64,000 nucleotides of DNA. Origin: Apostichopus japonicus. Taxonomy: Eukaryota > Echinodermata > Holothuroidea > Aspidochirotida > Stichopodidae. Below are positions 1 through 64,000 of this stretch, piece after piece. Within the stretch, counting starts at the first letter, position 1. Each line of letters starts with the position of its first letter. The translations under genes and the position numbers were made by a program. The stretch is taken from NCBI RefSeq assembly GCF_037975245.1, contig NC_092564.1, positions 12,238,484 through 12,302,483 on the forward strand, given 5' to 3'. The notes under the pieces were generated by a model, which did not search any database, had not been told where the DNA came from, and worked only from the letters and a program-made list of their open reading frames with translations.

Positions 1-133
1 AACATTCCTAAGACATCAGGTGACCATGTGACGTCAACGTTTGTATACCTCACTCACAACTATACTTTTAGTGTGTAAAGTCGTATACTTGAGCTGCCAA
101 AAACATCAACGATATTACTCCTTTTTCCTCAAA

Positions 134-379
134 ATGTCACAATTCTGTGTTGTTGGAGGTTGCAGTTATACCTCATCCAACAAAGGCATCAGCTTTTTTA
201 GATTTCCGAGTAAAAGAACCGACGTAAAACGCCGCAGACTTTGGATCAATTTTTTGAGATCCACGCGGAAAGATTTTTCAGCACCCGGAGTATCTCATGC
301 CCATGAGTCCACATGCATGACCCTGCTTCTGTGTATGCTGCAAATGTCTCATTCTGTGAAAATTATATACTGTCGATAG
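134..379 (+). pseudogene. THAP-type zinc-finger N-terminal fragment
   Basis: The reading frame from the ATG at 134 begins MSQFCVVGGC, followed by a basic stretch with FFRFPSKR and RRRLWINFLR. This matches the start of a THAP (C2CH) DNA-binding domain: an N-terminal Met, the first Cys pair (C5 and C10), the phenylalanine/proline box FRFP and the conserved Trp. The second half of the domain (Cys-x2-His and the AVPTIF-like box) is not recognisable. After RKDF the frame runs into VSHAHESTC and then unrelated sequence up to a stop at 377-379. It is either a first exon whose donor I cannot place or a decayed THAP gene, possibly transposon-derived since P-element transposases carry this domain. No partner exon was found downstream to about 1 kb. 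The family call rests on the first 45 residues only. Confidence 0.45.
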
Positions 380-2454
380 CTGTGTCGGACCATGGTCGGA
401 CATAGCTAATGTGAAATTGACCGTAAACACGCCCTGGACGTCCTTACATGTAACATTATATCACGCAATTGACAGTAATATATTTACTGTAAGAGATGAC
501 CGTATATATATACCGTGCCAAGGGTATAGCATTGTTAGTACATGTACGGTAGTTAGTTACAACTCTCGCCGTCGTTGGCTCACAGCATTTGTAAATAGCC
601 ATGTTAGGATTTATCTATTTCATTTGTTGTATTCCAGTATCGTGAGTTCGTGATACATGTGTAATATTGTCCGTTCTGTTTATTCCGACATCTGCATGGT
701 CCAAGGAGTTGAATGAAAACGGTAGTATGTAGCGATCGGACGTTTTATTTCGTTAGTGACTGTCTTGTGATTGTGGGATGTTAGTACTGGTCAAGGCCTG
801 TTTCAACTAGACCTAACTCTATGGAATTACACAGACTCACGGTAGTTTTTCGCCCAGATTTGAACAAGAAACGTGGATTAAGATATTCACTGCTAAATTT
901 GTTTATTGACAGGATACTTTTTCTGTGTTTGTATACTTTTGGATATTAAAACGAGTAAGTACTATGTAAGTATATTGTACCGTACAGACCTATTGACGCT
1001 ACGCTATGTAAAAGATGCCTCCATTTGAGTGGAAATTTTGCTAATAAAATAAGCAATTTAACTAAAATTTCTGCTTATAATTGTCTTAAAACTTGTTGTT
1101 AACCTTCATGTGTTCTTGTTTTAAGCTAACAGCTTTTCAAACGCTCGAAATTGGAAGTCAAAAACAGTACAATTGTTCGCTATCTGTGTACAAACAGTGC
1201 CTATATCAGCGTTTGATTTTCGCGGTATACAAACTTTGACGTCACACGGTGACCAGAGGCTCCTTTGGGTCAATCTCTGTTTTCAGACATTCCAGAGGTT
1301 CATGTCACGTGACTACCCAAAATGTCCATTTTCGTGGTCGTTTTTGATGGGTTATAGTAGGATTTCGAAGATTATTTTTTACACATGTTGATTATGGGTA
1401 TGTAAACTCCTAAATTAATGGAATATCTCAAAAAAAAAATTGCCTCCATATTTGGTCTTTAATGAGATAAAGAAGGACCCGAAGACGCATGTTTTATAAG
1501 TAAAGATAAATGTCCATTACGTAAGGAAGTTTGTCAATCGGGAAACAAATCACATCTCAAGAATCTTTGAGAAACAGAAGTGAACGGGGGGGGGGGGGTG
1601 GGGAGAGAAGGGTTTGACGAGTTGAACGGAGGGACGAATGGAGAGAGTTGGTGGTTACTACACTTAGGCACATTTCAGACTTAAGCATTGTACCAAGCTT
1701 AAGACGGTTTTAAACAACGTTAAACAGATAGGAGATTGTCTTGGGATCGGAGACAAGAATATCGTTATGCAGAATATCCCGAGGGAGTTAGGGGGAGGGG
1801 GCGGGGATTGCTAACAATTGTAATGCCATTGACAAACTTATATGGTGTTCCTTTGTGACGTCACTGCTGATATTATACACATGAAGATAAGACCTGACAC
1901 TGTTATATTGTATCTGCATCCATTACTTTTATTTCAAATACAATCTCATTATTTACAGTTATCATTCTGCTTACGGATGAACACACAACATTCAACATTT
2001 TGAATCCTATCGTTAAAATGAAAACAAAGAAAATATGACTTAATTAGAAAGTAACTTATTAACATATATTTGAAGAATCGCTCTTTGCAGAGTTTTTCTC
2101 TTCTTTACTTAATCACCAATTCTGAATAAGAAATGATCACCACCCACCTTACTTCTAAACAATAAGGAGAAGCACTGAGGTGCCATTTGAGGAACCTGTG
2201 CTAAGTACTATTACTAAGTGAAGATACCAGTTCCACAATAGCTTATTTAGCGTAAGGAATCTGTGGTACTGGTGAACATTAGGATGTATCATGCTTCGCA
2301 TTGTGCCCATTTTACAGTTTACGCAAGTCATAGAAATAATAACCGTCGGACACATACTTTTTTACTTTTAACCATTTACCTTTCAAATGTCAAACAAGTA
2401 AATGTGGGATAACAGTTCTCAATATTAAATTCCTGCTGGTATAAAATCTGCCTT
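380..2454. other. intergenic, no gene recognised
   Basis: Only short ORFs without family resemblance are present. There is a poly-G tract near 1587-1599, a G-rich run near 1790-1804 and AT-rich sequence, with no convincing exon, tRNA or transposon end. Confidence 0.5.
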
Positions 2455-2471
2455 TATTAGTCCCAGATAAC

Positions 2472-2576
2472 ATGTGTAAAAGTAAGTTGGCCTGATGTTT
2501 CGATCCTAGCAGGATCTTCTTCAGATGCTAAATGACAAGTAACAGTAACAGAAGGGACAAAAACATGCACAGAATA
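2472..2576 (-). mobile_element. Penelope-like 3' end fragment with hammerhead-like fold
   Basis: Read on the minus strand, this roughly 100-bp segment matches the plus-strand segment at 57580-57676 almost base for base, including a shared GACAAGTAACAGTAACAG-type stretch and the core around the stem-loop GATCC-TGCTA-GGATC. The core CTGAAGA (2518-2524 as complement), the hairpin and the following GAAAC are the ordered parts of a hammerhead-type ribozyme, a motif known from Penelope-like retroelement terminal repeats. Here the post-hairpin trinucleotide is ATC rather than GTC and stem I is mispaired, so this copy is probably inactive. The minus-strand frame contains EEDPARIETSG, shared with the 57.6-kb copy. 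The Penelope assignment is inferred. Confidence 0.55.
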
Positions 2577-4715
2577 CAGACAGGTTAATGAGCACAGTGA
2601 ACACAATGAGATACATGTAAGGGGATTAGTAGACAAGGGATGGAGAGAAGAAAACAACAGGGGAAGAGGAGAAGTAGGAGATAAACAGTGGAGGGACAAA
2701 GAGAGGATTAAAGGAACAGGGTAGATAACATAACGTTAGAAAATGTAATCAGTAATGTTTCGCTGAAGCCGATTAGTTTGAGGCTGACAGTGAGAGTTGT
2801 AAAAACCTTTAGCCAAACTTGACTACTTTCTTGTGTTTGTGGAGGCAATACTGCAACTATTCATAATAATTTGTAACCATGATCTAAACATCCTACACTA
2901 TGTAGTGGAGTTACCTCAACCACTTCTCCTTAAAAAAAAAAAAAAAAAATTAATGTCTGCCTGCTTCCCTTGAATGGTGGAAACCAATGATGAATGTTAC
3001 ACAAACTGTGAACTCTGTACAGAGGACCATTATAAACCGAATAGCTCAACAGAAGGAAGAAACATCACAAAAACACAACATCTATGAAATACCCTGTAAG
3101 GAATGGATTCCAATTTGAGCCATGTCACCTTGCCTCCTCCTACACCCCACTTTACCCACTCAAACATTACTATTAAGTAACCAATCAATTCTTCTTACTA
3201 TTTATCTATTAAACCAACATTTACCCCCCAATAGCAATCAATCAAGAAGTGTTTCCCCTGGCAACAGAGGCATAGCAGATGAATATATCATCTCCACAGC
3301 GAAAAAATATGCAAAAGCGATGACAATTCCTGAAATAATTTGTGCCAATCTGACGATAATTCAGTTCTACTATGTTTACTTTTTAGTAGCTATCCTCATG
3401 TTCCACTAACCCTCATCTCTTGAGAACCCTGTCATGTGACCAAACCATTTAAAACATTGCAATGTGCAGGCTATGCTGTAATTGAGATTGTAAGGTTTGA
3501 AGTTTCTTATGCTTCAGGCATCCTTGAATAATAATTAAAATGACATCATTTTTCTTTGTGTAAGGAAACTGCTAAGTAACAAGTCTCTTGTAGAGTGATC
3601 TTCCAACTAATTCATTCCAAGTATTAAACAACCTGAGATATGAATGAGCCAATGTTATAAACTCAAGCTTATTCGTGTTCTGGACAGTTTCAACAGAGGC
3701 TCTTTGTGTGATCCTGAGCTACTTCAAACAGGCCCACAGTAACACCACTTTAAAGATTTGTAAACTTGTTTCTGTAGTAAATGGGTAGGTCAAGTAGTCT
3801 GGAGACAAACCTCTTCAAGTTATGAATGTTATGCAATGGCTAGCGAACTCAAGGTCTGTAGGTCAGAAACTAAATTAAACAATTTACTTTAACAAAGTAA
3901 CATACTTGCAGTTGCTGCAAAAAAAAACAGAATCACATTTTATGGAAAATAATAGCTTTCAAAAGAATAAATGATATAAGGCAAGTGTAATTAATAATGT
4001 AAGTAAAACATGTTTCTTTAAGTTTTGGCTGTTAAGCTACCGAGCAGTCAAAGCCTAGATATGTTCATAATCACTTAACATATTCATAATTATTATTCCA
4101 CTTGGTTGACAAGTGGAAAGCGCTTAAAACGTCATCTGTATTGCCCTCCAAATTTTAATCTGCTTAAGCAGAGATTGTGATCAAAGATTTATAAAGGAGG
4201 GGTGTGGCCTTCAATTGTTGAATCTGGCTCCATACACAGGATCTAAGTGCACTCTCCCCCCCTTCCCTCCAACAAAATTAAAAATGCGTTAAAACTAGGT
4301 TTATAATGTGCTTTATAATTAGGTTTATAATTAGGACTACATGCAAGGTTGAACCAATAACTACTTTAATGTAGAGTGATATTGAAAAGGGAATCTGTGC
4401 CTGTTTAAGTCCCTGAAAGTTTCCACATAACTGCTGGTACTAATTATATCGACTCATTAAGGAGGGTGGGAACAGACAGTTTAATATATCAAGTGGAAAA
4501 ACTATGTGGAAGTGGCAAGGGGAGGGGAAGGGAAGGAGGAAGAAGAAGTTGGTTGGAAATGAAAAAACAAATTCAAGATTTTGTGATCACATTTTGGTTT
4601 TTCTAATATAATTGGAAGGCCCATACTCATTCACTTGAACTCAGGTTGGTAATTCACTTCTTTAGATAGTTTTCACGGCGGCAATGATTTCACTTGTGGA
4701 AGAATGAACTTTGAC
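2577..4715. other. flank downstream of the isochorismatase gene
   Basis: This contains purine-rich sequence (about 2577-2710) that may belong to the retroelement fragment beside it, a poly-A tract near 2932-2950, and AT-rich sequence likely to include the 3' UTR of the minus-strand gene that ends at 4716. No further exon was recognised. Confidence 0.4.
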
Positions 4716-7700
4716 CTACAATTCAGAGTACAGTCCAGATGTCGGTGCCAGAGTCTTGACCAATGCCTGAACTTCCTTAAACTTTGGGTTCTCCTTGTCA
4801 CCTAGTAGCTGAAAGATGACGGCTTCGCTAGTCGTTACCATGACACCAGACTGTCGGAGATGCTGAGGAAACGGTTAAGCAAAAAATAAATAAATAAATA
4901 AATTTAAAAAAAGGAGGCATACTGTATGTTCAACAGAACAATGACAGTGATTTTCAATTTTGGATATATAGCAAAGACTACTAATTGGCTATAAATTAAC
5001 TAATTATCTTTCCATCATTATCATCTGCAATCCTAGAACAGTTCTTAGAACTCATACAGCATCAGAGACAATCAAATCAATCTTACATGATGCTACTTGT
5101 TTCTAAAACAAGTAGCAAGACATTTTCCAACACACTCTCAGAAGTAACACAGTGCGATATATAAACTGGTATGACACGTTGTGTCATTCTTCTCAAAAGG
5201 CAAAAATAATCCCTTTCCATTTTGATAGGTACACTGCATTCACATTATTATGATGCAAAGTATGAGCAAATTTAAACTTTAAACTAACAACACCTCTTGT
5301 GCTGATGGCTATTCGCATGACTCATCAGATTTAAGGAATCAACTTCAATCAATCCTGATAAGCAGTCAGAAAATGATGGGCTGGAATAACTTATTTATAG
5401 CACAAGTAGTTTATCATAACCTTAGGTATGTACCGTGGCTTGGTTGTGTCGGAATACAAACATTGTAACTCCTTTTTCAATTGCAGCCAACCCCTTCAAC
5501 CATCATACAGCCTCAACTTCCAAATTCTAATATCAATGTTACAATCCATTGATCCAACCAGGAGCCAGCAAAATCCCATTACTTTCTTCATCACCCCTGC
5601 CCTCCTTATAAAATTAGGTTACATTCAATCAACCATATCTCTAGTTAGGGAGAAGATATTGAGAAGGGGTGTTCAACTAGCAAAGCAGAACATTTTTCTT
5701 TTTACTATAAGTTTCAGATTGCTTGTCACCAGAAAATCTCAAGTTCATTTACTGTAAGTCTCAATCAAAAAGAAAATTCCTTAGTAGTACTACTATATCA
5801 AAGCATGTGTTTGCATTATCATTTGCAAATATGGAATGCCAAAAGGCTCAGCTACAATAATGACTTCAAAAGATATGTCCATAATGTTTGCTGATATGAA
5901 GAAAGAAGTGAACATTTTATTGCTGTTGTAACAGATATGTACATGATTTTCGATACACAGTATTAAATTTTGTAGTAGATCTATAAATTTCAGAATATCA
6001 TCAAAATTTGGTGACATTTTGACATACATACAGAATGCATGATATGTGATCAAGTTTCAAAGGATAATTACACGCTGTTCGGTGCATTTACTGATATGCA
6101 TAATGTTCGTTGTGTCATTGTGTACATTTTAAGTCTACAACATTATCATGTACTTTTACATGATCTGAATATCAGTTAAATGTTACATCATGGACATTCA
6201 TCTTTCAGATTATCATCATATAATGGTAAGCCATATTCAGAGTATTATGGTATACCATCACACATACCTCAAAGGCAATCATTCTGTCCATCATGCTACG
6301 AGATGATGTGGCATCAGCTACCACGTGTACGTCCAGACCTCTCTTGACCAGGTCGATGGCGGTCTGCTCCACACAGACGTGGGTCTGAAAACCGACCAAA
6401 AAACATGGATACGATTTGTGAAAAAGTATAGTAGCAAAGAAATTAAGACGTGTGACCCTGCATATAAATGACGGGAGAGTTGATACGTTTCTCCGATTTA
6501 TATTAAAATAGCTGGATTAATCTTGATGAGTAGCTTGATTTTATGGAAAGCACAAAGTAATGACACAAAGGGTCTTTTCACTTTAATTTATTTTCATGTT
6601 TTCTCTTACTGGGTTTGCAAAACCTTGTAAAACACCCAAACCAGGATACTGGCAGGCGATTCAAGGTTGTTGCCAGAAATCAACGTGCAAAAGGTGAAAA
6701 TTACATAAAAACAAATAATAACATTGATAAATGAAAATAAACAAAATAAACAAAAAATATAGGAACTCTGAGTGGTATTGCATGAAGATGGAAATGATAC
6801 AAAATCACTAGATTGTTTAACTTTTGTTCTCATGGAAAAGTAGGATATTACATTCCAAATTAATAAGTTCTTCACTTCCCAAACAATAGCGGGAAATCTG
6901 ATGAAATAGCAAACGTTATGTACAGGAAATGCAGCAAGTTTATTCCAAAAAAAAAATTCAGAACTGATATTTGTGATAAATGAATGCTAACTGGCTTGAT
7001 GGCATCTGGACCAGCTGGTATCAATTGTGGTATAAATACAAATAATGCTCATCATCCGATAATACCCTTGAACAGAAGGTACTCTGTCCATTTGTTGTTA
7101 CCAAAACAAATTCAAAAGCCTTTACAAAATCTGTTGCTTTTTGAAATAAAGCATCGGTTACTGGCCTGGACTCAGTATTTCCCAGCAGACTTACTGTATT
7201 AAGCCTTGCCTACTTTTCCAGATACGAATTAGGGCTGACGAGCCTGACGTCGTTGTCATTTTGGACAGGTTTCCCTACAATCGCATTCTTATGAGGCATT
7301 ACTTCTTTTCCTCAGGAATTAGCTCTTTGGCCAGAATGGGCCTTTTGAGCTTTTGGGTTACGGATTGTCGTGTTTCACTATTGTACATACAGTCCTAGAG
7401 GTTTCTCAGTAGGCATTACATCTACATATATAGTTCTTACAGTACAGTACCTCTACTCCAAACAGGACAACCGTTGTTAGAGTTGGTAGTTTGCTTAGCT
7501 GTTCTTCTACTGCTGGTATCACCATGGAAAACTTTGTCTTGTCAAAGACTCCTTTAGCATGGTCTATATCCAGTTCCTCCACTGTCTTTCCGAGTCCCTT
7601 TGGATACTGAAAAGAATGAATATTAAATAGACTTGAGGGTTTGCAAGTCTGCAGTCTTAAAACTTAGTACAGGTGGTAGGTGGGGGGAGGGGGGGAGAGA

Positions 7701-10405
7701 CTATAGTGATTACGTTTTCCCTAGAAATTTTTGTCACATGAGTATCATTTACCATGAAACTATGAAAACCATAATGTGCTGTGTCCACAAATCTGATACA
7801 GTTTTACAGTTGTTTTAGTAGATTGGCCAGTTATGTAATTGGGAGAGTGGGAGATTTAAGATAATTAAGTATTCCCGGTTGTGCCACTTCACAATCAGAA
7901 AAATTTCATTCCAATGATTGTGTGGTGCCTAGAATGGGTGCCCTGGAGGAGTGGATAAAGGCGGTGGCATTTGAAGCAATGAGGCTTAGCAATCGGGAGG
8001 TTCCGGGTTGGATACCTGGTCAGGAGGTGGATTTTTCATCCAAGGGTAATCTACGGTTTTCCCATCTGAAATGACTTTATAAATCGAACAAGATTCCAAG
8101 TTTGTGTTAAAATATTGAATTGGAAGCCACCTGACATGTAAGTTGTAATCCATACTGTACACAAGCCCCTGCAGGTTTCTCCCACATTTGTGGTCACTGA
8201 AGGAAAATAATACTGCTGATTAAATTATTATTATATTAGAATCCATTCTTGGTAGAGTCTACATGAGAAAATATCAATTTTACAAATTTTTGTGCAATTT
8301 TTATTCTTCTGTATGATGGAGTATGTTGCAGGATTTTATTGAAATGTAATGCCAAGGAACTCAAAGGGTGCCTTGGGACCCCTAGGGTACCAAGCAAAGG
8401 TTCTGTACTGCAGGCATCACATAATGTTCTGCAGCCTGTAGACTGTATTTCTTGCAAAATTTAGTGATATCATCACTGAGGTACAGTATGGACAGTTACT
8501 ACTTACTGTCAACTTATAATTACTGATTGAAAATCTTTTGTGCTTTAATTAAATGCATTTATCAAACAGAATATATGCTATTGTTCCCTGATTTTGAAAT
8601 GAGGCACTGTACAAAGCAGAGACAAGAGAAGAATTATATTGCAGATAACCAAGGAACCCTCAATAAGTAAAATTTAAAGAAAATAAAGTACAGTACGCCA
8701 AACCTTTCACATTATTTTGAGGGGGTAAGGGGGGGGGGTGAGAGAAAAACACTATACTGTACCTGTTCAGTAGCTATGAGTGGAATGTCCAATATTTTTG
8801 ATGTCTTCACCTGTAATCAGAGATGGAATGAAAAACAGAACTACATTATTGTGCCATATGATACAAAATTTACAAACACATACTCTGATGTGGAATAACA
8901 TCTTTCTGCTCTAGTTGAATTTGGGTTCCAAATCACAATAATAACATTTTTTATAGAGGTAATTTTTTCTTTGTGGTGCATGATGTTGGGTGGGTGGGTG
9001 GGCGGGTCTTTGTTCCTGGTGAACTTAGATCTATAGTTCTGAACTTTCTAAATGAAACAGAATGTGGTTATTACATGTCAACACAAAACTGAGGTATTGA
9101 AACAACAAGTACAGTGAAGTAGTATTGGGTTTTTTCTAGTTGATAGATGACTAGCAGATGATTCCTGCAATATTGCTTTCCATAACATCATATGAGTTTA
9201 CACCATCAAACTTTTAACAACCTTGCAGTTCTTTCTAATTTAAATAATTTTTTTGTTTAAGTTATTTATATACTGTACATATCCTGACATTTGAACGATG
9301 AAATAATACATACATGAAACCTTGCTATCTTCTTGTATGTATGTAAGCTCAATATGAAGGTAGGCAACTTAACTATTACAAACGGTCTATACACTGGGAA
9401 ACTTGTTATGAATTCCGTTATTTTATTTTTTCTTCATAAAATTTGCAACACACATAACTTAAAGCTTTTATCGATGCACATCTGCTAAAAGATGAAAGAA
9501 TACTATGTGCTGCTATCCACAAGATGTGTTGCATAGATAACACAGGTTCAAAGAAATATTCTTACAAACCCTTCGCACATTTGTTTCTGCATTATTTCAA
9601 TTTTCTCTATAGAAGGAGCTTAAATAGATTGAAATTAGTAAGTTATAGGACACAATTGCTTCGCTGAAGTAACTGTATTATTTAACAAAGTGGCTATTCT
9701 TACGACTAGTTGTAAGAATAATTTATAAATACGCATGCGCAGTTGCTTTAACCTGGCTATTTTACGACTAGGTGTACTATTTTTACGACTAGGAGTAACA
9801 ATAATTTCCGGTTAGGGTTAAGGTTAGGTTAGTGTTTAGGGTTAGGGTTACCCCTACTACATGCGCAGTTGCTTTATTTACTTTACTGCACTTGAATTCG
9901 CCGATGTCGTAAGAATAGTTTATTAATGATTGTTAGGACTAGTCGTAAGAATAGCCACAGCCATTATTTAATCTAATTTAACTGAGCATTGTTATGTATG
10001 TTTTATATCTTTCTTTTTATGATAACAAAAATTATATTTGTCAAGTAGGCCTAATCTTAAAATCCAATGAAAACCTGTTGGGTAGCCTACAGTTTTTCAA
10101 ATTGCACAGTTTTTATTTATTAAAGAATAAAGAGTCATGTAAATCTGACAGGAAATTGAATGAGCAGAAGAATGAAATCATTTGTTGGGCAGGAAGCATA
10201 TTCCTACGCCAGAGTATAGCCTGGTAGACGGCCTAGGCTACTGTACATATATTCTGGTTCATATACTTACAAGTCGATTCGCCACCTCCAAAATTTCGTC
10301 AAAATGCTTAATTGCTGGTCGAAACTTTTCCTGCATGTCACACAAAAGGAATGCAGTACAGGTGACCGACAGGGTCCCAGGGGTAACATGAAGACGCCCA
10401 GACAT
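4716..10405 (-). CDS. ISOC2: isochorismatase domain-containing hydrolase (ISOC1/2-like), five exons
   Basis: Coding exons on the minus strand are 10405-10271, 8810-8763, 7606-7451, 6384-6268 and 4862-4716. Every exon is a whole number of codons (45, 16, 52, 39, and 48 plus TAG), every intron is GT-AG and phase 0, and the joined protein is 200 residues, the usual length for the family. The start [10 protein letters not shown] leads straight into strand 1, LLCDMQEKF. The isochorismatase-type catalytic triad is visible: Asp23 (LLCDMQ), Lys84 (FDKTKFSM) and Cys117 (THVCVEQT). Other family blocks are [34 protein letters not shown] and the C-terminal [13 protein letters not shown]. Animal ISOC1/2 proteins are cysteine-hydrolase-fold proteins (ISOC1 reported peroxisomal, ISOC2 cytosolic or mitochondrial) of poorly defined substrate. 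The symbol is by similarity and could equally be ISOC1-like, although the short N-terminus favours ISOC2. The neighbour, a peroxisomal gene, is divergent. Confidence 0.93.
7936..8245 (+). mobile_element. tRNA-derived SINE in ISOC intron 2
   Basis: The head resembles a tRNA with a Ser/Leu-type extra arm. A box A-like stretch (GAGGAGTGGATAAAGGCG) begins near 7946 and a box B-like GGGTTGGATACC lies at 8005-8016, spaced as in a pol III internal promoter. An unrelated body follows, and the segment ends in a short ATT-rich tail near 8225-8237. No clean tRNA cloverleaf survives, so this is a SINE rather than a tRNA gene. Target-site duplications are not clear and the right end is approximate. Confidence 0.55.
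9686..9962. mobile_element. 277-bp TIR MITE with 9-bp flanking duplication
   Basis: The left end carries GTGGCTATTCTTACGACTAG (from 9690) and the right end its exact complement, ending in CTATTC/GAATAGCCAC near 9958. The element is flanked by the same 9-mer, ATTATTTAA, at 9677-9685 and 9963-9971. The terminal few bases outside the inverted repeat (CAAA on the left, AGCC on the right) are not complementary, so the exact ends are uncertain. A 9-bp duplication suits a Mutator-like (MULE) non-autonomous element. It sits in intron 1 of the ISOC gene and contains telomere-like repeats. Confidence 0.7.
9810..9850 (+). repeat. degenerate telomere-like TTAGGG repeats
   Basis: Several GGGTTA/GGTTA units stand in tandem inside the MITE, mixed with TTAAGG and TTAGTGTTTAGGG variants. 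This is interstitial telomere-like sequence carried by a transposon, not a chromosome end. Confidence 0.7.
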
Positions 10406-13321
10406 TACTTCAGAAACGTTGTGCTGCGTTATTTATTGTAATTAACTCCAGGTTGCTAGGTATACAATACACAACTGTAAAATAGACCTAACCTATTTGA
10501 AAAGATTGTCCAAATGTAAGGTGCAAAATGTCTTGCTTTGCTTGTTATGATCGCTGAACTCCTACAGTATATGCTACAACTGTACGCCGGTAAGTTTATC
10601 CTTAGCCTTTGAAGCTTACTGTATGAACACAATCGCTAAGTTGGGTCAACTAAGTGCAGTTGATTTTGAAGATGGCTTGTTAGAATCAGCTAAGCGATAC
10701 GCAAGTGGTGAAATCTGTTGCGATGACTAAAACAAACCCTGTTCACTTTGAAATATGTTTTTTATTTCAAACAATGGCGGAGACAACAAAACGTTTCTGC
10801 CTTTGTTTCGCAGTGATCTTTGACTTGAGGGGAGCCACATGCGTTTGTTACAGTACCTGCACTCAGCGCAGTATATAGTATACACTCTAACTCGGGCCTC
10901 ATAGAGTTACTGAAAATGAAACCTTCTAGGACGAGTGTAGCCATTTTATTTTATTTGTATTGGATCCCACTCCAAAAAAGAACACCTAAAATTGCAAACC
11001 AAGGTTAAAAATACATTCTTTTATATCATACTAGCTAGTTTGACCAAATTTTATACCATTAAATGTTATCATAAACCATTTTATCCACTATCCTGATCAT
11101 ATACAAAACAAAAGTTTGACCAAAATGTCTCATATTTGTCAGGCATGATCGTCACTTCAACACAACAATAATAGTTACAGTATTATATATATCGATGGTG
11201 CCTTTGAATCAGCTGATTAGTTTTTGCCTGTCTGTGACCATGTTAGCATATTTTAGGCTAGGCCATAAGTTTGTTTGCAACATCTTACAGAAATGTGATC
11301 TATATACCACTATCCATGTAAATAAATGTGGCTTTCTAAATCGCGAATAAAGCTGCCTGTTAACGTCTTAACTGTAACTTGTCAACCTGCTTTCCAAAAA
11401 TTCTGAAGTTGGTTGAACATGGAACGCTGAGGTGATTAAACCACCCAAAGTTGCTGTTATGAATATGATGGACTAGCATAAAATAGGCTAGGCCCTACCT
11501 TAGGCCTCCTTGAGTCCTACTTTAACATGCAGCAGTACTATAGGCTATAGCCTTACTTTGGGTCACTCTATCTAGCCTAGCTGCAAAGTCTATTGTAATA
11601 GTATCATATTCTTCAGATGGAAAGGTTCCATCCAATATATCTGCTATGTTTCGATCATGAAGAAAAATAAGATGGTATGATAGCCCAATGTTTATTGACT
11701 AAGTTTGTGATGCTTGTGAAAGTGAGTCTGGGCAAGTGCTGTAGTACAGCGAGGCCGACCTCAAAGTCAAAGCTAGGCATTTGTGATTTGATTTTATAAG
11801 ATAATGATATAATATGGGAGGGACTTATTCACCTGAATATTGTTGGTTCAATAAGGATGGGAACCTTGCTTATATACCTGACCAGCAGTTCAAAAAGTTT
11901 TGCTCTGGTGCCTACAGTATAGGCTACTTACCCAATTGTCAGTTCAATATTGATCATGACTTACTTAACGGATGACCAGTTGAATAAGTCGGTTACATTA
12001 CTAAATACTGGTGCTTATTTACCCCAAAATCCATTAAATAAGGGTTGCTTAACTATCAAATCAAAAGGGCTCTTTCCTTTGTCTTAGTATATACTTATTT
12101 ACCCAATCATTGATTTTAAATAAGTGTTGCATTAACTTGCTGCTTAATAACCAGATTATCGATTCAATAATTGGTGCTTATTTGCCAGATGGTAGGTTAA
12201 GTGTGCATGTTTTAGTGCATTATAACTGACCATCAGGAGATAATGAACACCAGAGTTGGGACCTGGTCATACCCACTCCAAGTGGTACAAGTGTATTTGA
12301 CAAAACATTTAATTTACTTTATATATAATACACTTCACTAAGACTTTATAATGCATCTGAACACTTAGCAAGATGTGGCTATTTTGATAGGATGCATAGA
12401 CACAATTTGTTCCTCAATTGCTTGATGAGTCTTTCAGCTCATAGGCTATGATCGAGTGAATAATCGAGCGCCCCATGCTTATTCACTGGAAGATCATGTA
12501 GATAGCCACTACAATGATTTAATGATGCTCCCCCTGAATATTTGCCCTGTGGTTTATTTTTATCATTTCATTGCATGATTTCATTGATGGCTTCATCAGA
12601 TTCAGATTTATAGAACTGTTTTGTTTTATCTTAGTCAAAACTCTCATCAAAGTTGTCAAAAATGTCACCAGTTACATCATGTATGCACTAAAGTTTACTG
12701 AGTTTATTGAGGTAATAGGTGAAATAATTCATGAAAGTGCTTCAGAAATACAACAATGTTCTTTTCTTTCATTGTGCAAATTTGTGTCTTTCTTGTTGAT
12801 GCTGTGCAGATTTAAAAAAAAGAAAAAAGAGCTATTGCAAAAGCTGTGTCTACATTTCACTCTGTATTTTATTGTTGTGTGATGCTGTGGGTGTCCTCTT
12901 GCACATTGGAAAAGTAATTGATTGAACAAAAATCAAGGGCCTGGCAAAGCTATAGTTTTAATAATTTCTGAACTGGTTATCTACATTTTTCAATGTTTGT
13001 GACCGTTTGTTTCTCTTATATTTTACAGATCCACCAGCTGGGTGAATATTTTGCATAGCAGGAATGTGCTGCCATCCAGCAAAAGGTCTTAACAGGGTAT
13101 CCTAAATATAATTAGTTGGTTGCAGAGCACTGCCTGAAATAACTACTGTATACAATAATGAGATCAATATAGAAATATAGTCAAGTACTGCCAAAAAACA
13201 AAACCTGTGAAAATTTGAAGCAGTGAAGCCGAATGAACACAGTGCAGTTGTTTTGGCATCTCGTGGCATTACCCCAGGCTGAATATTTGCATGGAATATT
13301 TATTTTCATGTGTTAGTAAAG
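10406..13321. promoter_or_regulatory. divergent intergenic region between ISOC and PEX11G
   Basis: The two start codons point away from each other across 2.9 kb, so the segment should hold both promoters and their 5' UTRs. An ACAATGGCGGAG motif at 10771-10782 resembles the YY1-type initiator site common in TATA-less animal promoters. It also opens a 34-codon frame on the plus strand. A pyrimidine-poor ACAG at about 13025-13028 could be the acceptor of a 5' UTR exon of PEX11G. No TATA box was placed with confidence. The rest is AT-rich with no coding signal. Confidence 0.4.
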
Positions 13322-16300
13322 ATGAATTCTACTCTTAAGTTACTGGAAAGTCACTCCGGGCGTGGACGCATCCTGCGCACCGTCCAGTATGGCTCGAAGA
13401 TGGTCGCAGGAACGACCTTTGTGAATGAACAAAGCAGAAACGGTCTGTTGGTTCTAAGCAGTCAGTTGGGTCTGTGTCGTACAATCCTTCGCCTCTTTGA
13501 CGATCTACCAATGTTGTCTTACACCATGAGCTATGGACTCGGGTCACAGGTGTGTAGCACCCGCTTTGTGCTAGCTTATGTTATTACATAATAGTCTTGA
13601 CTGAATTGTTTTTGCAATTGTTATGTATTTAGTCGTGTATAAAATGGTCCAGTTTGTGCCCCCTCCCACACCCTTCATAATGCGAAAGTCTACAGTACGC
13701 TACTGTGCATTATCAGCATGTACCGCTCATGATCAATCTTGATAGCCATAGACACCCTTGACTGCAACTCTTAACTGTACACAATCAATGCTCCTTGTCA
13801 ATGTTTCATTATTATGTGCAGGGAGTATATACCTTTATGGACTACCACTAGGGGCTTTCATATTGCTATGCCAATTTAGTTCACAATTCCAAATTTGCAT
13901 GTACAAAATTAAATTTGTAAGATTGGCTTAATGTCTTTCTTAATTGAAAAAGTAATAAATCCAATAACTTTAAAGTAATTCATATGCAAATTTCAGCTAT
14001 GAAGAACAAATTTCCTTAAAATTTTTGCAGGATTTTGTTTCCTCAGTAGAAAGGGAATTAAAACTGGAAATTGTTAATCATATATATTTTTGTTGTTGTA
14101 TGTTTCCCATCTGCAGGAGAAGTCTGTATTTATTCGACTGATAACACTGGTACAGAACTTTACGGATCAACTTTTCTTTCCAATTGAGCATATAGCCTGG
14201 GCATCTGATGCTGGTATTTTGAAGATATCTTCAGCGAGGTGGAACAACTTGTGTGTTTATTGTTGGCTCATTTCTCTTTCTATTACTATAACCAGGTAAG
14301 TACTTCATAAAAGGAATGGAAAAACAGATCAAAGGGCGTATACTCGACGTACATTAATGATCATCTCACTAAACTACACGACTTATCAAATTTAAACATC
14401 CCTTAATTCCCAATAGATGTTTGCTAAGTTAAAAGAGAATTTGATGAACTAAAGACATGAGCAGTAGAAGGTTTCCCTCTTCTGCATGTGAAGGAATCTT
14501 GCACGAAGCATAATTTCCAATCCTAACACTTGGTACTTCCAAGGATGTTGCTACCAGTTCATTATGCTCTGTGTAAAATAAAGGAATGCAATTTCTCTAC
14601 CAAAAACTCCGAGGATACTTTGTCTTGGTTTCATTCTATGCTGAAAAACAAAAAAAGAAATTGATAATTCCAGGGACTAATTAAGTTTCCAAATTTTGCA
14701 TAGTAGTTTTGAAGTCTCTGAACTTCATCTCTTGTTAATTACTATGGTTTCTGTGTACAAGAACTGTTATAGACCTTTGTAAATGTATAGCAATCTGCCC
14801 ATTTTGCATAGCATTTTGCGATGCTATACCCAGGGATGTGCCCAGGATTTACTGAGTGCCGGATATACTGATTGCCGTCCTGGGAGAGGGGTCTAAGGGG
14901 CAGGGGGTGTCACCCTCCCCTTTGAGAAATTTTTCGATTTTGAAGGTGCTCAGATGCCAAATGCTGTCACTTGTGTAGCTTTTTAGGCACATACACAAGT
15001 ACTAGTTTTGCTAACAATTTACATTTTTGAATTTTTTTTTAGTGAAATATATTACGTAGCCTACCTGGTTAAAGTTATTAGTTTGTTTCAAAGAGATTTT
15101 ACAAGGGTCCGATTGAGAGCCGTAAGTAATGTTTCTCGCATGCGTAACTGATGCATTATTAGTCTGTATGATTTTGGCATAGGCTAGGCCCAATTTATGT
15201 TGAATATATTGTTAGGAATGTCGGGATATTAGATGAATATAGTACTGGGCGGGATTCACGATTTTTAAGACAGTGCTGGGCGGTAATTTTTAGTGCTGGG
15301 CGAGGCCGCCCAGCGTGGGCACATCCCTGTACAGTATACTGTATAGATTATTCCATGAATTCACATTCAAACATGTTTCAAATTCATATGGTGAAGATGA
15401 CTAGCCATAAAAGTCACACATCATGAAAGTAGTTTAAAAATCAGTTGTATGAATGTACCATAACTACAAATGGAGTCATCAATGTTATCTGTCAGGGACT
15501 TCATGTATCGGGAGCACTAGACAGAATTTCCACTAATGCCTTGCCACACATTGTTCCGTTATGATATGTTGTTGATGTCCCTTGATACTCTGTGCATTTG
15601 TTTTCACTTTCTCTTGTTTAAACTTAAAAAAAAAAAATTCTGGTAATACATGAGAGCACCCACTGCTCACAATGTTGACGATACTATGTGTCCAGTACTC
15701 TAGTTGTGGTGTATCTGACAATAGTTCCTGCACAGCCTGAGATGAATTCATCATCAATCCAGTAAGTTTGTGTTTAACTCTCATTTGTGTCTGTATTACA
15801 GGGCTTTGTTTCCTCCAAGTTCCAGCTTTCTGGTTGCTTTAAGAGAAAGTCGGAAATTACCAATGTTAAATGGTTGTCAGATTCTGTTTAGTCTCTCTTG
15901 TGACAACTTTCTTTCGAATTGATACTTTTCATTGCAGAAATTTGATTCAATTGACCAAATTGAGGCAAAGGGAAGCTAAGAAAAGGTCTACAGATGCATC
16001 TGGGTAAGTATAATCTACTCTTTGGGTATCTGAACTGTAAAGTAAATTGCAATGCAAAGTTACTCAATAGGATATTAAAGGAGACACAAACCCAATACAT
16101 AATTGTTGGTCCAGTGATAGAGATAACGGTGATTGAACAAGTTCCTTGAAACAGCTGAGAAATACATTTAATTTGGAAAACATCACAGATGTTCTTAATG
16201 TTTTACTGAGTTTACACAGTCTACCCTAAACACAAGGTAGGAAAATGAACTACTGAAATTTTCAGACCTAGCATTTCACAATTTTGTCATGTTATGTAAT

Positions 16301-16591
16301 GGAGTACAACCCACTACCACTGAGGAAATTTAAAACAAGAGAAGTATTGTCAAGCAATGTTTACCGTAAACTTTATTCCTTTTTTTTAGATCCGTCTCGA
16401 GAAAATTGAGCCCAGAGGAACTCTGGACTTCTCTATCGATTGTTAGTGAGTTAGCTGACCTGGCTATCTGCATCCATTTTATGCCGTCTGGATTTCTGTG
16501 GTCAGGTAAACTCACAACATTCGTCGTGGGATTGCTAGGATTGATATCATCTCTCATTCCATTGTGGAGACTTGTTCAGTCACAGAGGTGA
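13322..16591 (+). CDS. PEX11G: peroxisomal membrane protein 11-gamma (PEX11G/PEX11C), four exons
   Basis: Coding exons are 13322-13549, 14117-14295, 15938-16003 and 16390-16591, all with GT-AG introns. Phases join as 0, 2 and 2, making an Arg codon across intron 2 and a Gly codon across intron 3. The product is 224 residues, close to the vertebrate length. Diagnostic blocks are LLESHSGRGRILRTVQYGSK near the N-terminus, the PEX11 signature LCRTILRLFDDLPMLSYT (about 51-68) followed by YGLGSQ, then NFTDQLFFPIEHIAWASDA, a basic linker, LSIVSELADLAICIHFMPSG and a hydrophobic C-terminal segment (LTTFVVGLLGLISSLIPLW). The family elongates and divides peroxisomes from the peroxisomal membrane. The start is the only ATG that gives the family N-terminus. 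An AATAAA lies 174 bp past the stop. Confidence 0.95.
14831..15329. mobile_element. 499-bp TIR element in PEX11G intron 2
   Basis: The element starts CAGGGATGTGCCCA and ends with the exact complement of those 14 bases. The CAGGG start and G-rich subterminal repeats (TGCTGGGCG twice near the right end) suggest a non-autonomous hAT-type element. The flanking octamers (GCTATACC and TACAGTAT) do not match, so no target-site duplication supports the boundaries. No transposase frame is present. Confidence 0.6.
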
Positions 16592-16764
16592 AGCTCAAAT
16601 GATGGACATTTCCTTTTAGTAGCTGAAATTAACAGAATGAAATGGTTGCATGTAATATGCATGGTGTCATTATTGTAAGCTTGCCATTATTGCAACTTTT
16701 CTGATGTTTCTGAGGAAAATTGGAAATCTTAAAAAAGTGTATATGTGTGAAGAAATCTAAATTG

Positions 16765-16770
16765 AATAAA
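16765..16770 (+). terminator. putative PEX11G polyadenylation signal
   Basis: A canonical AATAAA lies about 175 bp downstream of the PEX11G stop codon. Its use is inferred from position only. Confidence 0.4.
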
Positions 16771-18634
16771 GAGAGGAAATGCATTTGAAGTGAGGCACTG
16801 CATTTACAAGCATTAGAATAACATTTTATGGTAAATTAGAGGGAAAAAAAGAGATAAGAACTTTGGCTTGATACACAGAACAGGTGATTTGTAGTTGAAG
16901 AAAAAATTGGACCATTGAGCAGTGTGTAATTTAGTGTAGCAAGCTTTCAATTTCCCCTTAAACAATGCAAATAGTCATGAATATTCAACAGAGAACTTGT
17001 ACAAGCCATTACTATATTTTTTTGTGCCTCAAGGTGAGGAAGTGACTCAAGGCACTTTAGTATTTCATTGCGGCAAAACGTCGTTTCACATTGAACAATG
17101 GTCCATTAATAATGTACTAAAGTAGTGCATAATTACACTGTTGAAAGCACAGTCAGAAGATAGTATAAATCTTAGTTAAGGTATTCCCAATGATGGCTAT
17201 ACTAATCTTAAATAAAGGTTGCAAATAAGGCTTGCCTTTTTTATGTATTTAACCATAATTATGTATTTGTAAATAGCGCCATCTAATAGGGAGGCTCTTT
17301 CCAGGCCATCTGTTTACCATGCTAATACCAGTCAACGAATCATTCATTTCCATCAATAATTTTTGTTGCGAATCTAAAGGCATCATTACTTTATGATCAA
17401 AGTGTTACAAAACAGATTATAAATTACAAACATTAATAAGCTTTTGGTGGTATTTAGTTGACAAGACTGTAGACAACAGCATCTCAAGAGTCGAAAAGGT
17501 TTAGACCATAACAAGCAACTTGGTAATTTGACCTTGATTATATTATCATAAACTGTAATATGTAATTTAATCAAACTAATGAGGGCTTACGTATCTCAGG
17601 TTTTCTAATCACTATCTGCCACAAACATAAAAAATAAAATAAAAAAATAAAATAAAAAAATAAAAAAAATCTGGATTTCTACAATATTTATTTTAGTTAA
17701 ATTTGATATTCCAGTCCAACAGTAATTAATATATTTGACAAACATCTTGTAAATTCTTATAAATATCTCCCAATCATTCATTCTGAAACTTGTATTGGGA
17801 GTTAAATTGCAAAGCATCTCAATTTAAATAGGATGTATATGCCTTTTTGTTAATATATATATATATATTGGTTGTACCATAAAGCAAATCAATGCATTGA
17901 TTGGTCTAGCTTGATACACAGCATTTTATGAATATTCATTTTGCAGTTTGAACTATTGATTCTGCTGCTACATTTGAGTGACTGTTACCTTAATTAAGTT
18001 TGATTTTGTTTTTACTGAATCCCCCAAAATTGTGCTCAAAGTTCAAAACAGTTTCCCTAACAACTAAAGTGGTCCTTTATTTATCACTGATTATGATATC
18101 TAGATATGAAAAATGATAAAGCTTCTTGTTTGTCATAATCTTTGTCAATGAAGAGTTGCACACGTCTCCATCTTTCAAGGAGCTGTCAAATTTCTGCAGA
18201 CTCCCCTGGCCAAAATGAAAATTTTCCAGAGCTTGCCTCAGGGTGAATCTTGATCTTGCCCTGATAAAAAGTCAAGCAAACAAGGATGGGGGGGGGGGGG
18301 TTGTAAGGGATATACAGCCTTGGGATGGATGGGGTCAATTAGGGGGATATGGGATAAAGAATAAACAATTAATGTACTCTATTTTTCAAAATATGCCAAA
18401 GGAAGAATAAAGACTTCCTTTGCACCTGTATCTACCATTTGGTAATCTTCTTGTTATTGATCTCATGCAGGTCTATATTATTAATGAGCTAATACAACCA
18501 AGAGTGTACACAGAAAGCAGGAGCAAGTCTTACATATTAAGTTATTTTGAAAAATTGCTTAATTTACTTTGGTCAGTTAACATCTTGTGGGTATTTATAT
18601 ATCTGACCACAAAGTTTGTGTATGTGTTCTATAT
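16771..18634. other. intergenic, low-complexity AT-rich
   Basis: This contains an AATAAAA-rich run (17630-17670), a short TA microsatellite near 17855-17868 and a poly-G tract at about 18290-18300. No exon or RNA gene was recognised. Confidence 0.5.
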
Positions 18635-18964
18635 TTATGTGTATGTGTTTGCACATGAATATGCAGGTGCTTCCTGGTTAACCTTTTTTGCCTGCAATCC
18701 ATCACTCTTACCATTATGCTCTGTTGTCCTGCCCTCAACAAATGTATATAATGCCAAATTATATGTGTTTAAACCATTACCTGCATCCGTCAATATATCC
18801 CCTTTCATGCCCCATTCATGTGACTTTTGAGGGTTATTTTCATTAAGCCAATAGTTCCCTTTGAAAGCGATAACCAACTCATCGACTGTTAATTTCCTCC
18901 CTGGATAAAATGTTTTTCTCTCTGGATAAAATGTATGGAGGGGGGAGGTTGTAGTGGGTGGCAC
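18635..18964 (-). pseudogene. piggyBac-type transposase fragment
   Basis: The minus-strand frame contains FYPGRKLTVDELVIAFKG followed by KSHEWGMKGDILTDAGNG and LYTFVEGRTTEH. This is the order and spacing around the first catalytic Asp of the piggyBac DDD transposase: TxDE, then FKG, then a P.K...WG.K block, then D..(N)G and a vYTG-like strand. Downstream the frame is lost before the second catalytic Asp. Upstream, in another frame near 19190-19340, lies an acidic stretch compatible with a degenerate N-terminus. No TTAA-flanked inverted termini were identified, so this is a decayed fragment. Confidence 0.7.
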
Positions 18965-19682
18965 GGTCTCCCCACCTGCATTAAGTCAGATGATTTTTCA
19001 CAAGTGTTTATTAGCCCAATCTTGCGTTTATGCCTGTTTATATATATATTACCGATTAGTTTCAAGTACACAGAATGTTTTCAGCATTTCATCAGTAAAA
19101 TAATTTGTGCAGAGTCACTGTCATGTTTGAGAGGCCTGCCTGAGATGCTTTGACCATGTTCAGTCACATGCAACATTTTCCCCAAATAGCTCCCCTAAAT
19201 TCTACCTCCACAATCCACATCGCCATGCAATCGAGCTAACTCATCATGCAGTTGTGCTAGCCAAACATTGTCGTTATCCGTTTTCTCATTTTCACTGTCC
19301 ATTTCATTAGAATAATCACTCAAGTTATCTTACGAAATGACTCGTGAAAACCTCCCAACAAATTTGTGACATGTTTTTTTTTTATTAAAATCGGTGATTT
19401 TGTAATGTTGTAATTTAACTTTCAGTCCCAAGTTTCTGCTAAAATTTATGATGCAAACCCATGGTACAACCTCAGATGTGTTTGTTAAACACATGGCGAA
19501 CTGGATGTATTCACAAAGGCAATAAATGCTGGAATGATACTCATCATCTTTATTGCAAAATGTAATCTATTTACAAACAAAAAAAAGATAGTAACCTATC
19601 ACACCATAAATAGAAGCTAAAAGTGAATAATGTAAACCTTAAAAGTTAATAAGCACATTGTGAACGATATGTTAGATGTAAG

Positions 19683-20033
19683 CAGTGGCGTAGGAAGGTA
19701 CTTTTTGAGTGGGGGGCTGAAGACTGATGGCCGGCCTCCCCATTGGAAATTTTTTGCATTTCCAGGTTGCCTCAAAAATTTTTTGCAATTTGGTGCAATA
19801 TAGCACACTTCAACACCCACTCCATTTTGTAAATAATTTTGCATTTTCACCTGGCCTTAGATGCAATTTGGTGCTCCAAATGAGATTTTTTTCTCATTTG
19901 GAAATGAAAAAGGGGTTTTCTGACTTGCGAAAGCGGGGGGGGGGGGGCGGAATGATACTTCTGCCCCCCATATTTTTCACTGGGGGGCTGGCATCCCCCA
20001 GCCCCCCCCCCCCCCCCAGTTCCTACGCCCTTG
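19683..20033 (+). mobile_element. hAT-type MITE, copy A (351 bp) with 8-bp TSD
   Basis: The left end is CAGTGGCGTAGGAAGG and the right end CCTACGCCCTTG, an imperfect inverted repeat of the CAGNGGCG kind typical of hAT elements. It is flanked by GATGTAAG (19675-19682) and GATGTTAG (20034-20041), an 8-bp duplication with one difference. The interior is G-rich near both ends and includes an AT-rich hairpin made of two complementary blocks, CAAATGAGATTTTT and TCTCATTTGG. A second copy lies in reverse orientation at 22780-23121. It has no coding capacity, and ORFs across it are spurious. Confidence 0.85.
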
Positions 20034-20041
20034 GATGTTAG

Positions 20042-21786
20042 AGTTCGCATGTAGGTTTAATGAATGAGGAAGCCTAAGATGTTAAGTAACAGAGCTGGAT
20101 GCATTTGGTTGTGCAATGGTTTATCACTCTGATTAAATATTTTTATATCCTATGCTTGCTTTATTTGACTTAGTGGGAGAAGTGTGGTGTTTTTTACTTG
20201 TATAAATTTTTAATTTGAAAATTTACAACAAAATTTGTTGTCTGTATGAGTGAAGTGCAGACATTGATTCATCATATGTTATTTCACTGTGAAAATGAAG
20301 ATTATTGGATGGAAAAAACAGTAAACTTTTATCTTTTCTGATTTGTGATATTGTAAACAAATAATTACTGCTTTAAGTATTCACAATGTTTTACTTCACA
20401 TTTTCCCTTATGTTGACAATATGCAAATTTTCATCTTACCATGATGTGTGATCTTTCTTATTACAGCAAGTAAAACTGAAAGTGCCTTCAGAATATCCAT
20501 CTTGTGAAATCTTAGAAACCATTTGTTAATCACAATCATTTAGAATGACAGCCTGCAAAATACAGCATGACTCAGGCAAAAATGTAGGTGGCAAAAATGT
20601 TTCTGTGGGTCACAGAATTTTTCTAGAATTTATCTAGCTTTACAGCTTTCTGACATCCATATAATGTAGTCTAAACTAGCTTTTCATACATATTGAGCAT
20701 TTATTCTGAGGGGGGAGGGGATATGGGTCTGGTGGGGATGGGGGTCTGGTGGGTCGTGACTCAAAAGTTGCTGATCAAGTTGTTAGGCATGACTTTTGAT
20801 AAACATGCACTTTTTATATTTTGTTACCCTGTATAACAAGAGTTGTTCCACACATTTGGAGTAGTAGATACACCTGAATACATATTCTACTTTCATTCCA
20901 CTGCCAAATACTGCTGACGGAGGTTCCAGGGAACAGAAAATTCCAATTGAGTTTCTAAAACAGTACTCCTTATTTGTAAATTGTGAGTCATATATTGTTT
21001 TCTCTGCCTTTGTATAATATTAATAATAATAACAATAATATATATATAAATAAATATATATATATATAAATATATAGATATATAAAATGTACCAGCACAT
21101 AACAGTGATCATGCATGCCACTAGGTAGAGTCTGTTTTTCTACACATGTACTCACTTCATCCATAAAGTGGTGAACTTTGTCCTTTGGTTTTATGTTATA
21201 ATAAAAAATGTAATGTAATATTTAGAAGGTAACCCACCTGTAATGTAGTTTATAGTGATACTTTTGTGCAGAAAATGTACAGCAATGTTTTGAGATGTTA
21301 CAATCAGTGTCATGACTTGATACAATTAAATGCATAATTTGATAATGAGTCTTTGCATGGTTCATACACCAATGCATGCTTGATAAAGATGCATCCCAAG
21401 TGTACTACATGGGGTATGATTTTTTTCTCAACACTCTCTCTTTCAATTTCTGTAAAAATTTAAATATTGAAGTTAATGAGTACAGAGTGTTTGCAATATA
21501 AGCATAAATGAATAAAAGTGGAGTAGTTAATTTCTTTATTACCTGTTATTATTTGTTTAAACTGAGTGATTAGAATTGGTGCATAAATTCACAATCCTGT
21601 TCACTCTGTGTCCGAAGTAAAATTGATACGAATTCAGGTTTTTCCATGAAGACATTTTGGTATTAAACTTTCTGGATGCTATTGGATACTTCACGTTCTT
21701 TCAAATGTTTTCATTAAGGTGACTTTATCAAGCATCCCTTCAGTTAATGGAATAGACGTCACAAAAAATGAAGCTTTCAAAATTTT
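20042..21786. other. intergenic, AT-rich
   Basis: This holds TA/AAT microsatellite patches (about 21025-21085), a GGGTCTGGTGGG duplication near 20725-20755 and otherwise unremarkable AT-rich sequence. No exon was recognised. Confidence 0.5.
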
Positions 21787-22296
21787 CATGTGGCCATGGG
21801 CGTCGATCCGTAGTGGGGGGGATATGACCTTGTTGACTATCTAAGCATAGCGCCACCACAGGTTGGCGCGAAGCGTACAGAGAAAATTTTGGGATTTACA
21901 AACCCTCTAATGTCCGGAAACGGCACTTCCCGAGGTTCCCAAGCGGCATATACCCAACTTTAAAAAAGGGATATCATGTCCGAAATATCTCATAATTCAG
22001 GATCCAAAATACTTTTTTTTTTAATTTCGGGTGTTATTTTGGGAAAATTGCCCCTGTCAATCTTGTTTCAGGCGCTACGTTAGAATGTTCGAGAGCTCTT
22101 TATATTATTCGATGAAGAAAATAGCCTCATGCAGGCTATTATAGGCCTATACACATGCAATACACAATTACACATATTTACATTCCGTTTGCTTTTTAGC
22201 TAGGGAAAACCTGATGAGTTGAACCAAGGAGTTGTTATGGAAACTCCCTGGTTGAACTTAGGGAATAACGCGACGACCTAGCAAATGTAGGCTAAC

Positions 22297-22590
22297 TTGG
22301 CCGGGCAGTACGATGGTAGAGTGCTCGCCTGCGGTGACAATTGGAGGTCCAGCTGGTTCAAACTTCGGTATCAACATCTGATACCAAATCTTCCCTCAAC
22401 TCCTTTCTCTATGAAAACTAATAAATTAATATAGGAGAGGCTAAGTCTCCATCCCCGAGTTCCGTTGCCATTTGCCAGGAGACTGGAGAGGAAAGTGTTT
22501 GCAATATCTGCAAGTGGACAGCTGTAGCCTACTCACGTTGGTTGGATGGGGACATTAAATGACAGTCCTGGAAGTAGGATTTTGACCCGC
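22297..22590 (+). mobile_element. tRNA-derived SINE nested in the hAT-like element
   Basis: The head GGCCGGGCAGTACGATGGTA contains a box A-like stretch (GATGGTAGAGTGCTCGCC, 22312-22329), and GGTTCAAAC at 22355-22363 serves as box B, with tRNA-like spacing. A non-tRNA body follows to about 22590. The acceptor stem does not close, so it is not a functional tRNA. The right end is approximate. Confidence 0.55.
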
Positions 22591-22779
22591 CAATGAAGCC
22601 TACAGTCAACTATTCTTGCTTTATAAAGACGCTTTATTTGAAAAGAACGCACTGCATTTATGGTAGGCGAGAAATGAATCTAAAAAAGAGCCGTACATTC
22701 ACGATGATGCATAAATGTAGGCATGAAAATATTCTTATCCCTGGCATTTGGTGGATATGGTGTATTACATCCCCTCCAC

Positions 22780-23121
22780 CAAGGGCGGGGGTGGGGGGTG
22801 CCAGCCCCCAGTGAAAAATATGGGGGCGGAAGTATCATTCCGCCCCCCCGCTTCGCAAGTCAGAAAACCCCTTTTTTATTTCCAAATGAGAAAAAAATCT
22901 CATTTGGAGCACCAAATTGCAACTAGGCCAGGTGAAAATGCAAAATTATTTACAAAATGTAGTGGGTGTTGAAGTGTGCTATATTGCACCAAATTGCATC
23001 TGAGGCCACCTGGAAATGCAAAAAATTTCCAAAGGGGAGGGGTCCCCTCCCCTTGACCCCTCCCCCAGGCCGGCCATCAGTTTTCAGCCCCCCCAAAAAA
23101 AAGTACCTTCCTACGCCGCTG
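22780..23121 (-). mobile_element. hAT-type MITE, copy B (342 bp), inverted relative to copy A
   Basis: Reverse-complement homology with 19683-20033 runs over its whole length. It starts CAAGGGCG and ends CCTACGCCGCTG. The flanks are CCCTCCAC (22772-22779) and CCGTCCAC (23122-23129), again an octamer with one difference. It lies inside the larger hAT-like element close to its right end, so it inserted after that element. ORFs across it are spurious. Confidence 0.85.
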
Positions 23122-23359
23122 CCGTCCACCCATTTTCAAGGGGGATATATCCCCCACCCCCCCCAGGATCGCCGCCCATGCATGTGGCATGTACTTAATG
23201 CTGATACAAAGATACTCCCTCGTTAACTTGTTGGAAACTTTTAGAAAAATATGCGCCCAAGATTCTGGAATGAAACACTCAACATTTAGACGTAATCACC
23301 TGATGCTTGCAAAGTAAACAAACTGAAGCGAACAAAGACTATTACAGGAGAAGAAAACA

Positions 23360-23571
23360 CATTTACGAATTAGTGACACCGGAAGTTGATACTATGCAAT
23401 TAGCGACCTGATACATGGATAGTAACATGTTGGCAAGTACGTACACATTACGGCTTCCTTCTCCAAGAACCGGAAACGTGACGTCATACTTTGTCACAAG
23501 ATTCTGTACGAAATTGAGCAAGGGTCTCATCTTCCCCGAAATCTTCGGTATTTCGATCTAGGCCTTCTACA
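23360..23571 (+). promoter_or_regulatory. putative promoter and first untranslated exon of the 24.8-34.1 kb gene
   Basis: ETS-type cores occur at ACCGGAAGTT (near 23379) and AACCGGAAAC (near 23468), and the second is followed at once by a perfect CRE palindrome TGACGTCA at 23479-23486. The stretch is less AT-rich than its surroundings and ends at CTACAG/GTACTT (23571/23572), a usable donor. A matching acceptor, TTATTGCAG, lies just upstream of about 24680, 80 bp before the start codon. Calling this the promoter and 5' UTR intron is inference from motifs and position. Confidence 0.4.
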
Positions 23572-24751
23572 GGTACTTGGTATAATTAATAACAATACAT
23601 TTACAGCCGTGTAACAGAAATTCTGGTGGTTTGTATTTACTGAGTGCACCTTGACAGATGATATAAACCGATCGTTCAAGTGAATAGACTTTATTTTTCA
23701 ACAATCTCTTAACTGAAATAACACAAATGGTTATCTAAAGTTAAACCAAGATTTTAGGTTGGCCTTATTCCAAACTTTACGTTACCTAGGCTTTTGCACA
23801 CTCTAAGGCCTAAGTAATTATAGGCGTAGGCCTACTCTATGTTGTACAGTAGGACAAACGGACCAACTTTAGTTAGAACTTAGAAAACTTATTATACTTC
23901 GACCTATTATGAGGAGTAGCATGGTATGGTAATGTGGTTTAGGACTACATGAGAGTTTGAAATGACAAGACTTAGGCTACATGAACTTCTCAATTTAAAT
24001 TGGACCTGAGGTTATATGGGCCTAATCGAGAATGGTTTATGTATTTATAACTTTCCAAGTGAGCAACTTGTTGGGTCTAACGGAAAAGTAACATCCTGTA
24101 TACTCCTAGGACCTAATGCTAGGCCTAGCAGTGGACTGGTATGCACAATAGTTAGCTTGTATAGAACCAAGAAATTTGTTATCTTTCTTCAAGTTACTTT
24201 GGACATGAATATATGTTACTGTTGAACTAATACAAGTAACCAACGGTAGCCCCTAACACACAAACTTCATAATCTTTGTCATCACTTTTGTGACATATAT
24301 ATAGAAATGCATAAACTTCAAGTTGGTTTCACTTTGCATAATTGGTACGTGATGATATCATGTTTAAAGTTGCAAAGGACGACTGGGGCTAGTGGGCTGG
24401 GGCCCCACTTCCACTTTTTAGGAAGAAAGGCGCATATCAAATACCTGATAGTGATACCTCCTAAAATGAACTGAGATTTTCTGTCGCTATTTTGGGCAGT
24501 TTGCTCCTCACATTTATGATGTGCATGTCTATCCTTAATATTGATGGAACCTTGAGTTTTTTTCCTCAGGACTTTAACATGTTAATATGCACAAGTTTCT
24601 TAAACATGCAACTTTGTTTGTATCTCAACGCATGCATTTAAGACTTCATTACTAACATTGTTCGCATATTTATTGCAGTAAACTAAGTTTCCAATTCTTT
24701 CCAATTATTTTACTTTCCCAAGTTTAGATTTTTGTATTGAAACAATTCAAA

Positions 24752-24787
24752 ATGAAAGAATGGCCAACAACACAATGGAAGAACTAG
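24752..24787 (+). promoter_or_regulatory. upstream ORF overlapping the start codon
   Basis: An ATG at 24752 opens a frame of 11 sense codons ending in TAG at 24785-24787. It overlaps the main start at 24760 in another frame. It could lower translation of the main frame; this is predicted only from the sequence. Confidence 0.4.
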
Positions 24788-27700
24788 AGGAAAGTTTCTC
24801 AATCGATTCCATCTCTCGTGATTTGCATCAACCTTTGACTAACTCTGAAATTATGAATGAAGCAGAGGCAGTTCGCATTTGTCCTCTGTCAGAATTTGTC
24901 ACGAGTCTGCCAGATGCCTTCACATGTCAACTCCAACCCTCTGAGCCACGGCTGAGGGCCTCTATTTCTCCTGCCGAACCAGATGATATAATAGTATGCA
25001 TTGAAAGCAATATGCTACAAGCTCACAGATTGGTCTTTCCTGAAAATAGGGGAAGGTAAGTCATGATTGGTTTTATCATCGTCTTTTAATCTCTGTTTTC
25101 CGTATGCTTCAAGTTTAAAAGGAAAAATGTTTCTAGTGCTAAAGAGAAAGCAGTTCACATTTCAGATGAGAGAGATGGTTAGGTTGTTCTGCCACTGTAT
25201 GCAAGAATGTCTGTTTTTATGTCCAAAAACTTAATAATTGAAGTTCTTTGAATGATCAGTGGTTTCCTCTGTTGTTGCTATTGCTTCAATAAATACGAAA
25301 GTTAACAGTCTTGATGATGAAATATTTCGTTATAATTTCCTCATAGATGTTAACTTCATATGTTAATGTGCTATAGCAACCATTAGTTATAACATATATG
25401 TTTGATGTAAAATTTTCTGCATCCAAAGTGGTGCTGTTAGCTGTGTGTAATCCTAACCAGTTTAAAGCCAAAATAAAATAAAACTGTTAGCAAACTGCTT
25501 ATCCACTAGAGAGCCTGTGTAGAGCCTGTGTAGGAGAATATATCAGTTTAAACCCAGTTATGCTATTCCTCTATATGAAAGTAGTTTATTGCACATCTAC
25601 AGTAGGCTAGTAAAACACTTGGTCTTGTCTTTTTTATTCGTAAAAGTTGCACATCAGATGATCATGGAAATTCTCTTTGTGTCAGCATAATATCAGTGAT
25701 GTTGATTTACCCGACAATCCTTGTTTACTTATTATTCTAATAAATTATAAATTAAATGCTTGGGTAGAACAACATGAGCAGAATACCAAATACATAATGA
25801 AGACTTCATATAATGGCATCACAAGCTTTTAAAATTTTTGTAACTTTCCTTAAATCAACTTTCTATATTTCCAACAGAATTTTGATGTCGAGAACAGTTA
25901 ATCAGATGAATGGTCTAGCATATCAGCTCATTTCAAGACCTTTGTTGATGGTTGTGAGAGTCATGTATCGTGCCCAAAGGAATTCCAAGTGGTATCTTCA
26001 AGTGGGTGAGTTTAGCACAATATTTACAGATGTTGACTTAGTGAATAGTCATGCTGTGAAACTTCGTCTAAAATCCAACCAACTACACCTAATCTGAACA
26101 GTTACACCCAAACAGAACAGTTACACCTCATCAGAACAGTTACACCCCTTCCTAACAGTTGCACCCCATAAGAACAGTGACACCCCTTCAGAAAAGTTAC
26201 ATCCCATCAGAACAGTTACGCCCCATCAGAATAGTTATACCCCATCAGAACAGTTACACCCCTTCAGAACAATTACACCCCATCAGAACAGTTACACCCC
26301 ATCAGAACAGTGACACCCCTTCAGAACAGTTACGCCCCATCAGAAAAGTTATACCCCATCAGAACAGTTACGCTCCATCAAAACAGTTACGCCCCATCAG
26401 AACAGTTACTCCCATTCAGAACAGTTACGCCCCATCAGAACAGTTACACCTCGTCGGAACAATTGCACCTGATCAGAATGATTACACCTCATCTGAACAA
26501 TTCACACCCCGTCAGCACAATTACAACCCATTACGTCAGTTACACCCCATCTGAGGAATGACATCCCTTCAGACCACCCAGTGAATAAGTTATCTGGTAT
26601 CACAATACAAACTACCATGCAAGTTGGGCAAATTCTTATACAAGTGCAAACATGTGTAACAGTTTTTGTACACAGGAGCCATAGTAGATCAATTTCCTAG
26701 CCTTTCAAAACTTCAGAATGCAAAACCTGAACACTAAATGATTCTCTGGAAGGAAATTACATTTCTTCAGGACAATTACACCCCATCTGAACAAATCAGT
26801 ACTCATCTGATCATGACAGTTTTTAATAGCAAAATAAGAAAGGTGCATCAAACCTTTTATAATTTGTGTTCTCAATTGGAGAATATTCTGCTACTTACAC
26901 ATTTGTTTTCATGTGAAATGTCTTGTCACGTAATTGAAGGAAATCTCTAGTGATTTTTTGTCTCTCTCTCTCTCTCATCAAGCTACATCCTGCTAGTATC
27001 CTTTTTTGCAAAGTCATCTATTTATCAAATCATTTTTGAAATATTGTGAATTCATCTGGCAAAAGTACAGAGAGGATCATGACACTTCTAAACTAGACCT
27101 GGAGATCCTGTATAAAGTGTACATGACGTCTGACAGGTTCCGGCTTGGCAAATGCTTTCCTTCCCTTCACGATTGTTGGAAACCGGCCTAAAATTTAACA
27201 ATTTTTAACCACTTGCTGAAAAATGCCGGTACATGAAAAAAAGCTTTTAGCTAAACTCAAATTCACACTCGCAGTTGAACATTAATTTGCACTGGCAGAA
27301 AAAAATGCCAATGCATTCTTTGACTACTGGCAAATGGTAAAAATCCACTGGCTTTTAAATAACGTGAATTTTGAGGCTGTGTATTTGTTTTTTGTTTTTT
27401 TTGTTCCCATGTGGTTTGAAAGGATGCATACACAATAAGAGTGTTCTTTACTTTTTGGCCTCCTTTTGACAGTAAACTACATTTAAAAGTGGTGAGAGTG
27501 TAACAGTGAATGTACTGTATGGATTGATGCAGGATTCATGCAGCAGGGATGTTAAGACTTTACCATATATACCTCCTGCATATAATATAGTCTTCATCAC
27601 CACCAGGTATTTATCAAACTGCAACACATTTGCCATCTTACATGCTCCCATTTCATTCCATTTTTCTAGGTCATGGATGCTTCTTGTCAGTGGTGCGATC

Positions 27701-30700
27701 TCTCACTAACATCCCCTACCATGAAAGTAATATCTCTTAAAACAAAGACGGTAAGCTTGATGATCAGTCTGCAGTTTCTCATTTATACCAGCATTGTTCA
27801 CCTCTTCATGTCATTAGTAAGGGGATGGTGATGCCAATCTTTCTTACAGAATTCAATGAGGGTTTACAAATTTGCATTTTTCTTTCCCTTTCATTTTTTT
27901 TTGCTTGTTTGTTGTTTTTCCATTTGCTTTTTGTGCTGTTCTCACACAAACACAAGACAGAGTACTACAAGCCTTTTATCTTGGACCATTCTAGACCTTC
28001 TAATTTTATCATTAATCATCATGTAAATGATTTCTACAATTTTTACTACCGAGGAAGTAATAAACGTTTTTTATTTCAACCTTTTTGTCTTGTTTTTGTT
28101 TTATGTTTCTTTAATTATCTTCTTTGTTTAGTATTTGCTTATACATGATTAAACATGTCATTAATATTTATTGTATACAGGAGCCAAACCAGAAAAGCTA
28201 TGTTTATTTTTGGTTCTCTCTACCATACAGATACTGTATTGCTTTATTTCAATTTCTTTATGATGTTACTTTCACACTATATGTTATTGTATTGTATGTA
28301 TATTGTGTTTTTGAATTGTTAGAAATAAATGAAATCAAATAATTACCCGTTTATCAAGAATCTTCATTAAGTGAACAATTTTCGAGTTCATAAGTGTTGA
28401 AGAATGAACGTATCAGTTTTATTGTCGCAATTTAATTGAAACGCCATTCTATTACTGGCCTTTTACCTCTGCAGCATATCTTACGGTTCTGATTAACACC
28501 AAACATCCATCCATTCAGTCACAGTTGGAGGATGGGCTAAAGAGAGGTTTGAGGTCCATCACTAATGGTAGACAGTTTGCTGTAGAGGTGAGAATATGGG
28601 CTGGCATATCATGCTTCAAAGCACTCATATTGACAGTATGAACAGTTCCTAACCTTTATATGATAGAAACATGATACTCATACTGTCACTATGAGTGCTT
28701 TTGCAGAGTTCCGAGAAAGATCGGTTTTTAAAACAGTGTCCCAACTTGGTGGTTTTACTTTGAAACAAATCACTATCTTTAACTTATTTTGGTGTTTTAT
28801 AAGACAATGTTGATAGAATGTCTTTTGCACGCATGTTGAGGAAAGCATAACAAAAGGCCTTAAATGGATTTTCTGGTGGATGAAGTTACTTGCTTTGCAA
28901 ACTAGCTAAAAGTTTCTTTGTATCTGTAGGTCAATAATCACACCCTCATAGTATTTTGCATAGCAAGAATATTTATTTTCTAATTTTGATGGTATTTCAT
29001 CATTGTATCTGGCAACAGCAGAATGAATGATGTCACCAGGGCATTTCAGCTGAAAATGTCTTTGTGTTTTTGTTATAATATTTCAGTCATTTATTCACAT
29101 AGGAAAATGAAACATTTTTTCCAAAAGTTGCATTTTGTCGAAATTCTCACATACAGAGAATGTTGAGAGAAAGTAATCATTCCAAATGGTATCAATTTTC
29201 AAAGATAAATCAACAAGAACATTATAAATCAACTAGAACATTATAACAGGTAAGTAAAGCTTTTGAAGAACAACTGCTGTGATGACGTCACAGGTTAAGC
29301 CAGTCAAAATACGTTACATTCAATCAACCATATTTTCATGTTGGGAACAAGATTTTGAGATGGGTAACTGTAGTCTGGGATATTTTGCTTTTCAATGCAT
29401 GCTTGACATTGACTGTCAATGGGAGATCCCTTTTGAATCCTTAAAACAAAGATGGTCTAACCTTTTGTTTTGTTTTTACTTGTATTCCTCTGTTTCCATA
29501 GTTGAACTTTAACGCCATGATTGCTTCTTGGTTGAAGACAGTCCTTTGCAGGGAGCATGTACTATGGACCACATCTCACAGTTGTGAGTTCTTCTTACGA
29601 TGTGAAGGAGCTAGTTTGGTCATCACAAACTGCAGCGAATACAACAGTTTGTTTGATGTCAGGGCACCCGACTGTTGCTGCATATGGATGTTTTGCCTGC
29701 CCTGCTGCTTGATAACGTGTCCAGCATATACTGTAAGTTCTATTCAAACTTCAGAATTCTTTTAAAGAATTCTGTTTTCAAAGAATTCATTTGGCATGTT
29801 GACGGGCCTGTAATTAAGAACTGTGGTCAGCCTGGGTTTACATTAAATGATACTTTTTGCATGTTGTTTTTTTTAACTTAGTTATTAATTTTTAGAGAGG
29901 AGGGGGGGGGGGAGGGGGAGTTAAGATGAAATTTCCAGTCAGATAATGATGTGTTTTGCTTCATTTTATTGTTTTGACGTCGCAGGTACCATTTGTGTTA
30001 ATAAAATAACAATGAATGACGTGTACTCACATGGATCCAAATTGTTGAAAAATCAAGTCTAGAGAAAGTTCATGCTGTGACATCACAAATTAACGTTTGG
30101 TGCAAAGCCTTGTTTACTTCCAAGAACGAAACAAGTAGTCTCAAAAGCGTCATATTGTACCACATGTAATGATTACACTGTGTTTTTGTGATAAGGTAAC
30201 TTTGGAGATAACTAGGAACTGGACCTTAATTATCATTAGCCAATCAGATCCCTTCTTGTTCATGGAGTAAATCAGTGAGTTATCATCTTGGGTTTGTCTC
30301 TCAGTATTGTGTGTTTGTTTGGAATAATTTGTATCTTGTACGTCACATCCAGTAACCCAATGAACAATTGTCATTTGGAATATGTAAGGTCAATTCAAAC
30401 GGTGAAAACTGAAAATTGCTTCCTGATGAATATAACATACAGTATTTCCACCATGCTCTGGTTGAACCCAGTGATTTCCAGTTATAGATGTTATTGCATT
30501 AAAATGTCACCAACGTGATTCTTTCAACCTTCATAACAACAAAATATGAGATTTTGCCAGGACTATATCACCGCCATCTTGGTTTATTAGTATATAGAGT
30601 TATCCTGCACGCCTATCAATGCCCTTAACAACAAAATAAAGACATTGCCAGGACTATATTACCGCCATCTTGGTTTATTAGTATATAGAGTTATCCTGCA

Positions 30701-33700
30701 CGCCTATCAATGCCCTTAATATTAAAATAAAGTCTTTGCCAGGACTATATCACCGCCATCTTGGTATATTAGTATATAGAGTTATTCTTCACGCCTATCA
30801 ATATCCTTAACAACAAAATAAAGACTTTGACAGGACTATAGCACCACCATCTTGGTTTATTAGTTTATAGAGTAATCCTTCACGCTTATCAATGCCTGTT
30901 TGTGATCTTCTCTATATTTTCATTTCCAGGTGACCAGACGGATCACAGTTGATGACCACACAGTCAATATCAAAGCCGAGTCGAGCTATTGGGATCTTCA
31001 GAACCATGAAACTGCAGAGGAGGCGGTGATTCATCTGAGAGAGATCTTGTGTGGAGAAAATGTGGACTGGAACCAGGTCTATGAAGTATTATGGAGAAGA
31101 TGTACTGAAGGTACGACAGAAATAAAACAACTGTCATCTCGATAGTTAAGTTAAGTTTAGCTTAGATTAGTTTAGCTTCGCTTAGCTTAGTTTAGTTTAG
31201 TTAGTTAAGCTAAGCCTAGCTTAACTTACAGTAGCTTTCTCAAATTCGGAGGGAGTAAAAAAAGTAACCCATTCATCATCACTACAGTGCAAGAAGTCAC
31301 TTTGAAAACTCCATTATCCAAGTTTTCAAACTGGAAATATCATATCCCCTACAAATACTCCATTCAAAAACTGCATAGCAACGATATTTGAATCAGTCAA
31401 GAGAATCTGATACTTGATGTGGTTTTAAACTGGGTGCATAGAGGTTGTGGGGCAGACATTCCTACCACGTTAACTTAATATTTAAAGAGAATGGCAGAGA
31501 ATGCTTCACAAACCTATCGTAAGGTGGATTACTTGGAGTGACTGACGCTGAAGTCCTTCGTTTTTTGTTAATTTCTATCTCAGGTGTCATGTGACTGCTT
31601 CAAAGACTATAAATCAAATTCAATGGTGTTCACAACAGTGGTCTATCCCAAAGTAATTTATAAAAAGTCAAGCAAGAAAAACAAAAGAAGTGTTCTTGGA
31701 TATTCATATTTTATTCAAATTTTATTAAGAAAAGTGAATTCTGTTGACATATTTATAGACACATCGACTTTCAATTTATGAATGACCAAAAGTTTTCATT
31801 GGTTGCTAGTTTGTAGTGATTTTTACCAAACGGTTTGTTCCAGAAAAAGATGTATAATTGGAGTTGAACAGTAGTCTTTGTAGCTTTTGCTACTAACGAG
31901 ACTGAGCTAATTAACTGGTACCGTTGGTCGATGGATTCTCTATTGTGTTTGCTGCACCTGTGTTTATCGCACATAAACCAAAACAGGATACGAAATACCT
32001 GTCCAAGAACTTATACAGTTAGTCCGTGGACCCTTTCAGATATTCTTGGCAAAGGGCCAATTATGATAATTATTAATCGCCTGCAGACCAAAATCTTGTA
32101 CAAGAGCACTACTAGAACTTAGTTGATTGGATCACATGAAGCTAAAAGTAGGTGCTTTGTGATAAGAGTATGGCAAGGTACACTTTGCATATGCAAGGTG
32201 CAGAAAGCATTTCAAGTCCAGCGATTATATCATGTAGGATTCACATCATGAAGCCGGCACTGCGTAGAATAACTTGCCAAAAATCCAGCATTTTGGTATA
32301 TGTATGAGACTCGCCAGGGTGGTGATTATTGTAGATTTTAATGGTATGCAGCTTTGTTGGGATTTCTGTTTATATCAATACCAAAAGTTGATTTGAATGT
32401 CATTATTTTCTCGCCTTCCCCTCCCTCCCCCCCCCCCCTCATGATACATGGAGACAACCTGAATATTATAGCTTTGCTGTGAACTGAATTAACTCCTTTA
32501 ATGTTGCTAAATTTGATATTACATTTTACAATACAAAACAAAGTAACTTCAGATCAACAACTGACATTTAAGTACCTTAACTTGGCCACCTGAGAATGTA
32601 TGCCATGTCAAAAAGGTAATGGGTTTCTGTTGAAGAAAATAATTCACTACAGGATGGAAGATTAGAGAAGGGAAAAATATGACTGTTATGTTTTTTATCT
32701 TGACCTAGGCCTGCAGGTACAAATAATGAAGCAAATGAGGGGGAGGGGGCTAAAATAGCTAGCAGGTAGCTACAAATTTGAGGTTCCTAGGGGGGAAAGT
32801 ATGTTATATATAAGTTAGAATAATTCTGATGAAAACAACCATAACATGTGGTAAATAAGAGAAGAGATTATTTCATTTAAATGGAATGAAAATAAGTCAT
32901 CTGCCTTTTCCTGTGGAGAGGACCCTTTGAAATGTTTTTGTTTTGAAATAATATGTAATATGCAAAGAGTTTGTTTCAAATATTGTTTCAATAGGTGATC
33001 CTTGTATAACAATTTGACATATAATGGCCCTGAGCTGTTAATGAAGAGACACATGGCCTCTGTGCTTTACCTATCCTAGGGTCCTGCACACTCTCACGAC
33101 CATAATGTCAACTTTTGTTTTGGTATCAAAAAATTCTCTGGAACAATAGAATCAGTGGATGTCCAAAAGGAAGAAAACAAAACTTTGAGGGGGGTGGGGT
33201 GGGGGTGGTGGCGGGGAGGGGAGGGGGATTTGAATAAAGAGACTACTTTCTACTAGGGCAGTTATTAGATCCCAACATAGCAAATGGACAATAGGCAGGA
33301 CAATATTTTCTGATCTATTAGTTCCTGTATAATTTAATATTTCCATTTTATTATGGGAAGTTTTAAGTGTAGCAGCCTCTGGATTGGATACAAAATTTCT
33401 CTGGATATTGCAATATCAATCCTGTGTCAATTTCTCCTGTAAGCTTCATACTGTACCACTCTATGACTGACAAACTGTTCACGTCACACTTGTTAAGATT
33501 TTCCCTTCAACATAACTATTAAAAATGTTTGTTGCTTCAATTTTCAAGAGTTGTGAGTTTTTCTCTGTTGTAAATTTCTCTTTCCTTTTGCCATTTAATG
33601 AATGAAGCCTAGTGTCTGTGATGTTTACACAAGCTATAGTTGGTCAGAGTACTGTCAGGCATTGTTAATTTTTGTAAAGGAAAGGGCAGTCCAAATGTTT

Positions 33701-34061
33701 ACAGTCAGAAAAGGATATTTCAAGTGGGTAAGACCGAAAGTGAGTCGACTATCTTTATTTGGTGTGATTCACCTCCCAGTGTTATGAGTTTCAATGTTGT
33801 ATGTTGCATTACTTACAATGCCACACACACTCACAAGTAATGTACATGTTTGCTCCTCATTTGAGATTTGGCTTGTCTTTTGCAGAGAGACTCCGAGCGA
33901 GAGGAGAGAGAAGAAGCAACGACTCACCGCATCATGGCGTAGTTTCATCTCAACCCCAAGGTAGTAGTAGTAGTAGTAGTGATGCTGACCTACCCTCTTA
34001 TGAAGAGGCAGTGCTTCTCTCTGGCAAGGTCAATGATGCCATGGTGCTAGAAGAAAGCTGA
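24760..34061 (+). CDS. unrecognised 393-residue protein with Cys-rich hydrophobic segment and C-terminal LPSY motif, seven exons
   Basis: Exons are 24760-25055, 25878-26005, 27670-27726, 28475-28587, 29502-29732, 30930-31110 and 33886-34061. All introns are GT-AG and the phases join cleanly (2, 1, 1, 0, 0, 1) with no stop, which is strong evidence for one gene. The N-terminal 75 residues are acidic and probably disordered. The middle contains LISRPLLMVVRVMYR (about 117-131), VVRSLTNIPYHETYLTVLIN, and WLKTVLCREHVLW. A hydrophobic Cys cluster (CCCIWMFCLPCCLITC, about 256-271) looks like a membrane segment or palmitoylation site. A charged domain (276-335) follows, then an Arg-rich linker, six serines, and LPSYEEAV (371-378), a PY-like site of the kind bound by NEDD4-family WW domains. 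I cannot assign a family. The role of the motifs is inferred. Confidence 0.8.
26085..26570 (+). repeat. 19-bp minisatellite in intron 2
   Basis: About 25 tandem units of a 19-mer, consensus CAGAACAGTTACACCCCAT, with scattered substitutions. Because 19 is not a multiple of 3, each frame reads a 19-residue repeat every three units, which produces long but meaningless ORFs. A stray unit recurs near 26767-26790. Confidence 0.9.
28180..28342 (+). mobile_element. LINE-like 3' tail in intron 3
   Basis: It shares with 43755-43935 a hairpin-forming ACCAGAAAAG...TTTTGGTTC block, a T/A-rich stretch and a terminal AAATAAATGAAATCAAAT-type tail. It is therefore probably the 3' end of the same non-LTR family as the copy at 43.4-43.9 kb. 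No coding part remains. Confidence 0.4.
30540..30897 (+). repeat. 91-bp tandem repeat, about four units, in intron 5
   Basis: The unit recurs at exact 91-bp steps (GCCAGGACTATA at 30556, 30647, 30738, and a GACAGG variant at 30829). Each unit contains a CCGCCATCTTGG sequence (30571, 30662, 30753; CCACCATCTTGG at 30844), which is the YY1-type motif. The array stops about 33 bp before the acceptor of exon 6 at 30930. Confidence 0.9.
31143..31225 (+). repeat. degenerate TTAGC/TTTAG pentamer repeat
   Basis: Short irregular tandem units of TTAGC, TTAGT and TTAAG lie just inside intron 6. This is a simple-sequence repeat without other features. Confidence 0.7.
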
Positions 34062-34456
34062 AAATGATAAATCTACCGATCACATGATGGCAAAGATAAC
34101 GAAGAACGGGAACATAACCCCTGTATTCTAAAGGTGGATGTAAAGGTGAGGTTACACAATGAATCATTGATCACAAACAAAGTGATTTGCCCCTTATAAT
34201 CCGTAGGGTCCTATTCCCGATTTCAACTCTTGTAGTCTAACCAAATCATAACCTGCCTTTATATCAACTTTAAAATGCCAAAGTATTACCAAGTTTTGGC
34301 AATTACTGAAGCATCGAAAATCTGTTGAATTTTAATTCTTCTTTATCCACAAGCAATTGTGCCTCAGCGGTTTGTTTTCTTTTGTTCTACTTAAGTTCAT
34401 ATTTGTAATGTCACTACTTCTTTTGTAAAATATTTTGGTATTTTCCTTTCTTTCTT

Positions 34457-34462
34457 ATTAAA
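34457..34462 (+). terminator. possible polyadenylation signal (ATTAAA)
   Basis: The variant signal ATTAAA lies about 400 bp past the stop codon of the seven-exon gene. Other A-rich hexamers further on could be used instead. Confidence 0.25.
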
Positions 34463-36440
34463 CCTCTTTGAAGGTTGGCAAGTGAGGTGAATTGAAATTG
34501 GGTACATATATGCAAGGATAAAATTTACCCTCTGCAACCTTGGTGGCTCAATATATATTATATTTGTTCCCATGTGCCTCCCTCACCACCCCCCCCCCAC
34601 CCCCTTTTACCTCGATAACTTGTCCTAAATTCTAGACGAAATCTGTGTCTTTATAGTACATATATATTGAGTTGTATCCAGCATATATCCCTTCTTGAAT
34701 AAGGTTTATTTGATTGATAAGCAAGTATTGATATTACACCCATTGGGAACAACTTGAAGAAGAAGAATAACGAAAGAAAATACTAACTAAAAACCTATAC
34801 CTTGAGATATACAGGCATTATCAGTATGTTCTGCAGGTTTAAAATATCAATAGAATCTACTCATAATATTCCACATCATGTAAGGCTAGGCTGAGGATAT
34901 CAGAGAAGGTTGGAATCAAAAGAACCTGCTCATGCTTTTTGTTTTTTTCCAATTCTATATACAAAGAAGTCATTTTTTGATAGAGCAAAAGAACATTTTC
35001 ACTAAAATGAGACATTGCACCAGTGATGTCATTATTACTAGCGCTGTGCTAGCCAAAAAGCAGGGAATAGTTTCTGTGATAGTGAGCAAATTGCTATGTC
35101 CCCATAAGGCATAATTTTCTTACAGTTCTTGTATGTAATTGTTTATGGGACAATGTTGAGGGCCTTCAAAACTTCTATTGCAAAAACAAAACTGAAAACT
35201 GAGGTCTTTGCCCTTTCTGAATTCTGATTGTTACTTTTCAGTCAAGTATTTCATTTTGATTTAAAAAAATTGTTTTCTAAGGAATATTTTTGTATTTCAT
35301 AGGTTTGGCCTTCCGTTTTGGTTAGAGAAAAGTCATTTCTTGGTCTCCCCAAGTTGCCCCCAAAAAATGTGACTTATAATGTTTGCATCAAACATATTAT
35401 TTGTAGTTTCAATGGGCTAATTACCTAATAATACAAGGATCGTTTTTAAAACAGCTTCAATTATGGACTATTTAGTATTGAAATAAGAGTGAGGCTTTCA
35501 TTTTAATACATTTCTTAATTTTTTTATCATATTTTAAGTCATGGTTAAACATACTTGATTGGGTATCACAAGAACTACTTTATGAAAAAATCAGTTGAAT
35601 TGTTTATCATATGCAATAAGGGCAGACACAATGACACTCACTGTAGTACTGTAGTGTAATAGAGTTTGAACTGGGAAAGTATGTCATAGTTTTGAATTTC
35701 ACATATGCTATTTTTTTTTTACATAATTATCCCCTCCAGGAGCTTTTCCAGGATTTTAAGTTTTCATGTCAAGTTAAAGAGTTTATTAGCTAAAAGCTTC
35801 TCTAACAAGTAAAATCATATTCCTGTATTAAACTTGACTTGCTAGTTGTTTTTCTCTTTATTTTTATATTTATGATTTTTTTTATGCTTTGACTGTTTAA
35901 AAGAGACAAAAGTTGAATTTTATGAATTGATGTTTCGTATAATATTCAGTTTGGTGAATAATTCTTTGAGTAGAATCAGACTCAATTACTCCACTTTTTC
36001 ATTTTGTTTTTCAAGACGTTCACAGAAATAAACTTGACGTCTAAGATGATTCTTGCCATTAGCTTCAGGTATTCAAATCAAATTTACAACAGGAACCTTA
36101 TACAGTGGCCTTAAGATCATGACTTGTCCTACGTGGTCTTTTCATATGCTAAATAAAATTCCCAGAACTAACTGGCAAATAGTTTTTTTTTCCTTTTTTT
36201 TCAAGTTGCCATGAAAGGAAAGAATAAAGATAAACCATTTTGCAGGCTTCCTTCTTGTGATGTGAAGTCTTAAAATTTGCTTGAAACAATATATGGGTAT
36301 TAGTTGCATCACAAATAAAGGATTCAAACACAACGGTTCTGACAATCTGTGTTCTCTAAGGAGTCTAACAACTAGGTTAGGGTTATGGATACCATTTTTT
36401 GTTTTTTGAGTCCTTCCTTACCGAAGGAAGAAAAAAGAAT
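34463..36440. other. 3' flank, AT-rich, no gene recognised
   Basis: T-rich sequence with homopolymer runs (a C-tract near 34588, T-tracts near 35710 and 36184). A canonical AATAAA near 36026 could be a distal polyadenylation site. No exon was seen. Confidence 0.4.
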
Positions 36441-36479
36441 ATCCAATGGTGATGATGTGTGAGTGACATGTGTGTGTGT

Positions 36480-36920
36480 GTGTATGGGACATCAGCTTGT
36501 AAACAAACATAACTTAATGGTTGAACAGCTGATTGGTTGTAGAACCTCATTGGTGAGTTTAAAGAATACTACAGAAACTGGTAGAGGTCAAAGGTCATGT
36601 GAGGTCATCATAGGTTAAAATCTTCCCAAGAAATTGAACACAATAGTAACTGTAAGCCAAGCTTAGATGGACTTAATAGTTGATATGTTAATCAAACTTA
36701 GTGCATACAAGTACTCTTTTGTTTTGTTTGAAGGGCAAAGGTCACATGAGGACCAACAACTGAAAACCTAAACATAATATAATTTCAAAAGCTCAGCGTC
36801 GTCTTTCAATTTTGTACATGGTTTGAAGATCCACTCGAGTGGGTTCAATAACCTTATTGGCTTTTGTGTAGGTCATAGGTCACTTCAGGTCAATTAGAGG
36901 CCATAATCACTAAAACACAA
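36480..36920 (+). repeat. diverged repeat of about 145 bp with AGGTCA half-sites
   Basis: Three related units carry AGGTCAAAGGTCATGTGAGG (from 36585), GGGCAAAGGTCACATGAGGA (near 36733) and AGGTCATAGGTCACTTCAGG (near 36870). The first contains a perfect DR1 nuclear-receptor element, AGGTCA-A-AGGTCA, followed by a third half-site. Whether it is bound is unknown. It may simply be an old dispersed repeat. Confidence 0.5.
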
Positions 36921-37730
36921 ACTTAAAGCTAGGATCTGCATGCTTGATAACTAGTTGACATGAGTACAAATATCTTTCTGGTAATAATAATCAAACCTTG
37001 AAACTCTTATGTGTAGTCTACTGAAAGTGTTCATATAGATTATGGGAAAGAAACACTAAGCCTATTTGATTTTTTTTTTTGGTTCTCATTTGTTATTATT
37101 CTATTGATTGTCACAAGCTGATACTGATAATACCAGTTGATTTGTCTAGGCTAGAGTGTTATTGTCATAGTAAAGCCAAAGGCAGCCAATAATGAGAGCT
37201 AATGATTTAAGTGTTTTAGTCTGGAGACGAGGCATGACTGCGAGTGATAAAGAGACTCTTAGGTGAAATGACAGGAATCGATTCAGATATCACTCAAAAG
37301 CTGCATATTATTGAAAAATGAAGGTGATCAGGATTAGGGGAACCATTTCTCCTAGGTGACAGTATTATGAATATCTAGTAAGAATTGAGTGTTACTTTTG
37401 AGTTAACAAAGGGTATTTCTACAGATTTAAGATCTACGGTCATTTATGAATTCGCCTGATGTTTTTAATGATTTTGAGGGTTAAAATGATATTCTGAATT
37501 CATTAAGAATGCTAATTAGCTAAATATTAGGTTTTAATGACTTTGTCATTACCAGACAAATGTGGAGAAGAAAGAGAGAGAGAGAAAAGGAATTAGCCAA
37601 ATTGATGTCGTAATGACATAGTCATCATAGACGTTTTCAGAAGATCACATCTTGTGAAGTATAATAATATTGGCATAAAGTATATTAGTACATTACATAA
37701 ACAATCAGTTTTTGGCGAATCATTTTCAGA

Positions 37731-38201
37731 CTAGAGTTTTATATGCCTTGATTGCGGTAGTTTGCCCACCCCATGCGGCGGGAGATAATATTCTATGGAA
37801 CATTTTAATGACCATTTGCCTATCAGACTTTTGTCAGTTATTTCAAAGTCTGTTTCTCGTTTAGCGCGGGAGTCAAGTGCACTATTTGAACTTTCAAAGT
37901 GCACTAAAGAGACAAAGATACTGTATATGTAGACAATTATTGGAGTATCGAGCAAGTAGTTGAATTGTAACCACGATCTCATTTGTATTGTGAATATAAC
38001 TATCAGTGACATGCTCGGGATTTGAAAGATAGAGAGGGGAGGGGTGGGGGATTCTAGATTCTCTGAAAGACGTAGTAATGGAACAGGAATCTTTATGGAA
38101 GGGTCAGAGGCATTGAAGGGTTTATATAAGGAGAGGTTTGGGCCTGGGGCTGTTGAAGGTGACTCCCATGTAGGTTGATCTGGGGGTCCTCCCTCTGACA
38201 A
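37731..38201 (-). other. open frame of 156 codons, unrecognised
   Basis: The frame starts MSEGGPPDQPTW and has a proline/serine-rich first half (YKPFNASDPSIKIPVPLL) and a hydrophobic centre. The composition is more protein-like than in most frames here, but there is no family resemblance, splice context or homologous copy in the window. It could be a retroelement remnant or chance. Confidence 0.2.
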
Positions 38202-39100
38202 AAAGAGTAAACAATAAATGGTACATTATGTGCCATATTTAAACTATACCTTAGCTCTATTATAATGTCTAAACGCTACGGTGTGCTGCTTAATAAAAAT
38301 TCAGTGCTCTGGAATATTTTTTGTTGGGATGAAAAGGGTGTGCAGACCCGTAGAAGTGTTATAATTAAAGTTTCCAAAAATCCCCCAACTGACAATGGAG
38401 GTAGGTAAGCAACCACCCCCCCCCCACCCCTGCCACCTTTCCCTTTAATCTCGCCACTATATACTTATTAGCCTAACGTAGTTAACGTATCTGACACTTT
38501 AAAAGTACGACTTTTCATATATTTTCGTTATCAGTCTCAGGTATTCTTATATAGTGTTGCAAAATTCTGAGATCATTTTACTTTTTTTTTTTCTTTTTTT
38601 TTTCAGTTTAAAGACTTGCTTGTCTGCATATGAGAAAAGTTAAATAACTGGTTTACAAAAACAAATAAGCGCGTTACAGTCAAGATGGAAGCTGTCAACA
38701 CTATTTTTAGGGGGCACACTTTTTTTTCCACTTTTCCCAACGGTTGATGGGGGATGGTTGGGGGGGGGGAGTAATTACCTAGATCAAGAGATGGGGTAAT
38801 TATTGCTTCTGTGAAGTGATTCTAATTGACTAACAGCTTTAGTGTGGCGACTATCTTGTATTTCATTAAGTTAATCGCTTCGTGTGTCTGTTTTATTTTA
38901 TATTATTATCCAAGGATTTTGCTATGTATAGTAATGATCTGAAATGCTCAAATATAAAAGTTACATCGTTCAAACAAATCAGTGTATTTTCTAAATTTCT
39001 TTTATGACGAGGTTTGAAAGACGTACTCGTCTTCGTTGTGCAGTGTCTCACGTTCTTAAAGAAAAAGAAGAGGGAGCCATTGACACCCACGGATAAGCAA
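38202..39100. other. intergenic, homopolymer-rich
   Basis: C- and G-tracts near 38418 and 38761, a T-tract near 38582-38605, and no supported gene. Confidence 0.4.
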
Positions 39101-39149
39101 ACCTTTTTGCATTTTAAAGTCGACCCTCGTCCACACCTCTCTACCTCCC

Positions 39150-39620
39150 CCACAAGGTATACACGACCCCCTCTGGCAAAGAAACGTGTAACAAATCTAA
39201 GTGTTTGGTCTGTAAGCATGTCATCCACCATTACCCACAATGCCACGGGCACGATTTTGAAACCAGGAAAGTTCAACTGCGATTCATAACGTAGTTAATT
39301 TACTTTACTGCACCCTTTGTCCCCTTGCCACATATATTAGGGAAACCGGCACAAATTTCAGACTTCGATTTAACAACCACAAACACAGCATACGTAATAA
39401 CAGCCCCGGCAACCCCAAAGCTGGACACTTTAATCTACCGAGCCATGGTTAAGTCCATCTTAAATGCAGCATTTTATATGGTAACTTTTGAACATCGCTA
39501 AATAGAAACAACCATAAGCATAGGAGCCCAATTTGATTTGGGGTGCTGTAACGACTTTGCCGAAGAATATAACCAACATTTTTCGCGCGCTAAGCGCTCG
39601 TTCAACATGTTAATGTACAT
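39150..39620 (+). pseudogene. decayed Penelope-like GIY-YIG endonuclease fragment
   Basis: Across three frames the translation gives CNKSKCLVCKH (from 39187), TITHNATGTILKPGKFNCDS, then from 39291 VVNLLYCTLCPLATYIRETG followed by RLRFNNHKHSIRNN and KAGHFNLPSHG, ending at TAA 39450-39452. The order (CxxxxCxxC, a strand ending NCDS, VYLLxCxxC, YIGETG with the Gly mutated to Arg, LRxRFxxH, GHFNxPxH) is that of the GIY-YIG domain at the C-terminus of Penelope-like retroelements. At least two frameshifts and a stop break it, and no reverse-transcriptase part is visible upstream. It supports the presence of this element class, matching the hammerhead-like 3' ends elsewhere. Confidence 0.7.
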
Positions 39621-42335
39621 ATCATATAGGCATGCATCGGTTATTACATCGCATTATCCGTGGGATGCTACTGTCAACACCGAACTATCTTATGTAGACG
39701 GAGAAAAAGCATGGAGGTCCAATTATGTCAAAACTCTCTTTTACATTAGTAATGGCGATTTAGTCGGACAAACTTAGAACTTTATTTTAATCACCAAGGA
39801 GATTTTTTTAAACTATTGATTTCCTTAAGCTACATCATTGCAATTTATTTTCTTTCAGTAGTTGCTCGAAAACCTCTCGGCATATTGCCCGAATTTTCAC
39901 AAAACTATTTGGTTGGGGGCGCAGAACCCCCCCCCCCCCCGGCCTCCTACGCCTGGAAACAACCAAGAAACGAGATCGATACTACAGCTTAGAGACTGGT
40001 CTAAACATGGACCTGTCTATTATGAGCACCCATGCGAGAATCCCAGCCGATTTATAGGGTCAAAGTTTTTCTTTCACTCCATTAATACAACTGAACAAGG
40101 GCGGTTTGCCCGAAATATTTTGTATCTTTTACTGTAAACATTACAGTTGGCATGAATTTATCCGAATTTATCCGTTTTGTCTATATTTTTCTGTTTACAG
40201 AGAAAGATAGAATCTCATATGCAAATTTGTATGTTATTGGAATTGTTGTACATCTGTCCAAGTATCGGCTTTGTAAAGACTTAAATGAAAATGGTGTGTT
40301 TTGAAATAGCAGCCCTACAAAAACATGCTAATTAGTAATGACATTGCATTATTCTGACGACTGTAGATGTCGCTTCAGATCCACCGTATATTTCTTTGGC
40401 GGGCCCCATTTGTTGCGCTTCCTACGTAAGAAATCAACAACCGTCGTATGATTTTTTTCTCCGCCAGGAAATGTCACTTAGGAACTCAGCAACCGTCACA
40501 AAAAGATGGCGTCTTACGTTGTTCAAAAATCAAATCAGAAACTAACAATTAACAACAATGAAAACAATTCTATTTCCTTTCTCAAAGTACGTCAAATGAA
40601 AGAGGAAGAAATAACGTAACACACTGAGTTTTAACTAATTCGTTTTATAGGAAGGAAAAACTCCATCATTTAGTTTATTTGGGTAGTAGGCGTACTTTGT
40701 ACCCAGGAGGTTAACTAAGAATAAATTTATCGAACCACTGCTTCCGGCTTGATTTGTTTGTCAAATCAGACAATTAAAAGCATACCAATTATAGTGTACT
40801 GTACTGAATTAAAATTGATTAACTTTCATAGATTCTGTTAATTAATGACGTATTAATTATATGCTATGACAAACATGATGTCATCCTAACTAGAAATGAA
40901 ACATTCTGCATCCCGTGTCATGGAACTTACGCTGAGAGAGGCGTGGTCGGTGAGTTTTACTATAGGTTTCAATGGTTGATCGTCAATAACAAGTTGGTCG
41001 TGTTGTTCGCACAATTATGCGAGGCTATACGTTATATTGTAGGAGTTTGGTAGGTCTATGAAGCTAGAGATAGAGAGAGAGGGCAAGGACACATGGTATG
41101 CTATGGTTTGTTATAAGACAAATACATCTTACTCAGATTTTAATCACGAAAAAATCATGAAAACGATGACACCCAGTTGTGACAACTTTGTTTATAAACT
41201 GTACACTTTCTTTTCATGCTTCGAAGCAGTTATAATGGCATGATATATAAATTATTTTCAACTATTTATCTGCTTACACCGTTAATAATTGGTCATATTC
41301 ATGCATGAATGAATTTGATTTTGTAAACACATTTGTCAACCGTTTCGATGGTAAGTTACGTCATATTTAAGTTACGTCATATTATATATATATAAGTGAC
41401 GTCATATTTATATATATCAGAGACGTCATATTTATTTGCAGACTGTTGGTTGATATCTTTTTTTAAATAAAATATAGTACATACTTTTAGTCGATAATAT
41501 AACACAAAACCTAAGGACGTATATACTTCATAATAACATGACAATATCGCTAGTGTTTTAGTGTCTGCACTAGTAAACATTATTACGTCATTAATACGTC
41601 AAAACAAATATAATTCGATCGCTAGATAAGTTTTCATCTGTCAAAAAAAACAAAAACGTAAAAACTTTACAGAAAATGATTTACAAGAATAAGATCGAGG
41701 AACCGTTCCTGTTTATATAATGAGTCCAGCTTTAAGCTGAAAATGTTTTCATACAGTCTGTTGTCCATAGTCTGTCCTCGTATTTATGTAAATTTACCGG
41801 AATTTATTCAAATTAAAACAATTGGAATTTTACAAGGTTTAGGAGAGCATGTTACTGTACGCAAGTAACCTCGGGAAAGTAATACGAAGAGAGAGGTCCT
41901 ATACTCCGTCTGTCGTATAGTCTTCAACAATAGTAGTCCAATTCGTATAAATATATATAGGCCTAACATAGATTTGTCCGCTATCTTCAATTCGTTTCAG
42001 TCTTTGTCAATGTCGTCTTCCAACATGGTGCAATTAAGTGTTAGAAAACAATGTCTCGTTATAAAACGTCCTTGTTACTTGTCTTAAATTAGTAACGATC
42101 AAGTCCTTTAGCGATCATCACGTCATTGTCAATGAGCTTACCATGGCATACTACGTGTGCAGTATATGCATATGAAGGGTCAGGGGTTAGGGGTTAACAT
42201 TACTCTTATAAAATAAAGAAGCTCTTCTGTTGTATCACTTGAAGTACATGTATGACTCGTTTGTGATAATATTCTGCTGTAACTTCGTACGTACATACTG
42301 AAAAGCTAGTTTGTAATTGTAGCTCAACAACAATG
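39621..42335. other. intergenic, with a possible hAT end near 39950
   Basis: A C-tract at about 39927-39940 leads into CCTCCTACGCCTGG, resembling the right end of the hAT MITE family but without a partner end. Multiple TTACGTCATATT units with TATA runs form a short diverged repeat at 41350-41435. No exon or RNA gene was recognised. Confidence 0.4.
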
Positions 42336-42918
42336 ACGTGGCGACTACGGAAATGCCTTATGTATAAAAAATGTTAAAACCAATATAAGCATGTCCACAA
42401 TAAATATAAGCATGTCCAAATTCGTATAAACATGTCAAAATTAACATAGGTATATCCGAAAAATAATATGAGCATGTCCAAAATAATATAAGAGTGTCGA
42501 AAGATTATATGAGCGTGTCCAAAATATAAAAAAAGAGTGTCGAAATCTAATACAAGAGGGTCGAATGTAACTGCCTATTCTATTTTGTATAGTGAACATT
42601 TTGGCGTTTAAGTTACACTATATATTGCAAAATATCCAAATAATATAAGCATGTCCAAATTAACATGAGCATGTCCAAATTTTTATAAACATGTGAAGCT
42701 AATACGAACACGTCCAAACATATATAAGTATGTCCCAAAATAATACGAATATGTTCAAAATAATATAAGAGTGTCGAAAAATAATAGAAAAGTCTCGAGT
42801 GTAACTGCGCACTTCAACTTTGTGCAGTGAACATTGAGGTTTTTGAGGTCACGCTATGTGGTCCAAATATCGAACTTTTTATATTGGTATGTCGAAACAA
42901 ATTCAGCTTATCAATACC
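42336..42918 (+). repeat. left arm of the foldback-like element
   Basis: Two arrays (about 42380-42560 and 42640-42795) of roughly 20-bp units end in the same GTAACTGC block, so the arm is itself a two-copy higher-order repeat of about 240-280 bp. Confidence 0.7.
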
Positions 42919-43394
42919 TTCTTTGGAGTTACTCTGTATCAACTGACACTATGGTTATCATTGTGACATTATAATATTGCACCATTATTCTGTTTTTGTG
43001 AAGCAAATAATTCAGAATATGTAAATACAATACCATCACCTAATATATTTATTTCTTACATCCGTTCTTAATGTGAGTGGTTTCGCTCTGCCTATATATT
43101 GATGCGTAGGCAAAGAAGTTTACGTACGAAAGTACAACATGCACATTCGCTAACAACTTTCTAACTAGTACATAGTTATCACACATGCGTACGCTGACAG
43201 TGAAAATCAACTACCATTTTTTTAACGGAGAATTGTGACACTTAATTACGGTTACCAGGCTTGTTAAAGTAACATATTAGCCTTCTAGTTTTGTCTTTAT
43301 AATTTATGTCCCTTAATATTCGAAGTATACTAAGGTAGATTAAATAATAAGATGGAGTATTTGGGGGAAATATTTGCCGCTCTACCCAATTTAG

Positions 43395-43935
43395 TTGACG
43401 AAGTTGAGAGGGTTATCCGAGATTGGAATGGGTCTGACGTGGTACTTTTACGGATTGAATATGCTACACCATCCTTACTCTAGAACTAGTCTTAACCATT
43501 CTCAAATTCGTAGCACAGGTGTACCCTTCTGGAATTCTCTTAATCATGTCATTAAAATTTCTCCAACACTCAATACTTTTAAGCAAAAACTAAAACAATA
43601 CCTACTGCATAGCAATCCATCTTAGTTGTACTTCCTGTTTTTTTCTCTTATGCTTCTTTCTTTCTCTTTTCATAAGATTTTGACTTTGTTGGTTTTTGGG
43701 GGGAGGGGGGGGTGGTGGGGTGGGTGATGTACTTTGCACTTTCTTTGTTACAAAGGGACCAGACCAGAAAAGTATCCACTTATTTCTGGTTCCTCTACTT
43801 CCATCTCACATATATATATTATTTCAATACTCTATATTTACTGTTTACTGTATTTGATACCATCTATATTTATTCTATACTGTTCAAAATGTAAAATAAT
43901 GGAATGTAGAAAATAAATTCAATTCAATTCGATTG
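43395..43935 (+). pseudogene. non-LTR retrotransposon C-terminus and 3' tail
   Basis: The frame ends YSRTSLNHSQIRSTGVPFWN, then LNHVIKISPTLNTFKQKLKQYLL and a stop at 43623-43625. This is the widely conserved C-terminal end of LINE reverse transcriptases (R......IR..G...WNSLP..I....SL..FK..LK..LL). An untranslated tail follows, with a CCAGAAAAG...TTTCTGG hairpin and a terminal AATAAATTCAATTCAATTC repeat of the CR1/L2 kind. The copy is 5'-truncated and lies in the spacer of the foldback-like element. Confidence 0.7.
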
Positions 43936-44082
43936 CACCTTGGGGCCGGGCGACCACTCGCGCTACGAAACAACTCAACTAATATTACCTCGAAAATAAA
44001 ATCATTTCTCCACCAAAATATCATTAAAATATAAACACATACATTAAGACGGTAATGGATGAATTGTTCATCACCTTACGTT

Positions 44083-44690
44083 TTGCTTGATATGCTGAAT
44101 TTGTTTTCGGCACACCAAAATAAACTTTTGATATTTGGAACAAGGCGCGTAACTTTAAACGCCTTAATGTTCATTACAAAGTTGAAGTTAGCAGTTACGC
44201 TCGAGACTTTTGTATTAGTTTTCGACACTCTTATTATTTTGGACATTCTCGTATAATTTTTCGACACTATTATATTAATTTGACATGCTTAAACTATTTA
44301 TGGACATACTTATGTTAGTTTCGACATGTTTACAAAAATTGGACATGCTCCTTTTATTTTAAACATGCTTATATTATTTTGGACATTTGGCAACAAATGG
44401 CGTGAATTCAAACGCCAAACTGTTACTACAAACATGAAGTCAGCAGTTACATTCGACATGTTCATATAATTTTTCCATACTCTCATGATATTTTGGACAT
44501 GCTCATATCACTTTTGGACATTAGTTTCGACATGTTTATATAAATTTGGACCCACCTATATTAGTTTGGACATGATTATATTGTGTAAAAGTAAGTAGGC
44601 CTAACGTTTCGATCCTAGCAGGATCTTCATTATATTGTGTTGGACTTTTTTGATATAGGCCTACTGTAATGACATTCCGTAGACGACCAC
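44083..44690 (-). repeat. right arm of the foldback-like element
   Basis: Units read TTTGGACATGCTTATATTA on the plus strand, the complement of the left-arm units. Two GCAGTTAC blocks (near 44189 and 44450) separate the arrays. A 43-bp retroelement end interrupts the arm at 44586. Confidence 0.7.
44586..44628 (-). mobile_element. 43-bp Penelope-type 3' end insertion with 11-bp TSD
   Basis: On the minus strand it starts GAAGATCCTGCTAGGATC, continues GAAACGTTAGGCC and ends TTACTTTTA, the same 3' end as the copies at 2.5 and 57.6 kb. It is flanked by identical ATTATATTGTG at 44575-44585 and 44629-44639. It is therefore a very short 5'-truncated insertion in which only the hairpin and the terminal bases were copied. 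Confidence 0.8.
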
Positions 44691-47220
44691 TAAGGGACTT
44701 GATCCATTATTTAATCCAAGAGGTGAGTCTGAGAGGAAATAGCTTACCCCCCCCCCCCCAAATCTGGTAATGACTGTGTTTAGTTACTTCAAAATTTGTG
44801 TTTTCTGGCTCATATATAGGTTATTCATGATATAGATTGATTACCTTAAAATTGCCCACTGTGCATAGAAACATAGAAAACGAACATTTAAAATGGATTT
44901 AAAAGCAGTAGAAAAACATATTTTTATTCTATCAAATCAAATCAAATGTTGGCCATCGTTGGACTAGCCTCTTTCAATGAAATCTGCATATCCACTTACA
45001 CAAATACACACACACACACACACATACTGCAAGCGTATTATCAATACATGTAACGTTTAGCGAGTATCATGAGTTCGTAGGAAAGTTAACCAGGTTAAAG
45101 GTAGGCCTATATAGTATTGTTCGTTTAGACAAAATAAATCCCTTCATACCAATAATCAGTCACCTTTACAATTGTTAATTTTTTCGGGCTGAATAACTTT
45201 TCTTAAGTAATGAAAATACGCCTATGCACTATATATGAAGAATATTATATATGTGAGACAATGAAAAGAATGTTATATTTAGTATAATGATATATCTAAA
45301 CAAAGTGTATCTTATAGGTAATTGCTAATTGAGGTCATGTTCGCCGTTGTCTTCCAACATGTTATTTATGTTCCTTTTACCTTCCTGATTGGTTTAATTT
45401 ATGTTAATTAATGCGTTATGTAAACAAAATTTGTTAACACCCGAATCAGTTGCGTTACTGTTTAACACGTGATATTTGGTATTACGTGGTATTATATATA
45501 TGTTAAGCTAGCGACAACGAATAGTAACTTTTAACTTGAAGGCTGCCTCGTTAATGGAGCCTGGTGGTTTTGACAATAACACATATCTAGTATATTATAT
45601 TATATTATAACTTGTTAACTGTTTAGCCTGATGCCTGGTATTTCGTTATTACCAGGCCCCTTATCAAGCCTGGCTTATCTACTTATCCTGATCTTGAATC
45701 AGATTTTTCACTTGGTTTTGGTCGAAACGCCGAGCCTCCTAATTTATAATTTCCTGGCTGTAGGGTATTTTCGTATAGACACAAACTTGACAGCCTTTTC
45801 TTTCAATTATTTCAGAGCTGCACCATTTATGCAAAAGTTATTTGTGACACATGGTTGAAAAGATTGGCTAGAATTGATAGACGCTATATGTAAGCACTGA
45901 ACATTAAAAACGTTAAGTAAGTTACTAGGTCCCTGTTGAAATTGTGTCAAGAAATCAAATTAATTTATTTAATAAAAACAAGGTATTCATTAATATGGAG
46001 CTGCCTAAGTTTCTATAATACGAAACACGTATCCAAAGATCAATATCTCCCTGTCGAAGATCGAAATTTAAACTAAATAAATGTAACCACATTTTTACAT
46101 TGTCAATTTGTTTAATTTTTAAATTAAATTAGAAGCTGATCTAACATAACAAAAAAGTCTCTATTTATTTGTGTGATTCAAATCTATCTTTTTGCCGTCC
46201 TTTTTGTGCTTTTGGATGTTTACCGTTTTTCTACTGCATTATATGGTATATGTATTTTGTAATGATGGCTCCAATGGAAAGCAGTGCTTCTGCACTGAGC
46301 AGGACTACCCTCATTAAAGATGGCAATAATAAAAATAATAATAAAAAATGGTGTGCTCATTTTTATCATTAACACCATCATCATACTGTTTCTCACCTCA
46401 ATTAATCATACAAATCTTAAAGCTGAAAATGATTTTAGTTCTATAGATGAGCTTAGCCAAAGTTTAGCCAACGCCTTAACGCATTACGTCATTGTGAACT
46501 AACGACGTTCTGTACCGAAGTATATATATTACGTATGCACCCTTACGTATACGTGACAATAATGTTATGTACTGGAAATACTGCGTATATTTTAAATTGA
46601 ACAGGGAGTTCAGTTGATTTCTTTACGGTATTGACACCTCAGGGAAAGTAAATATTTGGTGGACCAAACTTGAGCGTTCACGTGACGTCATACGGATAAA
46701 CGTTGAAGAAGAAATCATTACTAACTTAACAAATATTTTCTTTATCGTCAGTTCGCTTTCAGTGGAAACAATCCACATGATATTTTTTTCTCTACGATGT
46801 TGTCAGCAGTTTCTTCAAGTAATGTCGTCAAGGATGGTAAATAGTTTGGTCACTATGGTAAATATTAAAGTAACCATACCATTACATCCTGAGGGTACAG
46901 ACTTCGTGGAAAATACATCCTTTACCCACGTGTCTCATGCAGGTCCAACTTTTAAAACTTTTAATTTGTTAGGTAAACATGAAATATTTTGTTGTCATCG
47001 GTGTCTTTGAAAATGGAAAAGAAAGATTTCTTGACGTCAAGAATTTTGATCCGATAAGGTCTGACGTCACAGCTGGCACCATAATAAGCACATTTCACCG
47101 GCTTTCGTCTTTTTTAGTTCAACCTTCTTCCATGCAGTAAGTAAAAACAAGTACATAAATGCATAGCAAGGACATTTGTAAATACGTTCATTACCTAATA
47201 CTTAAAAATTACTTAATAAA
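44691..47220. other. intergenic, no gene recognised
   Basis: A C-tract near 44751, a short CA repeat at 45007-45022, TA-rich patches and short ORFs only. A GGTCGAAACGCC block near 45720 faintly resembles another retroelement 3' end. Confidence 0.4.
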
Positions 47221-47224
47221 AATA

Positions 47225-49160
<1,936 letters not shown>

Positions 49161-49170
49161 GATGACTCAT

Positions 49171-49540
49171 AGCAGCAACACTTCTTATAACATGATCAAA
49201 CATTCACATAACATGATCAAACATTCACATAACATGATCAAACATTCACATTACATGATCAAACATTCACATAACATGATTAAACATTCACATAACATGA
49301 TCAAACATTCACATTACATGATCAAACATTCACATAACATGATCAAACATTCACATAACATGATCAAACATTCACATAACATGATCAAACATTCACGTTA
49401 CATGATCAAACATTCACATAACATGATTAAACATTCACATAACATGATCAAACATTCACATTACATGATCAAACATTCACATAACATGATCAAACATTCA
49501 CATAACATGATCAAATATTCACATAACATGATCAAACAAG
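49171..49540 (+). repeat. 21-bp tandem repeat, about 17 units
   Basis: The unit AACATGATCAAACATTCACAT repeats in phase with codons and would read (N/Y)MIKHSH. Units beginning TACATG alternate with those beginning AACATG every third or fourth position, showing a higher-order pattern of 63-84 bp. The surrounding ORF of 156 codons has no other protein-like features, so coding is unlikely. Confidence 0.9.
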
Positions 49541-50655
49541 CAATAATAAATAGCAACTACTTTAACTTTTTCATAGCACGGTCATAGCATACGGCATAAG
49601 TATCAACTATATATCACCAATATTTTATCGCACATAGACAACATCATTTAGCCCCAACAAGTAGACGGACTCATCATAGCGTACATTCAGCAGTATAGAT
49701 CTAAAGCATATTATGTAATTCTTAGAATCTGACGAATACTGCTTTATTGTATAACAGAAGCACTATACTCCATAGCATAAAGCTATACTCATATGTAATA
49801 TTTCAATATAGCAAATCATCGTTTGTCGTGAGATAACCTGAGCCATGCTATGATGTGTACGATACTAAATATCCGGCCTATACCCATGAACACATATAAG
49901 TACTTATTCTAATAACATCCGAGTTTTACCACCATAGAGTTATAAAGGACATCGACTTCACTGCAAGAGATTGACTCTGTTTCATTCATTCCAAGATTCA
50001 GAACATTTAATTGGCGATAGGATGAGGTTTTATTATTTGTCAATGAGGCATCGTCGTGGTTTCTAGACACTTATCGACAATGACCAAACACTTGAAAGTG
50101 AAAACGAAAATCACCGAAAAGAAGGAGGAGATGAAATTGACTGACGAAAATGCTCATCGTAATTATTATGTATCTACTGCAGGCTAAGATATAGTTAATG
50201 AAGAGATTATAACTTAGCTCCAGGAAAGAGGAATTTCTACGAGTCGACGATAAATTAAAGGAATATCTTAGAGCCGAAGTGGGCGGGTAAACCCTCTATC
50301 ACACCCGAATGTGGTAATGAATTAGATGGATGGCTTTAATAGAAATTTGTAAATACGCTCAATTGCTTCGAAAAGTTATTTTACTATAATAAAACAGTCA
50401 CTTTCTTAAATATGATATTGTTTAATAATAGAAAGAGTGATGTAGAAAAACACAGTGATCAAGTTGTTTTCAAAGACAGTGCAAGGAATTGGACCGAGCA
50501 AAATTCACCTGGAAAGTACATAGTACTGGTTGAAAATTGTGGTGATTAGGAAGAAGGATATGCAAAACCGAAATAATGACATTTATAGGTCACTGACAGG
50601 TCAATGGATGTCATATTGTATTCAATTTGTTGTCGGTGAAGAGAAGTGAAAATGT
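49541..50655. other. intergenic, no gene recognised
   Basis: Mixed AT-rich sequence without a recognisable feature. Confidence 0.4.
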
Positions 50656-50656
50656 T

Positions 50657-55690
<5,034 letters not shown>

Positions 55691-55699
55691 TTTCATTGT

Positions 55700-57215
55700 G
55701 TGTTTATCAAATTGCCTCTCGTTATTGTTTGTCACAGTGTCTCTCATTATTATTTGTCACATTGTCTCTCTCATTATTGATTGTCACATTGTCTCTCATT
55801 ATTGCTAGTCGCATTGTCTCTCACTATTGATTGTCACAGTGTCTCTCATTATTTGCGTGTCACGGTGTCTATCTCTCAATATTGATTGTCTTTCATTGCG
55901 TGCTTGTCACAGTGTCTCTCATTATTGCTTGTCACAGTGTCTCTCATTATTATTTGTCACACATGTCTCTCATTATTGCTTGTCACATTGTCTCTCATTG
56001 TGTGCTTGTCACATTGTCTCTCAGTATTGCTTGTCACATTGTCTCTCATTATTAGCTTGTCACATTGTCTCTCATTATTATTTGTCACAGTGTCTCTCAT
56101 TATTGATTGTCACATTGTCTTTCATTACTGCTTGTCGCATTGTCTCTCACTATTGATTGTCACAGTGTCTCTCAGTATTTGCGTGTCACGGTGTCTATCT
56201 CTCAATATTGATTGTCTTTCATTGCGTGCTTGTCACAGTGTCTCTCATTATTGCTTGTCACAGTGTCTCTCATTATTATTTGTCACACATGTCTCTCATT
56301 ATTGCTTGTCACATTGTCTCTCATTGTGTGCTTGTCACATTGTCTCTCAGTATTGCTTGTCACATTGTCTCTCATTATTAGCTTGTCACATTGTCTCTCA
56401 TTATTATTTGTCACAGTGTCTCTCGTTATTGATTGTCACATTGTCTTTCATTACTGCTTGTCGCATTGTCTCTCACTTTTGATTGTCACAGTGTCTCTCA
56501 GTATTTGCGTGTCACGGTGTCTATCTCTCATTATTGATTGTCTTTCATTGCGTGCTTGTCATATTGTCTCTCTGCAGTATTGATTGTCACATTGTCTCTT
56601 AATGTCGCTTGTCACAATGTCTCTCATTATTGCTTGTCACATTGTCTTTCATTGTGTGCTTGTCACAGTGTCTCTCATTATTGCTTGTCACAGTGTCTCT
56701 CATTATTATTTGTCACACATGTCTCTCATTATTAGCTTGTCACATTGTCTCTCATTATTATTTGTCACAGTGTCTCTCAGTATTGATTGTCACATTGTCT
56801 TTCATTACTGCTTGTCGCATTGTCTCTCACTATTGATTGTCACAGTGTCTCTCAGTATTTGCGTGTCACGGTGTCTATCTCTCATTATTAATTGTCTTTC
56901 ATTGCGTGCTTGTAACATTATCTCTCTGCAGTATTGATTTGTCACATTGTCTCTCAATGTCGCTTGTCACAGTGTCCATCAGTATTGCTTGTCACATTGC
57001 CTCTCATTATTGTTTGTCACAGTGTCTCTCATTATTGATTGTCGCATTGTCAGTATTGCTTGTCACATTGCCTCTCATTATTGCTTGTCACAGTGTCTCT
57101 CATTATTATTTGTCACACATGTCTCTCATTATTAGCTTGTCACATTGTCTCTCATTATTTGCTTGTCACATTGTCTCTAATTATTGCTTGTCACATTGTT
57201 TCTCATTGATATCTC
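55700..57215 (+). repeat. 25-bp minisatellite organised in a 326-bp higher-order repeat
   Basis: About 60 units of a roughly 25-bp motif (TGTCACAGTGTCTCTCATTA plus a variable five bases). Variant units recur in the same order at 326-bp steps: the block GATTGTCTTTCATTGCGTGC is at about 55882, 56208 and 56534. That is 13 basic units per higher-order unit. The long Cys/Ser/Leu-rich frames across it are by-products. Confidence 0.93.
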
Positions 57216-57579
57216 TAATTAATTGCTTGTTTATTCATGGTAATGCAATAATAATACCGTAGCTGATTAATGAGATATTTTGGTGACAGATAATGTGGCA
57301 CTTATATGGCAAAGAAAAATATTTCACCCTTTCAGTTTAAAACACCATCTCAACATCTTTTCTCTAACTCAAGATATGGTTGATTAAGTTCAAGTTACTT
57401 TAAAATGCTAAACCCTCGATTCTTTCCTGGAAGTGGATGACAGGTGATAATTTGATGCCACAAACGGCAAATATTCCTCAAAAGGTTCCCTCTACTATAT
57501 AGTATTCTTCTTGTTAATTTATATTCAAAACGGATACATTTGGAATGTTGCTTGACTGTCAAAAAAAAAAGGGTCATCT

Positions 57580-57676
57580 GTGCGTGTTTTTGTCCCTTCT
57601 GTTACTGTACTTGTCATTTAGCCTTTGAAGAAGATCCTGCTAGGATCGAAACGTCAGGCCCTCTTACTTTTACACA
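57580..57676 (+). mobile_element. Penelope-like 3' end fragment with hammerhead-like fold
   Basis: It matches the minus strand of 2472-2576. The ordered elements are stem I GCCT (57621-57624), TTGAAGA (57625-57631, where the consensus first base is C), stem II GATCC/GGATC (57633-57637 and 57643-57647), GAAA (57648-57651), CGTC (57652-57655) and stem I AGGC (57656-57659), which pairs perfectly with GCCT. This is a minimal type I hammerhead layout with a near-absent stem III and one extra A before stem II. Activity is unlikely in this copy because the invariant C is T. Confidence 0.6.
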
Positions 57677-59870
57677 CACAAAAAATGCAACATTTGTTTT
57701 CCCAAATATGAGTTTCCTCACTGAATAGATGACTTAAATGTTATGAAGAAAAACAATGCTTTTCATCTGAATTTGCCGAGATGACTTCATTTTTACTCTG
57801 CTCTTGCCATTATGTACTAAACAAAATATAACAAAATTTGATAAATTAATATTTTCCCATACATAATGCTATGAGGATGAGGCTTTGGACATAAAACTGC
57901 AGACAATTTCCAGCATTATATTAAACAATTATCTTCAGCCGTCTGGTATTTCCCTTTCGATAGAAACTATATGAATATATAATACTATCATAATAATACC
58001 ATATATTCATGGTGTATGGGGGCGGCGTGGGAGTTCTACCAAATACCGACATGTCAAGTTTAGTTCAAATCTAATGTTTGAATATTTATGCAGTATATTT
58101 AACCAACTCATGAAGAATATCTAATTTTACAATGAAGACATTTATATATCAAACTCGCCGTATACCTATGCATTTGAAATACCTTTTCAAATATTGTTCA
58201 TAGCCACCCAACTAAACTGACTCATTAAGAAGGTATGATATAGCGGTCAAAAACCATCCTCTGAACACTTTGAAGGTCAAATATTTCTCGAGACCTTTAT
58301 TGCTGCTTTTCGATTGTCATATAGTGTCAAAACCTTTGCATATTTCCAACCCACCCTATATACCTTTATCCCATACCTTTAGAATTAATTACATAGTGAA
58401 TTGCATTTAACCCACTTCACCATATATGGTTACGTATTGCGCACATATCTACCTTCGGAAGTTCAGATATACTGGCAAGGTCTTTACATGCCTTGAACTT
58501 CGTCTATACATTAAGTATTGCTCAAGAGTTTTACATATCTATACCTTTGGAAGGTCATATATATTAGTAGGAAGGTCTTTACATATCTGCAATTTATCCT
58601 GTATATTTCGAAGATCCTGAATTGAAGGTTACATATTTTACCTATACCTATAATTAAGCTCTACATCAGACTGAACGGTTTCATTTGCCATGGAGATAAT
58701 ACTTCCATGCCCATAGAGGAGGAGGAGGAGGGTCAGATATTGTTCTAGTTTCCAAATTCAGGACGCTGACCTTTCGCTCAATCTTGATATTCCATGCAGT
58801 CAGTGACATCACTACCCTTTTGGTTTGGTTTTTCCCATATACATCTTCTCTCTCTCTCTTTTTTTCCTTTTCTGCCTTATCTAATTCAAGTAAAAACGAA
58901 TTAGGTTAATTTGTTAAACTTGTTAGAGGAGAGTCGAGAAGAACATCACGAGAGACAGGAGGAAGAAAATAAACCTAAACTCGTATGATCATAATATGAG
59001 CGGGGAAAAGGGGGATTCGTGTAGAAGAGTAAGCAAGCGAATTAAATTCTAACTTTTGCTCTCTATAACAAATAAAAACAGTTCTATTTGAAATTTAAAG
59101 TAAACGTGACTAGCGATATTAAACATTTATGATGAAATGTTGTTGTTTTTGCTGCCAGGATCTTAATACTGCTTACATTAATCTGAAAAGAACTGACCTC
59201 TTTGAAACATTGTTTTCTTTTAAAAGCAGCTTGTTGCCTCAATAACGACTTCCACCACTGAATTTCATGCAGGAACACGAAGAACACAATATATTTTGCC
59301 ATAACTTTGTACTTGTAAAATTGTCCAAAAAAAAATCGTTACCAAATATCGAAAATATAATATGTAACCTGTAAGACTTGCAGATGAGAAATACGAAGAC
59401 CCTGACCTCTATGTTTTAATGACATTGAGAAGTAGTTGTTATTTGTAATTTTGTGATCGGAGGAAGGGGATTCAGGGTGCACACCTCCCCCCCCCCACAC
59501 CAACCCCTCGTTTTTCAACCTCACACAAACAATTAAAGGTGGTTATTAAAACTAAATCTAGACCTAAGAAATAGCCTATGATGTCAGAGTGCGCAATTTC
59601 ACGTTTAAAATTTATCTTTTATTGGGGGGGGGGGGGGACGGGGCAGGAGGATGCCCACACCAAACCTAAATGGGGGTTTAGCTTCAACGTCCATAGGGCC
59701 ACATCCTCTACTTTCTAAGATCCTGCAACCAACCCCTGATGTGATTAAGCAATAATTCGTTACCAAGTGACTAAAACACATTTTGTGAGGGAGCAATACT
59801 TTATAAAGTTTGTGAGACACTTATAAAACTGTGACTTTAGTGAACATGGTGGCACGTGGATCATTCGTTT
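57677..59870. other. intergenic, with diverged repeats at 58250-58640
   Basis: Between 58250 and 58640, phrases such as CCTTTGGAAGGTCATATAT and GGTCTTTACATATCTGC recur at irregular spacing, an eroded tandem repeat. C- and G-tracts lie near 59487 and 59623. No gene was recognised. Confidence 0.4.
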
Positions 59871-59874
59871 TATA

Positions 59875-60510
59875 TCAGTTATGTCTGAAGCAAATCCAAG
59901 TACTTCACTGTAAATCATTTATAGTTGTGTGTTTGAAACAAAACCAAGTAAATTAAAGGAAATGATTTCTATAGATATATAATTCAGTCATATATGAAAT
60001 AAAACCATGTACTTGACAGAAATTGATTCTGTAGTTGTTTTGCAAATATGATTGAAACAAAACCAAGTAATAAAAGGAACTTATTTATTTATAATTACTT
60101 GAGTCATCTCAGAAACAAGATCACAGAGGTGACAGAAAAATTCCTCTTTAGATTTTTTGTTAATTATGTTTGAAACAAAGCCACGCTAATTAGAGGAAAT
60201 TATGGTTGTAGTTATACTTGTAGCGATGTCTGATACGAAACCATGTAGTTTCATAAACAGGACTTCTGTTTAGTTGTATTCAATATTGACTGGAACAAAA
60301 CCAAGTAGGCCTACTTAGAAAAGTAAAACGATTTTTTAGATGAGATTATAAAATTATGTTTGATTCAAGACATTGTCTTTATAGGAAATTATACATTTAG
60401 TTGTATTTCAGTTGTGTATGCTTTAAGCAAAACCATGTTCTTAAAATGAAATGATTTCTGCCTATTTGTTTTTCATTATATCATAAACAAATACAAGTAT
60501 TTTATAAATG
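59875..60510 (+). repeat. diverged tandem repeat of about 60 bp, about 11 units
   Basis: The phrase GAAACAAAACCAAGTAA and variants recur at about 57-66-bp intervals (near 59936, 59996, 60053, 60112, 60171, 60232, 60292, 60422 and 60484), each followed by AAGGAAATGATTTCT-like sequence. It is old and degenerate. Confidence 0.65.
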
Positions 60511-63500
60511 AGAGGAAATGGAGAAATTTTAAATGATACCAATCTCATACTAATTACACAAGTCGACCACAACTTTGAACCTGTATGGTTCTGGACTTGA
60601 AAATGGTGTCGCATTGACATGAGCCGGTCAATTGATTTCTGTTTGAACTCAGTTAATATCTCTGTATAGAAAGAGAGTTTTTTTTTTGTTGTACCAAAAA
60701 CTTAACCTTTCATAAGATAAAATAACATTACTGTTACTCAATCTTTCAGAGAGGGATAATACATTTTACAAGTTCGGTAAAAAGAAAAGCAAAACAATTA
60801 GTTCGAAACGCTGCTAAGGATTATCCACATTATACAAGAAAACGTTTTTTTTTTTCGTTTTTTTTTTATTTCGATTTACCCGCAATCTGCTATAATTTAA
60901 CAGTAAGGAATGAAACGTACGAGTAACTTGTAATGTGATTGCTACCATAAGAAAAAAAACCTTCTTTTTCCGAATTAATAGAGCACACGCACTTTACCCA
61001 ATATCTTAATGTTGTTACTAGGTATACATAAAGATTAAATTCAGAGTTCCCATTAGCCCAATTTCGTTTGTCAGTAAGACACCCCGTAGGTACCATGACT
61101 TTCCGTTTGAAACGAGAATAAGAAAGAGACGAATTTAATAAGGTCTTAAAAATTAAATGTATTAAAGCGATTACCAATCAGCTATATATTCATTACGCTC
61201 TTTCTCTGTGATTCTTTAAAAAAGAAAAAAGATCCTTTTCAAGAAACAAAACAAAAAAACAAGAGAAAAACAAGAAGAATGATAATGCAATGAAACTTCA
61301 ATTTATGACAGATTTTGATGAAGAAATCAATCACAAAGATTTGTTGCGACATCTATTTCCATCGCCAAAAACAAAAAATGGGTTTTAGCTTAAAAGCTTT
61401 GTCAAAAGAAGAAATTTAGACTACCTGTTAGGCCGTGAATGGCTAGGGTCAGTGACCGAGTTTGGCCCTTAAAGCGTTTATCATGGAACAAGCTTTCAAC
61501 AAGGTGTATGTTTCAAAATTCGCTAACGATGATGCCAGAACTGTTATAAACTTTCACTTGTATTCTGTTCATCTTTATATATTACGTTTATTATGTCCCA
61601 TAATGTCCCTGACTTTGTTTTGTGTCAAATTATCTAGTATATAACCAAAAAAACTTCGTAAGACTTGAGTATATGCGTAATGTAACGTCACATCACGTCA
61701 CAATTAATTCAATAGGTTTGACACATTATACAGCCATATAGAAACCTTATAATATGTCTCCTTTCTTCTTCTTTTATTTAATGTGACGTCAGGAAATAAA
61801 CCTAAATCATTCCCTTTTGTGAGAAAAGTCATTACGAATCACGGGAGAAGCATGCAAAACTCACCCTGTTCTTAGATCCAAGCCTCTTGCGTCATAGCTC
61901 TAGATTTGTCATTAGAGATATGTAGGCTTAAAAGGGGGTGAAAAGTTTTTTACTTTTCGAAACAGATATTATTAATTTTCCAAAGACGTTTACATAAACA
62001 CCATATGTTACAAGGTTACAGCCTCGTGTAAGGAGACTGCAGGGCTTGAGATTGGATCAAATCATTTGTTTTTCGTATATAATGGCAAGTCTATTAGTGT
62101 GACTTCTTAAAAAAAGTTAAGGTACAAAAACTTTCACCTAAGATCCAATTACTATTATTTTTTTATATTATTTGCCTTTGCCGTTAATTAACATTATAAT
62201 TAGTGGGAAATGGCCTGCAATTCCTTTATAATAAAAAAATGTTCATTAAAGGCTCACTGATTAACGTTGAAGAGGAGCAAAACTAAAGAAGCTTGTCATA
62301 GGCCAAATTCAGACTTAGTATTTTTGAAATTATCATCAGTATGGAGTTTGTTAAAACTACCGGCAAATGACAACAACCAATATGCGGACGAAAAAAACAG
62401 TAATGTCTGCGCAATGGAATCCAGCTATTAGGATGTGTTGTTTACCTGGTGATGATGCATGGATGTTAAACACCACCAACTATATTACGACTAGAATATC
62501 CCTTTAAATGCTTCGTTTACAGGTGTTCATATTGTGAACTTTTCAACAGCAAAAAATAGACCACGTAGAATCCGAACAGAGTATATACGTACGTGCTCTT
62601 TCCCACTTTTTCCTATTTAACCCTAATCAAAACTACTTTAGTAACTGCGTAACATGATTGGCCGCAGACGACATGCTTATCAACTCATTGTTGTTCTTTA
62701 TTAAGGTAAATCATAAAATCATCTACAAGTTAACTCATTAGCCGATGACGTAGGATTAATCAAATTCGATGACAACACGTGCTAAGCGTGACTGGTCACA
62801 TCAGAAGTTCGTTTCTACAGAAGAGGATGTAATAAAACAGGTAACAATTATCTCACAGGTATTGTTTCAGGTCGTAAACTTATTTGATTGATTAACAGCT
62901 ACTTGTGTTTTTCTTAAATGTCAACCAGGTGTCCTTTAAAGGTCACATACATAGTTATATGGATTTGACTAAGCCAAACGACTTTATGGAACGTACAAAT
63001 CATCGGTGTGCGTATTTTATATTCATGTTAATCTCAATCTGGTAGTGTCCATTATACATTACAATCAAATTGCACCAAAATCGTTCTCGACTTTCGATTT
63101 ATAGTCAATAAATGCTACCCCTCCCCCTTCCCCGCCTTTCTTCTTCCACTCCTACGTTTGATTAGCGGCCGCACCCTTCACCCAATCTTTTCAACTTTGC
63201 AACATAAAGATGTTAACTCTTTCTGCTCGACACAAGTGATACCTCATTTCTCGTCCAATTGATACTGATGTTGCGTTTGCTTTGTAACGTTTGATAAATT
63301 GTCCACATTTTAAGACTTACAGCTGACTTTTTGTCCACATTTGAAGACTTACTGCTGACTTTTTGTTATATAAAAAGTGACATTCACGCTGAAATGTGTT
63401 GTTTTTTTCCCCCTCCTTCCTCCATAGTCCACTTGTCACACGTGTCATTTGCAACAAGCCATGATTATCTTTCAATTGTTTTATTGTTCATTTGTTGATC

Positions 63501-64000
63501 TTTATTTGGAATTTCCCCCAAAAAATCTACATGAAACATGCGGTTACCCGGATCAGAATTTTTTTCCTTCCAATTTATCAATAACAGTTAATAAAAGAGT
63601 AATACAAGAAAAAGCATATTATAATCCTTTCTTTCTTAAGATCAGAAATATCGGTTACCTTTCTACCTTCTCAGTCATCCTACGGTACATCCATAATACC
63701 TGAAATCTTACCACAATGGATCACCGTGTTGCGATATCGCTGTATTTACTTTCCCCGGTTGCACTGAGCGGTCACCAAGTGTATCCTCTATTTAAGAGGA
63801 CGTCATATTTATATGATGTCTGAACATCAATCTTGTTCCTTCGTAGATTTCATTTAATATAAGAATTGTCTGTCTATACAATATGCAAATAGATTTGTGT
63901 AAAAGTAGATATTTTGTAGTATGATTTTGTGCGTGACCAGAGTGATGAATTAGACACTTCTTAAATGTGTGTTTCTTTTCTTTTCTTCCCTCCCCTCCTC
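60511..64000. other. right-hand flank, no gene recognised
   Basis: AT-rich sequence with T-tracts near 60845-60868, a duplicated TTGTCCACATTT(T/G)AAGACTTAC phrase near 63300-63350, and short ORFs without family resemblance. It may be intronic or intergenic; the sequence does not say which. Confidence 0.4.

Follow-up and report, generated by a model that had tools for sequence, protein, structure and literature searches.

Echinoderms harbour foldback elements, the TU elements of sea urchins, which carry repeats in their arms and to which we liken the element reported here by description only. The sea urchin is named among foldback hosts in the cited passages on Tetris (PMC4079207), and foldback architecture is mostly tied there to Mutator transposons, with P elements as an exception (PMC4079207, PMC3688188). 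Mutator elements produce target duplications of 8-10 bp (PMC5225508). Among them, Tetris of Drosophila virilis is a non-autonomous element whose long arms contain ~220-bp internal tandem repeats that vary in number and are able to expand, and whose duplications measure 8-10 bp (PMC4079207). Tm1, also a Mutator element, has long repeat-bearing arms and a 9-bp duplication. Muta1, which is active, and its relatives in Aedes aegypti are Mutator elements in which a terminal motif is followed by several 12-bp tandem units per end; their ends span 145 bp, they make 8-9 bp duplications, and the cited passages do not mention higher-order blocks (PMC5225508). Galileo belongs to the P superfamily and has long, internally repetitive arms (PMC3688188, PMC3573991). 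The THAP domain of its P-type transposase binds sites in the arms; one such site was footprinted, and others were identified within the repeats (PMC3688188).

Duplications of 6 bp point to other superfamilies. IS3EU elements at large have TA..TA ends and usually 6-bp duplications (PMC10045372), and the fungal families are described with termini TAYGG..CCRTA, terminal repeats longer than 30 bp and 6-bp duplications (PMC12730594). In the cited passages, hAT6 (PMC12730594) and Polinton (PMC10045372) also duplicate 6 bp. Dada duplicates 6-7 bp, lacks terminal inverted repeats and inserts in small RNA genes. Elsewhere in the literature, the passages found note a likeness to IS3EU for two oyster satellites and one Tribolium repeat, and liken another Tribolium repeat, with 735-bp inverted arms, to other transposons. 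We found no description of foldback arms on IS3EU among the papers listed in searches of the open-licence PubMed Central literature. Repbase held 45 IS3EU families by 2022 (PMC10045372), among which a described relative of the present family may exist.

Here we analyse a foldback-like element in a stretch of 64,000 nucleotides of the Apostichopus japonicus genome (the window). We consider it very probable that positions 42346-44681 are an old, non-autonomous copy of an IS3EU-type DNA transposon family with foldback-like arms. The family resembles IS3EU in its termini (TACGG..CCGTA against TAYGG..CCRTA) and in its 6-bp duplications, and may do so in the integrase-like DDE core of a related copy (L062), but differs from it in having long, two-level satellite arms. 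Judged from sequence and from the cited passages, the closest foldback architecture is that of Tetris, from which the family differs in its 6-bp duplications and in blocks that are themselves made of ~20-bp units. The 6-bp duplications also set it apart from Tm1 and Muta1. In contrast to Galileo, the gene linked to the arms is of an integrase-like kind, and neither the four pieces of L062 nor the loop pieces of the window copy gave a THAP domain. By its termini and duplications, this foldback-like element stands outside the Mutator and P kinds of the cited papers and fits IS3EU.

Results

Architecture and ends of the window copy

The window copy spans 2336 bp, later insertions included, with ends taken from other copies. 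Its features are the following, in positions of the window.

42346..44681, unstranded: whole element, TACGG..CCGTA, delimited by comparison with other copies
42340..42345, unstranded: left target duplication GGCGAC, 5/6 identical with the right one
44682..44687, unstranded: right target duplication GACGAC, 5/6 identical with the left one
42346..42916, + strand: left arm, made of the terminus, then two blocks of ~20-bp units and closing segments
44088..44681, - strand: right arm, with the build of the left arm inverted
42563..42636, + strand: closing segment of the left outer block, GTAACTGC at 42567
42797..42871, + strand: closing segment of the left inner block, GTAACTGC at 42801
44130..44202, - strand: closing segment of the right inner block, GCAGTTAC at 44191, outer limits from segment lengths
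44382..44454, - strand: closing segment of the right outer block, GCAGTTAC at 44443, outer limits from segment lengths
42917..44087, unstranded: inter-arm loop, most of which, outside the LINE-like insert, aligns to a young copy
43352..43457, + strand: remnant of the first coding exon of a transposase gene (MEYLGEIFAALPNLVDEVERVIRDW..), from tblastn with the L062 exon and DNA alignment
43458..43930, + strand: later insertion, presumed LINE-like retrotransposon 3' end with ATTC tail, duplication GATTG
43453-43457 and 43931-43935: GATTG duplication around the LINE-like insert
44587..44629, - strand: later 43-bp insertion, 11-bp duplication TTATATTGTGT at 44576-44586 and 44630-44640

The first-pass annotation had proposed inverted arms of about 600 bp, built as a two-level tandem repeat. 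Both proposals hold. The arms measure ~570 bp (left) and ~595 bp (right) and, aligned over their full length, agree at 429 of 514 columns (83%, nested 43-bp insert excluded); their local alignment scores 336, whereas 200 dinucleotide shuffles average 25 and never exceed 39. Each arm is divided into two blocks (235-283 bp for the four as cut, against ~250 bp in the original description), and every block consists of an array of ~20-bp units followed by a closing segment of 73-75 bp that carries GTAACTGC. A single strand is predicted to be able to fold back, left arm on right arm: the modelled fold contains 423 arm-to-arm pairs and reaches -374.0, against -218.4 to -247.5 for eight control stretches. 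Among 107 of the ~20-bp units, picked by similarity to a seed, the best conserved part is a TGTC core, a conservation that is partly built in because the units were chosen by their likeness to the seed.

That the element is a bounded unit was also correct, since similarity stops at its ends: the outer 200-bp flanks show no continued similarity, their score being reached by 1473 of 1811 random pairs. The outer boundary, in contrast, had been placed 8-9 bp too far out. The motifs proposed as ends, GTGGCGAC and GACGACCAC, lie outside the element and include the 6-bp duplication (GGCGAC on the left, GACGAC on the right); the outer motif is the terminus TACGG plus flank, and the GTGG motif is flank. 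A test for a target duplication at these proposed ends found none (4/8, P about 0.14), because the ends were misplaced. Comparison with other copies sets the true ends at 42346 and 44681, where the flanking hexamers are 5/6 identical. By itself, the match between the two termini is only moderately unusual (26 of 1824 random pairs were equally good), and the arms contain no convincing recurrence of the terminal 30 bp (eight comparisons, lowest control fraction 0.02). No empty site for the window copy was found among the loci compared.

Searches for known families gave little. Rfam returned no match at gathering scores in the window and, in the element, nothing but sub-gathering matches, and Pfam returned only sub-cut-off matches in the loop pieces (DUF3943 and DUF6856). 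DNA-pattern scans revealed no relative in viral contigs, where ten loci share stretches of at most 41 bases, nor in further genome contigs, which gave one 17-base match.

A dispersed family with shared ends and recent spread

The first-pass annotation had suggested mobility, to be judged by copies with the same ends in different flanks, and such copies exist in number. The left arm has at least 43 matches in the genome, its own copy included (40 of 253 candidates scored). The left terminal 25-mer was matched 56 times across 20 contigs, in 50 cases exactly, and the right one 108 times, with at least 47 exact among the matches listed; reversed patterns of these 25-mers, used as a control, gave 0 matches. 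Both ends are present in 46 of the 49 other loci first read, as TACGG..CCGTA or nearly so. A few copies of the family carry base changes there: L014 ends in CTGTA and L071 in CGGTA. An exact 6-bp target duplication flanks 42 of the 46 two-ended copies (25/27 plus 17/19), a count that leaves aside L035, L041 and L061, whose right end was not found in their stretches. The others have 7 bp (L022) or 5/6 identity (L031, L047 and L049). Six size variants were also read, of which four have exact 6-bp duplications, one has 8 bp and one 5/6. When the two flanks were joined for each of the 46 copies and for the window copy, five of these 47 sequences had a related empty site among the loci in the set. 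For L040, the 60 bp shown are identical in L057 and L059; the matches for L013 and L030 are looser. The description as a foldback-like, bounded and mobile element was thus right.

Within the first set, 24 copies are 98.4-99.9% identical (the window copy, L013, L014 and L015 being set aside), which indicates a recent spread. Identity between the window copy and the five others compared with it is 81-83%. Hence, this is a dispersed family with common ends, 6-bp target duplications and recent spread. Insertions were also seen inside L043, L050 and L059, for which open frames were listed.

A probable transposase gene linked to the arms

Most of the copies that we read lack a transposase gene. We searched the genome with the Pfam integrase-core family rva_4 (PF24764, chosen as a guess and then tested). 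This gave at least 143 matches (150 of 224 candidates scored), whereas 14 control genomes had none. By a rough estimate, many of the 143 lie on one contig (C17) at about 15-27 Mb, and these are mostly broken. One match lies ~5 kb inside L062, a copy with the exact left terminus whose left arm is 88% identical to a young copy and 80% to the window copy. Past this arm, L062 has in order, on one strand, an exon beginning MEFLGERFAALPNLVDEVERVIRDW, a helix-turn-helix piece (match just under the cut-off), a middle piece and the DDE-core piece. The core matches rva_4 at 6.1e-74 and, among PDB entries, has only weak integrase matches (E 0.82 to 0.97). No right end was found within 11 kb. A second copy with the same left arm, L061, carries an exon of the L062 type at 75% identity, with no core within 6.8 kb. 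The exon and the core were hence seen together in a single locus, L062.

The rva_4 locus L064 matches the last three pieces of L062 in the same order, which supports these pieces as parts of one gene; no arm match was found in its 9.6 kb. By eye, L062 has a His at the position of the first catalytic Asp of L064. Three rva_4 loci were compared with the arms, and L062 is the only one that can be tied to them. We take rva_4 to represent the IS3EU transposase family on the basis of termini and duplications rather than of a tree.

The two copies L062 and L061 thus continue past the shared left arm into a coding exon of which the window copy retains a part: tblastn with the L062 exon gave 69.8% identity over 43 aa at 43352-43465. 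This remnant is absent from the young copies, the middle of which aligns to L062 up to element position ~950. Since the exon is partly kept, the window copy is best read as a deletion derivative, and probably a non-autonomous one. None of the copies found combines both ends with an intact transposase.

Turnover of units and blocks

In 40 of 44 full-length copies, the length of the right outer array is 195, 215, 235 or 255 bp to within 1 bp, and the steps correspond to one ~20-bp unit. The four that fall off these steps are L013 (198 bp), the window copy (231 bp, the 43-bp insert being part of it), as well as L014 and L015, in which the motif was not found. Blocks vary as well. Five copies (L067 and L070-L073) on one contig (C12, 32.14-33.90 Mb) are most simply read as one insertion copied by segmental duplication, because both 100-bp flanks are common to them at 93-99% identity. 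Their lengths range from 576 to 2136 bp, and their intact closing motifs per arm are 1+1 (L067), 2+3 (L070), 1+2 (L071) and 2+1 (L072 and L073), counts that miss decayed blocks. As these counts differ among duplicates of one insertion, block number changes in place. The arms thus gain and lose whole ~20-bp units and 200-250-bp blocks, most likely by unequal exchange or slippage. Exact 6-bp duplications flank short elements that have the family termini (319, 356 and 576 bp), and L068 (933 bp) has an 8-bp one. The two shortest copies read keep 5 and 2, and 6 and 4, TGTC units at their ends.

Divergence between arms

The two arms of the window copy have diverged by ~17%. Within each of the copies that are nearly identical to one another, left and right arm share just 80-83% identity. 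A tree of 20 arms, from 10 of 28 copies, separates left from right arms on one branch (support 97/94), with the right arm of the window copy near this split on a long branch. The arms therefore separated once, before the spread of the 10 treed copies, and today form a left type and a distinct right type. Because copies that are 98-99% identical carry equally diverged arms, arm divergence gives no date for the window copy; by this comparison, we read it as inherited as a diverged pair and not as a measure of age.

Later insertions and other repeats of the window

The insert at 43458-43930, which we take to be LINE-like, is absent from a young copy and from L062, and the Pfam search on loop pieces gave it no family match. 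Read from these alignments, it and the 43-bp insert entered the window copy after the latter had inserted. The 43-bp insert resembles DNA at 2473-2519 and 57630-57676. It is a piece (44587-44629) of a dispersed repeat with 101-bp copies at 2473-2573 and 57577-57676, which are 93% alike, and the core of which presumably resembles that of a hammerhead ribozyme. Rfam found no hammerhead ribozyme in the window. Small hammerhead retroelements occur in animals, as stated in the cited passages (PMC7229834).

Other observations concern the rest of the window. A second inverted pair, at 19682-20009 and 22783-23122 (82% over 357 columns, separated by 2.8 kb, and joined by a partial copy at 14867-14957 as its third member), is probably a different dispersed repeat. 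A higher-order minisatellite occupies 55707-57207, with ~25- and 51-bp units inside a 326-bp repeat that is present in 4.5 copies. Simpler tandem arrays lie at 26084-26551 (19 bp × 24.6), 30534-30896 (91 bp × 4.0), 47225-47454 (ATG × 76.7) and 49187-49538 (21 bp × 16.8). The palindrome TAGGCCTA occurs nine times, against 0.7 expected from base composition. Two open reading frames encode domains above the Pfam cut-off: a THAP domain at 32-376 (+ strand, E 1.3e-6) and an isochorismatase domain at 6208-6516 (- strand, E 2.6e-12). A Galileo-like reading starting from the THAP frame was rejected, the frame being 42 kb away from the element.

Discussion

Could the structure be a local inverted duplication of satellite DNA that never moved? 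Within the 64-kb window the arms occur at the element only, and the ends first proposed show no target duplication, as this would predict. Yet the many dispersed copies, with common termini, different flanks, 6-bp duplications and related empty sites, refute this explanation, which keeps almost no credence. A foldback element of the Mutator type, as are Tetris and Tm1, would account for the architecture of long arms with internal tandem repeats. We regard it as highly unlikely, since one then expects duplications of 8-10 bp and finds exactly 6 bp in 42 of 46 copies, and since the gene tied to the arms belongs to the integrase-core type. The length of the duplications would suit another superfamily, be it Dada (6-7 bp), hAT6 (6 bp) or Polinton (6 bp), but the terminal five bases agree with IS3EU and the core piece resembles an integrase, which makes this class of explanations improbable. 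Dada, in addition, is without terminal inverted repeats, whereas the inverted arms here measure ~570-595 bp, and it is found in small RNA genes. Target duplications differ between copies here, and Rfam gave no match at gathering scores in the window. Polinton has an integrase-type enzyme too and would be set apart only by its size and termini.

The role of the arms is less clear-cut than the class of the element. On an IS3EU-type element with passive arms, the transposase would recognise short ends and the arrays would be slipping hitch-hikers. The 319- and 356-bp copies, which have few units and still show exact 6-bp duplications, speak for this, as do the free variation of unit and block number and, in young copies, the 17-20% of columns at which a copy's two arms differ. 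Against it, several TGTC units are kept at each end of the two shortest copies, arms are present in both exon-carrying copies, and the arm repeats of Galileo bind its transposase. Passive arms are a possibility to be taken seriously, albeit a rather doubtful one.

On our main reading, a transposase supplied by L062-like relatives probably acts in trans on the ends, cuts at TACGG/CCGTA and joins the ends to the target with a 6-bp stagger. The ~20-bp units with their TGTC core would be repeated binding sites that help the transposase to recognise and pair the ends. By analogy, they are probably transposase-binding sites, a proposal for which Galileo arms give a precedent; active Muta1, too, has tandem units in its ends. 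A bolder reading, which we put forward tentatively, is that foldback arms arose on an IS3EU-type transposon without any link to those of Mutator and P elements, each end becoming a two-level array of binding units that would act as an adjustable docking platform. In the same tentative reading, the left and right arms each evolve as a type of their own and are not homogenised, and the family would also be a source of dispersed satellites, since block number changes in place at a fixed insertion.

It is important to highlight that how far the two arms of a foldback element have diverged is not necessarily a guide to when it inserted. The family also offers natural experiments, i.e. near-identical copies that are one 20-bp unit apart and five duplicates that differ by whole blocks. 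If foldback arms do sit on IS3EU ends, then arms made of repeated sites arise on unrelated transposases.
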